DNA from: a bacterium CG_4_9_14_3_um_filter_65_15
GTDB taxonomy: Bacteria > Krumholzibacteriota > Krumholzibacteriia > LZORAL124-64-63
Assembly (NCBI GenBank): GCA_002790835.1
Contig: PFVX01000079.1
Span: forward strand, 197,621-261,620
Direction of reading: 5' to 3'
DNA length: 64,000 nt
The notes under the pieces were generated by a model, which ran no database searches, was not told the DNA's origin, and worked only from the letters and a program-made list of their open reading frames with translations. The translations under genes and the position numbers were made by a program. Shown one piece after another: positions 1 through 64,000 of the stretch; positions within the stretch are counted from its first letter, which is position 1, and each line of letters starts with the position of its first letter.

Positions 1-123
1 GTATTTGGGCGAGTGGCTGAGGGTGCGAATTCCGTTTTCCCACAGGGCGGCGGCGACGGTCGTGCCGGCCCGGCAGGTCAGGGTCCGGCCCTCGAAGCGA
101 ATCTTCACCAGTTGCTGGTCCAA
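1..123 (-). CDS. Partial CDS, N-terminus of a (2Fe-2S)-binding Fer2_4/HcnA/sarcosine-oxidase-alpha-like protein; runs off window start
   Basis: Minus-strand translation from TTG at 123: LDQQLVKIRFEGRTLTCRAGTTVAAALWENGIRTLSHSPKY, resembling the start of Fer2_4-type domains. Only about 40 aa visible. Confidence 0.5.
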   Translation of the reverse strand, partial: MDQQLVKIRFEGRTLTCRAGTTVAAALWENGIRTLSHSPKY

Positions 124-338
124 CGCGGCGTCCTTTCCGGGTGCGACGGTCGGAAACGGTCCGGAGAGTCCGCCCCGAAAATAGAGCCCAGGGTCCCAGG
201 CGGCAAGCTCGGTGTGGATGCTGAAAACGCTTCTTTTCCCTGCCCGGTCGGGTCATATATTTGGCATTGGGTCATCAACCGGGAGCCGAACGGCGTCGGG
301 TTGTCATCACCGAATTCTTCCAGGCCGCGAGGTGCGCC

Positions 339-1709
339 ATGTCCCAGACCGCTTTCGAAGCCATCGCCAAGGTCATCGCCGGCAAGGACGTCCAGTTCAT
401 CGACCTGAAGATGCTCGATATGACCGGCCGTTTGCATCACCTGTCGTTTCCCGCCACGCGTCTGTCCGAAGCGGTCTGTCGCGACGGGATCGGATTCGAT
501 GGGTCGAGCTACGGTTTCCTCAAGGTGGAAAGCAGCGACATGGTCCTGGTGCCGGACCTCGACACCGCGTGCATCGATCCTTTCCGGAGCCGCCGCACCC
601 TGAGCATGTTCGCCGAGGCCCGGTTGGCCAACAGCGAGCGCACGCCGTTTACCCAGGACGGACGGGTCATCGGACGGAACGCCGAAGCGGCCCTCAAGAA
701 GGCGGGGGTGGCCGACGTTTCCCAGTGGGGGCCCGAATACGAGTTCCATATTTTCGAGGGAGCCGAGTTCCGCATCGGGGACAACGGTTCCTCCTTCCGC
801 CTGGACAGCAGCGAGGGGTTCTACGGCAACGCCTACCACGCCTGCAATCCCTTTGATCGCTACGATGATTTCCGTGACGAGGTTTGCGCCAGCATGGCCG
901 ATTTCGGCATCCCCGTGCGTTACCACCACCACGAGGTGGGCGGGCAGGGCCAGCAGGAGATCGAAGGCTGGTTCTCCGACCTCGTGACCACCGGTGATCA
1001 TGCGGTGCTGGCCAAGTACGTCCTGTTCAACCTCGCCGAGAAGCACGGCCTGAAGGCTACCTTCATGCCCAAGCCCCTGTACGACAACGCCGGCAGCGGT
1101 TGGCACCTGCACCAGTTCCTCATGCAGGGAGGAAAGAACATCTTCCACGACCCCCAGGGCTACGCCGAGCTTTCCCAGACCGCCCTCTACTATATCGGCG
1201 GGATCTTGGCCCACGCCGACTCGCTGTGCGCCTTCACCAACCCTTCCACCAACAGTTTCAAGCGGTTGGTGCCCGGTTTCGAAGCCCCAACGGTGAGGAC
1301 GTTCGGGCGCTCCAACCGCGGAGCCGCCATCCGGGTGCCCAGCTATGTGACCGACCCCCAGTTTCGGCGCATCGAATACCGGCCCCCGGATCTGACCTGC
1401 AACCCCTACCTGTGCTGTGCCGCGGTGCTGATGGCCGGCCTGGACGGCATCGTCAACCGCATCGATCCGGTGGCAGCGGGCTTTGCCCCCGAGGACGCTC
1501 CGTCGGACACGGGCCGTCAGGAGGACTTCCTGCCCCGCAGCCTGGACGACGCCCTGGACGCCATGGAGGCGGATCATGCCTACCTGCTGCGGGACGAGGT
1601 CTTTCCCGAAGCCCTGATCCGCCGCTGGTTGGAGATCAAACGGCTGGAGATCCAGGCCATCAACGGCAGACCCCATCCCTACGAGTTCACCATGTACTTC
1701 GATTTCTGA
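339..1709 (+). CDS. glnA: Glutamine synthetase (type I-like) family protein
   Basis: MSQTAFEAIAKVIAGKDVQFIDLKMLDMTGRLHHLSFPA...GIGFDGSSYGF...GSGWHLHQFL...NRGAAIRVPSY; GS beta-grasp and catalytic motifs; C-terminus lacks an obvious NLYDLP adenylylation motif. Confidence 0.88.
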   Translation: MSQTAFEAIAKVIAGKDVQFIDLKMLDMTGRLHHLSFPATRLSEAVCRDGIGFDGSSYGFLKVESSDMVLVPDLDTACIDPFRSRRTLSMFAEARLANSERTPFTQDGRVIGRNAEAALKKAGVADVSQWGPEYEFHIFEGAEFRIGDNGSSFRLDSSEGFYGNAYHACNPFDRYDDFRDEVCASMADFGIPVRYHHHEVGGQGQQEIEGWFSDLVTTGDHAVLAKYVLFNLAEKHGLKATFMPKPLYDNAGSGWHLHQFLMQGGKNIFHDPQGYAELSQTALYYIGGILAHADSLCAFTNPSTNSFKRLVPGFEAPTVRTFGRSNRGAAIRVPSYVTDPQFRRIEYRPPDLTCNPYLCCAAVLMAGLDGIVNRIDPVAAGFAPEDAPSDTGRQEDFLPRSLDDALDAMEADHAYLLRDEVFPEALIRRWLEIKRLEIQAINGRPHPYEFTMYFDF

Positions 1710-1723
1710 TGCGGGGAGCCGAG

Positions 1724-2122
1724 ATGATCGAGAAGCCCGTATCCACCTCCGCCCACGCCCAGTTCATGGACGTCACACCCCTGGTCGCCGAAGCGGTGGC
1801 CGAGTTGGGTCTGCGCGAGGGGGCGGTCCTCGTCTTCAACCCCCACACCACCGCGGGGGTGACGATCAACGAAGGCGCCGATCCGGATGTGGTGTCCGAC
1901 CTGCTCAGGGCGCTGGAGCGTCTGGTGCCCTGGCAGGCGGGGTATCGCCATGCCGAAGGCAACGCCGCGGCCCACATGAAGGCTTCCTTGATGGGCACAT
2001 CGGTGCAGGTCATCGTTGCAGGGGGCCGGCTACAGCTCGGCACCTGGCAGAAGATCTGGTTCTGTGAGTTCGACGGGCCCCGTCAGCGGAGGCTATGGAT
2101 CAGCGCGCTGAGCCACGGTTGA
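1724..2122 (+). CDS. YjbQ/UPF0047 family protein
   Basis: VFNPHTTAGVTINEGADPDVVSDLLRALERLVP...HAEGNAAAHMKASLMG...GTWQKIWFCEFDGPRQRRLWI is characteristic of the family. Confidence 0.88.
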   Translation: MIEKPVSTSAHAQFMDVTPLVAEAVAELGLREGAVLVFNPHTTAGVTINEGADPDVVSDLLRALERLVPWQAGYRHAEGNAAAHMKASLMGTSVQVIVAGGRLQLGTWQKIWFCEFDGPRQRRLWISALSHG

Positions 2123-3157
2123 AGCGGCTGACGAGGTGGCGGGGAACAGGGCGCGGATTCGCTCCCGGGTCGTCTTGGCCGTCACCGTGAAGCGGCCCAC
2201 GTGCCAGGGGCCGGTGGCGGGGGAGAAGGTGCGGGCCATCAGGCTGACGGTGCCGGAAAATCCCGTCCGTGAGGCCACGCTGTCCAGGTCGCCGTTGCCG
2301 TAGCCGTAAGGCCAGGCCAGCCAGCGGCTGACCGCCCCGGTGTGATGCAGGATGCTCGCCCGGCTGGCCAGCAAGTCCCCGGTCACCGGGCGGAAGCGCC
2401 CCTGGTCCAGCTGTTGCCACTGCGGACCGACCAGGGTCTTCACTTCGGGCTGCAGCCGGTTGATGTCCTTCATGTTGGCCACTTTTACCGTCTGGGGCAC
2501 CAACTCCGGGTTCCAGAACACCGGTTCCACACCCCTGCGGGCGCGCACCTTGAAATGTTCCCGGTTGGTATGGGAATCCAGGATGACCAGTCCCGAGTTC
2601 TGCATGGCGCTCAACTCCTCCCAATTGCACATCTCCAGTCCGGCCCAGGACCTTCCGACTTCCGCGGTCGGAACGAAGAGGTGCGCCCGCATGCGGTACT
2701 TGCGCAGCAGGGGGAAGGCGAGGGTGTATGCGCTGTGTTCGGCGTCGTCGATGGTCAGGACCACCGCTCGCCTGGGCAGGGGCACGTCCTGTTTCATGGC
2801 GTCGGCAACCTCGTCGAGAGTCAGGACCTGGATGTCGTTGTCCCGGAAGTACCGCAGGTGGTGCTCGAATTCGGAGATCGGCAGGGTCCAGAACTCCCTC
2901 TCGTTCAGAACGGGCAGGCCGAGGACCACGCTGCCGGCGACCCGGGCCAGATAGCCGGGATCGAAACGCGCGCGAAAATAGTGGTAGCAGATCACCGGCA
3001 CGCCGCCGGTGCCGCCGAAAGATCCCTGGTCCCCCAGATCCATCTGATCCAAGCGGGATGGTTCAGGTATTCCGTCGTTGCGGCACCCGGATAGCGAGAA
3101 GGCGCTCGCCAGGAGCAGGACCCCGCTGACGGTGAGAATTCGGCGGAGTTTCAACAC
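2093..3157 (-). CDS. Polysaccharide deacetylase lipoprotein, PgaB N-terminal domain-like
   Basis: Lipobox-like FSLSGC; VPVICYHYF, RAVVLTIDDAEHSAYTLAFPLLRKY, DSHTNREH; sits in a pga-like operon. Confidence 0.8.
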   Translation of the reverse strand: MLKLRRILTVSGVLLLASAFSLSGCRNDGIPEPSRLDQMDLGDQGSFGGTGGVPVICYHYFRARFDPGYLARVAGSVVLGLPVLNEREFWTLPISEFEHHLRYFRDNDIQVLTLDEVADAMKQDVPLPRRAVVLTIDDAEHSAYTLAFPLLRKYRMRAHLFVPTAEVGRSWAGLEMCNWEELSAMQNSGLVILDSHTNREHFKVRARRGVEPVFWNPELVPQTVKVANMKDINRLQPEVKTLVGPQWQQLDQGRFRPVTGDLLASRASILHHTGAVSRWLAWPYGYGNGDLDSVASRTGFSGTVSLMARTFSPATGPWHVGRFTVTAKTTRERIRALFPATSSAASTVAQRADP

Positions 3158-3160
3158 GTC

Positions 3161-4513
3161 CTAGAACACCCCCCGCACCGACAAGCCGGCGAACGTGCGG
3201 TGATAACCGCTGCTGGTCACGAACGAACTGCGGGAATGCCCGCCCTCGATGGCGATGAGCCAGCTGGGAGCCACACGCAGCCCGATGCGCCCGGAACCAC
3301 CGCCGACCCCGATGCCGTCGGCAGCAGCTTCCTTCTCCTGGCCGGTGCTCCCCTCCAGGGCGAATGTCCAGCGCCGTCCGAAGCGCTTGAGACGCACGGT
3401 CAGGCTTCCGTTGCGCACCCAGTCGGGAGACCAGTAGCCGCCGGGATAGGCCAGGGTGTCGTCCATGTGGGTGAAGGCGGCGATCACATCCAGGTTGACC
3501 GCCCCTTCGTAGTGCCAGCCGGCCTGCAGGCGGCCCTGCAGGCGGCGGTTTCCGTCGCTGAAGGTGGCCCGGGTCCCGGAGGCCCCCACCGACCAGGCCT
3601 TGGCCACCCGCAGTTCACAGGACAGGTTCTCCTGCTCGTAGCCGATTTCGCGGGCGAAGGCCAAATAGGTCTCAACGGGCTGGGATGCGGCGCCTCCGTC
3701 GAAGCGCAGGCGCGAAGTGGGTTGCCAGGTCAGCCAGACATCGGCCCCCGGGCGATTCCAGTCCAGTTTTTCGCTGGCGCCGGCCGGCGGACCATCGCTG
3801 CCGAAGTGCTCGAACCAGCCCGTGGCGTGGCAGGACAGATGCGGAGCCAATCCCGCAGTCAACAGCATCTGCCAGCGCATAGCCGTGACGTCCGGCTGTC
3901 CGGGTTGGGCATAGCGGGACAGGCGCATTCCGACCTGGACCATGGCGCGACCGCCCACCGTGGTGGCGCCCAGGGCCGACAGACGCTGGACGTCCAGGTC
4001 GTCGGAATCCCAACTTCCCTGCCAGGCCAGGGAAGCGTGGGGGGTGTATTCGTCCAGGACGCGCAGGGCGAAATCGCCCGCTTCGGTTCGGGCGGCTGCA
4101 GATAGGCGGGTGTCCGTCTCCACTCCCCGCAGGGTACCCCACCCGGCATGCAGGCGGTTCCCCCAGATCCGGCAGCGTGCCAGGCCGATGCGCGCGTCGG
4201 CGTCCAGGGGGTTTTCTGCGATCAGGTCGCTGTAGATGTCTGCGGCCTGCCGCTGCAATCCGTACCAGCTGAGCGCCAGGGCCAGGCCCCGCCGGGTCGC
4301 CGGATCACGATCTCCGGGGTTCTCCCGTTGCCAGAGGCGAAACTGGTCCACGGCCCGATCGGCGTGTTCGTTCCAGAGGTTGGCGAAGGCGGCGCCGCGC
4401 GGATCGGTGGCGGCGCTCGCGTCGCCACAGACCGCCAGGAGCAGACATAACGCCCCAAAGACGGCGGCCATCCGTCGCGGTTCGGGCCCGATCGTTCTGC
4501 ACGTCCGATTCAT
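3161..4513 (-). CDS. TPR-containing outer-membrane beta-barrel, YaiO/PgaA-like
   Basis: N-terminal TPR-like repeats (LALSWYGLQRQAADIYSDLIAENPLDADARIGLARC) then alternating amphipathic strands ending in F (FAGLSVRGVF). Confidence 0.65.
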   Translation of the reverse strand: MNRTCRTIGPEPRRMAAVFGALCLLLAVCGDASAATDPRGAAFANLWNEHADRAVDQFRLWQRENPGDRDPATRRGLALALSWYGLQRQAADIYSDLIAENPLDADARIGLARCRIWGNRLHAGWGTLRGVETDTRLSAAARTEAGDFALRVLDEYTPHASLAWQGSWDSDDLDVQRLSALGATTVGGRAMVQVGMRLSRYAQPGQPDVTAMRWQMLLTAGLAPHLSCHATGWFEHFGSDGPPAGASEKLDWNRPGADVWLTWQPTSRLRFDGGAASQPVETYLAFAREIGYEQENLSCELRVAKAWSVGASGTRATFSDGNRRLQGRLQAGWHYEGAVNLDVIAAFTHMDDTLAYPGGYWSPDWVRNGSLTVRLKRFGRRWTFALEGSTGQEKEAAADGIGVGGGSGRIGLRVAPSWLIAIEGGHSRSSFVTSSGYHRTFAGLSVRGVF

Positions 4514-5781
4514 TATTCACGCACCGTTTTCCATTGGGTGATCCGCGTCTTCTGTCGATTGACCTTCAGTCCCCGGGGGGCCGTCATAACCGTGATCAAG
4601 GCCATCAGGATCCAGTACACCAGGGGATAGAAGACGGCGATGATGTAATAGCGGGGCAGGGTCGGGTCGTAGGACCGGTCCAGCACCACGCCCGTGTAGA
4701 GCTGCGCGAGGCAGATCGTGGCGATGAGCATACCCCAGAAATTGGGCACGGGGGAGGCTCCAACCGGGGGGTACCCCAGGGCGTAACTGGTCAGCCAGAT
4801 CAGCGTCAGCAGGACGTAGGTGTAGGCCCAGCCAACCGAAAGACTCGCTTCGACCAGGACGGGCCACAGGCGCCGGTTTTCCCATTTGCGCACGCTGCGC
4901 CCGTGCCGCCACAACACCTGGCTGAGTCCCAGAGCCCAGCGCCGCCGCTGGATCCACAGGCCGCGCAGGGATTGGGGAACCCGCATCCACATGATGGCCC
5001 GCGATTCATAGCGCACGTCCCAGTGCCTCAGCTGCAGGCGCCAGGTCAGGTCGATGTCCTCGGTGGCCATATCCGGGCTGTACAGGCCCACGTCGAACAG
5101 GGCGGAGCGGCGGAAAATGCCGACCACCCCGCTCATGGTCATGATGCGACCCCAGATGCGTTGGGCCCGGCGCATCAGGGAGATGATGGAGGCGAATTCG
5201 ATGGCCTGCAGCTTGGCCAGGAAACTGTCGCGGTTGACGACGCGGGGGTTGCCCGTCACCGCCGCACAGCGGGGCCAGCGGAAGTGCGGCACCATGCGGT
5301 CGAGGATGTCCGGGGCGGGATTGGCGTCGGCGTCCATGACGAAGATCAGCTCGCCGCGGGTCACGGGGATGGCGTCGTTCAGGGCCATGGCCTTGCCCTC
5401 GTTCACCAGCTTGCGCACCAAACGCACGCGCTCATCGGACAATAATGGTTGGATGAGTTCGCGGGTGCGGTCGGTCGAGCAGTCATCCACGACCACGACT
5501 TCGAAATTGGGGTAGCAGACGTTCAACACCCCGGCCACGGTCTCGGCGATGCTGGATTCCTCGTTGTAGGCGGGGATGACGAAGGAAACCAAAGGTTTTT
5601 CCTCGCTGGTGTAGAAGGCCTCCAGCTCATCCTCGTCGATATCCTCGCGCCGCTTGAAGAAAAGGATCGCGGTGTAGATCCACATCACGCTGGTCACCAT
5701 GGGGTACCACGCGAAGTAGGTCAGCAGCAGGTAATACCACGGAGTGGACTGGAAGGTGACCATGGCACTGTAGATGTCCAT
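4513..5781 (-). CDS. Family 2 glycosyltransferase, PgaC/IcaA-like PNAG synthase
   Basis: MDIYSAMVTFQSTPWYYLLLTYFAWYP..VSFVIPAYNEESSIAETVAGVL..VVVDDCSTDRT..MDADANPAPD..TEDIDLTWRLQ..QRRRWALGLSQ; multiple TM helices. Start taken at MDIYS rather than the longer ORF. Confidence 0.88.
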   Translation of the reverse strand: MDIYSAMVTFQSTPWYYLLLTYFAWYPMVTSVMWIYTAILFFKRREDIDEDELEAFYTSEEKPLVSFVIPAYNEESSIAETVAGVLNVCYPNFEVVVVDDCSTDRTRELIQPLLSDERVRLVRKLVNEGKAMALNDAIPVTRGELIFVMDADANPAPDILDRMVPHFRWPRCAAVTGNPRVVNRDSFLAKLQAIEFASIISLMRRAQRIWGRIMTMSGVVGIFRRSALFDVGLYSPDMATEDIDLTWRLQLRHWDVRYESRAIMWMRVPQSLRGLWIQRRRWALGLSQVLWRHGRSVRKWENRRLWPVLVEASLSVGWAYTYVLLTLIWLTSYALGYPPVGASPVPNFWGMLIATICLAQLYTGVVLDRSYDPTLPRYYIIAVFYPLVYWILMALITVMTAPRGLKVNRQKTRITQWKTVRE

Positions 5782-6155
5782 CAGGTGGTCACCCTTCCGG
5801 CGGCCGCGTAGACCTTGTTGCCGTCGGCATCGATATCGATGCTGATCACGCCCGCGGCCTGCAACTGGACTTGCGGGGGGCCGAGGACGGGGCGGCCGAG
5901 GTGGTCGTGGTCCATGGATTCGGGGACCTTGGCCCGGCTTCCGGAGCGACGGTTCTGCCGGGCGATGTTCTTGTTGTGCCGGACCCAGAGGACCGTAAGC
6001 AAAAGTCCCAGCAACGAGACGGCCCCGAGCACGAACAGGGCCTGGAAGGTGGCCAGGGTGAGCCGTCGCCCGCTGACGATGTACCAGTAGTATCCGAACA
6101 GGATCCACAGCAGGATCGCGAACAGGTAGTGCAGGTAATTCCTGACCGATTGCAT
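5781..6155 (-). CDS. Small membrane protein, PgaD-like
   Basis: MQSVRNYLHYLFAILLWILFGYYWYIVSGRRLTLATFQALFVLGAVSLLGLLLTVLWVRHNKNIARQ; two TM helices; overlaps the pgaC-like start. Confidence 0.6.
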   Translation of the reverse strand: MQSVRNYLHYLFAILLWILFGYYWYIVSGRRLTLATFQALFVLGAVSLLGLLLTVLWVRHNKNIARQNRRSGSRAKVPESMDHDHLGRPVLGPPQVQLQAAGVISIDIDADGNKVYAAAGRVTT

Positions 6156-6342
6156 CGGGCGATCTTCTTCCCGGGGCCGGGTCCGTCCGGCGTGAGGTTG
6201 ACCGCGGGACCCGACGACCTTAAACTTCCGGATCCGACGGCATGCAGCGGCCGGTTGTCCTCTGCGGTGGCCACGATTTCTATCGACCGAAGGCACAGGG
6301 ACTTGATCCCTGTTTGAACGCCCCTTGCCGAATGGAGCCACC

Positions 6343-9063
6343 TTGAAAGCCCGAGAAATCCGCACCCGTTTTCTGGACTTTTTCGCTCGGCACGGGCACC
6401 AGGTGGTGCCTTCGTCCACGCTGGTGCCGCACGACGATCCCACCCTGTTGTTCACCAATGCGGGTATGAACCAGTTCAAGGGGGTTTTTCTGGGTCTGGA
6501 GCACCGCGACTACAAGCGGGCGGCATCGGTCCAGAAGTGCATGCGCGTCAGCGGCAAGCACAACGATCTGGAAGAGGTCGGCAAGGACGCCCGGCATCAT
6601 ACCTTCTTCGAGATGCTTGGCAACTGGTCATTCGGCGACTACTACAAGCGCGAGTCCATCGTCTGGGGCTGGGAATTCCTGACCGGGGAAATGGGTCTTG
6701 ATCCACAGCGCCTGTGGGTTTCGGTCTACAAGGACGACGACGAATCCTTCGCGATCTGGCGGGACGAAGTCGGAGTTCCCGCCGAGCGTATCGTGCGCCT
6801 CGGTGACATCGAGAAGGGCGACGAGGAGAACTTCTGGTCCATGGCCGACACCGGGCCCTGCGGCCCCTGCACCGAGATCCACATCGACCAGGGTGAAGCC
6901 ATGCGCTGCGACCACCCCGACGGTTGCGCCGTGGGGGTCTGTGATTGCGACCGCTGGCTGGAACTTTGGAACCACGTCTTCATGGAATTCAACCGCCAGG
7001 AGGACGGCACCCTGGATCCGCTGCCCATGCGCAGCGTGGATACCGGCCTGGGCTTCGAACGCCTGGTCGCGGTGATGCAGGGCAAGCAGAGCAACTACGA
7101 GAGCGACCTGTTCACGCCCCTGATCGACCGGATGGTCCGGATTAGCGGGCGCAAGGCCGTGGGCGAGGACCGCATCAGCATGCAGGTCATCGCCGACCAC
7201 GCCCGAGCGTGCACCTTCACGGTGGCCGACGGGGCCACTCCGTCCAACGAGGGCCGCGGTTACGTCGTGCGCCGCATCCTGCGCCGGGCCGCCCGGCACG
7301 GGCACCTGCTGGGCATGGAGGAGCCGTTCCTGTACCGGATCGCCGAAGTGGTCATCGACGAGATGGGCGAGGCCTACCCCGGGTTGGTTGAGCGCCGCGA
7401 GCGCATCCTCGCGACGATCCGGCAGGAGGAAGAACGGTTCGGCCGCACCCTCACGGCGGGCCTGCAAGTCTACCAGGACATCCGCCGCATCATGAAGCAG
7501 GAAGGGCGGACCGAACTGTCGGGCGAGGAGGCTTTCCGGCTGCACGATACCTTCGGCTTTCCCGTCGATCTGACGGCGGTGGTGGCCGAAGAAGACGGCT
7601 TCACCGTCGATCGCGAGGCCTTCAAACAATGCATGGAAGAGCAGCGCATCCGCAGCCGGAAGCAGAACGTTTTCATGGCCGGCATCGGACCCTGGCAGGC
7701 CGTGGATCCGGGCTTCGATCCGGCGACCTTTCGGGGCGAATTCACCGGTTACGATCACCTCGAAGAAAAGGCAAAGGTGGTGGCCGTGCGGGTCGGCGGC
7801 GAGGACACGGACGGCCGTGCGCTGGCCCACATCCTGTGTGAACGCTCGCCTTTCTATGCCGAATCCGGGGGCCAGGTGGCCGATCGGGGCACCATGACGG
7901 TGACCGCTTCAGGGCTTGAGTTGGCCGTTCTCGGCGTGGTCAAGGTTGAGGAGGGTCCGGTGTGTGTGGTTGCCGGAGAGGCCGCGGAACTGGTTTTGGC
8001 CCTGACGGCGGACCCGCGGGTCCGGCTGCAGGTCGATCCCCGGCACCGCGCCGGAGTCATGCGCCATCACACCGCCACCCATCTGCTGCATGCCGCCCTG
8101 CGCCAGGTCCTGGGCGACCACGTGGAGCAGGCCGGCAGCGTGGTGGAAGCGGCCCGCCTGCGTTTCGATTTCCGCCACGACAAGGCGGTCACGGCGGAGG
8201 AGCTGAACCGGGTCGAGGAGCTCGTCAACGAGGAGGTCGTGGCCAATCGCAGCGTCATCCGGCACGACGCCGTGGCGCTCGATGAGGCCAAGCGACGCGG
8301 GGCCATGGCCCTGTTCGGAGAGAAGTACGGCGATACGGTGCGCATGATCGAGATCCACGGCGGGTTTGCCGGCGCAACCCGGGAGAATCCCGAAGAGGGG
8401 CCGGTCTTTTCGCTGGAACTGTGCGGGGGCACCCATTGCCTGCGCACCGGGGACATCGGGCCGGTGCGGGTTACCGCCGAGCAGAGCGTGGCGGCCGGCG
8501 TGCGCCGGATCGAGGCGGTCAGTGGCCCCGAGGCCCTGGCCCTGTATGCCCAGGACCGCGAGACCGTGCGGAGCATCGCCGCCCGTCTGCGGCACGACGG
8601 CCCCCCCCTGGAGGAGCAAACGGCCGAACTGTTGGCCGAGCGCGACGCCCTGCGCAAGGAACTGGCCGCCGTGCAACAAAGCCGGGCCCGAGGCGCCCTG
8701 GACGGCGCCCTGGACTCCCCCCGCACCGTGGGCGACCTGAAGGTGGTCACCGCCCAGGTGGAGGCCGAGGACCGCGATGCCCTGCTCCAGCTTGGTGATC
8801 ATGTCCGCGACCGGCTGGGTGAGGCCGGAGTGGTGGTGCTCGCCGCCGTCCCCCAGGGCAAACCCACCCTGCTGGTGACCGTCACCCCGGACCTGGTCAA
8901 GACCGGACGGGCGCACGCTGGGAATCTGGTCAAAACCCTCGCCGCGAAGGTCGGCGGGCGTGGTGGCGGCAAGCCGGGCACGGCCCAGGCCGGACTGCCG
9001 GATACCGCGGCGCTGGCCGCGGCGCTGGCCGCGGTGGACGAGGTGTTGGCCGAATCGACCTGA
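6343..9063 (+). CDS. alaS: Alanine--tRNA ligase
   Basis: LKAREIRTRFLDFFARHGHQVVPSSTLVPHDDPTLLFTNAGMNQFK...HHTATHLLHAALRQVLGDHVEQAGS...CGGTHCLRTGDIG; probable TTG start. Confidence 0.97.
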   Translation: MKAREIRTRFLDFFARHGHQVVPSSTLVPHDDPTLLFTNAGMNQFKGVFLGLEHRDYKRAASVQKCMRVSGKHNDLEEVGKDARHHTFFEMLGNWSFGDYYKRESIVWGWEFLTGEMGLDPQRLWVSVYKDDDESFAIWRDEVGVPAERIVRLGDIEKGDEENFWSMADTGPCGPCTEIHIDQGEAMRCDHPDGCAVGVCDCDRWLELWNHVFMEFNRQEDGTLDPLPMRSVDTGLGFERLVAVMQGKQSNYESDLFTPLIDRMVRISGRKAVGEDRISMQVIADHARACTFTVADGATPSNEGRGYVVRRILRRAARHGHLLGMEEPFLYRIAEVVIDEMGEAYPGLVERRERILATIRQEEERFGRTLTAGLQVYQDIRRIMKQEGRTELSGEEAFRLHDTFGFPVDLTAVVAEEDGFTVDREAFKQCMEEQRIRSRKQNVFMAGIGPWQAVDPGFDPATFRGEFTGYDHLEEKAKVVAVRVGGEDTDGRALAHILCERSPFYAESGGQVADRGTMTVTASGLELAVLGVVKVEEGPVCVVAGEAAELVLALTADPRVRLQVDPRHRAGVMRHHTATHLLHAALRQVLGDHVEQAGSVVEAARLRFDFRHDKAVTAEELNRVEELVNEEVVANRSVIRHDAVALDEAKRRGAMALFGEKYGDTVRMIEIHGGFAGATRENPEEGPVFSLELCGGTHCLRTGDIGPVRVTAEQSVAAGVRRIEAVSGPEALALYAQDRETVRSIAARLRHDGPPLEEQTAELLAERDALRKELAAVQQSRARGALDGALDSPRTVGDLKVVTAQVEAEDRDALLQLGDHVRDRLGEAGVVVLAAVPQGKPTLLVTVTPDLVKTGRAHAGNLVKTLAAKVGGRGGGKPGTAQAGLPDTAALAAALAAVDEVLAEST

Positions 9064-9735
9064 TCAATCGCGCAGCCGGATGTACTGGTCCGGATCCTTG
9101 CGCCGGATGTTCGGCACCAGGGTCCCCTCGGCGGGGTGGCCGACCACCAGGAGCAGGAACGCCTTCTCCGCGGCCGGCCGGTCGAGGATCTCGCCGAGAA
9201 ACCCCATGGGACTGGGAGTGTGGGTGAGGGTCGCCAGGCCCGCCTGGTGCAGTGCGGCGATGAGAAATCCCGTGGCCAGACCCACCGATTCCTTGGTGTA
9301 GTAGTGCTTCTGCTTGTTCCCCTGCTCGTCTTTCCCGTGCCGCTGTTCGAACACCGCGATCAGCCAGGGCGCCGTTTCCAGAAACGGCTTGTCGGCGTTG
9401 GTGCCCAGGGGCTCGAGGTCGTCCAGCCAGTCTTGCGGAGCGCGGTCCCGGTAGAAACGCCGCTCTTCCTCTTCGGCCGCCAGCCGGATGCGGCGCTTGA
9501 GATCCGCCTCCGCCACCGCCTCGAAATGCCAGGGCTGCTTGTTGGCGCCGCTGGGCGCCTGCCCGGCGCATTCAAGACAGGCGCGGATGATGTTCCACGG
9601 CACGGCGCGGTCGGAGAATTCCCGCACGCTTCGGCGTCGGGTCATGGAGTCGCGGAATGCCTCGGCCCGGGACAGCATCTGCGCAGGCGTCCATGCGGGC
9701 AGCGGGGGCGGGGGGATCATATCGGGTCCGGTCAT
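9064..9735 (-). CDS. Nitroreductase family protein
   Basis: [77 protein letters not shown]. Confidence 0.88.
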
Positions 9736-9890
9736 GGGGCATCCTTCCGGGTTGGCTCAGCGCGGAGCGATCGCCTGAGCGCCGGGGGCTCGCGGCCGCA
9801 GATTGTTGCGATGATAGACCCAACGCACGCGTCGGCGCCACCAATGGCGGCGGAGTTGGCAACGGCGCCTGCAGGGCATATTGTCAGGTT

Positions 9891-10796
9891 ATGAGTATAC
9901 GGGATCGGGCAGAATACGGGGTGTTCCGCACGGGGTTGGCCTTGCTGCGGGCCCTGCCGCGTCGGTGGTCGGCCGGGCTGCTGCATGCCGCGGGCCGTGC
10001 GGCCGTGCGGCACAACTGGTGGCGGGCCGAGGTGGCCCGCCGGCAGATGGCCGCCGCGTTCCCTGAGAGGGAGGCGGCAGACATCGAGACCCTCCTGGCC
10101 AAAATGTACCGTCACCTGGCCGACTCCGTCTGCGAGATCTTCATCGAGCGCGAGTCGCCGCCGTTGGCGAGTGCCCCTGCAGGGGAGGATGCCCTGGGGC
10201 AGGCCCTGCAGCCGGGCAAGGGGCTGATCCTGGCTTCGCTGCATCTGGGGAACTTCGAACTCTGCGGCCGGGTCATTGCCGCCCGTTGCGATCTGCTGGA
10301 CGTGGTCAAGCCGCAGCGCAACCGCGTTTTCGACCGCTACATCGACGCCATGCGCAACCGGCACGGCATCGCCACGGTGCCCATGGACCGGTCCGGTCCG
10401 GCCGTTCTGGCCCAATTGCGCCGGGGCGGGGTGGTGTCCCTGCTGTTGGATCAGGATGCCGGCGACAAGGGAGTCGTTGTGGATTTCCTGGGCCGGCCGG
10501 CCTCGACCTGGCCGGGTGCCGCCCGGCTGTCCCTGCAGACGGGGTGTCCGGTCCTGCCGGTGTGCCTGGTGCGGGGGGAGCACGGCGAGCACGAACTGGT
10601 GTGCGGCCCCCTGCTCGATCCGGCGCAGCTTCCCGAAACGCAGCGCAACCCGACCGCTTTCACGGCGCTGATCACCGCCCACCTGGAAGAATTCGTCCGC
10701 CGCCGGCCGCAGCAGTGGTTCTGGGTCCACCGTCGCTGGAAGGGCGCGGCGCAAAAAGACCGCCGCCCCGGAACAGGGACGGCGGTCGCTCGCTGA
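9891..10796 (+). CDS. LpxL/HtrB-type lipid A acyltransferase-like protein
   Basis: LRALPRRW..HNWWRAEVARRQMAAAFPE..LILASLHLGNFELCGR..DQDAGDKGVVVDFLGRPAST. Confidence 0.8.
   Translation: MSIRDRAEYGVFRTGLALLRALPRRWSAGLLHAAGRAAVRHNWWRAEVARRQMAAAFPEREAADIETLLAKMYRHLADSVCEIFIERESPPLASAPAGEDALGQALQPGKGLILASLHLGNFELCGRVIAARCDLLDVVKPQRNRVFDRYIDAMRNRHGIATVPMDRSGPAVLAQLRRGGVVSLLLDQDAGDKGVVVDFLGRPASTWPGAARLSLQTGCPVLPVCLVRGEHGEHELVCGPLLDPAQLPETQRNPTAFTALITAHLEEFVRRRPQQWFWVHRRWKGAAQKDRRPGTGTAVAR
10753..10787 (-). terminator. Intrinsic terminator for icd, inside the 3' end of the opposing acyltransferase ORF
   Basis: Arms gaccgccg (10758-10765) and cggcggtc (10780-10787); aaaaa at 10753-10757 gives the U tract on the minus strand. 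Confidence 0.8.
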
Positions 10797-10815
10797 CCGG
10801 CCTGGTCGGCCGGGC

Positions 10816-12156
<1,341 letters not shown>

Positions 12157-12338
12157 GCTTCGCCACCTCGGAAGGTAGGTGAGGGTCGGGACACGAGGCC
12201 CCGACGGTGACTAGAGATTACCGCCAGAAGGTAGCCATTTGAGGGGCCGGATTCAAGGCAAGGCGCCTTGTCGCCCGTCCGGACGCGTGATAGCCTGCCC
12301 CGGACAGTTTGCCCGTCGGACTTCGCGCGAGGATCGCC

Positions 12339-14111
12339 ATGGATGCCCTGCACACCCTGGATTGGGTCATCATCGCCGCCTACGCCGCCCTGACCCTGGC
12401 CCTGGGTCTGGGTTTCCGGCGCCGGGCTTCCCGCTCCACCGAGGAGTACTTCCTCTCCGGACGCTCCCTGCCCTGGTGGGTTCTGGGCACCAGCATGGTG
12501 GCCACGACCTTTGCCGCCGACACGCCCCTGGCCGTCACCGGGTTCATCCGCGAGCACGGGATCTGGTACAACTGGTTCGGCTGGCACTACGTGATGAGCC
12601 AGATGCTCGCGGTCGTGCTGTTTTCGCGCTTCTGGCGCCGGGCCGGCGTGCTCACCGACAACGAACTCATCGAAATGCGCTACAGCGGCAAGCCGGCGGC
12701 CTTCCTGCGCGGCTTCAAAGCCGGTTACTTCGCCCTGCTCTACAACTTCATCGTTCTGGGCTGGGTCCTCAAGGGGATGGGCACCGTGGCCGAGGCCGTC
12801 CTGGGCGTCGACCCCGACCTGGCGGTGGTGATCGGAGCCGCGCTGGCGTTGTCCTATGCCCTGCTGGCCGGATTCTGGGGCGTGGTGGTGACCGACGTGG
12901 TCCAGTTCGTCCTGGCCATGACCGGTTCGATCCTGGTGGCGGTGCGCGCGATTCATTACGTGGGCGGGATCGCCGAACTCAAGTCCAGGCTGGTGGCCTC
13001 GCCCCAGTTTTCGGCCAACACCCTGGCTTTCATCCCGGGCGGCGGGTGGAGCTGGGACTCGGATTTCGTGAAGTTCCTGGCCTTCGTCACCCTGATGTGG
13101 TGGGCCAGCCACAACGCCGACGGCGGCGGCTACCTGATCCAGCGCATGGCCGCGGCCAAGGATGAACGCCACGCCCGGGGGGCGACCCTGTGGTTCGTGG
13201 TCGCCAACAACGTCATCCGCTACTGGCCCTGGATCCTGACGGCCCTGGTTTCCATGGTCCTGTTCCCGACCATCCCCGACGGTCGCGGGGACGAAGCGGC
13301 CTACCCCCTGGTGATGCTCGAGGTGCTGGGGCCGGGATTGCTCGGTCTGCTGCTGGTGAGCTTCTTCGCCGCCTTCATGTCCACCATCGACACCCACCTG
13401 AACTGGGGTGCAAGCTACCTGATCAACGACATCTACCGCCGCTTCCTGCGCCGGGACGCGGGTGAGAAGGAAACGGTCCTGGCGGCCAAGGTGTGCGTGC
13501 TGCTGATGATGGCTTGCGCGGTGATCGTCGCCTTCGCGTTGTCGAGCATCGGCAAGGCTTGGCTCTTCGTCTGGGCCATGGGAGCGGGAATCGGTCCGGT
13601 GCTGATCCTGCGCTGGTTCTGGTGGCGCATCAACGCCTGGAGCGAAATCGCGGCCCTGGCGTCTTCGGTGCTGCTGGCGGTCGGTTTCGAGGTGACCGCG
13701 GCGATCCAGTCGGGATCGGACTACAGCCTCTTCGCAACGCCGGTCCGGGTGGGGGACATGGCTTTGCAGACACACCACAAGGCCATGATCCTGGTGCCGG
13801 TGACCATTTTGGTGTGGCTCGTGGTGACCTTTGCCACCCGTCCGGTGGATCCGCAGATCCTGCGGCCCTTCTACCGGCGCGTCCGCCCCTTTGGCCGCTG
13901 GGGCGAGACCGCCCGGCTCGAACCTGGCCTCCATGAGGCGGGGCTTGGCTGGGTCATCGTGCGCCAGTGGTTTGCCGGGTGCCTGGGAGTATTCGGGCTG
14001 CTGTTCGGGATCGGCAACCTGCTGCTGCTGCAGATGCTGCCGGGTCTGGTGTTGCTCGGGCTGGGGGTGACCGCAGGGGTCTACCTGGGACGGTCCCTGG
14101 CGCAGGACTAG
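12339..14111 (+). CDS. Sodium:solute symporter family transporter
   Basis: SSS-type N-terminus with STEEYFLSGRSLPWWVLGTSMVATTFAADTPLAVTG; about 12 or more hydrophobic helices. Confidence 0.88.
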   Translation: MDALHTLDWVIIAAYAALTLALGLGFRRRASRSTEEYFLSGRSLPWWVLGTSMVATTFAADTPLAVTGFIREHGIWYNWFGWHYVMSQMLAVVLFSRFWRRAGVLTDNELIEMRYSGKPAAFLRGFKAGYFALLYNFIVLGWVLKGMGTVAEAVLGVDPDLAVVIGAALALSYALLAGFWGVVVTDVVQFVLAMTGSILVAVRAIHYVGGIAELKSRLVASPQFSANTLAFIPGGGWSWDSDFVKFLAFVTLMWWASHNADGGGYLIQRMAAAKDERHARGATLWFVVANNVIRYWPWILTALVSMVLFPTIPDGRGDEAAYPLVMLEVLGPGLLGLLLVSFFAAFMSTIDTHLNWGASYLINDIYRRFLRRDAGEKETVLAAKVCVLLMMACAVIVAFALSSIGKAWLFVWAMGAGIGPVLILRWFWWRINAWSEIAALASSVLLAVGFEVTAAIQSGSDYSLFATPVRVGDMALQTHHKAMILVPVTILVWLVVTFATRPVDPQILRPFYRRVRPFGRWGETARLEPGLHEAGLGWVIVRQWFAGCLGVFGLLFGIGNLLLLQMLPGLVLLGLGVTAGVYLGRSLAQD

Positions 14112-14113
14112 GG

Positions 14114-15676
14114 TCAGGCCCGGGAACTTCGCGTGTCTGCGGTTTGGTCGGCGCGCGGCAACTGGAAGCGGAACACCGTACCCCGTCCCGCTTGGCTGTC
14201 GACCTCGAGGGCGCTGCCGTGCCCGCTGATGATCTTGTGGGTGATGGCCAGGCCGAGGCCGCTGCTCAGGTGCACCGAGCCGGCCTCCTTTTCCCCTCGT
14301 CCGATGGTTGCGCGGGTGCGGCTCTTCTCCCCGACGTAGAAACGGTCGAAGATGTGGGGCAGATCCCCGGCCGGAATGCCGGTCCCCGTATCGGCCACCC
14401 TGATCTCGACCGACTGAGGATCGGCGGAAATGTGGATGGTGACCTTGCCGCCGGGTCGATTGAACTTGATGCCGTTTTCCACCAGGTTCTGCAGGGCCTG
14501 CCCGATCTGCAGGGCGTCGGCGGAAACCTGGGCATCGTCGGCTCCCGTTTCGACTTCCAATCCCAGGGTCACGTTTGACCCCGCCGCCACGGACTCGCAG
14601 CGGGTCAGGACCGAATCGGCCAGCTCGCCGGGGGCGAAGATTTCGCGACGCTGGTGAGCCTGGCCGGACTCGAGCCGAGACAGGATGAGCATGCGTTCGA
14701 TCAGCTGGTCGAGGTAGTCCAGGTTGTTCCCGATGATATCCAGATACCGGGATCGGTCCTCGCGGTCGAGATGGTCCGGGTCCAGACCCAGGGTCTCGAT
14801 GTAGCCGCGCAGGCTGGCCAGGGGAGTGCGCAGGTCGTGGCTCACATTGGCGATGAGCTGACGCTGAAACTGCTCCTTGGCGCCGAGTTCCTCCATCATG
14901 GTCTGCAGGCGCCCGGCCATGGTGTTGAAATGCCGTCCGAGGGTGCCGATTTCGTCCGCGCTGCGGTCGGGGACGCGCCTGTCGAAATCCCCGCCGGCGA
15001 AGGCTTCCACCCCGTGGGTCAGTTTGCCGATGCGCCGGCTGGCCCAGGCCATGATGATCATGGCGGTCAGAATCACGTCGATCAGGACCACCGCGACCGC
15101 GCGGAAGCCGAAGTTGGACCAGTCCGAATTGACCTCGGCCGGAGCGAAGGTCATCGTCCGGAAACTGGCGGCGAGATAGGCCGTCGGCTCGTCGTCGGCG
15201 GCATGCGCGGGAATGGGGACCACGTCGATGATCCGGTTTTCGTAGGCGTCGATGTCCGTATCCAGGGGGTAGGTCGAAAAATCCCAGTCGTCCTCGGACA
15301 TGGCCGACAGCAACTCGGGGTCGACGTGCTTGACCGCCAGGGCCATGCTGTCGCCGGCCGACGAGACCATGTTGTAGCCCTGGGCGTCGAAGAGCACCAC
15401 CTCGGCGCCGTACTGGGCGATCTGGCGCCCGTAATCGCCCAACTGTTCGGCAAGGGTGGGACCCTGGTCCAGCAACGGTCCGATGCGGTCGGCCAGTTCG
15501 GCGAGTTCTTTCTCCTGGGTCTCCTCGTACCAGGCCTCTTCCTCGTCGGAGTTGTAGGCCTTGAACACCGTGGCGTTGATCCAGAAGTAGTACCCGCCGA
15601 CGCTCAGACCCATCATGACCAGGAAGAGGGCGGACATCCGGAAGTGCAGGCTGTGTGTGAAGCGCGGGGTATTCAT
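14114..15676 (-). CDS. Sensor histidine kinase with HAMP domain
   Basis: VSHDLRTPLASLRGYIETL; N-box NLVENGIKFNRPGG; VADTGTGIPAGDLPHIFDRFY; GLGLAITHKIISGHG. Confidence 0.93.
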   Translation of the reverse strand: MNTPRFTHSLHFRMSALFLVMMGLSVGGYYFWINATVFKAYNSDEEEAWYEETQEKELAELADRIGPLLDQGPTLAEQLGDYGRQIAQYGAEVVLFDAQGYNMVSSAGDSMALAVKHVDPELLSAMSEDDWDFSTYPLDTDIDAYENRIIDVVPIPAHAADDEPTAYLAASFRTMTFAPAEVNSDWSNFGFRAVAVVLIDVILTAMIIMAWASRRIGKLTHGVEAFAGGDFDRRVPDRSADEIGTLGRHFNTMAGRLQTMMEELGAKEQFQRQLIANVSHDLRTPLASLRGYIETLGLDPDHLDREDRSRYLDIIGNNLDYLDQLIERMLILSRLESGQAHQRREIFAPGELADSVLTRCESVAAGSNVTLGLEVETGADDAQVSADALQIGQALQNLVENGIKFNRPGGKVTIHISADPQSVEIRVADTGTGIPAGDLPHIFDRFYVGEKSRTRATIGRGEKEAGSVHLSSGLGLAITHKIISGHGSALEVDSQAGRGTVFRFQLPRADQTADTRSSRA

Positions 15677-15683
15677 GACCGGA

Positions 15684-16412
15684 TCAAACGAACTCCTCGG
15701 TGAAGCGGTAGCCGATTCCCCAGACCGTGAGGATCAGGCGGGGCCGGTTGGGATTCTCCTCGACCTTGTTGCGCAGCCGGTTGACGTGGGAGTTCACCGT
15801 GTGCTCGTAGACTTCGGCGTCCTGGTCCCAGACGATTTCCAGCAATTGGCGCCGGCTGAAGGTGCGCCCCGGGCGCGAGGCCAGGGTGTACAGCAGGTCG
15901 TATTCCTTGACCGTCAGCTGGACCGTTTTCTCCCCGACCATGACCTTGCGTTTGCCGTGGTCGATCTTCAGGGGTCCGAGGTCCAGGATCCGATCTCCGG
16001 CCGCAACCCGGGCCAACTCCTCGGCCCGTTCGATGCGCCGGCGCAGCACCTTGATCCGCGCGGCCAGCTCGCGCATGCTGAAGGGTTTGGTCAGGTAGTC
16101 GTCACACCCGAGTTCCAGGCCCAGCACCTTGTCCGTTTCCTCGCTCCGGGCCGTGAGCATGAGCACGGGTGTGCGCGTGTCCAGGGCTCGGATCTCCCGC
16201 AAGACGTCGATGCCGCTCAGTGAGGGGAGCATCCAGTCCAGCAGGACCATGCCGTAGCTGCCGGCCTGGAAGGCGCGCAGTCCCGCCACGCCGTCCGCAG
16301 CGGCATCCACCTGGTACCCTTCGGCGGTCAGGTGCATGGTGAGCAGATCGATCATTTCCCGGTCGTCTTCGATGACGAGGATTTTGCGCGCGGTGCTGCT
16401 TGCAACGTTCAT
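15684..16412 (-). CDS. OmpR/PhoB-family response regulator
   Basis: KILVIEDDREMIDLLTMHLTAEGYQV..LLDWMLPSLSGIDVL..LTARSEETDK..DDYLTKPFS; winged-helix C-terminus with HTVNSHVNRLRNKVE. Confidence 0.95.
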   Translation of the reverse strand: MNVASSTARKILVIEDDREMIDLLTMHLTAEGYQVDAAADGVAGLRAFQAGSYGMVLLDWMLPSLSGIDVLREIRALDTRTPVLMLTARSEETDKVLGLELGCDDYLTKPFSMRELAARIKVLRRRIERAEELARVAAGDRILDLGPLKIDHGKRKVMVGEKTVQLTVKEYDLLYTLASRPGRTFSRRQLLEIVWDQDAEVYEHTVNSHVNRLRNKVEENPNRPRLILTVWGIGYRFTEEFV

Positions 16413-16461
16413 AGCCGAGTTGCCTTTTTCGCTGAACCGAAGGGGCAGTTTTGTAACTACA

Positions 16462-16490
16462 ATTATAACAAAATGATAGCGGTCGAACAA
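16462..16490 (-). promoter_or_regulatory. Predicted sigma70-type promoter for the response regulator/kinase operon
   Basis: Minus strand TTGTTC (16490-16485), 17 nt, TATAAT (16467-16462). Confidence 0.55.
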
Positions 16491-16684
16491 TCCCGATAAA
16501 GCGAGATTTTCTCGCGGTCATGCGCCAGATGGCAGGGTTTTTTGGGGAAAAGTCTCCACTCTCACGGATTTACAATCTGGTCGTGATACTTGTGTGAAAA
16601 TTGTGGGGCATGATTTTCATTCTACCCCTTCCGTTCGAGTTGCTGGATTGGGCCTCCGGAGGGGAAAGCCCGTCACCCAGTAAA

Positions 16685-16715
16685 CCGGAGCCGCCCTGTG
16701 CGGCTTCGGCTTTTT
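16685..16715 (+). terminator. Orphan intrinsic terminator (plus orientation) with no upstream plus-strand CDS
   Basis: ccggagccgc-cctgt-gcggcttcgg (10 bp, one G-T wobble) followed by cttttt; all nearby upstream genes are on the minus strand. Confidence 0.7.
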
Positions 16716-16830
16716 GCTGAATAAATTCGCATCCCCGTCGGTACGGAATGCTCCAACACCTTTCTTGATGGGCCGCAGGGGCGCGCGCATAATGGGTGCG
16801 AACCATCAGGCCCGCCTCAAGAGAACAAAG

Positions 16831-17793
16831 ATGGGAGTGGTGATGAACCTTGCCGATAAAGATCTTCCCCCCCTCGGGGAGACCCTGCTGAGCCTGCGCC
16901 ATGTTTCCAAGACCTACGGGGACAAGCACGCCGCGCGGGATGTGAATCTCTCCATACCCCGCGGGAGCATCTACGGTTTTCTGGGACCCAACGGCGCCGG
17001 GAAGACGACGACAATCCGCAGCATCATGCGCATCATCCTGCCCGATACCGGCGAGATCACCATGGCCGGTCGGGCGCTGCAGGGGGATCTGCTGGACCGC
17101 ATCGGCTACCTGCCCGAAGAGCGCGGCCTTTACCGGAAGATGAAGTGCCGGGACCAGCTCGCCTATCTGGCCGAACTCAAGAGCGTGCCGCGTGGCGAGG
17201 CCCTGACCAGGGCGGACAGCTGGCTCGACCGCATGGGCCTCGGGGACTACCGCGACAAGAAAGTCGACAGCCTGAGCAAGGGCATGCAGCAGAAGATCCA
17301 GTTTGCGGCGACCTTCATCGCCGAACCGGTCCTCGTCATCCTGGACGAGGTCTTCAGCGGGCTGGATCCCCTGAACATCGAACTGCTCCGCGAGATGATC
17401 CTGGCCCAACGGGACCGCGGGGTGACCATCCTGTTCTCGACCCACATGTTGGCCGAGGCCGAGAAGATCTGCGACAGCATCTGCCTGATCGAGGACGGCC
17501 GGGTGATCGTGGACGGGTCCATGGACCAGGTTCGCGACGAATTCGCCCTGCACTCGATCAAAGTCGCCTGGGCGGACCGCAGCTCGCCGCCCGACGACCT
17601 CCCGGGAGTCATCGCCCGCCAGCCCATTGAAGGAGTCTGGCGCCTGACCCTGGCCGAGGGATCCGATCCTGCCGCCCTGCTGTCCGCGTTGACGGCCGCC
17701 GGTCGGCTGACCTTCTACTCCGCCAATCGTCCTTCCTTGGGCGAGATCTTCCTCGCCGCCGTGGCGCGCAGCCGTCAGGAGGTCTCCGCATGA
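16831..17793 (+). CDS. ABC transporter ATP-binding protein, NatA-like
   Basis: Walker A GPNGAGKTTTIR; LSKGMQQKIQFAATFI; Walker B LVILDEVFSGLDP; H-loop STHML. Confidence 0.93.
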   Translation: MGVVMNLADKDLPPLGETLLSLRHVSKTYGDKHAARDVNLSIPRGSIYGFLGPNGAGKTTTIRSIMRIILPDTGEITMAGRALQGDLLDRIGYLPEERGLYRKMKCRDQLAYLAELKSVPRGEALTRADSWLDRMGLGDYRDKKVDSLSKGMQQKIQFAATFIAEPVLVILDEVFSGLDPLNIELLREMILAQRDRGVTILFSTHMLAEAEKICDSICLIEDGRVIVDGSMDQVRDEFALHSIKVAWADRSSPPDDLPGVIARQPIEGVWRLTLAEGSDPAALLSALTAAGRLTFYSANRPSLGEIFLAAVARSRQEVSA

Positions 17794-19046
17794 GAAAGGT
17801 GATGACCATCATCCGCAAGGAATACCTCGAACGCGTGCGTTCCAAGAGCTTCCTCATCGGGACCCTGCTGGGGCCCGCCCTCATGTCCATGTTCATCGTG
17901 TTGCCGGTGCTGCTGAGCAACACCGACAACGACAATGCCCGCACCGTGGGGGTGGTGGACGCCGACGGCGGCATCCTGACCCTCCTGGAGGCCGAATTGT
18001 CCGACATGGGGCGGGAGAACCTCACCCTGGTTCCCTACGAACTGGGGCCGGGAGGCAAGGAAGCGGCCATCACCGAATTGAAGGATGCGGTGGGCAAGGA
18101 GAAACTGGATGCCGGCCTGGTGATCGAGGAGGACTTTGTCAAAACCGGGGAGGCCACGTTCTTCAACCGCTCGGTCAGCGCCATGGTCATGCGCGATGAG
18201 GTCTTCCGGCCGGCGCTCGACCGCATCCTGAGGGAAGGACGCTTCGCCTCCGCCGCGATCCCCGATTCCATGTTCACCTACCTGTCCGCCCGCACCGACT
18301 GGTCCACCTTCAGCGTCTCCACTTCGGGTGTGCAGGAGAAGCAGAACGAGGAGGCCACTTTCGTCATGGCCGTGGCCCTGATCATGATCATCTACATCAT
18401 GGTGCTGATTTACGGCAACCACACCCTGACCGCCGTCATCGAGGAAAAGAGCAGCCGCATGGTGGAAGTGCTTTTGGCCAGCGTTTCCCCGGGGAATCTC
18501 ATGCTCGGAAAGGTCATGGGCATCGGTCTGGCCGGCCTGACCCAGTTCGGGGTGTGGGCCGTGGCGTTCATGGCCATGTCGCAGCAGGGGGTTTCGGTGG
18601 GAGGTTTCTCGCTGGACGTCCACTTCCTGACGCCCTTGGTCCTGGTGTCCTTCGTGATGTTCTTCCTGCTGGGATTCTTCCTCTACGCCACGCTGTACGC
18701 CGGGATCGGCGCCATGTGCAACAATGTCCAGGACAGCCAGCAGTTCAATGGCCCCCTGACCATGGGCTTGGTGTTGCCCATGATGCTGCTGAGCCTTGTG
18801 CTGCGCGCTCCGGACTCGACCCTCTCGACGGTCCTGAGCCTGGTGCCCTTGTTCGCGCCCGTGCTGATGTTCATGCGCGTGTGCATCGAGACGCCGCCGT
18901 TGTGGCAGATCCTGCTGTCGTGGGGGCTGCTGGCGGTCTCGATCTGGCTGGCGGCCCGCATGGCGGGCAAGCTGTTCCGTATGGGCATCCTGATGTACGG
19001 ATCCTCGCCCACCTGGGCCAGCTTGATGAAGGTTTTGCGCGACTGA
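17790..19046 (+). CDS. ABC-2 type permease, NatB-like
   Basis: MRKVMTIIRKEYLERVRSKSFLIGTLLGPALMSMFIVLPVL; IEEKSSRMVEVLLASVSPGNLMLGKVMGIGLAGLTQ; overlaps the ATPase gene by 4 nt. Confidence 0.9.
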   Translation: MRKVMTIIRKEYLERVRSKSFLIGTLLGPALMSMFIVLPVLLSNTDNDNARTVGVVDADGGILTLLEAELSDMGRENLTLVPYELGPGGKEAAITELKDAVGKEKLDAGLVIEEDFVKTGEATFFNRSVSAMVMRDEVFRPALDRILREGRFASAAIPDSMFTYLSARTDWSTFSVSTSGVQEKQNEEATFVMAVALIMIIYIMVLIYGNHTLTAVIEEKSSRMVEVLLASVSPGNLMLGKVMGIGLAGLTQFGVWAVAFMAMSQQGVSVGGFSLDVHFLTPLVLVSFVMFFLLGFFLYATLYAGIGAMCNNVQDSQQFNGPLTMGLVLPMMLLSLVLRAPDSTLSTVLSLVPLFAPVLMFMRVCIETPPLWQILLSWGLLAVSIWLAARMAGKLFRMGILMYGSSPTWASLMKVLRD

Positions 19047-19061
19047 TCCTTGTGCCCACGA

Positions 19062-21302
19062 TCAGGGGGCCGCTTCCAGGGTGAAGCGGTCCCCTTCCTC
19101 CATCCGGTCCACCACATCCATGCCGTCGACCACTTTGCCGAACACCGTGTAGCGGCCCACGAGATGGGGCTGCTCCGACAGCGTCACGAAGAACTGGCTA
19201 CCGCCGGTGTCCTTGCCGTCGTGGGCGATGCCGACGGTTCCGCGCACGGAGGGGGTGGGGGACCACTCGCTGCGGATGGTGTAGCCGGGGCCGCCCCAGC
19301 CGTCGCCGCGCGGGTCCCCGCCCTGGACCACGAAATCCGGCACCACGCGGTGGAAGGTCAACTCGTCGTAGAAGCCGCGGTCGATCAGGTCCAGGAAGGC
19401 GGCGCAGGTGTTGGGAGCCAGTTCGCCGTCCAGGGCGATGGTGAATCGTCCCCGTTCGGTGGTGCAGACCACGCGGGGTGCGGCGAAGGGGAGGGTGACC
19501 GGCGGTTGCCGGGGGTCCCGCGACACCGCGGGCAGGGTCAGGCGCAGGCTGGCTTCGTCGGGAATCAGCCGGCGCGGGAGCAGCCCCGTGGACAGGGCGG
19601 CTTCCCGGGATTCCAGGCGGATGCGCAGGTCGTCGGCGTCGAAGCCGCTTTGCAGGATGGCGGCGGCCCGCTCACGGGCGGCCGCCGGAAGGGAATCCAG
19701 ACTCGTGCTGTCCATACCCGCCAGGCCCTGGATCACGCCGCGCCCCACTTCGTTGCGTTCGGGCCCGGCCGGTCGCTTCCAGGCCGATCCCAGGGCGACG
19801 ACCGAGGCGCTGTCGGGAAACTGGGCCAGCAGGGCGGCGGCGGTACCGGCCACCACGAAATCCTTCGCGCCGCTGGCGGCCCGCAGGGCGCCCGCCACCG
19901 CCGACCGGGCCTGGGCCTTGGCAAGGCCCGCCGGCAGGGCGTCGGGTCGTTCCCGCAGGGCGTCGGCGAGGGTGGTCAGGGCGGCGGAGCGGACCAGGGG
20001 AGACGCCGCCGTGCGGGCGGCGGAACCCGGAGCGGGGAAAGCACCCCCGGCGTCGGCGTACCGCATGAGCAGGGGCAGGGGATCCGGATGGACTCGCCCC
20101 GCCGCGGTCAGTGCGGCTGCTTGGATGGACGGCTCCCGGGCGGTGTCGACCAGGCGGGCGAGGTCGGCGGCGCATCCGGCCCCCCGCAGCGTGGACCACG
20201 CGCCCACCGCTTCGCGCAGAACACCGCGGTGCCCGCTTTCCAGGGCCTCGCGGGCGGCGCGGTGCATGCGGATGCGCCAGGCAGGCAAGAGGCTTTCCCG
20301 CGCGGCGGCTTCGGGAGGCAGGGGCAGTTCGGCGGCACAGGAAGCCATGGCGGCGAGGGCCGTCGCGGCCACGTGCGGATCGTCGCCGGCGGAAAAGCCC
20401 GTCAGCAGATCGGTCAGGAGTTCGGCGCCGGGGCCGACCTCGCCGTTTCCGGCCGGCGCGACGGCGAAGTGACCCAGCCGTCCCAGGGCCCGGCACAATG
20501 CGATGTCCACCCGTTGGCGATCCCGCCCCCGCAGCCGGTCGCGATCATCCGCCGCGGCGAGCACCGCAGCCAGGGCGTCGGGACGCTCCTGCCGGGCCAG
20601 GGCCCGCAGGGCGTGGACGCGGACCTGGACGTGGCCGTCGGTCGCATAACGGGCGAGCGCGCCGACCAGGCTGGAATCGGGAACCACTTCGGCGCAGCGC
20701 AGGATGCGCCAGCGGACATCCGGTGCGGCTCCGGCCAGGGAACTGTCCATGGCGGCAACCAGGGCGGCGTGATCCACCTCGTCGGTTCGGTTGTGCAGGC
20801 CGTCCCAGGCGGCCGCAGCTTCCTTGGGGTGGGGGGCCGAGGTGGCCTGCAACAGGGCACCGCCGCCGCCTGCGGCCTGGGCCAGGCCGCGCAGGGCCGC
20901 CATGCGCACGGCCGGGCGCGGGTCGACGGCAGCCCGCGATAGTGCGGCCACCGCCTGATCTCCCCCCAACAAACCCAGACTGAAAATGGCCCGGGAGCGC
21001 ACCGTCACGCTGGGGTCTTCGAGCACTTCCAGCAGATCGCTCACCGCCGAGCGGCGACCGATGAGGCCGGCGGTGCGGGCGGCCGCCAGTCGCACATGGG
21101 CGTCCGGGTCGCGGAGCATGAGTCCCAGGCTGTCCGCCGGGGCGAGGCGGCGGTCCTCCCAGCGGGCGAGATCCTGCAACATCTGCCGGCGCCGGGGATG
21201 TTCCGGGCGGCATCCCGTCACCGAAATGAGGCAAATCGCCGCCAGGATCCCGATTGCGGTGATCCGCCGACCCGACCCGATTCCCATTTTCCCGGTTATC
21301 AT
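19062..21302 (-). CDS. Lipoprotein with N-terminal HEAT-like repeats fused to a C-terminal cyclophilin-type peptidyl-prolyl isomerase
   Basis: Lipobox ISVTGC; repeats such as DPDAHVRLAAARTAGLIGRRSAVSDLLEVLEDPSVTVRSRAIFSLGLLGG; C-terminus TFHRVVPDFVVQGGDPRGDGWGGPGY..GTVGIAHDGKDTGGSQFFVTLSEQPHLVGRYTVFGKV. Confidence 0.88.
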   Translation of the reverse strand: MITGKMGIGSGRRITAIGILAAICLISVTGCRPEHPRRRQMLQDLARWEDRRLAPADSLGLMLRDPDAHVRLAAARTAGLIGRRSAVSDLLEVLEDPSVTVRSRAIFSLGLLGGDQAVAALSRAAVDPRPAVRMAALRGLAQAAGGGGALLQATSAPHPKEAAAAWDGLHNRTDEVDHAALVAAMDSSLAGAAPDVRWRILRCAEVVPDSSLVGALARYATDGHVQVRVHALRALARQERPDALAAVLAAADDRDRLRGRDRQRVDIALCRALGRLGHFAVAPAGNGEVGPGAELLTDLLTGFSAGDDPHVAATALAAMASCAAELPLPPEAAARESLLPAWRIRMHRAAREALESGHRGVLREAVGAWSTLRGAGCAADLARLVDTAREPSIQAAALTAAGRVHPDPLPLLMRYADAGGAFPAPGSAARTAASPLVRSAALTTLADALRERPDALPAGLAKAQARSAVAGALRAASGAKDFVVAGTAAALLAQFPDSASVVALGSAWKRPAGPERNEVGRGVIQGLAGMDSTSLDSLPAAARERAAAILQSGFDADDLRIRLESREAALSTGLLPRRLIPDEASLRLTLPAVSRDPRQPPVTLPFAAPRVVCTTERGRFTIALDGELAPNTCAAFLDLIDRGFYDELTFHRVVPDFVVQGGDPRGDGWGGPGYTIRSEWSPTPSVRGTVGIAHDGKDTGGSQFFVTLSEQPHLVGRYTVFGKVVDGMDVVDRMEEGDRFTLEAAP

Positions 21303-21414
21303 GTCCGCACCGTCCCCTGCTCCAAGATCGATGGTGGTTTTGACCCCCGTGCATGCGGATGCTACCATGCCTGCGGCCGGGAGGTGAACAGATACCCTTC
21401 AGCGGGAGACAACC

Positions 21415-22428
21415 ATGAAAATCGCCGTGTTGGGTGCCAGCGGGCTGGTGGGACGGACCATGCTGGACGTTCTGTCCTCCTGCCCGTGGGTGGATGAACC
21501 GCCCCGGCTGCTGGTATCCGAACGATCGGCCGGTCGGCGCTTGGCTTTCCGGGATCGGGAACTGGTCTGCGAGGAGGTATCCGACAAGGCCTTGGCGGAC
21601 CTGGACGTGCTGCTGTGCAGCGCCGGTCGGGTGGCAGCAGCCCGCTGGGCGCCCGTGGCCGCCCAGGCCGGCGCCCTGGTGGTGGACAACAGCAGTTGCT
21701 TCCGCATGGATCCGGACGTGCCCCTGGTGGTTCCGGAAGTCAATCCCTGCCCCGCCTGGGCCCCGGGTTCGGGCGGGCGCCTCATCGCCAACCCCAACTG
21801 CTCCACCATCCAGATCGCCGCCTTCGCCGCCGTCCTGCAGGAGACATGCGGACTGGATGAATTGCACGCGGTGACGCTGCAGGCGGTTTCGGGCGCCGGT
21901 CAGCGGGCCCTGGATGCCTGGCGCGACCAGCGGACGGGGCGCGACGGGGCGGGGGCGGAGGTCTTTCCGCGTCCCATCGTCGATAACGTCTTGCCGGCCA
22001 TCGGTCCGGCCCAGCGCGACGGCAGCTTCGAGGAGGAGGCCAAGGTGGTGCGCGAACTGCGCCGCATCCTGGGTCGAAGCGACGACCTGCGGGTTTCCTG
22101 CACCGCCGTGCGGGTGCCGGTCCACACGGGCCACTGCGCCGCGTTGCGGTGCCTGCTGCCGCAGCCGGTCGATCGGCAACGGATCCTCAAAGCCCTGGCG
22201 GCGCGGCCGCACATGGTTCCGGCGCCCGACGCCCACGCCTTCACCACCCCGAGGGAGATCCAGGGCTCCCGTGATGTCCATGTCGGGCGCCTGCGGGTCG
22301 ACCCGGGGAATCCGCACGCTCTGCTGGCCTGGGTCGTGGCGGACAACCTGCTCAAGGGTGCCGCCTGGAATGCGGTTCAGATCGTGGAATCCTGTCTTGG
22401 AGTCGGGCCAACCGGAGCAGCGGGCTGA
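21415..22428 (+). CDS. asd: Aspartate-semialdehyde dehydrogenase
   Basis: MKIAVLGASGLVGRTMLDVL; LLCSAGRVAAARWAPVAAQAGALVVDNSSCFRMDPDVPLVVPEVN; IANPNCSTIQ. Confidence 0.92.
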   Translation: MKIAVLGASGLVGRTMLDVLSSCPWVDEPPRLLVSERSAGRRLAFRDRELVCEEVSDKALADLDVLLCSAGRVAAARWAPVAAQAGALVVDNSSCFRMDPDVPLVVPEVNPCPAWAPGSGGRLIANPNCSTIQIAAFAAVLQETCGLDELHAVTLQAVSGAGQRALDAWRDQRTGRDGAGAEVFPRPIVDNVLPAIGPAQRDGSFEEEAKVVRELRRILGRSDDLRVSCTAVRVPVHTGHCAALRCLLPQPVDRQRILKALAARPHMVPAPDAHAFTTPREIQGSRDVHVGRLRVDPGNPHALLAWVVADNLLKGAAWNAVQIVESCLGVGPTGAAG

Positions 22429-23198
22429 TGCTGTCCGCGGCCCGACCCGGCCCCGCATCCCTGCGGCCATCCCCCCTGGATCACCTCCACCCGGCCGTGT
22501 TGCTGGGGGGATTCATCGCCGCCTGCGCGGTCCTGGTTGCGGGCAACTGGCCGATGGCGGTGGGTCTGACCCTGCTGGCGGCCGCCTTGCTGACGGCGAC
22601 CGGATGGCGCCCGATCCATCTGGCGCAACTGATGCGGCCGTGGCTTTCGGTGGCAATCCTGGTGATGGCGATCCATGTTTTGACCACGACCTCGGCGGCG
22701 CCTCTGGGACACCCTTCTGGGGAGGGAGTCTGGCGGGGGCTGGTGGCCTGGGTGAGACTGGCCGGCCTGTTCATGGGGCTGGCCGCGATCCAGGGGGCCC
22801 TGGAGATCGACGCCTTGATCGTCGGGTGGTCCTGGTGGTTGCGCCCTCTGGACGGCTGGCTGTTGCCTACCGGCGACCTGGCCCTGGTCCTCGCTGTGGC
22901 CCTGGGGACGGCACCGCGGGTGCTGGACGACGGCCGCAGGCTGCAGCAGGTGGTGCGCTTGCGGAGGGGTGGGCGCGAGGGAAGATTCTCCTGGCGTCGC
23001 ATCGGGTACCGCCTGCTGGTGGTGGCGCCCCTGCTCGAGGGAATGGCCCGCCGCGCCGAGACCCTGGGCCTGACCCTGCGTTCGCGCTCCGGCGGAACGG
23101 ATCGGCCCCGCAGCCCGGGCCCGCTCCAGATGGTCCTGCTGCTGGGGTGGGTGGCCACCCTGGCTGTGCTCACGGTTCTGGCCGGGAGGGTGGGATGA
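22428..23198 (+). CDS. Energy-coupling factor transporter transmembrane protein, EcfT/CbiQ family
   Basis: LDHLHPAVLLGGFIAACAVLVAGNWPMAVGLTLLAAALL plus EcfT-like C-terminal coupling region (LLEGMARRAETLGLTLRSR); upstream of truA. Confidence 0.75.
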   Translation: MLSAARPGPASLRPSPLDHLHPAVLLGGFIAACAVLVAGNWPMAVGLTLLAAALLTATGWRPIHLAQLMRPWLSVAILVMAIHVLTTTSAAPLGHPSGEGVWRGLVAWVRLAGLFMGLAAIQGALEIDALIVGWSWWLRPLDGWLLPTGDLALVLAVALGTAPRVLDDGRRLQQVVRLRRGGREGRFSWRRIGYRLLVVAPLLEGMARRAETLGLTLRSRSGGTDRPRSPGPLQMVLLLGWVATLAVLTVLAGRVG

Positions 23199-23980
23199 AG
23201 CTCCCCGTCAGGGTGCGCCTGGACATCGCCTACCACGGCGCGCGATTTCACGGCTGGCAGATCCAGCCGGAACACCGGACCGTCCAGGGCGTTCTTCGTC
23301 ACGAATTGTCGCGGCTGCTGGGACGTGAGGTCACGCCCGTCGGGGCAGGTCGGACCGACACCGGGGTGCATGCCCGAGGTCAGGTGGCCCATTTGGACGT
23401 GGCGACGGTCGAGGAATTCGTACGCCTCCACAGGGCGCTGGCGCGGACCATGCCCGAGGATATCGAGATTCGGGATGTCCACCTCGTGTCCCCCGAATTC
23501 AACGCGCGGCGCAGCGCCCTGAGCCGTCGCTACAGTTACCGGATCCTGCGGGGCCGGGATATTTTCGCTCCCGACTGCTGGCAGATCTACTTCGCCCTGG
23601 ACCGCGGGGCCATGGAGCAGGCGGCGGCGGTGCTGATGGGTCGGCATGATTTCGCCAGCTTCTGCAAGACCTCGTCGCTGCGGAACGACGGGAACCTCTG
23701 CAACGTCGACCTTTGCCGCTTTGCTTGGTCCGAGGACGGGGCTATGTTTGAGATTCGGGCCAACCGGTTCCTGCACCACATGGTGCGGACGATCGTCGGC
23801 ACCCTGGTGGATATCGGCCGCGGGATGCGGCCGGCCCAGGACATGGCCGCGGTGCTGGCGGCCCGTGACCGCCGCGCCGCCGGACGCATGGCCCCGGCCC
23901 GGGGGCTCTTTCTGGAAGAAGTGACCTATCCGTCCCATTTGATGACGCCCCCTGATCCCGAACAAGGAGATCGTCCATGA
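23195..23980 (+). CDS. truA: tRNA pseudouridine(38-40) synthase TruA
   Basis: LDIAYHGARFHGWQIQPEHRTVQGVL; VGAGRTDTGVHARGQVAHL; NRFLHHMVRTIVGTLVDIGRG. Confidence 0.96.
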   Translation: MKLPVRVRLDIAYHGARFHGWQIQPEHRTVQGVLRHELSRLLGREVTPVGAGRTDTGVHARGQVAHLDVATVEEFVRLHRALARTMPEDIEIRDVHLVSPEFNARRSALSRRYSYRILRGRDIFAPDCWQIYFALDRGAMEQAAAVLMGRHDFASFCKTSSLRNDGNLCNVDLCRFAWSEDGAMFEIRANRFLHHMVRTIVGTLVDIGRGMRPAQDMAAVLAARDRRAAGRMAPARGLFLEEVTYPSHLMTPPDPEQGDRP

Positions 23981-24633
23981 AGTTCTTCATCGATTCCGCC
24001 GACATCGAGGCCATCCGTGAGATCAAGGCCATGGGCATGTGCGACGGCGTGACGACCAACCCCAGCCTCATGGCCAAGGCCGGCCGCAAGGATACCGACG
24101 CCCTGCTCAAGGAGATCTGCGCGGTGGTGCAGGGACCGGTCAGCGGCGAGGTGACCGCGCTGGATGCCGAGGGCATGGTGGCCGAGGGGCGCCGCCTGGC
24201 CGCCCTCGACCCGCACCTGGTGGTCAAGATTCCCACGACCTACGCGGGGCTGCAGGCCATCGCCACCCTCAGCGGCGAGAACATCCGCGTCAACGCCACC
24301 CTGGTTTTCTCGCTGAACCAGGCCCTTCTGGTGGCGAAGGCCGGCGCGGCCTACGTGTCCCCGTTCGTCGGTCGTCTGGACGACGTCGGCGAGGACGGGA
24401 TGCAACTGATCAGCGACATCGTCGAGGTTTACGAGAACTATGAATACGACACCGAGGTGATCGTGGCCTCGGTGCGCCATCCTATGCACGTGGTGGATTC
24501 GGCCCTGCTGGGCGCGCACATCGCCACCATCCCGCCCGAGGTGATCCGCAAGCTGGTTGCCCATCCGCTGACGGACAAGGGGTTGGCCGCCTTCATGGCC
24601 GATTGGGAAACACTGCAGGGGAGCGGATCGTGA
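23977..24633 (+). CDS. fsa: Transaldolase / fructose-6-phosphate aldolase-like
   Basis: MKFFIDSADIEAIREIKAMGMCDGVTTNPSLMAKAG; VVKIPTTYAGLQAI; NATLVFSLNQALLVAKAGAAYVSPFVGRLDD. Confidence 0.94.
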   Translation: MKFFIDSADIEAIREIKAMGMCDGVTTNPSLMAKAGRKDTDALLKEICAVVQGPVSGEVTALDAEGMVAEGRRLAALDPHLVVKIPTTYAGLQAIATLSGENIRVNATLVFSLNQALLVAKAGAAYVSPFVGRLDDVGEDGMQLISDIVEVYENYEYDTEVIVASVRHPMHVVDSALLGAHIATIPPEVIRKLVAHPLTDKGLAAFMADWETLQGSGS

Positions 24634-25859
24634 CCAGAGGCCGGATATGGCTCGTTGCAGCCGTCGGATTCCTGATCGGGGCCACGGCTGGACTGGTGAT
24701 CTGGCAGGCCGCCACCGGTCGCTTCGGCCGGTCTTCCGGCGATGAATCGCGCGGAGGGGTCGATACCGCAACGGTGGCCGTTGTCGATAGCGGTGAAGCG
24801 GATGCCTCCGCCGCGACCCTCGATACCATGGCCTTGTCTGCCGACGATTCCGGCGGCCGCCCCGGTATGGGAGCTGCGGCCTCGGAAAACCCCATCGTCC
24901 TGGCAACCCGCCAGGTGGCTCCGGCGGTGGTCAGCATCAGCGTGGTTCTGCCCCAGGGCGCCCAGGGTGCGAGCGCGCTGCTCATGGAACGAATGGGACG
25001 CAGTTACTACCGCAACGTCCAGAGCATGGGCTCGGGGGTGATCATCTCCTCCGACGGGCTGGTCATCACGAACTACCACGTCGTCGAGGGGGCCACCGGC
25101 ATCACCGTGACCCTCTCCGACGGCCAGCAGCTCGACGCCCAGTTGCTGGAGGGGGTTTCGCGCTACGATCTGGCCGTGCTCCAGATCTCCGGCCAGAACC
25201 TGCCGACGGCCCAGTTGGCCCCGGAAACGGGCCTGCAGATCGGCGAGTGGGTCATCGCCATCGGCTCGCCCTTCGGCTACCTCCTGGCCGACACCCAGCC
25301 CTCGGTGACGGTGGGCGTGATCAGCGCCCTGAACCGCGACATCAAGCTCACCACGGGAGAGCAGCGAGCCTACCTGGGCATGATCCAGACCGATGCCGCC
25401 ATCAACCCCGGCAACAGCGGCGGCCCCCTGGTCAACTCCCGCGGTGAGGTCGTGGGCATCAACACCTTCATATTCTCAGAATCCGGCGGCAGCGTGGGGA
25501 TCGGGTTCGCCGTTCCGGCCTCGCGCGTCCTGCGGGTGGTGGACGAGGTGCGCCGCTTCGGCCATTACCGGGAGGCGAGCCTGGGCTTCGGGCTCAAGCA
25601 ACTGTTCCCGGCCCTGGCGCGTTACCTGGGGCTGGATGATCCGGTCGGAGCCCTGGTGGCCTATGTGGAACAGGATTCTCCCGCCTGGAAGGGCGGCTTG
25701 CGGGTCTACGATGTCCTGCGCACGATCAACGGCCAGCCGGTGGACAACCTGGATAACCTGCGTCGTTTGATGTACAACGCCAAGGTGGGTGACCATATTC
25801 CCTTCACCGCCGAACGGGACGGCCAGCTCTGGGACGGGGAAATCGTCCTGACCGAATAA
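24630..25859 (+). CDS. HtrA/DegP-type trypsin-like serine protease with one PDZ domain
   Basis: GSGVIISSDGLVITNYHVVEGA; TDAAINPGNSGGPLVNSRGEVVGIN; C-terminal PDZ (ALVAYVEQDSPAWKGGLRVYDVLRTINGQPV); GTG start overlaps upstream stop. Confidence 0.94.
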   Translation: MTRGRIWLVAAVGFLIGATAGLVIWQAATGRFGRSSGDESRGGVDTATVAVVDSGEADASAATLDTMALSADDSGGRPGMGAAASENPIVLATRQVAPAVVSISVVLPQGAQGASALLMERMGRSYYRNVQSMGSGVIISSDGLVITNYHVVEGATGITVTLSDGQQLDAQLLEGVSRYDLAVLQISGQNLPTAQLAPETGLQIGEWVIAIGSPFGYLLADTQPSVTVGVISALNRDIKLTTGEQRAYLGMIQTDAAINPGNSGGPLVNSRGEVVGINTFIFSESGGSVGIGFAVPASRVLRVVDEVRRFGHYREASLGFGLKQLFPALARYLGLDDPVGALVAYVEQDSPAWKGGLRVYDVLRTINGQPVDNLDNLRRLMYNAKVGDHIPFTAERDGQLWDGEIVLTE

Positions 25860-25897
25860 GTGACAAACTCTTAAGTTACAGTAAGTATTGGAGGAAA

Positions 25898-26980
25898 GTG
25901 GAAGTGAATGATCAAGCTGTGTCCGCGGCGGGGTTTCAGCCCCGGAAAATCCTGGTTACCGGCGGTTCGGGGTTCACGGGCATCAACCTTATCCGATTCC
26001 TGCTGGAAAAGGGGGTCGCGATCCGCTCCCTGGATGTGGCCCCATTCACCTACGACGATTGTCGGGAACGCATCGAGGTCATGGAGGGGGACATCCGGGA
26101 TCCGCAGGCCGTGTCCGCCGCCATGAAGGGCATCGACCTCGTGATCCACACGGCCATGGCCCTGCCCCTGTATCCGGAGAAAGACATTTTGACCACCGGG
26201 ATTGACGGGACGCGGCTGCTGCTCGAGCAGGCCCGTGACCACGGGGTGCGACGGTTCGTGCATATCTCGTCCACCGCGGTTTACGGTATTCCCGACCACC
26301 ACCCCCTTGCCGAGGATGACCGGTTGGACGGTGTGGGCCCTTACGGTCATGCCAAGGTCGAGGCCGAGAGCGTCTGCGCCGAGTTTCGGGAGCAGGGCAT
26401 GGTGGTTCCGGTGATCCGCCCCAAGAGTTTCATCGGGCCGGAGAGGCTGGGAGTCTTTGCCCTCCTGTACGACTGGGCCCGGGACGGCCGGGATTTCCCC
26501 ATGATCGGCAGCGGAAACAACCGCTACCAGCTCCTGGACATTGCGGACCTGTGCCAGGCGATCTGGTTGTGCAGCACCCTGCCTGACGAGACCATCAACG
26601 ACGTGTTCAACGTCGGGGCCCAGGAGTACATGACCATGAAGCAGGATTGGCAGGCGGTTCTGGACTACGCCGGATTCGGCAAGAAGGTCCGCGGCTTTCC
26701 GGCCGCCCCGGTGATCTGGGCCCTGCGCATCCTCGACCGGCTGGGGCTGTCCCCGCTCTACAGGTGGGTGTACGAAACCGCCGCCACCGATTCCTTCGTC
26801 AGCATCGACAAGGCGCAGCGCATTCTCGGCTATCGGCCGCAGTACTCCAACCAGGACGCCCTGATCCGCAACTTCCAGTGGTATCTCCAGCACCGGGACG
26901 AATTCGCCAACGCCTCCGGCGTTTCCCACCGCGTCCCCTGGAAACAGGGCGCGCTGGGGCTGGCCAAGAAGTTCTTCTGA
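25898..26980 (+). CDS. NAD-dependent epimerase/dehydratase (extended SDR)
   Basis: ILVTGGSGFTGINLIRFLLEKG; HISSTAVYGIPDHHP; YGHAKVEAE. Confidence 0.88.
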   Translation: MEVNDQAVSAAGFQPRKILVTGGSGFTGINLIRFLLEKGVAIRSLDVAPFTYDDCRERIEVMEGDIRDPQAVSAAMKGIDLVIHTAMALPLYPEKDILTTGIDGTRLLLEQARDHGVRRFVHISSTAVYGIPDHHPLAEDDRLDGVGPYGHAKVEAESVCAEFREQGMVVPVIRPKSFIGPERLGVFALLYDWARDGRDFPMIGSGNNRYQLLDIADLCQAIWLCSTLPDETINDVFNVGAQEYMTMKQDWQAVLDYAGFGKKVRGFPAAPVIWALRILDRLGLSPLYRWVYETAATDSFVSIDKAQRILGYRPQYSNQDALIRNFQWYLQHRDEFANASGVSHRVPWKQGALGLAKKFF

Positions 26981-27013
26981 CCGGGCCCGGCCCGGCGAAC
27001 GAAAGGCCCCTTC

Positions 27014-27988
27014 GTGATTGCTGTGACCGGAGCAGCCGGATTCATCGGTAGCAACATCGTGTACGAGCTGAACCGGCGCGGCCACGAGGACCTCCTGGTG
27101 GTGGACCTGGATCCCGCTGGCGACCAGGCGGCAAACCTGGCCCCCCTGCGCTTCGCCCGCTACCTGGACAAGGAGGGCTTCCGGACCTGGTTGGCCGATC
27201 CCGTCAACGCCCGCAGCCTCGATACGCTTTACCACATGGGGGCGTGCAGCAGCACCACCGAGACCGACTGGTCCTACCTGGCGGAGAACAACCTGGGTTA
27301 CACCCGTGAACTGTGCCTGCGCTGCCTGGACGCCGATGTGCGTTTCGTCAACGCCAGCAGCGCCGCGACCTATGGGGACGGCAGTCGGGGATACCGGGAC
27401 GATCACGCCGGACTGAGGGATCTCAAGCCATTGAATCTGTACGGTAAGTCAAAACATGATTTTGACTTGTGGGCATTGTCTGAAAAATTGCTCGAATCGA
27501 TCGTTTGCCTGAAGTACTTCAACGTCTACGGGCCGAACGAGTGGCACAAGGGCGATATGCGGTCCATGGTCTGCAAGGGTTTCGAGCAGATCCGGGATAA
27601 CGGGCTGGTGCGTCTTTTCCAGTCCGACCGGCCGGAATATCCCGACGGCGGTCAACAGCGGGACTTCGTTTTTGTCCGGGACGCCGTGGACATGACCCTG
27701 TGGTTCGGCGAGCGGAAGGATGTGGGCGGGGTGTTCAACGTGGGCACCGGCGAGGCGAACACCTGGAACCGCCTGATTACCGCGATCTTCACGGCCATGG
27801 GCCGGGAGGCGGCCATCGAATACGTGCCCATGCCCGATCACCTCAAGGGCAAGTACCAGTATCACACCCGGGCCGAAATGACCAAGCTGGGTGACGCCGG
27901 CTACGGGCGTCCGGTGACCCTGCTGGAGGACGCGGTCGCCGATTACGTCCAGAACCACCTGGACGGCAAAAGGCATCTGGGCACATGA
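27014..27988 (+). CDS. hldD: ADP-L-glycero-D-manno-heptose-6-epimerase
   Basis: IAVTGAAGFIGSNIVYELNRRGHEDLLVVDL; HMGACSSTTETDWSYLAENN; NLYGKSKHDFD; KYFNVYGPNEWHKGDMRSM. Confidence 0.92.
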   Translation: MIAVTGAAGFIGSNIVYELNRRGHEDLLVVDLDPAGDQAANLAPLRFARYLDKEGFRTWLADPVNARSLDTLYHMGACSSTTETDWSYLAENNLGYTRELCLRCLDADVRFVNASSAATYGDGSRGYRDDHAGLRDLKPLNLYGKSKHDFDLWALSEKLLESIVCLKYFNVYGPNEWHKGDMRSMVCKGFEQIRDNGLVRLFQSDRPEYPDGGQQRDFVFVRDAVDMTLWFGERKDVGGVFNVGTGEANTWNRLITAIFTAMGREAAIEYVPMPDHLKGKYQYHTRAEMTKLGDAGYGRPVTLLEDAVADYVQNHLDGKRHLGT

Positions 27989-29190
27989 AATCCAGCATGC
28001 TCTTTCCCGACCCCTCCGGGGATCTCTGCGATTTTCTGGATCGGCTGCCCGGGCTTCTGGAGCGGGCCCGGCCCCAGAAATCCCGCCACCGCGACCGGCT
28101 TCCCCAGGGCGTGGAAGAACTCTCCAATCTTCTGACCATCGACCGGGATCACCTCCCGCCCGACTACATGGCCCGGCCCCCCCTGCTGGCGGCCTACCTC
28201 CACTACTTCCTGCCCTGGAACCTGGTGCGCCAGGTCCGGCTCCTGGGGGGGCTGGCGGCTCACCTGGATCTGAAACCCGACGCGAGCATCGTGGACGTGG
28301 GCGCCGGACCCCTGACCTTTGCCCTGGCGATGTGGCTGGCCTTGCCACAGCTGCGCACGCGCCGGCTGGACATCACCGCCGAGGACCGGACCGATGCTCC
28401 CATGCGGGTCGGGCGGGACCTGCTGCGGTCCCTGGATTCCGCGGGGTCCTGGCGGGTGGCGTTGTCGCGGCCCGCGGGAATGGGGGGCAGGCAGGGGAGT
28501 TCCGGGACCCCCCGCAGGAAAGCCGATCTGCTGGTGGCGGCCAACGTCATGAATGAGATTCCCCGGGGTGCACACCGCACCGCCGGGAACCCCGGCGCTT
28601 CCCTTCAGGCGCTGTTGCGCAGCTGGGAGCGGAGGTTGACCCCGCACGGCCGGATCCTCGTGATCGAGCCCGGGGTGCGCGATGCGTGCCGCATGCTGAC
28701 GGATCTGCGGGGGCTGGCGCTGGAACGCGGTTGGCGGGTGGTGTCCCCCTGCCCGCATCAACTGGAGTGTCCGCAACCGGGGATCGGCCGGCGGCCATGG
28801 TGTCATTTCGCCTTCGCGACCGGCAAGGTTCCCCACTGGCTGGAGGAGCTGGGCCTCCAGGCTGGCCTGCCCAAGGAGAGGGCGAGCCTGGGCTTTTTGC
28901 TGCTGGAACGGGCCGACGCCGTCACGGCGGACCAGCCTGCCGGCGGCCTCCTGCCCATGCGCGTCGTATCCGACCCCTTCGATCTCCCGGAGGCCCGGCG
29001 GGGAGTTTACGGCTGCACGGCCCGGGGCATGGTCCTGCTGGAGCTGGGGGCGGGGTCCACGCCGCCCCAGGGCGACCTGCTGGAAGTGCGCGAACCGTCC
29101 GGGAAGCGGAAGGACAAAAAATCCGGGGCGCTCATCATCGGCGCCCCGGAAGCGAATTCTCCCCCGTCCCGCGGGCCTAGAAAGCGCTGA
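27985..29190 (+). CDS. Rsm22-like putative SAM-dependent methyltransferase
   Basis: PPDYMARPPLLAAYLHYFLPWN; SIVDVGAGPLTFALAMWLA; ADLLVAANVMNEIP; overlaps hldD by 4 nt. Confidence 0.6.
   Translation: MKSSMLFPDPSGDLCDFLDRLPGLLERARPQKSRHRDRLPQGVEELSNLLTIDRDHLPPDYMARPPLLAAYLHYFLPWNLVRQVRLLGGLAAHLDLKPDASIVDVGAGPLTFALAMWLALPQLRTRRLDITAEDRTDAPMRVGRDLLRSLDSAGSWRVALSRPAGMGGRQGSSGTPRRKADLLVAANVMNEIPRGAHRTAGNPGASLQALLRSWERRLTPHGRILVIEPGVRDACRMLTDLRGLALERGWRVVSPCPHQLECPQPGIGRRPWCHFAFATGKVPHWLEELGLQAGLPKERASLGFLLLERADAVTADQPAGGLLPMRVVSDPFDLPEARRGVYGCTARGMVLLELGAGSTPPQGDLLEVREPSGKRKDKKSGALIIGAPEANSPPSRGPRKR
29116..29149 (-). terminator. Intrinsic terminator for the heme-barrel/cytochrome operon, inside the Rsm22-like ORF
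   Basis: ccggggcgc (29123-29131) / gcgccccgg (29141-29149), 9 bp, with aaaaaa at 29116-29121 (U tract on minus). Confidence 0.85.
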
Positions 29191-30379
29191 CGATGCCGAC
29201 CGCTCCGCGGCTCGCTCCATGCTCGACGTCGTAGGTGAATTCCACCGTCAACCTCAGATTGCGCCGATGCAGCCGGGTCACCGCCGCGGTGTAGGTCTCG
29301 TAGTCCGCCGCATCCAGACCCGAATCGATCCGGTTGTACAGCAGGGTCACATAGTGGCGCGAGCGATCCTGTTGCGGGCTGATCACCACTTCGCCCACCA
29401 GGCCCGTCGTTTCGGCATCGATGGAACCGGGCAGGAACAGCGGATTGGTATCCCGGCGCCGGAGATATTGGAAGGAGCCGTCCAGGGTTCCGTTGCCGGC
29501 CTTGAGGTCGAGTCCGTGGAAGAGCAGGCTGTTGCGGAAGACCGTGCCCGCTGAAGCGAGCTTGGGATTCTGCCCGAGCTCGTCCCCGTAGTACCCGAAG
29601 AGACCCACGCTCACGTTGTCGGTGACTCCCTGGCCCACCCTCAGGAAGAAGTTCTTGTACTTGTCGCTGTCGAAACCGGTGGCCTCGGCGGGGTCCTTGC
29701 CGTTGCCGTTGAGAACCATGGCGGTCAGCAGCGTGCCGCTGCGCTCGAGGTCATAATTGACGATGACGCCGCGGTCGTAGGCCAGGTTGGTGTTGGACAG
29801 GCCGATCTTCGACTTGTAGATCAGGTAGTCCTCGTAGGTCAGCCGCAGTTCCCGCTTCATCAACGGGTCGCAGGCCTGGAATTGTCCCACCAGGATGTCG
29901 AGGGGACGGCCGCCGAGGTCGTTGAAGTGGATGTAGGCGTCCTCGACGCCCGCGACCTCGCCCTTCTCCGACATGTAGAAGTAGAAGTAGTAGCCGATGC
30001 CCCGGGACAGGGCTCCGCCCGAAAGGAGTTTCAACCCGAAGGGCATCTGCATGTCGGCCTGCAGCTCGTCTTCCTCGTTCTTCTGCAGGGTCGCGAAGGC
30101 GTCGAACCGTACGGCCACCGGGAAATCCTTGTTCAAGTGCAGCAGGTCGTCACCCGCGCTGATGTAGTCGCGGTCCTTTTCCTCCTCCGGGATGATGAAT
30201 CCGTTGGCTGCGAACTCGTCCCCGAAGGGCTTGAGGCGCGGGAAGGGGGTGTGGCAGGTGGTGCAGCTCAGCTTGTAGCGCCGCGCGAAGGCGGGGATGG
30301 CGCCGGCTGCGTCGGGCAACAGCATGACCGCGGTGGTGACCGCGAGCAGGAACAAACTAAGATTGTTGCGAGTCTTCAT
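29177..30379 (-). CDS. Putative outer-membrane beta-barrel with one N-terminal CXXCH heme motif
   Basis: Signal peptide then IPAFARRYKLSCTTCHTPFPRLKPFGDEFAANGF, followed by about 330 aa of alternating amphipathic strands ending in F. Confidence 0.75.
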   Translation of the reverse strand: MKTRNNLSLFLLAVTTAVMLLPDAAGAIPAFARRYKLSCTTCHTPFPRLKPFGDEFAANGFIIPEEEKDRDYISAGDDLLHLNKDFPVAVRFDAFATLQKNEEDELQADMQMPFGLKLLSGGALSRGIGYYFYFYMSEKGEVAGVEDAYIHFNDLGGRPLDILVGQFQACDPLMKRELRLTYEDYLIYKSKIGLSNTNLAYDRGVIVNYDLERSGTLLTAMVLNGNGKDPAEATGFDSDKYKNFFLRVGQGVTDNVSVGLFGYYGDELGQNPKLASAGTVFRNSLLFHGLDLKAGNGTLDGSFQYLRRRDTNPLFLPGSIDAETTGLVGEVVISPQQDRSRHYVTLLYNRIDSGLDAADYETYTAAVTRLHRRNLRLTVEFTYDVEHGASRGAVGIVSAF

Positions 30380-30393
30380 GACGGAACTCCCTT

Positions 30394-31737
30394 TCAATCG
30401 TAGACCTCGACCCAGGTGACGGCTTCGTTGACCAGCTGCGGTGCGGCTTCCTCGGCCGGAACCTGGAGGAATTCGGCCACCGGGCCGACCAGCTTGCTGT
30501 AGTAGAGCGCGGCCCGGAATGAGACACGGCCCGGAGCGAGGTCATCGGGGAGGTTCCAGGTGTAGGTCTCCACCTTGGTCTCGCGGGGCCCGATGCGGTA
30601 GTCGACGCCCTGGGAGGCGGTGTTCCACTGCTGGATGGTCATGCGTCCCTGGGAATCGAAATAGGGCATGCGGAAGATGCGGTCGCCCACGGGCACGCCG
30701 TCGCGCTGGACGCCGGCAAATCCCGGCCGGTCCAGGGGGATGCCCATATCATGGTAGGCCAGCACGTCGGCGGCGATGGTGTACTCCTCGCCGTCGAAGC
30801 CCTTCTTGTCCACCGGCAGATCCCAGGTCTTGCCCTCGCTGTCGGTGGCGGTCACGTGCAACCAGACGATGCGGTCCTCGACCGATCCGGTGGGGACCTT
30901 GTGCCCGCACTTGCCGTTGAACAGCTGGACGTTGACCACGGCGGTGCCGTCGTACTCCACCTCACGCTCCAGGGGGTTCATCCGCAGCTCGATGGCGCCG
31001 TTCACCTTGCCCGGGTCGTGCGCCCCGTGGAAGAGGTGCTGGGCGATCTTGCCCTCGGCGCCCATCTTGGCCGAAGTACCCTTGGCCTTGGGCATGTGGC
31101 AGTCCTGGCATTGGACGCCCTGCGCGAAATATGGTCCCTCTTTCCATTCGAGGTGGGTGCTCTTGACCCATACCCCGTAGGGGCTCATCTCGTTGTGACA
31201 GATGCCGCAGAAGTCTCCGGTCTTGAGGAAGTCGTTCTCGACCGTGTCGTGGTGGGGCGATGCCACGCCGGGCTTGGGTCCCTGCTTGAGTCGTCCCGGT
31301 TCGCTGATGCCGTTGAAGTTGTGGGGCACGTCCCCGGCGAACCCCGTGATGGTGTGGCAGTGGTCGCAGTGAACCGACTCGTTGGCGCGGCTGCCCTCCT
31401 CGGGCAGCGGGGGGGGCGTGTCGCCGGCCAGGAATGCGGTCGGGGCATGGCACCCGTTGCACCCGGCCTTGACCCCGGCCACCTTCGCGTCCTTCTCGGC
31501 GTGGGGAACCGCCAGCTTGAAGTACTCGATCTCGTCCCAGTGGTGGGTGTAGGCTCGGCTCATCATCGATTGGGTCCACTGCTGGTAGATGTTGTCGTGG
31601 CAGCTCGCGCACACCCCCGGCTTTTCGTAGTCAGCGTAGGACCTGGTGCCATAGGCGTCTTCGCCCGCCGGGATCGCGGCCGCCATACCCGGAAGCAGGA
31701 GCACGACGAGGCACACCAACGTCTTCCTTGATATCAT
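30394..31737 (-). CDS. Pentaheme c-type cytochrome, cytochrome c554-like
   Basis: Signal peptide and five CXXCH motifs: CASCH, CNGCH, CDHCH, CGICH, CQDCH; beta-rich C-terminal domain. Confidence 0.88.
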   Translation of the reverse strand: MISRKTLVCLVVLLLPGMAAAIPAGEDAYGTRSYADYEKPGVCASCHDNIYQQWTQSMMSRAYTHHWDEIEYFKLAVPHAEKDAKVAGVKAGCNGCHAPTAFLAGDTPPPLPEEGSRANESVHCDHCHTITGFAGDVPHNFNGISEPGRLKQGPKPGVASPHHDTVENDFLKTGDFCGICHNEMSPYGVWVKSTHLEWKEGPYFAQGVQCQDCHMPKAKGTSAKMGAEGKIAQHLFHGAHDPGKVNGAIELRMNPLEREVEYDGTAVVNVQLFNGKCGHKVPTGSVEDRIVWLHVTATDSEGKTWDLPVDKKGFDGEEYTIAADVLAYHDMGIPLDRPGFAGVQRDGVPVGDRIFRMPYFDSQGRMTIQQWNTASQGVDYRIGPRETKVETYTWNLPDDLAPGRVSFRAALYYSKLVGPVAEFLQVPAEEAAPQLVNEAVTWVEVYD

Positions 31738-31838
31738 ACTAAGCTCCTATGAAATAAACAGTTAACCCCTCCCTCGCAGGTGAACCCTAGGAAATATTCC
31801 TGGAACAAACCAGAGAAATTCTTTGAATTCGAGAATGG

Positions 31839-32732
31839 TCAATCGCGGTTCTGGAAGATTCCCGCTACGCCGGCCACGACCAGGGCGGCGCCGGCCAGGG
31901 TGTAGACGGTGACGGCCTCGTCGAGGATCAACCAGCCCAAGAGAACGGCGATGACGGGGTTGGCGTAGGCGTAGGTGGAGACGATGGCCGTCGGCAACAG
32001 CCGGAGGGTGGACATATAGGAGGTGAAGGCGATCACCGACCCGAACACGACGAGGTAACCCCAGGCCAGCCAGGCTTGTCCGGTGGGCGAGGGCAGGGGC
32101 TCGCCGCGCAGCAGGATCACCACGAGAAAACCGACGGCGCCGAAGGCCTGCTGCCAACCGCTGATTGCGCGGATGGACAAGTCGGGTTTGCGTCGTTGAA
32201 ACCACATCGATCCCAGCGCCCAGCAGAAGGGTGCGGCCAGGAGGCCGACCACGGCCATGATATCCGCCCGGACGCCCGTGCGCAGGATCGGCCAGGTGAG
32301 CAGGCCCACCCCGGCGAACCCCAGGAGGATGGCCCCGACCATCTTGGCCCGCGGGCGGCGCCGGTCGGCGACGATGGCGATCAATTCGAACCAGATGGGC
32401 ATGGAGGCGACGAGCAGGGCGGCCAGGCCGCTGCTGGCCCGCATCTCGGCCCAGGTCACCAGCCCGTTGCCGCCCACCCACAGGAGGATGCCGCTGCCCG
32501 CGAAGACGCCGATCTCGTCCCGGCGCAAACGCAGCCGCTCTCCGCGCAGACGGGCCCAGCCGAGGAGGAAAGCCGAGGCCGCAACCACCCGCATGAAGGC
32601 CATGGTGAAGGGAGGAAATCCCGAACCATCGCGAACCGCCAAGCGAATGGCCAGGTAGGTGCTGCCCCAGACGACGTACACCACCAGCAGGTGGAGCAGA
32701 CCGCGACGGTCCAGTTCCTGGCGTTGGGTCAA
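31839..32732 (-). CDS. EamA/DMT-superfamily transporter
   Basis: LLHLLVVYVVWGSTYLAIRLAVRDGSGFPPFTMAFMRVVAA; about 10 TM helices; C-terminal TYAYANPVIAVLLGWLILDE. TTG start assumed at 32732. Confidence 0.88.
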   Translation of the reverse strand: MTQRQELDRRGLLHLLVVYVVWGSTYLAIRLAVRDGSGFPPFTMAFMRVVAASAFLLGWARLRGERLRLRRDEIGVFAGSGILLWVGGNGLVTWAEMRASSGLAALLVASMPIWFELIAIVADRRRPRAKMVGAILLGFAGVGLLTWPILRTGVRADIMAVVGLLAAPFCWALGSMWFQRRKPDLSIRAISGWQQAFGAVGFLVVILLRGEPLPSPTGQAWLAWGYLVVFGSVIAFTSYMSTLRLLPTAIVSTYAYANPVIAVLLGWLILDEAVTVYTLAGAALVVAGVAGIFQNRD

Positions 32733-32901
32733 GGCTGCTCCTCGGCACGAGTGGCGTGTGGGGGGTTGTCGCAATATAACCTGCGGGCGGCTCCTCCCCA
32801 AACCCAGCCTGCGGGCCGGTGGGGGCGGCGCCCCTTGACCCCGGTGCGGACGGCGCGTTAGGTTTCGGCGGTCGATTCTTCCGCAACCAAGGCAGGGAAA
32901 G

Positions 32902-34212
32902 ATGATTGAACGGTACGCAAGCGCCGCAATGACCCGGATCTGGTCCGACGAGAACCGTTTTCGGATCTGGCAGGAAGTGGAAACCACCGTCTGTGAGGTG
33001 CGGGCTGAGTTGGGGCAAATCCCCGCCGAGGCGGCCGGGGAGATCCGCGCCAAGGGTGGATTCGACACCGCGCGGGTCCTGGAGATCGAGAAAACGGTCC
33101 AGCACGACGTGATCGCGTTCTTGACCAGCATGGCCGAACACATCGGGCCGGCCAGTCGTTTCGTGCACCAGGGCATGACCAGCAGCGACCTGCTGGACAC
33201 GTCCTTCGCCCTGCAGATCCACGAGGCCGGCGGAGTCCTGCGCGCGGCATTGGTGGACCTGCTCGCGGCGGTGGAAAAGCGGGCCGTCGAACACCGGGAC
33301 ACCGTCATGATGGGCCGCAGCCATGGGATCCACGCCGAGCCCACGACCTTCGGTCTGAAACTGCTGGTCTACTGGAGCGCGCTGGAGCGGGGCTTGCGCC
33401 GCCTCGACGCCGCCCAGGAGCAGATCGCCTACGGCCAGATGTCCGGGGCCGTCGGCACCATCGCCCATCTGGATCCCGAAGTGGAAAAGCGGGTCATGGC
33501 GAGGCTGGGTTTGCAGGTGGATCCGGCGTCCACCCAGATCGTCCAGCGCGACCGTCACGCAACCTGGCTGTCGGCGGTCGCCGTGCTGGGCGCGACCATC
33601 GAGCAGATGGCCGTGGAGATCCGCAACCTGCAGCGCACCGACGTGCACGAGGTGGAAGAACCCTTCGGCAAGGGTCAGAAGGGCAGCTCGGCCATGCCCC
33701 ACAAGAAGAACCCCATCGTCTCGGAAAAGCTCACGGGCATGGCCCGGCTGCTGCGGGGATTCGCCCACACCGGCATGGAGAACGTGGCGCTGTGGCACGA
33801 GCGGGACATCTCGCACAGCTCCGTCGAACGCATCATTTTTCCCGACGCCTGCCACGTGCTGCACCACATGCTCACGCGCATGACCTGGCTCATCGACGGT
33901 CTGGTCGTGTATCCCCAGAACATGCGGGACAACATGGCCAAGGTGCGCCAGATGTACTTCAGCCAGGCGGTCCTGCTGGCCCTGACCGAGGCCGGGGTGA
34001 GCCGGGAAGAGGCCTACGCCTGGGTGCAGGCCGCTGCCATGAAGGTGTGGGACGAGGGCCGGGCCTTCCGGGAGACCCTGGGCGAGGATGAACGCATCAC
34101 CGGTCGGGTTTCCGCAACCCTCCTGGATCGCTGCTTCGACCTGGATCACCAGCTGAGGAATATCCCGCATATCTTCGAACGGACACTGGCCTTGAATGAT
34201 TGGTCGGCATAG
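32902..34212 (+). CDS. purB: Adenylosuccinate lyase
   Basis: HQGMTSSDLLDTSFALQ; GRSHGIHAEPTTFGLK; GSSAMPHKKNPIVSEKLTG signature. Confidence 0.96.
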   Translation: MIERYASAAMTRIWSDENRFRIWQEVETTVCEVRAELGQIPAEAAGEIRAKGGFDTARVLEIEKTVQHDVIAFLTSMAEHIGPASRFVHQGMTSSDLLDTSFALQIHEAGGVLRAALVDLLAAVEKRAVEHRDTVMMGRSHGIHAEPTTFGLKLLVYWSALERGLRRLDAAQEQIAYGQMSGAVGTIAHLDPEVEKRVMARLGLQVDPASTQIVQRDRHATWLSAVAVLGATIEQMAVEIRNLQRTDVHEVEEPFGKGQKGSSAMPHKKNPIVSEKLTGMARLLRGFAHTGMENVALWHERDISHSSVERIIFPDACHVLHHMLTRMTWLIDGLVVYPQNMRDNMAKVRQMYFSQAVLLALTEAGVSREEAYAWVQAAAMKVWDEGRAFRETLGEDERITGRVSATLLDRCFDLDHQLRNIPHIFERTLALNDWSA

Positions 34213-34282
34213 CCTATTTTATGGTATTGGAATTGCAAATTCGACCACGGACGGCATTTGTGACAATTCCGTGGCAGAGTGG

Positions 34283-34310
34283 TTGACTGGACCCGATTGC
34301 CCGTTATAGA
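34283..34310 (+). promoter_or_regulatory. Predicted sigma70-type promoter for the tetraheme cytochrome gene
   Basis: ttgact (34283-34288), 16 nt, tataga (34305-34310); about 65 nt before the ATG. Confidence 0.6.
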
Positions 34311-34375
34311 TTTGGCAGCGTCTGGGGAGTCCAACCGTCCATGGCAATCAACACCCGATTTGGGGAGGATGCGAA

Positions 34376-34783
34376 ATGCGGAAGTTCAACCTGCTGGTAC
34401 TCTTCGTTTTGGTGGCCGGCCTGGCGGCCTATGCCTATGCTGAGGGCATTCCCGAGAAGATCACCATCGACGATTGCGCCAAGAAGAAGTCGGCTGTGGA
34501 ATTTCCCCACAAGGCCCACTTTGAGCGTACCAAGTGTGAAATCTGCCACCACGTCAACGAGGGTCTGACCGCCGAGAACTTCGCGGAAATGGAAGTCAAG
34601 GCTTGCGGGACCTGCCACGTGGAGCCCGAGAAGGCCGAAACGCCTATCTGCAGCAGCAGCAGCACGAAGAAGAATCCTTTCCACATTCTTTGCATCAGCT
34701 GTCACAAGGACGCCGTGGCGGAGAATGCGGAATCCAAGGCACCGACCAAGTGCACCGCGTGCCATCTCAAGCCTGCGGAGTAA
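34376..34783 (+). CDS. Tetraheme cytochrome c3/c7-like periplasmic protein
   Basis: Signal peptide, FPHKAHF, and four CXXCH motifs: CEICH, CGTCH, CISCH, CTACH. Confidence 0.88.
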   Translation: MRKFNLLVLFVLVAGLAAYAYAEGIPEKITIDDCAKKKSAVEFPHKAHFERTKCEICHHVNEGLTAENFAEMEVKACGTCHVEPEKAETPICSSSSTKKNPFHILCISCHKDAVAENAESKAPTKCTACHLKPAE

Positions 34784-34815
34784 CCAGGCGACGGTTCGTC
34801 CTGGAGTGAGGACAC

Positions 34816-34843
34816 CGCCCCGGCCCATCGGCCGGGGCGTTTT
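34816..34843 (+). terminator. Intrinsic terminator after the tetraheme cytochrome
   Basis: cgccccggcc-catc-ggccggggcg (perfect 10 bp) followed by tttt. Confidence 0.9.
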
Positions 34844-34944
34844 CATTTGGCGACCGATTTCATTGCATCTTTGCTCCGGCGGTTCCCGGTGCTAGATTGT
34901 GGGCTCACGATCGATCTGCGCACCTTCGGCAAGGGAGCGACGCG

Positions 34945-37900
34945 GTGGCCCAGGCGCACCCCCTCGACGAGAGTTTTTCGACCATTCCCGTTGCCCAGTA
35001 TGATGACTCCGGCTTGCGCTCCTACCTCAAGGAGCACGGCCTGACTTTGGCGCCGGGCGAAGCCCGCAAGATCTCCGATCTCCTGGGACGTGATCCCACC
35101 CTCACCGAACTGACCCTGTTCGACACCATGTGGAGCGAGCACTGTTCCTACAAGAGCAGCCGTCCGCACCTGAAGGCCAACCTGCCCACGACCGGAAGCA
35201 ACGTGGTGGTCGGCCCGGTGGAGGATGCGGGCATCGTCGAGTTCGGGGAATTCCAGGGCACGCGATACGGCATCATCCTGGCCCACGAGTCCCACAACCA
35301 CCCCAGCCAGGTCATGCCCGTGGAGGGCGCGGCCACGGGCATCGGCGGTATCGTGCGCGACGTGTATTGCATGGGGGGAAGGGTCATCGCGTCCCTGGAT
35401 CCGCTGCGATTCGGCTGGCCCGTGGCCGAGGACGAGGCGAATGCCGCCCATCACCTGGACATCGCCCGCGACGTGGTGCGCGGGATCTGGGAATACGGCA
35501 ACGCCATCGGCGTACCCAACCTGGGCGGGGACGTCTACTTCCATCCCAGCTTCAACGAGAACTGCCTGGTCAACGTGGTGGCCGTGGGGTTGGTCGAGAC
35601 CGACCACATCACCCACAGCCGGGTGCCGGCAGCCGCAAAGGACGAGCCCTACGATCTGATCCTGGTGGGCAAGCCCACCGACTGGTCGGGCATGGGGGGC
35701 GCAGCCTTCGCTTCGGCGACGCTGGACGCAGCCGCGGCCACCGAGAACAAGGGCAGCGTGCAGACTCCCGACCCGTTTCTCAAACGCATTCTGTCGGTGG
35801 CCAACCAGGCCATGCTCGAGTTCGCCCGCAGCGAGGGCGTGGAGATCGGCTTCAAGGATCTGGGCGCCGGAGGTGTGGCCTGCGTGACCAGCGAATTGGC
35901 CGACGCGGGGGGCTTCGGTTGTGATGTGGACCTGGCGAAGGTCCACCGCATCGCCGGCCTGCCGGCGCGGGTCTGTGCCTGCAGCGAGACCCAGGAGCGC
36001 TACGGGATCGCGGTGCCTGCCCGGCTCACCGAAAATATCCTGAAGATCTACAACGAGGATTTCGCCTTGCCGACGCTCTACCAGGGGGCTTGTGCGGCTC
36101 GCATCGGACGGGTGGCCACCGACGGGAACTACGTGCTGCGCCTGGGCGGGGATATCCTCTGCCACGCGCCCATCCGCACCATCACCGAAGGCATACGATA
36201 CGACCGGCTCGCCCAGGCCCCTGAGGTGGAAGCCGTGCCCGCTGACGCCCGGCTGCACGAGGCCCCCCGGGACCGGATCGCCGAGGAGTGGCTGGCTTTG
36301 ATGTGCCATCCCAACCTGTGCAGTCGGGAGTACGTCTACCGTCATTACGACAGCGAGGTCCAGGCGGGCACCATCCTGCGGCCGGGTGAAGCCGACGCGG
36401 GAGTTGTGGCCCCTGTGCCGGGATGGATGCGGGCCATTGCGGTGTCGGCCGACGGCAACCCCCTGCTGGGACTCGCCGACCCCTACCTGGCCGGCGTGGC
36501 GGCTGTGGTGGAGGCCTGCCGCAACGTGGCTTGCGTGGGCGGCGAACCCGCAGCCGTGACCGACTGCCTGAACTTCGGCAATCCGGAACAACCGGAAGCC
36601 TTCTGGCAATTCACCGAGGCGGTGCGCGGGGTGGGTGACGCCTGCCGGGGCATCGGCCTGTACGCCCGGCCGGACGCCCCTCTGCCGGTCATCAGCGGCA
36701 ATGTGAGCTTCTACAACCAGAGCAGCAGCGGCCGCAGCGTGGCTCCTTCGCCCATCGTGGCCTGTGTCGGGATGGTCGAGGACTACAGCCGGTGCCGCTC
36801 CCAGCGTTTCAAGCAGGCCGGGGACAAGGTGATCCTCGTGGGTAGGCGCAGGCCCGAGACCGCCGGTTCGGTCTATCGGGATGCGGGATTCCAGGCCGGC
36901 CGTCCGGCGGTACCGCCGCTTGACCTGGAAGCCGCGCGCCGGGAAATCCGCGCGGTCATCGATCTGGTCCAGGCCGGTTTGGCCACCGCGGTCCACGACA
37001 TCGGAGACGGCGGGTTGGCCGCTTGTCTCAGTGAAATGGCCATGGGCCTGGAGGGTGCGGCGATCCGCGGCGCCGCCATCACCCTGCCCGATGACGGGGA
37101 ATTGACCGCCCGCGAAATCCTGTTCGCGGAAGCGGGCGGTTTCGTACTGACGATTTCCCCCACGGTCATGGCCCCGGTTTCCGAGGTCCTGACCAAGGCC
37201 CAGGTGTTCTGGGCGGTCCTGGGCGAGGTGACCGACGAGGGCAGCTTGACCGTGACGGACACCGATGGGACCCAGGTCGCGGCGCTGGATGTTTCGGTCA
37301 TGACCCGCGCCTGGCAAAGTGCGCTGCCCCGGTTGTTGGGCGGTGAGGCCGCCGCCGCAGCCGTGCCGGACCTCGCCGCACTCGATCCGGACCCCGTTAC
37401 CGACGCCCAGGCGAGCCCCGCCGCCGTAGCGGTCGGGAGGCGACCCCGCATCGCCGTGGTCCAGTTGCCGGGAGTCAACTGCGAGATGGAATCGGCCCTG
37501 CTTCTGGATCGCTTCGGCGCCGAGGCGGAGATCTTCCGCTGGACACGGCCCGCCGCCGAGCTGGAGAAGTTCGACGGCTACCTGATCCCCGGTGGGTTCT
37601 CCTACCAGGACCGGGTGCGCGCCGGCGCCATCGCGGCCAAGGATCCGCTCCTGCGCATCCTGCTGGAAGCCGCGGAAAAGGGTCGGCCCATCCTGGGCAT
37701 CTGCAACGGGTGTCAGGTTCTGGTGGAGGCGGGGCTGGTGCCCGGCCGCGAGCCCGGAGCCGTGGAAATCGCCCTGGGACCCAATCGTTTCCCGGGTCGC
37801 CAGGGATACTACGCCAACTGGGTGGCGGTGGAGCGGCATCCCGACGCCGTTTCCCCCTTCGTGGAGGGGCTGCAGGAATCCCTGCCCTTGCCGGTGGCCC

Positions 37901-38229
37901 ACGCCGAAGGCCGGTTTACCCACGAGGATCCCGCCTGGTTCGCCCAATTGGCCGTCGCAGGTCACGTGGCCCTGCGGTATTGCGCGCTGGGGGGGCGCGG
38001 GGACGGCAACCCCAACGGATCCCTGCTGGCCGCGGCTGCACTGACCAACTCCCGCGGCAATGTGCTGGCGATGATGCCCCATCCCGAGCGTGCCGCGCTG
38101 TTGCGCATGGTTCCTGAAGACCTGCCCCACGCGTGGGCGCGCCGCCGCCGCGCCGCCGGTGACGGGGCGGCCCTGGAGCAACCCGGCCCGGGCGCTTTCC
38201 TCCTGCGTCGCCTCGTGGAGATGTGCTGA
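34945..38229 (+). CDS. purL: Phosphoribosylformylglycinamidine synthase, PurL synthase domain fused to PurQ glutaminase
   Basis: TLFDTMWSEHCSYKSSRPHLK; GPVEDAGIVEFG..AHESHNHPSQ; C-terminal class I GATase PRIAVVQLPGVNCEMES..GGFSYQDRVRAGAIAA..ILGICNGCQVLVEAGL..MMPHPERA. No N-terminal PurS-like domain. Confidence 0.95.
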   Translation: MAQAHPLDESFSTIPVAQYDDSGLRSYLKEHGLTLAPGEARKISDLLGRDPTLTELTLFDTMWSEHCSYKSSRPHLKANLPTTGSNVVVGPVEDAGIVEFGEFQGTRYGIILAHESHNHPSQVMPVEGAATGIGGIVRDVYCMGGRVIASLDPLRFGWPVAEDEANAAHHLDIARDVVRGIWEYGNAIGVPNLGGDVYFHPSFNENCLVNVVAVGLVETDHITHSRVPAAAKDEPYDLILVGKPTDWSGMGGAAFASATLDAAAATENKGSVQTPDPFLKRILSVANQAMLEFARSEGVEIGFKDLGAGGVACVTSELADAGGFGCDVDLAKVHRIAGLPARVCACSETQERYGIAVPARLTENILKIYNEDFALPTLYQGACAARIGRVATDGNYVLRLGGDILCHAPIRTITEGIRYDRLAQAPEVEAVPADARLHEAPRDRIAEEWLALMCHPNLCSREYVYRHYDSEVQAGTILRPGEADAGVVAPVPGWMRAIAVSADGNPLLGLADPYLAGVAAVVEACRNVACVGGEPAAVTDCLNFGNPEQPEAFWQFTEAVRGVGDACRGIGLYARPDAPLPVISGNVSFYNQSSSGRSVAPSPIVACVGMVEDYSRCRSQRFKQAGDKVILVGRRRPETAGSVYRDAGFQAGRPAVPPLDLEAARREIRAVIDLVQAGLATAVHDIGDGGLAACLSEMAMGLEGAAIRGAAITLPDDGELTAREILFAEAGGFVLTISPTVMAPVSEVLTKAQVFWAVLGEVTDEGSLTVTDTDGTQVAALDVSVMTRAWQSALPRLLGGEAAAAAVPDLAALDPDPVTDAQASPAAVAVGRRPRIAVVQLPGVNCEMESALLLDRFGAEAEIFRWTRPAAELEKFDGYLIPGGFSYQDRVRAGAIAAKDPLLRILLEAAEKGRPILGICNGCQVLVEAGLVPGREPGAVEIALGPNRFPGRQGYYANWVAVERHPDAVSPFVEGLQESLPLPVAHAEGRFTHEDPAWFAQLAVAGHVALRYCALGGRGDGNPNGSLLAAAALTNSRGNVLAMMPHPERAALLRMVPEDLPHAWARRRRAAGDGAALEQPGPGAFLLRRLVEMC

Positions 38230-38837
38230 TGAACCAAGCCGCTGAATCCGTCCAGATCATCCTGCTGACCGCCCACAAGGGGGTCGATCTGCATGCGGCC
38301 ACCGCCCTGCAGGTCATGCGAGACCGCCTGGAGGGTGGGTCGCAGTTGTCCGGCCTGTTCCGATGCCAGTGGCACAGTTTCGCTGCCGACCGGGTCGCCG
38401 GCGAGGTGGACTCCTTGTTGGCCACCGGACGCTACTTCAACCCCAACAAGCACCACTACGGGGTTTTCCAACTGGCGGACCGCACCGATCCCTGGTATGC
38501 AGGGGGTAACGATCTTCCCGGCGCCTGGCCGGGAACACCCGTCGCCGGCGATTTGGCTGTGGACGAACAATTGTACGGGAACCTGTTGGGCGGGCCGCCG
38601 GGTGAGGATCAGTCGGCTGTGGACGTGGCGTCCCTGGTGCGGGAGCAGCCGGGTCCGATTGTTTCGGGCGTGCTGTGGCGTCTGGCCCTGGAAGCGGCCC
38701 CGGGTGCGGCCGCGGAGCTTGCGGTCACCCTGGCGGTGGCCAGGCGGCGCAAGGAAGGATTGCTGGTGAATCCCCATCTCGAGGATTGGCTCATGGGCGC
38801 GCCGCAGGCCGGTCTGCGGATGAAGGAGACAGGATGA
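38229..38837 (+). CDS. Uncharacterised protein in purine operon; N-terminal half possibly PurS-like
   Basis: MNQAAESVQIILLTAHKGVDLHAATALQVMRDRLEGG..ADRVAGEVDSLLATGRYFNPNKHHYGVFQL.. coupled to purL-Q (TGATG) and purF (ATGA). Confidence 0.6.
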   Translation: MNQAAESVQIILLTAHKGVDLHAATALQVMRDRLEGGSQLSGLFRCQWHSFAADRVAGEVDSLLATGRYFNPNKHHYGVFQLADRTDPWYAGGNDLPGAWPGTPVAGDLAVDEQLYGNLLGGPPGEDQSAVDVASLVREQPGPIVSGVLWRLALEAAPGAAAELAVTLAVARRRKEGLLVNPHLEDWLMGAPQAGLRMKETG

Positions 38838-40291
38838 CCCGCAGGCATTGGGCAGAGGAATGCGGCGTGGTCGGTATCGCTGCGGTGCCGGGAGCCTCGG
38901 AGTTGGCCAGCCTGGCGCTGCACGCCCTCCAGCATCGCGGTCAGGAAAGCGCCGGCATCACCGTGGCTGACGGCCACCGCCTGCAGACTTTCAAGAAAAT
39001 GGGCCTGGTTGCCGACGTGTTCGACGAGGCGGTCACCCGCGGTCTCGGCGGAAATTACGCCATCGGCCACGTGCGCTACAGCACCTCCGGGTCCAGCAAC
39101 CTCCTCAATGCCCAGCCTCTTCAGGTTGCTTCCCACCGCGGCACCGTAAGCCTGGCCCACAACGGCAATCTGGTCAACGCGCCCGAGCTGAGACGCGACA
39201 TGGAAATCGACGGGTCCATCTTCTCGACCACCAGCGATACCGAGGTCATCCTGCACATGCTGGCCCGCAGCGGCGAACCTGCCTGGGAAGACGCCCTGGC
39301 CGAGATTCTGCCCCGGGTCAAGGGAGCCTATTCCCTGGTCATGTTGACCCGCGACAAGCTGATCGCCGCGCGGGATCCCTACGGATTCCGGCCCCTGTGT
39401 CTCGGTCGCTATCGGGACAGCTACGTGACCGCCAGCGAGAGCTGCGCCTTCGATATCATCGGCGCGGAGTACCTGCGCGACATCGAGCCGGGGGAGATGG
39501 TGATCCTCGGCCCGGGTGAGCTGACCAGCCGCCGGGTGGGCGACACGGCGCCGGAAAAACGCTGTGTCTTCGAGCACGTCTACTTTTCCCGTCCCGATAG
39601 CCGGGTGTTCGGGATCAACGTGGAGCAGGCCCGCAGGCGCAGCGGCGAGATCCTGGGTCGGGAGGCTCCGGCCGAAGCGGACCTGGTATGCGCCGTTCCC
39701 GATTCGAGCAACACCGCCGCCCTGGGGTATGCCACCGCCACCGGTCTGCCCTTCGAATTGGCCCTGATCCGCAATCATTATGTCGGGCGCACCTTCATTT
39801 CTCCGGCCCAGAAGGTGCGGGACATGTCCGTCCGCATTAAATTCAATCCGGTGGCCGCAGTGATCACTGGTAAGCGCATCGTGGTCGTCGACGACTCCAT
39901 CGTGCGGGGCACGACCATGCGCAAGCTGGTCAAGATCATTCGGGCCGCGGGCGCCAAAGAGGTGCATCTGCGCATCGCATCGCCCCCGGTAACCAATCCC
40001 TGCTACTACGGAATCGATACGCCGGTGCGGAACGAACTCATCGCCTCCAGCCACACCGTGGAGGAGATCGCCACCTACCTGAGGGTGGATTCCCTGGCTT
40101 ACCTGTCCCTGTCCGGTCTCCTGGAGGCGACCGGCGAGGGTGACCGGTATTGCGACGCGTGTTTCACCGGGAATTATCCCGTATCTTTCGCGGAAATGTC
40201 CGGCAAGCTGGTTTTCGACGACCATGTTGCCGGGGCGGAGATCAAGGTCATGCCCCTGGCTCCGGGTGACGAATCCGGCGTGGGAAAATAG
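38834..40291 (+). CDS. purF: Amidophosphoribosyltransferase
   Basis: EECGVVGIAAVPGASELASLALHALQHRGQESAGI; GHVRYSTSGSSNLLNAQPL; VVVDDSIVRGTTMRKLVKIIRAAGAKEVHLRIASPP. Confidence 0.97.
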   Translation: MTRRHWAEECGVVGIAAVPGASELASLALHALQHRGQESAGITVADGHRLQTFKKMGLVADVFDEAVTRGLGGNYAIGHVRYSTSGSSNLLNAQPLQVASHRGTVSLAHNGNLVNAPELRRDMEIDGSIFSTTSDTEVILHMLARSGEPAWEDALAEILPRVKGAYSLVMLTRDKLIAARDPYGFRPLCLGRYRDSYVTASESCAFDIIGAEYLRDIEPGEMVILGPGELTSRRVGDTAPEKRCVFEHVYFSRPDSRVFGINVEQARRRSGEILGREAPAEADLVCAVPDSSNTAALGYATATGLPFELALIRNHYVGRTFISPAQKVRDMSVRIKFNPVAAVITGKRIVVVDDSIVRGTTMRKLVKIIRAAGAKEVHLRIASPPVTNPCYYGIDTPVRNELIASSHTVEEIATYLRVDSLAYLSLSGLLEATGEGDRYCDACFTGNYPVSFAEMSGKLVFDDHVAGAEIKVMPLAPGDESGVGK

Positions 40292-40317
40292 AACGCAACG
40301 AGGTTGGAAAATTGGCC

Positions 40318-43044
40318 ATGGAACTGCAGGCCGCCGCCCCCTGGCGGCCGCGCCCTTGTTATGAAGACCCTTCGGCGCTGTCCCGTGCGCTGACCCGCCG
40401 GGTGCTGCCCCTGGTGGGGGCGCCCGGACGCTATGTGGGCGGCGAACTCGGTGCAGAGCGCAACGGTTTCAGCGGGACCGGCGCCAACATCCTGCTGACT
40501 TTTCCCGACGCCTACGAAGTGGGAATGTCCCACCAGGGTCTGCGGATCCTCTACACCCTGCTCCAGCGCACCGAGGGCGTGTTCTGCGACATCGCGTTCG
40601 CGCCTTGGCCCGACATGGAAGAACGGATGCGCGCCGAAGGGCTGCCCCTGTTCGGCCTCGAGTCACGCCGAGCGGCCGCGTCCTTCGACCTGGTGGGATT
40701 CTCCCTGGGCTACGAGCTGGCCTATACCAACATGCTCACCATGATCGACCTGGCCGGCTCCCCGCTGGCGTCCGACCAGCGAGGCGAGGAGGATCCGATC
40801 TTCCTGGCCGGGGGCTCCTGCGCCATCAATCCGGCCGTGGTCGGCCCATTCCTGGATGTGGTCTTTCTGGGAGACGGCGAGGAGATGCTGCCCGAAGCGG
40901 CGGTCCTGGTCAGACAGGCCAAAAGTGAAGGCCTGGGAAGGACCGGGATCCTGGCACGGCTGCGGGAATTGCCGGGTGCGTGGTGGACCGGCTGCCCGGG
41001 TCCGGTGCTGTCACGAGCCATCACCGACATGAATGCCTATCCGCCACCGGCCAAGCTGGTTCCGGTCATCGAACCGGTCCACGATCGACTGTCCCTGGAG
41101 GTTATGCGCGGGTGCGTGCGGGGGTGCCGCTTCTGTCAGGCGGGCATGATCACGCGACCGGTGCGGGAAAGGGACGCGGACAAGCTGGTGGCCGCCGCAC
41201 GGGAGGGCGTGGCCGCCGCCGGCTATGCCGAGGTCTCGTTGCTGAGCCTGTCCACCGCCGACTACTCCGGGCTGGGAGATACGGTGGCCGGAATCCAGGC
41301 CGAACTGGCGGGTACCCGCACCAATCTGGTTCTGCCCAGTCTCCGGGTGGACTCGGTGGATGCGGACCTGTACGAGCGGATCGGACGCGAGCGGCCGCGC
41401 AGCTTCACCTTCGCTCCCGAAGCGGGCAGCCAGCGGTTGCGCGACGTCATCAACAAGAACATCACCGAGCAGCAGATCCTGGACACCGCGCGCGAAGTCT
41501 TCGCCGCGGGGGTCAAGAGCGTCAAACTCTACTTCATGATCGGCCTGCCCACCGAGACGAATGAGGACCTCGACGCCCTGGTTGCCCTGGTGGGGCAGGT
41601 CGTGGGTCTGGCGCCCCGGGGTGGAGACCAGGTGCACGTCTCCCTTTCCCCGTTCGCGCCCAAGGCCCACACCGCCTTTCAGTGGGCCGGTCAGATCTCC
41701 CGCGAGGAAATCCGGCGCCGCAACAACTACCTGGCACGGCCCCTGCGCAGGATGAAGGTCAAGGTGAGCCTGCGTGAACCCGAGGTCTCCTTCCTGGAGG
41801 CCTTGTTGGGATTGGGGGATGAGCGACTGGCTCCCGTGGTTGCCGAGGCATGGAACCGGGGTGCGCGTTTCGATGGCTGGGACGAGAGCTTCGATTTCTC
41901 CCGCTGGGAAGCCGCCCTGCAGAGTTGTGGCATCGACCCCGAACCATATCTTGCGCCTCGTGACCCCGGATCTCCCTTGCCCTGGGACAATGTCGACGTG
42001 GGTGTGACCAGGAGCTTTCTGCAGCGGGATTGGGAACGGGCCCGGCGGGAACAAACCCTGGCGGATTGCCGGCTGGAAATCGGGTGCTACGACTGCGGGT
42101 CCTGCAGTCCGCAGCTCCAGCACCTGTTCTCCCTACCCTCCGGGAAGGTCACCCCGGCCGCCGGGGTCGAGCCGGAGGGGATCTCCCCGGACGAGCCCCC
42201 GGAGTTCGACCCGCGCAACCGGGACCCACGCGATCCGGGCCGGGAACAGAAGAAGTGGACGATCTGGCGGCAGCAGGCGGCAACCAAGTGCTGGTACCGC
42301 ATGGAGTACGCCAAGACCGAGGACATGGCCTTTCTCGGTCACCTGGATTTCCAGCGGCAGCTGCACCTGGCGTTGCGGCGATCCAACTTGCCTGTGGCCT
42401 ATAGCAAGGGCTATCATCCTCATCCCCTGCTGAAGTTCGGCCCCCCGTTGCCGCTGGGACACGAGGGCCTGCGCGAGTGCATGGATCTGGCCTTGACCCA
42501 TGCCTGCCCGGGCTGGGACGATGACCTCAATCGAACCCTGCCCGCCGGTTTGCGCATCGGCCGGACCTTGATGGTGGGTAGCCAGAACCCCGCCTCCATC
42601 GACCAGGTGGTGGTGAGGTTCTCCTATCGGGTGGAAATTCCCGGGGGCGACGAGGGTCCCGACCGTGGGCAGATCGCCGCCAAGGTGGGGGAATTCCTCG
42701 ACGCGCCGACCTGGCCCTATGTCAGGCACCGGCCCAAGGGGGATGTGAACATGGATATCCGCGCACTGGTTCCTGCCGGTGCGCTGGTTTTGGAAGATGA
42801 CCCCGGAGCGAACGGAAGCGCCGTGTTGCGCTTGTCGTTGCTCCGGACTCGCACCGGCGCGGTGTTGCCGGTAAACGAATTCCTGGCCGCCCTGCTGGGC
42901 GACCTGCTGCCGGAGTCCCGGTTTTGCAGGGTCGTGCGCACGGGATACCACGGCCGGCACCATGAGGGGCGATGGTATTCGCCCCTCGAGGAAGTGGGTG
43001 AATCCAACCTCCGCTACTGGCTGGGACGGCACATCAACGGATAG
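40318..43044 (+). CDS. Radical SAM protein with C-terminal DUF2344-type domain
   Basis: EVMRGCVRGCRFCQAGMITRPVRER radical SAM cluster; B12-binding-like N-terminus; C-terminal RMEYAKTEDMAFLGHLDFQRQLHLALRRSNLPVAYSKGYHPHP; directly upstream of rng. Confidence 0.88.
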   Translation: MELQAAAPWRPRPCYEDPSALSRALTRRVLPLVGAPGRYVGGELGAERNGFSGTGANILLTFPDAYEVGMSHQGLRILYTLLQRTEGVFCDIAFAPWPDMEERMRAEGLPLFGLESRRAAASFDLVGFSLGYELAYTNMLTMIDLAGSPLASDQRGEEDPIFLAGGSCAINPAVVGPFLDVVFLGDGEEMLPEAAVLVRQAKSEGLGRTGILARLRELPGAWWTGCPGPVLSRAITDMNAYPPPAKLVPVIEPVHDRLSLEVMRGCVRGCRFCQAGMITRPVRERDADKLVAAAREGVAAAGYAEVSLLSLSTADYSGLGDTVAGIQAELAGTRTNLVLPSLRVDSVDADLYERIGRERPRSFTFAPEAGSQRLRDVINKNITEQQILDTAREVFAAGVKSVKLYFMIGLPTETNEDLDALVALVGQVVGLAPRGGDQVHVSLSPFAPKAHTAFQWAGQISREEIRRRNNYLARPLRRMKVKVSLREPEVSFLEALLGLGDERLAPVVAEAWNRGARFDGWDESFDFSRWEAALQSCGIDPEPYLAPRDPGSPLPWDNVDVGVTRSFLQRDWERARREQTLADCRLEIGCYDCGSCSPQLQHLFSLPSGKVTPAAGVEPEGISPDEPPEFDPRNRDPRDPGREQKKWTIWRQQAATKCWYRMEYAKTEDMAFLGHLDFQRQLHLALRRSNLPVAYSKGYHPHPLLKFGPPLPLGHEGLRECMDLALTHACPGWDDDLNRTLPAGLRIGRTLMVGSQNPASIDQVVVRFSYRVEIPGGDEGPDRGQIAAKVGEFLDAPTWPYVRHRPKGDVNMDIRALVPAGALVLEDDPGANGSAVLRLSLLRTRTGAVLPVNEFLAALLGDLLPESRFCRVVRTGYHGRHHEGRWYSPLEEVGESNLRYWLGRHING

Positions 43045-43089
43045 TGCCGGGGCTTTCTGGGCCCACCGTCGGCTGCGGCAAGGCCTTCT

Positions 43090-44634
43090 ATGAAAAAAGA
43101 AATTGTCATCAACTCTTCTCCCCACGAAGTCCGCATTGCGATGCTCGAAGACGGCGAAGTGGTGGAACTGCTGCTGGAGAACGCCGATTCCAAGCGCATC
43201 GTGGGCAACGTCTATCTGGGCAAGGTCAGTTCGGTCAAACCCGGTCTGCAGGCGGCCTTCATCGACATCGGGCTGGAACGAGCCGGATTCCTGCACGCTT
43301 CGGACCTTGATCACGACGACTCCCAGACCAACGAAGGCGGGAGCGCGACCCGCGGACGGCGCAGCCGTTTCGTGCCGAACATCCAGGATGTCCTGAAGGT
43401 CGGCGACCCGATCCTGGTGCAGGTCACCAAGGAACCCATCAGCACCAAGGGGCCCCGGCTGACGGCGGATATCAGCCTGCCCGGGCGCTACCTGGTGATG
43501 ATGCCGAAGGGACGGCACATCGGGGTCTCGCGCAAGATCGAGGACCGACAGGAACGGGTGAGACTCAAGCAGATCCTGCAGACGCACCGCTCCGATGAGG
43601 GCGCCTTCATCATCCGGACCGCCGCCGAGCATGTGGACGAGAACGGCATCCGGCAGGATGTCGAGTATCTCAGCGGCCTGGTCCGCAAGATCATGGCGGC
43701 GCGGGACGAGGTGCAGGCCCCGGCCCTGGTCCACGAGGACGTGGGGATGGTCGTGGGCCTGATCCGCGACATCTTCAAGGAAGACACCGACCGCCTGGTC
43801 ATCGACGACAAGGACGACTTCCAGCGGCTGGTGGGCTATGTGAAGGATTTCGCCCCCGAGCTCAAGGGACGCATCCAGCTCTACAAGGGCGATCTGCCGA
43901 TCTTCGACCAGTTCAACATCGAACCGGAGATCCGCAAGACCCTGGACAAGCGCGTCTGGATGAAGAAGGGCGGCTACCTGATCATCGAGCCGACCGAGGC
44001 CCTGGTCTCCATCGACGTGAACACCGGCCGTTTCACCGGCCGGCGCAACCAGGAAGAGACCATCCTGCAGACCAACATGCTGGCGGCCCGCGAGGTCGCG
44101 CGGCAACTGCGTCTGAGGGACGTGGGCGGGATCATCGTCATCGACTTCATCGACATGGAGAACGAGGGCAACAAGAAGCGCGTCTTCAACGAACTCAAGC
44201 AACACCTGAAACGGGACCGCGCCCGGCACAAGGTCTTCCAGGTCAGCGGCCTCGGCCTGGTGGAGATGAGCCGCCAGCGCGTGCGGCCCAGCCTGCTGAG
44301 CCAGGTCTCCGATCCCTGCCCCTATTGCCACGAGACCGGCAAAGTCCTCTCGATGGAGACGATGAGCAACCGCATCGAGCGGCTGGTGCACCGGATCGCC
44401 ATCGTCTTCCGCGAAAAGCGCCTGCAGATCCAGGCCAGCCCCGTTCTGGCGCTCTACATGCTCGAAGAGAGGCCCGGACAATTCCGCGAACTGAGCCGGA
44501 ATTTCGACCTCGAGCTCAACGTGATGGACGACGCCTCCCTGCACGTGGAGGAATTCCGCATCATCTCCCTGGGGTCGGGCAAGGACCTGATCGCCGAGTT
44601 CGAGAAGAAGACCCGGGGGGCGGGCGGCCGTTAA
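43090..44634 (+). CDS. rng: Ribonuclease G/E family protein
   Basis: VGNVYLGKVSSVKPGLQAAFIDIGLERAGFLHASDL; ALVSIDVNTGRFTG; GGIIVIDFIDMENEGNKKRVF; CPYCHETGKVLS. Confidence 0.94.
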   Translation: MKKEIVINSSPHEVRIAMLEDGEVVELLLENADSKRIVGNVYLGKVSSVKPGLQAAFIDIGLERAGFLHASDLDHDDSQTNEGGSATRGRRSRFVPNIQDVLKVGDPILVQVTKEPISTKGPRLTADISLPGRYLVMMPKGRHIGVSRKIEDRQERVRLKQILQTHRSDEGAFIIRTAAEHVDENGIRQDVEYLSGLVRKIMAARDEVQAPALVHEDVGMVVGLIRDIFKEDTDRLVIDDKDDFQRLVGYVKDFAPELKGRIQLYKGDLPIFDQFNIEPEIRKTLDKRVWMKKGGYLIIEPTEALVSIDVNTGRFTGRRNQEETILQTNMLAAREVARQLRLRDVGGIIVIDFIDMENEGNKKRVFNELKQHLKRDRARHKVFQVSGLGLVEMSRQRVRPSLLSQVSDPCPYCHETGKVLSMETMSNRIERLVHRIAIVFREKRLQIQASPVLALYMLEERPGQFRELSRNFDLELNVMDDASLHVEEFRIISLGSGKDLIAEFEKKTRGAGGR

Positions 44635-44728
44635 CTGCGGGCCTTTCGCCTAGGACAACAAAACGGCTGGCTGTCTGCGGCCCAGGGTCTGCAGGGTGCC
44701 GGCCGTTTCGGTTTCCGTCGGAGCGGTG

Positions 44729-45670
44729 TCAGCGTCCGCTTGTCCGCTCGAAAAGGCGACCGGACAGTCCGAGCATGCCGGCGGCCAGCAGGCCTCCCAG
44801 ACTCACCCGATAGCGCCGTCCCTGGCCCAGAACCAGGCCGAGGGCCTTGCCCAGCCCGGCGCCTCCCGGATCCAGGAGCACCCGATAGCGCATGCGCTCC
44901 AATCTCCGGGGCATTTCGGCCCTGATCGCGGCGATCCGGGTGGGTGTCGCTCCGGACGCCTGCTGGCGGTCGAGAAAGGCGGTCACCCAATCCTCGTATT
45001 GGGCGATGGCCTGGAGCTTGCGCGGTGCCGCCGCGGTGCTGGTCAGGTTATCCGGGGATTCCCGGTAGGTGAAGCAGGGGTCGGGGCTGCAGGCCACGCC
45101 ACCGCGGGCGGCGTGGCGCACCGCCGTCGCTTCATCGGTGAACCAGGCGTCGGGAAAAGCGACGAAACCGCCTTCCCGGCGCAAGGCCTCGGTCGGCCAG
45201 CAGAAATCGCTGATGAAGTGCTCGCGCAGCCGAGCCATGCGGTGCCAGAGAAAATCGAGCCCGTCCTCGAATTCGGGGCAAGCGGGGGCCAAACGCCGCA
45301 AGTTCCCGTTCTCGTCCACGATGCGGGCACGGGCGTGGTAGAGGCCGGCGTCCGGATAGCGGGCGATCAAACGGGCCATCTCGGCCAGGAATGGGGGTTC
45401 GTGGCGGTCGTCGTCGGAGGCGAGAACGAAATAGGGCCGGGTGGCATACGCCAGGCACCGCATCCAGTTCTCGATGATCGGCAGACGCGGATGGTGGCGC
45501 TGATAGCTGATGCGACGGTCGGCCTTGGAATCGACCAGGGCGCGCACGTCTCCGTCGGCGGCGTTGTCCACGACGATCAGTTCGAAGTCACGATGGGTCT
45601 GGGCGAGGATCCCGTCGATGGCCTCAGCGAGGAAACGGGTCTTGACCACCGGAAGGACGACGCTGAACAC
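44729..45670 (-). CDS. Family 2 glycosyltransferase
   Basis: MFSVVLPVVKTRFLAEAIDGILAQTHRDFELIVVDNAADGDV; FVLASDDDRHEPPFL. Confidence 0.86.
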   Translation of the reverse strand: MFSVVLPVVKTRFLAEAIDGILAQTHRDFELIVVDNAADGDVRALVDSKADRRISYQRHHPRLPIIENWMRCLAYATRPYFVLASDDDRHEPPFLAEMARLIARYPDAGLYHARARIVDENGNLRRLAPACPEFEDGLDFLWHRMARLREHFISDFCWPTEALRREGGFVAFPDAWFTDEATAVRHAARGGVACSPDPCFTYRESPDNLTSTAAAPRKLQAIAQYEDWVTAFLDRQQASGATPTRIAAIRAEMPRRLERMRYRVLLDPGGAGLGKALGLVLGQGRRYRVSLGGLLAAGMLGLSGRLFERTSGR

Positions 45671-45793
45671 CCTGGGTACCCCTTTTTCGCCGCACCAACC
45701 CCATTTTCCGGGGCGGGGGCCGTGTTGATTTTATCAGAGGGGGAAGGTATCATAGGCTCCCGATCCTGTTCACCCAAATCTCGGGGGACTTCG

Positions 45794-46606
45794 ATGCTTG
45801 GCAATGAAAAGATGCCTGCGGCCATGATCCTATGCGGAGGTCAGGGTACCCGGATCCGGGACCTGACCGATCTGGTGCCCAAACCCATGATCCAGATCGG
45901 CCCGCGGCCCATGATCTGGCACATCATGAAGATCTATGCCAGCTTCGGCGTGAAGCACTTCATCCTCTGCCTGGGCTACAAGCGAGAGGCCTTCGTCGAC
46001 TACTTCCTGAATTTCCGCGAGCACAACAGCGACCTGACCATCAATCTGGGTGGGGAGCGCGACGTGACCTATCACGGAGACAACGGCGGTGAGGACTGGA
46101 CGGTAACCCTGGTTGATACGGGCGAAGCGGCCATGACCGGGGCGCGCATCGCCCGTGCTGCGAAATATCTTGGTGACGGCAGCACGGACTTCTTCATGAC
46201 CTATGGGGATGCCGTCGCCAATGTCGACATCGCGAAGTTGTACCGCGCCCACCGCGCTGGGGGCCGCGCGCTGACCGTTACCGCCGTCCACCCGGTCGGC
46301 CGCTTCGGCGAGATGCAGATCGCCGGGTCCGAAGTCACCAGCTTCCACGAGAAACCCCAGACCGCGGAAGGGTTCATCAACGGCGGATTCATGGTCATGA
46401 CCCGGGATTTCGTCAGCCGCTATTTGCGGGACGAGACCGACCTGATCCTGGAGCAGGAGCCCCTGATGACCGCCTGCCGGGATGGGCAGATGCTGGCCTG
46501 GAAGCACCCGGGATTTTGGCAGTGCATGGACACCGCCCGCGAATACGACCAGTTGAACCGCCAGTGGGCGGCGGGCGATGCTCCGTGGACGGAGGCCTGG
46601 AAGTGA
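45794..46606 (+). CDS. rfbF: Glucose-1-phosphate cytidylyltransferase
   Basis: AAMILCGGQGTRIRDLTDLVPKPMIQIGPRPMIWHIMKIY; NLGGERDVTYHGDNGGEDWTVTLVDTGE. Confidence 0.92.
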   Translation: MLGNEKMPAAMILCGGQGTRIRDLTDLVPKPMIQIGPRPMIWHIMKIYASFGVKHFILCLGYKREAFVDYFLNFREHNSDLTINLGGERDVTYHGDNGGEDWTVTLVDTGEAAMTGARIARAAKYLGDGSTDFFMTYGDAVANVDIAKLYRAHRAGGRALTVTAVHPVGRFGEMQIAGSEVTSFHEKPQTAEGFINGGFMVMTRDFVSRYLRDETDLILEQEPLMTACRDGQMLAWKHPGFWQCMDTAREYDQLNRQWAAGDAPWTEAWK

Positions 46607-47706
46607 GCGAATTCTTCGCGGGCGCTTTTCGCGACCGCCGCGTCCTGGTCACCGGTCACACCGGCTTCAAGGGCTCCTGGCTCTGTCTTTGGCTCCAGCG
46701 CCTGGGCGCCGAGGTGGCGGGTTACGCCCTGGCTCCGCAGACCCAACCGAACCACTCCGAGCTGCTCGGTCTGGAAGTCCGCTCGGTCATCGCCGACCTG
46801 GGCGACCGGAATGCCTTTGCGGACCTGGTGGCCAATTTCCGGCCCGAGATCGTCCTGCATCTGGCCGCCCAGGCCATCGTGCGGGAGGGCTATCGCGAAC
46901 CCGTGGCGACCTTCGCGACCAATGTGATGGGCACGGTCAACCTCCTGGATGTCTGCGGATCCGCTCCCTCGGTGCGGGCGATCGTCAACGTGACCAGCGA
47001 CAAGTGCTACGAGAATAGGGAGCGCAACCGGGGTTACCGCGAAACCGACGCCATGGGAGGCCATGACCCCTACAGCGCATCCAAGGGGTGCTCCGAACTG
47101 GTCACCGCCTGCTGGCGCCGCTCCTTCTTCGCGGCCGCAAGCGGTGCGGGGCAGGATCACGTCCTGCTGGCGAGTTGCCGGGCCGGTAACGTGATCGGCG
47201 GTGGAGATTGGGGCCGGGATCGCCTGCTGCCCGATATCATGCGTGCGGCCGGCGAGGGCCGGCCCACACCGATCCGCAACCCCGGCGCGACGCGCCCCTG
47301 GCAGCATGTCCTGGAGCCGTTGAGCGGCTATCTCGAGATCGGGCGCCGCCTCCTGAGCGGAGAGGCCGACTGCGCCGAGGCCTGGAATTTCGGGCCGGAC
47401 GACGAACACCCGCTGACCGTTGCGGAGGTCGCGGCGGCCAGCAAACGGGTTTGGGACCGGGTGGAAATCGTCCCGGATGGGGATACGCTCGAGCATCCTC
47501 ACGAAGCGAAATTGCTCCAACTGGACTGCGCCAAGGCCCGGCAACGGCTCGGCTGGCGGCCGGTCTGGGACACGACGACGGCCATCGAACGGGCCGTCGC
47601 CTGGTACCGGAATTTCGCCGAGCAGGGCGTCGTCGGCAGCGAGGCCGACCTTGACCACTATCTGGAAGCGGCAACGGCGGCCGGGCTGCCCTGGGCTTCC
47701 CGGTGA
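46603..47706 (+). CDS. rfbG: CDP-glucose 4,6-dehydratase
   Basis: RRVLVTGHTGFKGSWLCLWLQRLGAEVAGYALAPQTQPN; HLAAQAIVREGYREPVATFATNVMGTVNLL; overlaps rfbF by GTGA. Confidence 0.92.
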   Translation: MSEFFAGAFRDRRVLVTGHTGFKGSWLCLWLQRLGAEVAGYALAPQTQPNHSELLGLEVRSVIADLGDRNAFADLVANFRPEIVLHLAAQAIVREGYREPVATFATNVMGTVNLLDVCGSAPSVRAIVNVTSDKCYENRERNRGYRETDAMGGHDPYSASKGCSELVTACWRRSFFAAASGAGQDHVLLASCRAGNVIGGGDWGRDRLLPDIMRAAGEGRPTPIRNPGATRPWQHVLEPLSGYLEIGRRLLSGEADCAEAWNFGPDDEHPLTVAEVAAASKRVWDRVEIVPDGDTLEHPHEAKLLQLDCAKARQRLGWRPVWDTTTAIERAVAWYRNFAEQGVVGSEADLDHYLEAATAAGLPWASR

Positions 47707-47742
47707 AAGTCCGAACTGACCTGACAAATGCGGGATCCAATC

Positions 47743-48309
47743 ATGCGTATTGATCGTGCCGGCCTGCCGGGAGTCTATTTGATCGGGAACGACCGCTTCA
47801 CCGACGAGCGCGGCCTGTTCGTCAAGGTCTTCGCCGAGGCCGCCTTCACGGACGCCGGCCTGCGGACCGATTTTCGGGAATCGTTCTTCAGCGAATCCGT
47901 GGCTGGAGTCGTGCGCGGCATGCACTTCCAGGTCCCCCCGCATGAGCACGCCAAGCTGGTCACTCCGGTCAGCGGGCGCATCGTCGACGTGGTGGTGGAC
48001 CTGCGCTCCGATTCTCCGACCTTCGGCCGGCATCTCGGGCTTGAGCTGGATGCCGCCGCCTCCGTCTCGGTCTACATCCCCGCCGGTTTCGCCCACGGCT
48101 TCACGCCCCTCGGTGACCGGGCCACCGTGCTTTACCACGTCACGTCGGCCCATTCGGCGCGGCACGACCTCGGTATACGGTGGGACAGTTTCGGCTACAC
48201 GTGGCCCCTGGACGATCCGCTCGTTTCGGATCGCGACCGAGCCTTTCCTGCCTTGGCGGACTTCCCCTCGCCGTTCCTGTCGGCCGGCCCGGGCAGGGAG
48301 CACCCATGA
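47743..48309 (+). CDS. dTDP-4-dehydrorhamnose 3,5-epimerase (RmlC/AscE)-like sugar epimerase
   Basis: DERGLFVKVFAEAAF; GVVRGMHFQVPPHEHAKLVTPVSGRIVDVVVDLRSDSPTFG; YIPAGFAHGFTPLGDRATVLYHVT. Confidence 0.88.
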   Translation: MRIDRAGLPGVYLIGNDRFTDERGLFVKVFAEAAFTDAGLRTDFRESFFSESVAGVVRGMHFQVPPHEHAKLVTPVSGRIVDVVVDLRSDSPTFGRHLGLELDAAASVSVYIPAGFAHGFTPLGDRATVLYHVTSAHSARHDLGIRWDSFGYTWPLDDPLVSDRDRAFPALADFPSPFLSAGPGREHP

Positions 48310-49190
48310 GGATTCTCGTGAGCGGAGCCACCGGGTTTATCGGGGGTCACCTCTGTCCCGCATTGGCCGTGGCGGGGCACGAGGTCAGCGCCCTGGTGCG
48401 GCCTCAGGCCGACACCTCGCGTCTGCAGGCCGCCGGGGTCACGATTCACCCCTGCGCCGGTCCGGACGCCGTGGCGCAAATCGTGGCGGGACTGCAGCCC
48501 GACGGAATCGTCCACCTGGCCACGCATTTCGTCGCCCAACATGGGCCGGACGACCTGGCCGCCCTGGTCGGGGCCAATCTGCACCTGGGCTTGGCCCTGC
48601 TCGATTCCGCCGCCGCGAACTCGGTGCCCTGGCTGATCGACACCGGCACCTTCTGGCAACACCACGGGGGCCGGGACTATTGTCCGACCAACCTTTATGC
48701 CGCCACCAAACAGGCCTTCGGCGATCTGGCCCGCTACTACCATGAGACGGGTCCCACGGCGATCGTGACCCTCGAGCTGAACGATACCTACGGGCTGAGG
48801 GACGAGCGCGGCAAGCTGCTGTCGGTCCTGCTCGATGTTGCCCGCTCCGGGGATAGATTGGCCATGTCACCGGGGGAACAGCTCCTCGACATCCTGCACG
48901 TCGACGATGTGGTGGCGGCCTTCGCCTTGCTGGTCGACCTTGTTTCACGCGACCCGCAGGGCCAGCGGGGGCGGCGGTATTTCATCTCCAGCGGCGACAG
49001 GATCACGCTGCGTGAATTCGCCGAGCTCGTCGCGCAGACCGTCGGAAGGAAACTGGACATCGACTGGGGTGGTCGACCCTACCGGGGGCGCGAGGTCATG
49101 CGGCCGACGCCCGGCGGCGATCCCTTGCCCGGTTGGGCGCCGAAAATGTCCCTCGCCGCGGGGATCAGGGAAATCTGGGCCGAAGACTGA
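48306..49190 (+). CDS. NAD-dependent epimerase/reductase, AscF-like candidate
   Basis: MRILVSGATGFIGGHLCPALAVAGHEVSALVR; YAATKQAFGDLARYYHE; within CDP-sugar cluster. Confidence 0.8.
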   Translation: MRILVSGATGFIGGHLCPALAVAGHEVSALVRPQADTSRLQAAGVTIHPCAGPDAVAQIVAGLQPDGIVHLATHFVAQHGPDDLAALVGANLHLGLALLDSAAANSVPWLIDTGTFWQHHGGRDYCPTNLYAATKQAFGDLARYYHETGPTAIVTLELNDTYGLRDERGKLLSVLLDVARSGDRLAMSPGEQLLDILHVDDVVAAFALLVDLVSRDPQGQRGRRYFISSGDRITLREFAELVAQTVGRKLDIDWGGRPYRGREVMRPTPGGDPLPGWAPKMSLAAGIREIWAED

Positions 49191-49209
49191 GGAAAGGAAT
49201 CGCCTCCCA

Positions 49210-50514
49210 ATGGACAGCAAACGACTGCGCGAGGAAATCGCCGCGAAGGTCCGCGAGTACCATGCCGCCGCCTTCGCCGAGGCTGCATTCGAACCGGGCC
49301 AGACGAAGGTCAACTATGCCGGGCGCGTCTTCGACGAACGCGAACTGGTCAATCTCGTGGACGCCTCGCTCGATTTCTGGCTGACCGCCGGCCGGTTCAG
49401 CCGCAAGTTCGAACGCGGACTGTGCGACCTGCTCGGGGTCAAGGAGGCGATCCTGGTCAACTCGGGGTCCTCGGCGAATCTTTGCGCCCTGGGTGCGTTG
49501 ACCTCGCCGGAGCTGGGGGAGCGCCGGTTGCGGCCCGGCGACGAGGTCATCACCGTCGCCTGCTGCTTTCCCTCGACCGTGGCGCCGATCGTCCAGTACG
49601 GGCTGGTTCCGGTCTTCCTGGACGTCGATCCGGCGACCTGCAACATCCTGGCCGACCGCATCGAGGCGGCGATCTCGCCCCGCACCCGTGCGATCTTCAT
49701 CGCCCACACCCTCGGTAACCCGTTCGATCTGGGCACGGTGACCCGCGTGGCGCGGGAACATGATCTGTGGCTGGTCGAGGACAACTGCGACGCCCTCGGC
49801 AGCCGTTACGACGGCAAGTTGACCGGCACCTTCGGCCACCTGGCCACCCACTCTTTCTATCCGGCCCACCACATCACGACGGGCGAGGGAGGATGCGTGG
49901 TGACCAACGATCCCCAGCTCGGGCGCATCGTCCGCTCCCTGCGGGACTGGGGCCGGGATTGCTACTGCGAGGGTGGTCGCAGCAATACCTGCGGCCGGCG
50001 CTTCGCCGGGCAGTACGGTACGCTCCCGGCCGGCTACGACCACAAGTATGTCTATTCGCATCTGGGCTACAACCTGAAGATGACCGACCTGCAGGCGGCC
50101 ATCGGCTGTGCGCAACTGGAGAAACTGCCGGGCTTCATCGAGAAGCGCCGCGGAAACTACGAGCGGTTGCGCGCCGGCCTCGAGCCTTACTCCGACCGCC
50201 TGATCCTGTGCGAGGCCACCCCCGGCAGCGATCCCGCCTGGTTCGCCTTCGTCATCACGGTCCGGCCGGAGTCCGGGATTTCCCGCAACGACCTCACCGG
50301 TTTCCTCGAGGACCGGAAGATCGAGACGCGGAATCTTTTCTCGGGGAATATTCTGCGGCATCCGGCCTTCATGGATATCGAACACCGCGTCAGCGGTGAC
50401 CTTGCCAACACCGACCTCATCATGAACAACACCATGTTCATCGGTCTTTACCCGGGCATCGATGACCAGCGCATCGACTACATGCTTGAGGTGTTCGGGG
50501 AGTTCTTCGCTTGA
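49210..50514 (+). CDS. rfbH: CDP-4-dehydro-6-deoxyglucose 3-dehydratase (E1, RfbH/DdhC/AscC)
   Basis: NYAGRVFDERELVNLVDASLDFWLTAGRFSRKFE; NSGSSANLCALGAL; DNCDALGSRYDGKLTGTFGHLATHSFYPAHHITTGEGG. Confidence 0.94.
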   Translation: MDSKRLREEIAAKVREYHAAAFAEAAFEPGQTKVNYAGRVFDERELVNLVDASLDFWLTAGRFSRKFERGLCDLLGVKEAILVNSGSSANLCALGALTSPELGERRLRPGDEVITVACCFPSTVAPIVQYGLVPVFLDVDPATCNILADRIEAAISPRTRAIFIAHTLGNPFDLGTVTRVAREHDLWLVEDNCDALGSRYDGKLTGTFGHLATHSFYPAHHITTGEGGCVVTNDPQLGRIVRSLRDWGRDCYCEGGRSNTCGRRFAGQYGTLPAGYDHKYVYSHLGYNLKMTDLQAAIGCAQLEKLPGFIEKRRGNYERLRAGLEPYSDRLILCEATPGSDPAWFAFVITVRPESGISRNDLTGFLEDRKIETRNLFSGNILRHPAFMDIEHRVSGDLANTDLIMNNTMFIGLYPGIDDQRIDYMLEVFGEFFA

Positions 50515-50540
50515 GGGTCGATCGCCCGCTTGGGTGAGGT

Positions 50541-50574
50541 CAAGTAAGGGCGGCCTGGGCGCCGCCCTTACTTG
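50541..50574. terminator. Long hairpin between convergent rfbH and rhomboid genes; lacks a clear T tract
   Basis: caagtaagggcggc-ctgggc-gccgcccttacttg, perfect 14 bp stem; includes the rhomboid stop codon. Confidence 0.6.
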
Positions 50575-51410
50575 CGTCCGGCCCGGCGCAGGATTCCCTG
50601 TTCCTGCTCGCTCAGACTCTGCAGTCCCTGCCGGGAGATCTTTTCCAGGATCCTGTCGATCTCGGCCTGGTCCGGATTCTTGCCGTTGCCGCCCGGGCTT
50701 TCCGATTTCCCGCGATGGTCCTGTGGACGCACCACGCGCATCCGTCGCTTGGTCTGGAAGCGGCGCCAGAGCCCGCCGAGGTTGGTCGCTCCGCCCAGGG
50801 CGGGAATCGTGCTGCGCAGGAAGATGAACCCGGCCAACATGCCGCCGAGGTGGGCCACGTGGGCAACGGCATCGCCGCTGCGGATCGAGAGCAACTCGAT
50901 GACCCCGTACAAGGCCACGAAGTATTTGGCCTTCATCGGAAAGATCATCCCCGCGAGGACGATGGCCTCGGGGAAGCTCAGACCGAAGGCCAGCAGGAGG
51001 CCGTAGACGGCGCCGGAGGCACCCATCATGGGACTGAAGGCGTTCATGCCGACCAGGTTGAACACCCCGTAAACGGCGGCGCCGCCCAGTCCGCAGACGA
51101 AGTAGTAGATCAAGAAGGTCCGGCTGCCCCACAGCCGCTCGACCTGGGTGCCGAACATCCACAGGCCGAACATGTTGAAGGCGATGTGGCTGAAGCCCAC
51201 GTGCAGGAACATGTAGGTCACGAAACGCCAGACCTGCAGACCAGGCACGGCGTCGCGGGGGATGAAGGCGAACCAGCGCACCATGGGCTCGAAGGCGAAG
51301 GCCTGCAGGAAGTAGACCGCAAAATTGGCGATGAGCAGCCATTTGATGGCCGGGGTCATCAATCTGCCGAATCCGAAATTCATGTTCCTTCCGGAACCAT
51401 AAGTGCGCAT
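50568..51410 (-). CDS. Rhomboid family intramembrane serine protease
   Basis: FVTYMFLHVGFSHIAFNMFGLWMFG; MMGASGAVYGLLLAFGL (GxSG); AHVAHLGGMLAGFIFL. Confidence 0.92.
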   Translation of the reverse strand: MRTYGSGRNMNFGFGRLMTPAIKWLLIANFAVYFLQAFAFEPMVRWFAFIPRDAVPGLQVWRFVTYMFLHVGFSHIAFNMFGLWMFGTQVERLWGSRTFLIYYFVCGLGGAAVYGVFNLVGMNAFSPMMGASGAVYGLLLAFGLSFPEAIVLAGMIFPMKAKYFVALYGVIELLSIRSGDAVAHVAHLGGMLAGFIFLRSTIPALGGATNLGGLWRRFQTKRRMRVVRPQDHRGKSESPGGNGKNPDQAEIDRILEKISRQGLQSLSEQEQGILRRAGRK

Positions 51411-51489
51411 GGAGGGGAGTCCTTTCCCGGGTGTCGGAATCAGGCTGCGGTCCCGGTCAAAATAACACCGGCACGGGGCAGGCGGCAGG

Positions 51490-51525
51490 AAAAAACACGG
51501 GGGGAACCTTCCGGTTCCCCCCGTG
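51490..51525 (-). terminator. Intrinsic terminator for the SGNH/GDSL lipoprotein gene
   Basis: cacggggggaacc-ttcc-ggttccccccgtg, perfect 13 bp, with aaaaaa at 51490-51495 (U tract on minus). Confidence 0.92.
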
Positions 51526-51545
51526 GGTCGCTTCGGCGCCCCGGG

Positions 51546-53090
51546 TCAGCGGAAGATGGCTCCCATGCGGGCGGCGGCCTCCGGACTCAGGTGCACCTTG
51601 TCCACGGTGGTCTTGGTCTGGATTCCCGTGCCGTAGGTCGGATCCCACGACAGCGCACCGACGTTCACCAGGGGCACCGAGGTATCCAGGATGTCGTTCA
51701 GCACGGTGAGGAATTCGTTGGCGACCACACCGTAACCCTTGTTGTTGGGGTGGACCCCGTCGAGGGAGAACAGGGTGGCCGCGGCCGCGGCCACAATGTC
51801 TCCTTCGAACTGGGGCAGCAGCAACATGAAGTTGACCGCGGCGGTGGGGCCGTAGGCGCTGGTCCCGCCGGAGATCTCCGCCATCAGGGCGTTCATGTCG
51901 ACCACTTCCACCTGGGCATATCCGCTGGCGGTGACGCTGGCGGCCACGCCGGCGATGATCTGGTTGTATCCTCCGACGGCTCCGGCCACCGTAGTCACTT
52001 CGTCACCGGTCAGGGTGTAATTGGACGGCACTGCGTCGGTCAGGGGGTTGGCGGTGGCGGCCCAGCTCAGCACCGGGAAGGTGAAGAGCTCGACGTCGTC
52101 TTCCGCGTACCCCGCGGGCCAGGCGGGCGCGCCGACCGCGGCCAGGAACGTGGTCTCGTCGATGAAGTAGGGAATGCTCGTGATGCTGGGGATGTTGGCC
52201 GCCAGGATCAACGGCGCCCAGCCCGTGGACTGCACCATGCCGCCGGCCAGCAGCTGCATCATCTCGCTGTACTGCGCCTGGAAGGTGCCGGTGGTGGTGA
52301 TGTTCTCACCGAGCAGGGGGTTGTCGCCGACCACCGGGTTGCCGCCCAATGCGCCACCCAGGACGTCGTTGTTGCCGATCCAGACCGTGGCCAGAGAGGG
52401 ACCCTTGGCGATGGCCTGGCGGGCCATGGATGCGGTCTGATAGGTGATGGTCTTGGGTTGCCCGGTCAGGTCGGACACCACGGCCTCGGTTTCGGTGTTG
52501 CCGAAGAAGGTGGCGCGGTTGATGAAGTCGAAGAACGGGTTCGGGGATCCGTAGGGCGCGCCGTAGCTGGAAGCGCTGTCGGACGTGTTCAGGACTTCCC
52601 ACAATCGGGCACCCGGGACGCCCAGGTTGTGGTAGGGCGTGGGCACGGTGGCGGCCAGCAGCAGGCTCGGCACACTCACCAATGGTGTGTTCTCCCAGTT
52701 CAACCCACCGGTGTCGGTGTCGAAGTACATCACCCCGGCGGCGTTGGCCGGGCTGTCGGGTGTGGAACTGCCCACCCCCGGCCAGGCGATGTAGGGCTCG
52801 CTGAATTCCGAATTCCCGATGCTGTTGTCGAGACCCAGTTGTCCGGCGATCAGGCGGGGATAGCTGTAGTATTGCCCCGTCGGCATCCCGAAGCTGGTGA
52901 ACCCCACCAGGCCGGCGTCCTGGTAGCCCGCGGTCAGGCTGTTGCCCAAGGCGACGTACTTTCCGAAGACTTCCTCGCCCTGCGGTGCACGCAAGGTTGT
53001 GGGATGGCTGGGGTCGTCAGGTGAACATCCGGCCAGCACGAAGGCCAGCAGGAGGGTGATCGCAACGGTCAGAATCTGATTCTTCTTCAT
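51546..53090 (-). CDS. SGNH/GDSL-type hydrolase lipoprotein
   Basis: Lipobox FVLAGC; block I-like YVALGNSLTAGYQD; WIGNNDVLGGALG; DGVHPNNKGYGVVANEFL. Confidence 0.82.
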   Translation of the reverse strand: MKKNQILTVAITLLLAFVLAGCSPDDPSHPTTLRAPQGEEVFGKYVALGNSLTAGYQDAGLVGFTSFGMPTGQYYSYPRLIAGQLGLDNSIGNSEFSEPYIAWPGVGSSTPDSPANAAGVMYFDTDTGGLNWENTPLVSVPSLLLAATVPTPYHNLGVPGARLWEVLNTSDSASSYGAPYGSPNPFFDFINRATFFGNTETEAVVSDLTGQPKTITYQTASMARQAIAKGPSLATVWIGNNDVLGGALGGNPVVGDNPLLGENITTTGTFQAQYSEMMQLLAGGMVQSTGWAPLILAANIPSITSIPYFIDETTFLAAVGAPAWPAGYAEDDVELFTFPVLSWAATANPLTDAVPSNYTLTGDEVTTVAGAVGGYNQIIAGVAASVTASGYAQVEVVDMNALMAEISGGTSAYGPTAAVNFMLLLPQFEGDIVAAAAATLFSLDGVHPNNKGYGVVANEFLTVLNDILDTSVPLVNVGALSWDPTYGTGIQTKTTVDKVHLSPEAAARMGAIFR

Positions 53091-53105
53091 TTCCTGCACC
53101 TCCTT

Positions 53106-54416
53106 CTAGAAGTGATAGCCGAAGCCCACGCCAAGGATGTTGGCCACGGATGAGTAGGTCCCCACGGGGTAGGCGGGGTCGGGATTGGCACGGTTGCCGT
53201 TTTCGATGTTGGTGCGTTCGTCGCCGATCACGGCCATGTAACTCACGGTCACGTCGTAGTTGCCGGATTTGTAGGCGAACCCCAGCGAGTAGTCCTGACG
53301 GTCGCTGTCCGGGAGCAGGGGGCTGACCGCGGCCAGGGGCTGCGGAGTTGTGTCGTAAACGTAGCCGGCCATGAGCTTGATCTGGTCCGGTTTCCAGTCG
53401 TATTCCACACCGCAGCGGAGTTGCCAGGCGTCTTCGTAGTTGAATTCGATCGCCTGGTCCAGGTCGTCGTTGGTGAAATCCAGCCTGAGCTCGTCGAAGT
53501 GGTCCCAGCCGAAATAGACGTAATCCACTTCGCCCCGGAGCTTCTCGCTGAAGCGGTAGGAGACGGCGGCGGATTTGATGGAGGGCAGCTTGAACTGGGA
53601 CGAAATCGTCTGGTCCGATCCGCCCAGGCCGGCCAGCAGCTGGCTGGACCATGCATAACCGTCCTGGCCGGGAGCGATGACGTTGGCCAGGGTGGCGTCC
53701 TTGTTCTCGTAGTTCATGGTCTTGGCCATGTGGTACATGAGTCCGAAGGAGAGCTTGTCGTTGGGCCTGAACATCACGCCCATGGAGGGGGTGATGTCCG
53801 GTTCGCTGGTACCGCTGATCTCGGTGTCCAGGGCGTTGATGCCCAAGGTGGGGTGCAGGGTGTTGCGGTGAAGCTCCAGCTTCTGCACGGCCACGTCCAG
53901 ACCCACGGCCACGGCCAGGACTTCGTCGCACATGGCGAAGGACAGGGCCGGTGTCACGTAGATGGTCTGGATCTGCACGTCGTAACTGACCTGGCGGCCG
54001 ATCCAGGTCTCGGGATCCTGCCATTTGACACCCAGGCCGAAGGGCGCGTAGACCCCGACGCCGAAGGCCGTGTCGTTTGTCAAATGCGTGGTGTAGTAGG
54101 TCCCCGGAGAAATGTAGGTCTTGCTCTTGGTTTCGCCGGTGGCAGTTCCGCCCGAAAGGTCGGTCGCCTCGGAAAACTTGATTTTGGGGGCGATACCGAA
54201 AATGTTGACGTCGAGGTTGGACCCGGACAGGAAGCTGATACCGGCCGGGTTGTAGAACATGGCCGAGCCGTCGTCGGCTGTGGCGGTAAAGGCACAGCCC
54301 ATGGCGGTGGCCCGCGAACCGGCCTCGTAGATGCTGAAGCCGGCGGCAGCGGCCAACTGGGGCAGGACCATGGCAAGTCCCAACACCAGCAGCACGAAGG
54401 TCATGTTTCTGCGCAT
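53106..54416 (-). CDS. OmpP1/FadL/TodX family outer-membrane transport protein
   Basis: AAGFSIYEAGSRATAMGCAFTATADDGSAMFYNPAGISFLSG is the FadL N-terminal hallmark; beta-barrel ending in F. Confidence 0.93.
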   Translation of the reverse strand: MRRNMTFVLLVLGLAMVLPQLAAAAGFSIYEAGSRATAMGCAFTATADDGSAMFYNPAGISFLSGSNLDVNIFGIAPKIKFSEATDLSGGTATGETKSKTYISPGTYYTTHLTNDTAFGVGVYAPFGLGVKWQDPETWIGRQVSYDVQIQTIYVTPALSFAMCDEVLAVAVGLDVAVQKLELHRNTLHPTLGINALDTEISGTSEPDITPSMGVMFRPNDKLSFGLMYHMAKTMNYENKDATLANVIAPGQDGYAWSSQLLAGLGGSDQTISSQFKLPSIKSAAVSYRFSEKLRGEVDYVYFGWDHFDELRLDFTNDDLDQAIEFNYEDAWQLRCGVEYDWKPDQIKLMAGYVYDTTPQPLAAVSPLLPDSDRQDYSLGFAYKSGNYDVTVSYMAVIGDERTNIENGNRANPDPAYPVGTYSSVANILGVGFGYHF

Positions 54417-54588
54417 AACGCCTCCTCTGACAGGGGAATGATATCGCCTTGCAGGATCGCTTGCGATTTGGTCATAAAGGTGGACGAACCCTACCACATC
54501 CGTTCGGTGGTGCAACGGGAATTTCAATTCCCACGGTCCCTCGTCCCGTTGGGCGGGAACCATCCTGTCGCAGGAGAGTTTGAGGGAC

Positions 54589-55200
54589 ATGCGCCCCGCC
54601 GACCCCTGGAGATGGCCCTCCTGCTTCACCGCCGCCCTCCTGGTCCTCGGGGTTCTTTTCCTGCTGCCCCGCTCCTGGATTTTCCTGTTGCCCGGGACTC
54701 CCCACCTCATTCCGATCAGCCCCCGATCCGGCGGTGGCCGCTGGCTGGTCCTGCAGCCTGCGCCCGAGATCGAAGTCGTTCCCTTGCACACCCCTGCGAA
54801 GGAGACAGCGACCCCGCGCCCGCGGGAGAATCTCTTCGAGGCGGCGGACTGGTGGCGATCCGGTGTGGTGGTCGGGATCACCGCCGAAGGTGCGGCCCCG
54901 GTAGCGGGGTCAGCTCCGACCACGAAGCTCGACAGCCTCCAGGTGGCCCTGGATCTGCTGGGGTTCACCCCCGGTCTGCCGGCTGGCGCGCGGCCCGAAA
55001 GTCTCCTGGCCTCCCTGCTCAGGCTGCTGCGACTTGAGGACGGGTTGCGCTTCGACGAACTCAAACCCTACCTGCACGCCCTGTCCCGTTCCGCAGCGTA
55101 CGCCGACATCATGTCCCGGTCCGCGGATATGTTCGGGGATTTCCTGGACCAGGAGATCATGGTCACGCCCCGGGCCGAGAAACGGGGCGAATCGCCTTGA
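54589..55200 (+). CDS. Hypothetical protein with N-terminal TM segment
   Basis: MRPADPWRWPSCFTAALLVLGVLFLLPRSWIFLLPG; begins the forward block with STAS and PrsW-like genes. Confidence 0.5.
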   Translation: MRPADPWRWPSCFTAALLVLGVLFLLPRSWIFLLPGTPHLIPISPRSGGGRWLVLQPAPEIEVVPLHTPAKETATPRPRENLFEAADWWRSGVVVGITAEGAAPVAGSAPTTKLDSLQVALDLLGFTPGLPAGARPESLLASLLRLLRLEDGLRFDELKPYLHALSRSAAYADIMSRSADMFGDFLDQEIMVTPRAEKRGESP

Positions 55201-55264
55201 ATTCCCCGAAGTGGTGACTCAGAATGCCCCGACATGGCCCTGCAGGGGGGCGAAAGGGGTGTGC

Positions 55265-55549
55265 ATGTTCGCAATGACAAACCGGCCGGACGGCTCATGG
55301 CTCATGTCGGGCCGTCTCGACGCCGGCGCCGCCGAACAGGCCCGCTCCACCCTGGGTGCGATATCCGATACCTGCCGCCTCGATTGCTCCGAACTCGACT
55401 ACATCGCCAGCGTCGGCCTGGGACTGCTGGCCGCCACCCAGAAACGGCTGCTGGACCGGGGCTCGGAGCTCATCCTGACCAACCTGAGTCCCCACCTGCG
55501 CGAGGTGTTCCAGCTTTCCGGCTTCGAAAGCGTCTTCCGCCTTGAATGA
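55265..55549 (+). CDS. STAS-domain protein (anti-sigma factor antagonist-like)
   Basis: GSWLMSGRLDAGAAEQ..CRLDCSELDYIASVGLGLLAATQKRLLDRGSELILTNLSPHLREVFQLSGFESVFRLE. Confidence 0.85.
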   Translation: MFAMTNRPDGSWLMSGRLDAGAAEQARSTLGAISDTCRLDCSELDYIASVGLGLLAATQKRLLDRGSELILTNLSPHLREVFQLSGFESVFRLE

Positions 55550-56588
55550 CCTGTTGGCAATCGGGCTCGATCCCGTCACCCGGATTCTGATTGCCCTGGG
55601 TCCCATCCTGTTGCTGGTCGGTGCGTTCTATCTCCTGGACTCCCACCGCCTGGTCAGCCCGCGCCAGTTGCTTCAGGCCCTGCTGGCTGGAGGGGTGTGC
55701 GCCGGTGCAGGATTTGTCCTCAACAACCTCCTGCTGCGGCTTTCCGGACTGTCGCTGCTGGCATTTGCCATCATGGTCGCTCCGGTGGTCGAGGAACTTC
55801 TCAAGGCCGCATTCGGAGCCTGGCTGGTGCGGACAGGCCGGGTCGGATTCCTCATCGACGCAGCTCTGCTGGGCTTCGCTACCGGGGCCGGATTCGCCCT
55901 GGTGGAAAACATCTACTACCTGAATATGCTGGCGCGGTCGGACCTGCTGGTGTGGTCGGTGCGCGGTCTGGGCACCGCGGTCATGCACGGCGGCACCACG
56001 GCCATCTTCACGGTGATCTACTTCGGGATAACCCGCGGCAGGGGTGACCGCAGGCCCGGGGTGGCGGCGTTGGCGGTGGCCATCCTGCTGCACGGTCTGT
56101 TCAACCGGTTCCTGGTCCATCCGCTCTGGACCACCGCCGTGGCGATCCTTGTTGTGCCGCCTCTGCTCGCTGTTGCGTACAGGGTCGGCGAGCATCGCCT
56201 GCAGAACTGGTTGGGCACGGGCATGGACCGGGACCTGAAACTCCTGAGGCTGATCCGCAGCGGGGAGGTCGGCAGCTCTCCTCTCGGCCGGTACCTGCAG
56301 GAATTGCGGTCGCGCCTGGGTCCCGCCCGCGCGGTGGATGCTTTCTGTCTCCTGCGCCTGCAGGCCGAGTTGAACCTGGTTGTGCAGGGGGGGCTGTTGC
56401 TGCGGCAGAACGGACTGAAGGCGGAGTTGCCGGCGGAGGTGGGGGAGAAAATGGTCGAGTCCAGCCGGTTGCAACGCAGCCTGGGTCCGACCGGCCGTTT
56501 GGCCCTGCGCCAGGTCAGCCCATGGGACGGCGGCCACCCTTGGCAGTTGCGCAAGCTGGAACAATGGCGGCAGGAAATCCCCTCATAG
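55542..56588 (+). CDS. PrsW-family intramembrane metalloprotease-like membrane protein
   Basis: PVVEELLKAAFGAWLV; FATGAGFALVENIYYLN; GTAVMHGGTTAIFTVIYFG; ILLHGLFNRFLV; overlaps the STAS ORF. Confidence 0.82.
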   Translation: MNDLLAIGLDPVTRILIALGPILLLVGAFYLLDSHRLVSPRQLLQALLAGGVCAGAGFVLNNLLLRLSGLSLLAFAIMVAPVVEELLKAAFGAWLVRTGRVGFLIDAALLGFATGAGFALVENIYYLNMLARSDLLVWSVRGLGTAVMHGGTTAIFTVIYFGITRGRGDRRPGVAALAVAILLHGLFNRFLVHPLWTTAVAILVVPPLLAVAYRVGEHRLQNWLGTGMDRDLKLLRLIRSGEVGSSPLGRYLQELRSRLGPARAVDAFCLLRLQAELNLVVQGGLLLRQNGLKAELPAEVGEKMVESSRLQRSLGPTGRLALRQVSPWDGGHPWQLRKLEQWRQEIPS

Positions 56589-59500
56589 GTGTCGCACGAG
56601 GCCGCCCCCGGTCGGATCCACCCGGAATCCGTGCTTTTCATAAAACCGGCGCAGGAAGAACTGGGTGCGGATCGTCCGCACTCCCGCCGCCTTCATGCGG
56701 ATGGAGAATTCGTCCATGATGCCGGCGGCTATCCCGCGCTCGGCAAGGGCCCGATTCACGACCACCCCGTCCAGGAACACCGTCTCCTCGTCCAGGGGCC
56801 GGAACAGGGCTCCGGCGACGATCTGTTCGGACTGGTCCAGGACCACCAGGTGACGATCCTGCGGGCTGACGGTTTTGGGGAATCCGGCCTGCAGAAAGAG
56901 CCGGTAGAGGAAACCCACCTCGGAGGGAGAGGTCGGCTCGCCCACCGTGTAGACGATCCCCTTGCGGTCGGTCATGGTCGAGTGCACCACGACCTTGCTG
57001 TGACCCGCCTCGCCGAGTGTCTTGATCTCCACCCGTTGATCCCTGGTCCAGTGGGGGAACGCCATGCGTGTGAAGGCCAGACGCTCGTCGGGACCGGTCA
57101 ACTCGGATTGGAGTTCCGACAGTTCCACCATGCTCGAGGCGCGACGGTCCGGCGTCCGGTGCATGTGCTCCAGCAGGCGGCCGAACAGGGTCTCCGCCTT
57201 GCCCCCCAACCGGTGGAAGATGGTGCGCCGGTAGAGGGTGAACCGGGCGATCTCGGGCAGGCGGTCCAACCGGTAGAGGCTGAGGAGTTCCTGCACGATC
57301 TCCAGCCGGGCCTGGATCGGGGCTTCGGGGTTGATCCGATCCCACTCGTCATATCGCTCGATGGCGCCCTCGATGGCCAGGGGCGGGTGGTACCCGGCCT
57401 CGAGTCGCTCCAGGAACGCGGTCAGATCCTGGGTGAATTCCGGCCACATGGCGGTCGCGACAGCAGCGGAATCGGCCTGCAAAGAGGCGGAAAATTCGCC
57501 CAGCCAACGACCGGCCTCATCCATGCCCAGGGCTTCCACCACGGCGTCGAACAGCCAGGTTTTGTCGATGTAGAAATCCGTCCAGGGGTAGTGGCAGAGG
57601 GTGTGGTGGAGCATGTTGCGCCACAGGGGACGCAACAGGCTCAAGGGCCCGTCGTAGGGTTGCCATCCGGTCAGATTGTTCAGAAGCGCCCCGGTGCGGA
57701 AGTCGGGTTCGGGAACCACGATATTGTAGGGGCTGATGCGACCGGGAATGATGCGACGGCCGCTGTGCTGCCAGCCCCGGATCACGACGCTCATGGCCCG
57801 CACCAGAAGCTGGCGCCAGCGCATGCGCGACGGCAGGCGCGTGCCGGGACCGCGCGTGCTGCTGAACTCCCGGATCTTTTCCCATACCGTCAGGTCGCTG
57901 GTGTAGGCCATGGTCAGCGCGCCCAGGTCGGTACGGCTGCTGCCGAAGACCGGGACGACAGGGCGCTCCTCCGTGCAGCCGCTCAAGGTCAGGTACCAGT
58001 TGACGGTCTCTTCGATCGATTCCTCTTCGAGGTTGTGGAAAAGGATCAACTGCAGATCGAAGTGCTTGCCGGTCTGGGTGTTGATGCTGACCCGGAACCG
58101 CGAGTCCTCGAACCGCGAGATGATGCGCGAGACCCAGATCCCACCCGGCCCGATCTCGTCCAGCAGGCTGGCCTCGCCCTCGAAGGCGAGGTAGAGCGAT
58201 TCCCTCAGGAAGGTGGTCCCCACGAGAACGTCCTCCAGCCGGGAGGATTCCCGGGCGTTCAACCCTTCCTGGAAGGCGATCTTCCCCTCCCAGAGGGCAG
58301 GGTCCAGGCCGGCATATCCGGCATGCATACGGGTTTCGAACCATGCCCCGAGTTCCGCCATGATTGTGTCGGCGAGACGGGACAGTTCGGCATCCTCGTG
58401 GTGCCTGATCCAACTGAACAGCTCGGCGCGGATGGCGCTGTAGAATTCGAGATGATAGCGCCCGAAGTCGGCCAGCATGCGCAACAGATCACCGAAAATG
58501 GTGCGGGTCCTGTCGTCGGCGGGCCAGTCCAGCCGGTGCCGGTAATAGGCGAGCCGCTTGCGCAGGGCCGTCAGGTCATGCGGATGCAAACTGGCGTGGC
58601 TGATGGCCTTGAAACTCTCCTGATCCAGGAACGGCAGTCCGGATTCGATGAATACCGGCAGGTGGCGCTGGTAGTCCGGGTGGGGGTCGTCCAGCATCAG
58701 GATCTGGAAGGCCCGGCACCGGACTTCCTGCACCGGATGTTCCGCCAGGGTCTGCAACCGCGACCGGATGACCTCCACCAGCGGGCCATGGGCTCGTTTC
58801 AGCGCCGCATCCAGTTGAAAGATGGCGACGATGGCCGCCTCTGCAGCGCCGAACAGGGCCTGCGTGCACTGGTGGTTGACCTCGGCCAGGGTCGGCTCGA
58901 CGGTGACCGGTACGAGGCATTCCGGGTCGGTTTCTTCGGGACGCACGGGGAGGTGGACGTGGGGGGCTATTCCCTGCAGATCGGTATTCCATCCGGTGCG
59001 GCAGGGACTGAAACGAATCAGGGACGGGTTCGCGATCCACAGCAGAGGGTGCCGCACGAAGAGGCCCAGATCGATGAGCGGTGGAGTGCCGCCGTCCCCG
59101 CCCAGGTCATAACCCAGGTCCCCGATGCGGACCCGGGTCCCGCCCGCCTGGGCGATGGGCAGGGTCTGCCCGTTCCCGGTGTTGATCAGCCGTGGTCCGT
59201 CCGTGGTGATGGCATCCTCGAGCAGGCCGAGATCCCGAAAGAACCACCGGGGAATGCGGACACGTAAACCGTTGCACTCGAGTATCCGGTCGTTGCTGCG
59301 GTACATGTCACCGATGGCGGAAGCGAAATTGGTCTCGATGGTCTTGCGGCGCAAGGACCCTTTGGGAGTCAATTCGCCGTGGTCGGCGCTGAAATCGCGG
59401 TCCAGGATGGCGAAATTCACCACGCGTTCCCAGGGTGAGAGGGCGGAGTTCGACGCGGCGATGATGTGCTGGAAATAATGCCGCCGGCCCTCCTCGTCCT

Positions 59501-61223
59501 GGAGCGATTGCAGGATGTCGTCCGCGGGTTCGGGCACGATGAGCAGGGTGTTGTAGGCCCGGCCGTCTCCGGCCAGGAAAGTGCGCCGGATGCCGGGCAC
59601 CTGCTCGAACAGGCTTTCGACGGCCCGCGGGGCGATGGTCTGCCCCTTGTTGTTCTTGTAGATGTCCTTGATGCGGTCGACGATCTCCAGATGGTTGTCG
59701 CCGGTGCTGCGGAACAGGTCGCCGGTGGCCAACCACCAGTCGTCACTGCGGGGGCGGGGCACCTCGAGCGAACCGTTGGGGGCGGCCGGTTCCAGGTAAC
59801 GGGCGATGTAACAGCCGCTGACCTGAAGCTCTCCGGATTGGGCCAACCGGATCCGGGTGCCGGGCAGGGGAATCCCCACCGAGTCGGGCACGTAATCGTC
59901 GGGCGGGGTCATGGTCAGCCCGCCGGTGCCCTCGGTCATCCCGAATCCGCTGCACAGCTTGATGTCGTGGCGGTGGAAAAACCGGAACACCTTGGGGTCG
60001 AGATAACCGGCGGCCGAAATTCCCCAGCGAAGCCGTGCTCCCACCAGATTCCGCAGGTGGACGCCGAGGTCCTGGTCGGCATCCTCACCACGGGTGATTT
60101 CCCACACCCGTTCGGCGATCTGTTGCCAGCGCACCGGTACGCTGATCAGGCCCGTGGGCGCGACCTTGCCCAGCATGTCGAGCAGGGAGTCGGCGGAGGG
60201 ATTGTCGGCGAAGATGTAGGTGCCTCCCCAGAAGATGCTGCCCAGCATCTCCAGGAAGCGGCCGAAGGTGTGGAACAGCGGCAGATAGCAGAGCAGCACC
60301 TCGTCCCTGCCGACGGTGGGCAGGGCGGCGGCGCGGGCGAAGCGCTTGCTGACCAGGTTGCGCTGGGTGAAGGCCACGCCCTTGGGCAGACCCGTGCTGC
60401 CGGAGGTGAACATCACCGTGGCGGGATCCCTGAGGTTTCGTCGCGGTCGATCACTCAGGATCCCGTCGATTTCCGCGGCGCCCAGCGGGGACCGTTCGGC
60501 CTCCAGCCGCTTGATTCCCGGCCGGCCCACGCGAGGATCCGACATGAGGGTATAAATGACGAAGGGGCGCTTGACCTTGTCCCGCAGGGCGATCAACTGA
60601 TCGAGCCTGTCGGCGTTGTCGCAGATCGCCACGGTCAGCACAAGGCGGTCGAAGATCCACCCCAGGTGCTCTTCCTTGAAGTGGATGTTCAACGGCGCAA
60701 CCAGGATGCCCTCGGTCAGGCAGGCCAGGTCGCATACCGCCGACGCGAGTCCGTTGTTGCACAGGATTCCCACCCGTGGGCCGGGCACGGGGTTGGCGAC
60801 GTCGTCGGCCAGCCGGGGCGGGGGACCGTCCCGCCACAACACCGCTGCGGTGGCGCGGGCCAGTTCCCTGACCCGCAGGAAGCTCCAGTCATCCCGGTCG
60901 GCTCCGATGTGGGTCCGGAAGAGAATGTGGTCGGGAGCCTCGTCGGCTCGCTGTTCCAGGAGATCGCCGAGATCGAACCCGATGGCGTCGACCACCGCCA
61001 GGCACGTTTCGAACCATTCTTCGCGGGCGTCGGCGTCGGGCAGGGCACAAAGGAAGTCGGGCTTGCGGGTAACCCCGAGGAAGCGGCGCAGGGCGGAGGC
61101 CGGCTGGGGCAGCGCGGCGTCGGGAAGGGTGGCGGCGGCCGCAGAGACCAGGTTATGCGCGGCCTCGGCCGTAGCGGGCCCTTGCTCCCAGCCGGCCAGC
61201 AACCGTTCCAGATCCGTGTTCAT
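56583..61223 (-). CDS. 1546-aa multidomain protein: AMP-dependent acyl ligase, about 700-aa uncharacterised centre, GNAT-like C-terminus
   Basis: A3 VMFTSGSTGLPKGVAFTQRNL; A5 GFGMTEGTGG; A8 TGDLFRSTGDNHLEIVDRIKDIYKNNKGQTIAPRAVE; C-terminal VFLDGVVVNRALAERGIAAGIMDEFSIRMKAAGVRTIRTQFFLRRFYEKHGF typical of GNAT. Confidence 0.88.
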   Translation of the reverse strand: MNTDLERLLAGWEQGPATAEAAHNLVSAAAATLPDAALPQPASALRRFLGVTRKPDFLCALPDADAREEWFETCLAVVDAIGFDLGDLLEQRADEAPDHILFRTHIGADRDDWSFLRVRELARATAAVLWRDGPPPRLADDVANPVPGPRVGILCNNGLASAVCDLACLTEGILVAPLNIHFKEEHLGWIFDRLVLTVAICDNADRLDQLIALRDKVKRPFVIYTLMSDPRVGRPGIKRLEAERSPLGAAEIDGILSDRPRRNLRDPATVMFTSGSTGLPKGVAFTQRNLVSKRFARAAALPTVGRDEVLLCYLPLFHTFGRFLEMLGSIFWGGTYIFADNPSADSLLDMLGKVAPTGLISVPVRWQQIAERVWEITRGEDADQDLGVHLRNLVGARLRWGISAAGYLDPKVFRFFHRHDIKLCSGFGMTEGTGGLTMTPPDDYVPDSVGIPLPGTRIRLAQSGELQVSGCYIARYLEPAAPNGSLEVPRPRSDDWWLATGDLFRSTGDNHLEIVDRIKDIYKNNKGQTIAPRAVESLFEQVPGIRRTFLAGDGRAYNTLLIVPEPADDILQSLQDEEGRRHYFQHIIAASNSALSPWERVVNFAILDRDFSADHGELTPKGSLRRKTIETNFASAIGDMYRSNDRILECNGLRVRIPRWFFRDLGLLEDAITTDGPRLINTGNGQTLPIAQAGGTRVRIGDLGYDLGGDGGTPPLIDLGLFVRHPLLWIANPSLIRFSPCRTGWNTDLQGIAPHVHLPVRPEETDPECLVPVTVEPTLAEVNHQCTQALFGAAEAAIVAIFQLDAALKRAHGPLVEVIRSRLQTLAEHPVQEVRCRAFQILMLDDPHPDYQRHLPVFIESGLPFLDQESFKAISHASLHPHDLTALRKRLAYYRHRLDWPADDRTRTIFGDLLRMLADFGRYHLEFYSAIRAELFSWIRHHEDAELSRLADTIMAELGAWFETRMHAGYAGLDPALWEGKIAFQEGLNARESSRLEDVLVGTTFLRESLYLAFEGEASLLDEIGPGGIWVSRIISRFEDSRFRVSINTQTGKHFDLQLILFHNLEEESIEETVNWYLTLSGCTEERPVVPVFGSSRTDLGALTMAYTSDLTVWEKIREFSSTRGPGTRLPSRMRWRQLLVRAMSVVIRGWQHSGRRIIPGRISPYNIVVPEPDFRTGALLNNLTGWQPYDGPLSLLRPLWRNMLHHTLCHYPWTDFYIDKTWLFDAVVEALGMDEAGRWLGEFSASLQADSAAVATAMWPEFTQDLTAFLERLEAGYHPPLAIEGAIERYDEWDRINPEAPIQARLEIVQELLSLYRLDRLPEIARFTLYRRTIFHRLGGKAETLFGRLLEHMHRTPDRRASSMVELSELQSELTGPDERLAFTRMAFPHWTRDQRVEIKTLGEAGHSKVVVHSTMTDRKGIVYTVGEPTSPSEVGFLYRLFLQAGFPKTVSPQDRHLVVLDQSEQIVAGALFRPLDEETVFLDGVVVNRALAERGIAAGIMDEFSIRMKAAGVRTIRTQFFLRRFYEKHGFRVDPTGGGLVRHL

Positions 61224-61939
61224 GAAGACGGATTCCCGGCGCCGGCGTCGTCGAGCACCAGCCGGTAGCCGACACCGTGGACGGTCTGGATGTGGCGGGG
61301 ATTGTGATGGTCGTCTTCGACCAGCTTGCGCAGGGCCAGGATGAAATTGTCCACGGTGCGGGTGGTGGGGTAGGCGCCGAAGCCCCAGACCCGGTCCAGG
61401 ATCGTCTGGCGGTCGACGGCTTCACCCCGGTGCTCGCTGAGCAGGCGGATGATCATGGCCTCCTTCTCCTTCAGGGTCACGGTCCCGTCGGGGGTGTGGG
61501 CCTTGTAGCCGCGCAGGTCGATGACGGCGCGTCCGATCTTCAGTTCCGGCGTGACGTCCCGGGTCCGGAACCAGTCCTGGCGCCGGAAGATGGATTTGAT
61601 GCGCGCCAGGAGTTCCTGCAGCTCGAAGGGTTTGGTGATGTAGTCATCCCCGCCTTCGTCCAGGCCGCGGATCCGGTCCTGTCCCGCGCTGCGGGCGGTA
61701 ACGAAGAGCACGGGAACGCGGTCACCTTCGTGGCGGATCAGCCGACAGAAGGTGAAGCCGTCCATCCCGGGCAGCATGACGTCCAGGAGGATGAGGTCGC
61801 AGCCCCCGTCCCGCCAGAGGACTTCGCCTTCCTCGGCGCTCCCGGCCAGCAGCACCTCGTAGCCCTCGAGTTCGAGGTTGATCTGCAGGCCCTCGGCCAG
61901 GTGGGCGTCGTCTTCGACGACCAGGATGCGTCTCTTCAT
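61220..61939 (-). CDS. OmpR/PhoB-family response regulator
   Basis: RILVVEDDAHLAEGLQINLELEGYEV..LILLDVMLPGMDGFTFC..VTARSAGQDR..DDYITKPFELQELL; winged-helix C-terminus; 4-nt overlap with downstream ligase. Confidence 0.95.
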   Translation of the reverse strand: MKRRILVVEDDAHLAEGLQINLELEGYEVLLAGSAEEGEVLWRDGGCDLILLDVMLPGMDGFTFCRLIRHEGDRVPVLFVTARSAGQDRIRGLDEGGDDYITKPFELQELLARIKSIFRRQDWFRTRDVTPELKIGRAVIDLRGYKAHTPDGTVTLKEKEAMIIRLLSEHRGEAVDRQTILDRVWGFGAYPTTRTVDNFILALRKLVEDDHHNPRHIQTVHGVGYRLVLDDAGAGNPSS

Positions 61940-61963
61940 GGGCGACTCCCGTGGCGCAGCAGG

Positions 61964-63046
61964 TCAATCAGCCTGCCGCGCAGGAAAACTCAGCGTGAAG
62001 ACTGCGCCTTGGTCCGGTTCGCTGGTGAGTTCCACTTCACCGCCCAGCATCTCCATGTTTCGGCGCACCAGGTAGAGGCCAAGACCGGTTCCGGAGAATC
62101 GCCCGTCCAGCCTGCCGGTATAGAAACATTCGAAGACCCGATCCTGCAAGCGTCGGGGTATTCCGGGTCCGTCGTCCATCACCACCACCCGGTGACGATC
62201 TTTCCCGGGAATGACCTTCACGGTGACGTTCACGGGCCGGGGGCTGTGCTGGACGGCGTTGACCAGGAGATTGCGCAGGACCAGGGCCAGGGGAAGTCGA
62301 TGCCCACGGATATTGGTCCCGGATTCGGCCTCCAGGTTCATCACGGCCCGGTTCTCGGCGGCGAAGGCGGCCAGGTCGTCCAGGACCAGTCGGCATTCCT
62401 CCTCCAGGTCGAGGACTCCTCCGTGGCCGGAGGCGAACATGTCCGCGGCGCTCACCGAGAGGATGTCGTTGACGAGGTCCTCCAGCCGGATGACGTCCTC
62501 GATCATGCGGTCCTGGATGCGGATGCGGTCGGAGTCCTTCAGCTCGCGACGCGCCAGGGTCTCGGCGTAGAGCCGCAGGCTGGCCAGCGGGGTCTTGAAT
62601 TCGTGGGTGGCCGCGGTCATGAACAATTCCCGCGCCTGTTTGTAGCTGACTTCGCTGCGCCAGGCATGGATCAGAATGAAGGTGCCGGCGATCAGCAGCA
62701 GGATGAAGAACAGACCCTCGGAGAGGAACATCCGGCGGGTGTGCCGGTCGCGCTCCAGGATGGCGGCCTTCACCTCGGGATCGACCTGCGCGTTGAGGGA
62801 ACCCTCGGGGCCGCGGACGAAGATCAGGTCGGGGAAGGGTTCGGCCAGCCAGCGTTCCGGTTCCGCCCGGACCTGGGGTTCGGTCTGAATGAGGAAGGCC
62901 GCGTGCAGGCGGTCGTTGGTCAGCTTCTGCAGCTCCGATTCGGTGCGCGCCTTGGTTTCGGAGGTCAGGTAGTACACCCACCAGGTTCCCATGATCATCA
63001 GCAAGGCGACCAGGATACCATAGAGCAGGCCCAGCCAGATTTTCAC
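61964..63046 (-). CDS. Sensor histidine kinase
   Basis: Two TM helices; TAATHEFKTPLASLRLYAETLARRELKDSDRI H-box; LRNLLVNAVQHSPRP; MDDGPGIPRRLQDRVFECFYTG; GTGLGLYLVRRNMEMLGG; GTG start. Confidence 0.92.
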   Translation of the reverse strand: MKIWLGLLYGILVALLMIMGTWWVYYLTSETKARTESELQKLTNDRLHAAFLIQTEPQVRAEPERWLAEPFPDLIFVRGPEGSLNAQVDPEVKAAILERDRHTRRMFLSEGLFFILLLIAGTFILIHAWRSEVSYKQARELFMTAATHEFKTPLASLRLYAETLARRELKDSDRIRIQDRMIEDVIRLEDLVNDILSVSAADMFASGHGGVLDLEEECRLVLDDLAAFAAENRAVMNLEAESGTNIRGHRLPLALVLRNLLVNAVQHSPRPVNVTVKVIPGKDRHRVVVMDDGPGIPRRLQDRVFECFYTGRLDGRFSGTGLGLYLVRRNMEMLGGEVELTSEPDQGAVFTLSFPARQAD

Positions 63047-63531
63047 GTCGACCCTCCCGCAAGGGGAAACGGGGCGTGCAGGTCGGAGGCCGTTCGAGAT
63101 CCGGTAGCGGGATCCCGTTGCGAAGTCCAACAGGGAGACGGGGTGCGGGAGGTCGAGATCAGTCGGTTCATCTTCGGCAAGCTCACCCTCGAACAAGGTC
63201 TATCGTCGGTTGCATGGGTACCCATTCCAGCATCTTTCCGGTGGCCGGTCAATACCGTCGGCGACAGGTGCGTCGCCATTCCGGGTTTCGCCGGGACCCG
63301 CTGGGAATCAGCTCGGCCACCGTCTTGCCGGCATCGGACCGACGGGCGAGCCGGGCGTGCAGATCGCCGATAATGCCACTCCAGATTCCTCTAGCTGTCA
63401 CGACCGCCGACCTCTCCAAGTTTAGGGTTCATAACCCGGTTTGATCTCCCGGAACGCGACCCGAACTCGGAAGTTGGCGTGCGGTTCTCCGATTACCTTT
63501 CACCGACGGCGGGAAATCCCGGGAAGGGCAT

Positions 63532-64000
63532 GTGAAGGGCGGGGAAGACCAGACAACGTTCTCCGATCCTGTATTCGTGGCGCGACTACGAGACGAGAAG
63601 CGGCAGCTCTCGATGCCGTCGTCCATGCCTACCTGCCCCAGGTCCTGCGCGCCGCCCGTGGGGCGGGCCTCGCTGCGCAGCGGGCGCAGGACGTCACCCA
63701 GTCGGTGTTCCTGACCTTCATCCAGTCCCTCGGCCGCTTCGAGGGCCGGTCGCACGTCCGGACCTGGTTGTTCGGCATCCTCTAGCGGAAGTTGTCGGAG
63801 ACCTGGCGCACGGTGAAGCGCGAGAACCAGGCCGACGACGTCATGGATAAACGGTTCGCCCCCGACGGGACCTGGGCGCGTCCGCCCCGGCCGCGGCCGA
63901 GGAGACCTTGGACGCCGAGATCCGGGCGCACCTGGGTGAATGCCTGGAAGAGGTGAGTTGTGCCCCTAAGAATGTTTCCGGCCAGCTGCTTGCAATTGAC
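63532..64000 (+). pseudogene. Decayed ECF sigma-70 factor gene, continues past window end
   Basis: VFVARLRD (frame 1) then EAAALDAVVHAYLPQVLRAARGAGLAAQRAQDVTQSVFLTFIQSLGRFEGRSHVRTWLFGIL (frame 2), TAG at 63783-63785, read-through RKLSETWRTVKRENQADDVMDKRFAPDGTWA, then AAEETLDAEIRAHLGECLEEV in another frame. Confidence 0.75.

Follow-up and report, generated by a model that had tools for sequence, protein, structure and literature searches.

BIG, a 1546-residue protein encoded in the window (the whole 64,000-nucleotide stretch of DNA that was analysed), belongs to an undescribed, single-copy family that is found across several phyla. The best explanation of its architecture, which we put forward tentatively, is a multi-domain acyl-transfer enzyme in which ATP-dependent activation of an acyl group would be followed by GNAT-mediated transfer of that group to an amine. 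BIG itself is more unusual than its linkage to a two-component system, and most of the surprise lies in the middle region of the chain. Targeted full-text literature searches, with most subscription papers beyond reach, found no description of this architecture.

Organization of the locus

A sequence-only reading of this DNA described three tightly packed minus-strand genes, and the open reading frames and their spacing match that description. The stop codon of the kinase gene is separated from the regulator ATG by 24 nt, and the regulator TGA and the BIG ATG share 4 nt (ATGA). A promoter scan using a sigma-70 consensus, which may not hold for this host, detected nothing above chance.

61964..63046, minus strand: sensor histidine kinase gene, GTG start, 360 aa (open reading frame and Pfam)
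61220..61939, minus strand: PhoB/OmpR-type response regulator gene, 239 aa (open reading frame and Pfam)
56583..61223, minus strand: BIG gene, 1546 aa (ligase, beta module, helical solenoid, kinase-like fold, helices, GNAT)
59295..60971, minus strand: AMP-forming acyl-CoA ligase region, BIG residues 85-643 (AMP-binding and AMP-binding_C_3)
59355..59363, minus strand: Lys621-Gly-Ser623, the canonical A10 site (column counts over 69 rows; alignments to ligases and carboxylic acid reductases)
58899..59294, minus strand: predicted beta-rich module, family unassigned, BIG residues 644-775 (AlphaFold2 secondary structure)
58317..58898, minus strand: predicted helical solenoid, HEAT-like by appearance, BIG residues 776-969 (AlphaFold2)
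57444..58316, minus strand: predicted protein-kinase-like fold, BIG residues 970-1260 (AlphaFold2, Foldseek, column counts)
57039..57443, minus strand: predicted helical linker region, BIG residues 1261-1395 (AlphaFold2)
56586..57038, minus strand: GNAT domain, BIG residues 1396-1546, core about 1454-1534 (Pfam, profile search, Foldseek)

Pfam assigns HisKA (residues 139-200) and HATPase_c (250-357) domains to the histidine kinase, which is predicted by eye to cross the membrane twice, a short extracytoplasmic stretch separating the two segments. The response regulator consists of a receiver (residues 5-115) and a winged helix (153-227), matched by Response_reg and Trans_reg_C in Pfam.

The BIG family

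Relatives of BIG, with identities of about 36-71%, are encoded at 64 loci in public genomes and are mostly full-length and colinear, so the architecture is not a product of chance. The colinear family extends through Krumholzibacteriia, Bacteroidota, Chlorobiota, Ignavibacteriota, Zixibacteria, Gemmatimonadota and Aminicenantes, and AMP-binding, AMP-binding_C_3 and GNAT were matched in all 30 of the 30 homologues scanned with Pfam. No plasmid-borne homologues of the C-terminal 577 residues were found. A role for BIG as an anti-phage defence system was considered and rejected: PADLOC gave no match for BIG or the kinase, the regulator drew nothing beyond weak receiver matches, and a gene that is single-copy and kept within a family, rather than patchy, also disfavours defence.

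The N-terminal ligase and C-terminal GNAT domains

The ligase region contains AMP-binding (residues 146-464, E 4.7e-49) and AMP-binding_C_3 (residues 526-643, E 1.4e-9) domains in Pfam, and the nearest solved structures for its C-terminal half are carboxylic acid reductases. It is the best-conserved section of the chain. The A3, A5, A7 and A8 motifs, with the ATP-binding and hinge sequences TSGSTGxPKG, GFGMTE, TGD and DRxKDIYKN, vary little or not at all across 69 BIG homologues. The canonical ligase motifs reported in the sequence-only reading therefore hold for A3, A5, A7 and A8, but not for A10, where the position of the canonical lysine is occupied by serine (Ser623) in 68 of the 69 rows and by threonine in the other. 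Three other ligases of the same genome align a lysine at this position. Given the replacement of the canonical lysine, adenylation by BIG may be weak, altered or absent. Two residues upstream, Lys621 is invariant in all 69 rows; together with the invariant or near-invariant motifs and the highest conservation in the chain, this makes the ligase unlike an expected dead domain.

GNAT families match BIG at about residues 1454-1534, with two of them exceeding the curated Pfam cut-offs, and Foldseek recovered GNAT structures, among them 5jph (target TM 0.69) and PatZ 9it0. The C-terminus thus models as GNAT, as had been read from the sequence, and not as something else. In the motif A loop (Q/RxxGxG/A), Gly1497 is present in 66 of 69 rows and a glycine or alanine at 1499 in 59 of 69; the first position is Q, K or R in 38 of 69 and alanine in the BIG of the window. 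By sequence, a putative CoA loop can be recognised in the family. No carrier-protein domain able to pass an acyl group between active sites was found in BIG.

The middle region of BIG

The stretch between ligase and GNAT, previously labelled unknown, is predicted with AlphaFold2 and Foldseek to contain a helical solenoid together with a kinase fold. The beta-rich module that precedes them had no Pfam match in the window or in the homologues scanned. The AlphaFold2 model of residues 970-1300 has a pLDDT of 92.6 and matches PRPK/Bud32, choline kinase and a eukaryotic-type protein kinase with a Foldseek probability of 1.00 and target TM values of at most 0.57. When the kinase-like domain was compared with the PDB, all 50 of the 50 best matches had a kinase fold, including choline kinase, LicA and an antibiotic phosphotransferase. 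These last three proteins bind amine-bearing ligands. No Pfam kinase matched the domain even at E 10, and an hhalign comparison with 29 kinases from related genomes yielded an alignment of just 15 catalytic-loop columns, without significance; the kinase fold of BIG thus rests on predicted structure. The catalytic-loop register from column counts agrees with this weak, non-significant hhalign match.

Column counts over 69 rows found no conserved VAIK lysine, HRD aspartate or DFG aspartate in the kinase-like domain. In a mapping drawn from a single conserved loop and the predicted secondary structure, the putative equivalent of the beta-3 lysine is Q, H or L at position 1058 and that of the catalytic-loop aspartate is the variable position 1162. 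The domain has invariant residues of its own (Arg1044, His1054, Pro1160, Asn1167 and Trp1223; 69 rows). It was seen inside BIG only, and each of the 37 positive genomes has a single copy, which suggests that the modules are not exchanged.

Linkage of BIG to the two-component pair

The three-gene operon, with its overlap between regulator stop and BIG start, is kept in one clade of the window's family, where the BIG start codon overlaps or abuts the regulator stop at 16 of 16 distinct junctions. The pair adjoins BIG in 14 rows, all from one clade, and is missing at all 45 other homologues with readable upstream DNA. Of 80 genomes from the phylum, 34 have a kinase orthologue, and in family f1 the kinase and BIG are for the most part found together. 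The pair is found at the same locus with BIG cleanly gone in G037, G038 and G039, and is also present without BIG in G004 and G006. Both are present and non-adjacent in seven more genomes (G040, G046, G047, G056 and G070-G072), and BIG is present with no kinase match at E <= 1e-40 in G008, G009 and G041-G044.

These data bear on the proposal that the three gene products make up a single dedicated signalling-enzyme unit, the system envisaged in the sequence-only reading. While the conserved junctions and the co-occurrence in family f1 are consistent with such a unit, the readable BIG loci that lack the pair, the pairs without BIG and the unlinked genomes argue against it, and we give it only a slim chance. 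As a general rule it is largely refuted: homologues routinely occur without the two-component genes, and the kinase-regulator-ligase synteny recurs in one clade only, with dissociation in both directions. The two-component pair is a local addition to BIG, not a required part.

Outside the clade, no conserved neighbours of BIG were found beyond small-group synteny (TCA-cycle genes, secreted PKD proteins, an antiporter). Near BIG, members of the clade encode a FadL-type fatty-acid transporter and a GDSL esterase; since this FadL-GDSL linkage persists at L099 and L100, where BIG has been lost, the proximity to BIG may be regional synteny only.

Models for BIG function

Activation and transfer of an acyl group within one chain, as first suggested from the sequence, is plausible. 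The data show the domain make-up of BIG, its conservation, how the operon is arranged in the clade and that kinase residues are missing; we infer an activity, its substrates, a transfer between domains, a role for the middle region and control by the pair. The N-terminal ligase would bind ATP and a carboxylate, making acyl-AMP and then acyl-CoA. The carboxylate is probably fatty-acid-like, because the ligase is most closely related to long-chain acyl-CoA synthetases and carboxylic acid reductases. The C-terminal GNAT would move the acyl group from CoA onto an amine of a small molecule or protein, and the solenoid, together with a kinase-fold domain devoid of phosphotransfer residues, may serve as scaffold and as acceptor-binding or regulatory modules. 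In the clade, the BIG gene would have been placed behind a pre-existing kinase-regulator pair and would now be translated from a shared message, so that BIG expression probably follows the pair. A further-reaching proposal, which seems unlikely, is that BIG founds a new class of machines for acyl transfer: an AMP-forming ligase whose catalytic lysine has moved would be coupled to a GNAT via a catalytically dead kinase fold that binds the acceptor or a regulatory ligand.

In class I-alpha lysine acetyltransferases (Pat/PatZ/YfiQ), a large acyl-CoA-synthetase-like region is followed by a single C-terminal GNAT (PMC6456759). BIG might follow Pat logic with an AMP-forming domain instead, such that metabolites are sensed by the synthetase-like and middle regions, which in turn govern protein acetylation by the GNAT from acetyl-CoA, with the ligase no longer making acyl-CoA. 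The replaced A10 lysine and degenerate kinase fold are as in regulatory domains, and the GNAT region matches PatZ, although PatZ is one among many GNAT matches and its synthetase class differs from that of BIG. The conserved ATP-binding motifs and invariant Lys621 argue for retained catalysis, and we consider a Pat-type regulator possible but somewhat unlikely. The A10 lysine of AMP-forming acyl-CoA synthetases is a known target of GNAT lysine acetyltransferases (Acs/Pat/AcuA). The GNAT could similarly acylate the BIG ligase, for example at Lys621, and so regulate acyl-CoA synthesis in cis. Target and enzyme would then sit in one chain, and Lys621 is invariant; however, it does not sit where acetylation usually occurs, and the known switches act in trans, which makes an in-cis switch quite improbable. 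Least probable is a third activity of BIG, in which the kinase-like domain would itself phosphorylate or AMPylate through non-canonical residues, like other atypical kinase folds: its own strictly conserved residues would fit such a role, but the equivalents of the beta-3 lysine, catalytic-loop aspartate and DFG aspartate are unconserved.

If BIG does activate and transfer an acyl group in one chain, the Pat-type acetyltransferases, which join a synthetase to a GNAT, would have an AMP-forming counterpart, and BIG would also add a bacterial kinase-fold domain missed by current profile libraries. The displaced Lys621 makes it possible to test directly how strictly ANL enzymes require the adenylation lysine. 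The clade that gained the pair-BIG linkage, or lost BIG at the same locus, provides a natural comparison for the gain and loss of target genes by a regulator.

Comparison with known systems

The two-component pair shares its domain content with PhoR/PhoB-like HisKA-OmpR systems, but scores far under all curated equivalog cut-offs. For the predicted middle region, PRPK/Bud32, choline kinase and protein kinases share the fold of residues 970-1300, which in BIG lacks the conserved Lys/Asp/Asp. A solenoid followed by a kinase fold is also found in the PI3K-like VPS34 and the degenerate PIKK Tra1, the top Foldseek matches to a 903-residue BIG model, with alignments spanning the helical and kinase regions; overall TM is low (0.1-0.34) and rmsd large, such that the likeness is a common architecture at most and carries no claim of homology or function. 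Long-chain acyl-CoA synthetases and the adenylation domains of carboxylic acid reductases have AMP-binding, AMP-binding_C_3 and the A3, A5, A7 and A8 motifs in common with BIG, whereas BIG has Ser623 at A10 with Lys621 upstream, and a C-terminal GNAT with no reductase or carrier domain. Pat/PatZ/YfiQ share with BIG the order of a synthetase-like region and a C-terminal GNAT (PMC6456759). Their synthetase domain is NDP-forming and that of BIG, by Pfam, AMP-forming, and the stretch between synthetase and GNAT in BIG is predicted to comprise a beta module, the solenoid and the kinase fold.

Gene organization around BIG

The genome (3.39 Mb in 94 contigs) encodes the fusion protein BIG directly downstream of a sensor histidine kinase gene and a regulator gene (together, the pair). 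Judged by BIG, the closest named relative is a Candidatus Krumholzibacteriia genome (L006), with 71% identity. The 24-nt kinase-regulator gap and the 4-nt regulator-BIG overlap given by a sequence-only reading were borne out at the junctions.

Features of the BIG locus
63046-61964, minus: sensor histidine kinase (360 aa, GTG start)
61939-61220, minus: PhoB/OmpR-type regulator
61223-56583, minus: BIG (1546 aa)
55034-56588, plus: STAS-domain protein and PrsW-type membrane protease, oriented convergently with BIG in much of the clade
51546-55064, minus: GDSL esterase and adjoining OMPP1/FadL/TodX-type outer-membrane transporter
63441-63785, plus: short ORF matching sigma-70 region 2 only, with a stop soon after

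A few bases at most separate the stop codons of PrsW and BIG. GDSL/FadL genes lie near the BIG locus in many members of the clade, the branch in which the pair precedes BIG (L006, L044, L153-L156, L159), and also occur in L099/L100, where BIG is gone. The short ORF beside the operon is probably an ECF sigma factor gene that is broken or has undergone a frameshift.

Domain architecture and distribution of BIG

Residues from about 85 to 643 of BIG are an AMP-forming ligase, including its C-terminal subdomain, and residues 1396-1546 are a GNAT domain according to Pfam, profile search and fold. The ligase P-loop and motifs A5, A7 and A8 show little or no variation across 69 sequences. The A10 motif of BIG reads PKGS-LRR; serine occupies the lysine position in 68 of the 69 homologues, and an invariant lysine lies two residues upstream. 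At A10, PTMK-VKR, PTRK-IKR and SSGK-IRR are found in three further ligases encoded by this genome. An alignment of BIG to carboxylic acid reductases agrees on the shifted lysine.

An AlphaFold2 model of residues 644-1546, built with 67 homologues (pLDDT 88.5, pTM 0.84), predicts a beta module, antiparallel helices resembling HEAT repeats and then a kinase fold; Foldseek ranked VPS34 and Tra1 first for this model, with GNATs next. Residues 970-1300 modelled alone (pLDDT 92.6) gave 432 PDB matches at E <= 0.001, and all 50 of these that were listed are kinase-fold proteins. The kinase-fold matches include Eph receptors, CK2, PRPK, choline kinase, LicA and an antibiotic phosphotransferase. TM-scores were moderate (target TM up to 0.57), which marks the relation as distant, and the domain is invisible to Pfam. 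In column counts of homologues, the catalytic-loop equivalent is P-G-x-I-S/T-P-x-N, with an invariant Asn and a variable Asp position, Q/H/L stands in place of the beta-3 Lys, and the DFG site has no Asp. With residues mapped from the motif and predicted secondary structure, the domain is read as a putative pseudokinase. Each fold in BIG is already known; as far as our searches reach, the literature describes neither the domain combination, nor the lysine shift, nor the family-specific kinase-fold domain.

A single scan covering about 85,000 species genomes recovered 64 BIG-related loci from Krumholzibacteriia, Bacteroidota (including Kapabacteria), Chlorobiota, Ignavibacteriota, Zixibacteria, Gemmatimonadota and Aminicenantes; most of these loci are full length and colinear. 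BIG is present in 37 of 80 genomes of the window's phylum, concentrated in one family, and within these genomes the kinase-like domain occurs only in BIG. Since every NCBIfam match falls far below its curated cut-off, no curated NCBIfam family covers BIG. One homologue (L097, genome G008) has a single in-frame TAA, which may reflect either a disrupted gene or an error in the assembly.

Linkage of BIG to the two-component pair

The sequence-only reading treated the pair and BIG as a dedicated unit. Their linkage holds in the clade, where the pair precedes BIG in 14 tree rows with readable upstream DNA, but not beyond it: the pair is absent upstream of 45 other homologues with readable upstream DNA, and elsewhere BIG is lost or unlinked. 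Within the clade, the BIG start codon overlaps or abuts the regulator stop at all 16 distinct regulator/BIG junctions, an arrangement that supports co-translation of the two genes. Three genomes of one genus (L099, L100, L110) keep the pair and PrsW in place with BIG gone, two of them also retaining the STAS, FadL and GDSL genes, and their congener G036 (L111) has BIG in between. Seven genomes of the family have the pair and BIG apart. For six genomes with BIG, no match to the kinase reached E <= 1e-40. The linkage requires one change on the tree (unrooted, counting rows of known state). The most economical reading has BIG joining a regulator locus that already existed, a single time in the family, and then being lost in some members; the unrooted count does not fix the direction.

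At L112 (G043), BIG lacks the pair and has enolase, DivIC and SNF-family symporter neighbours in common with pair-bearing L113, which points to the pair having been lost locally or inserted later. At L105-L107 and L103/L104 (G070, G071, G056, G040, G072), the unlinked pair lies near a conserved gene, whose product in L107 is a C10-family peptidase carrying a FlgD-like domain.

Possible function and relation to known enzymes

The conservation pattern, the inseparable domains, and the FadL transporter and esterase nearby in the clade favour a mechanism in which the ligase would activate an acyl group using ATP and the GNAT domain would then transfer it to an amine; the helical and kinase-fold region would serve as a scaffold or as an acceptor/ligand-binding module. 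Counting against this mechanism are the missing canonical A10 lysine and the lack of a conserved neighbour of BIG outside the clade. As the main rival, BIG could be a Pat-like regulated protein acetyltransferase. Pat-like enzymes combine an NDP-forming synthetase domain with GNAT (review PMC6456759). The ligase of BIG is AMP-forming, which places BIG outside this definition, but BIG could function in a similar way.
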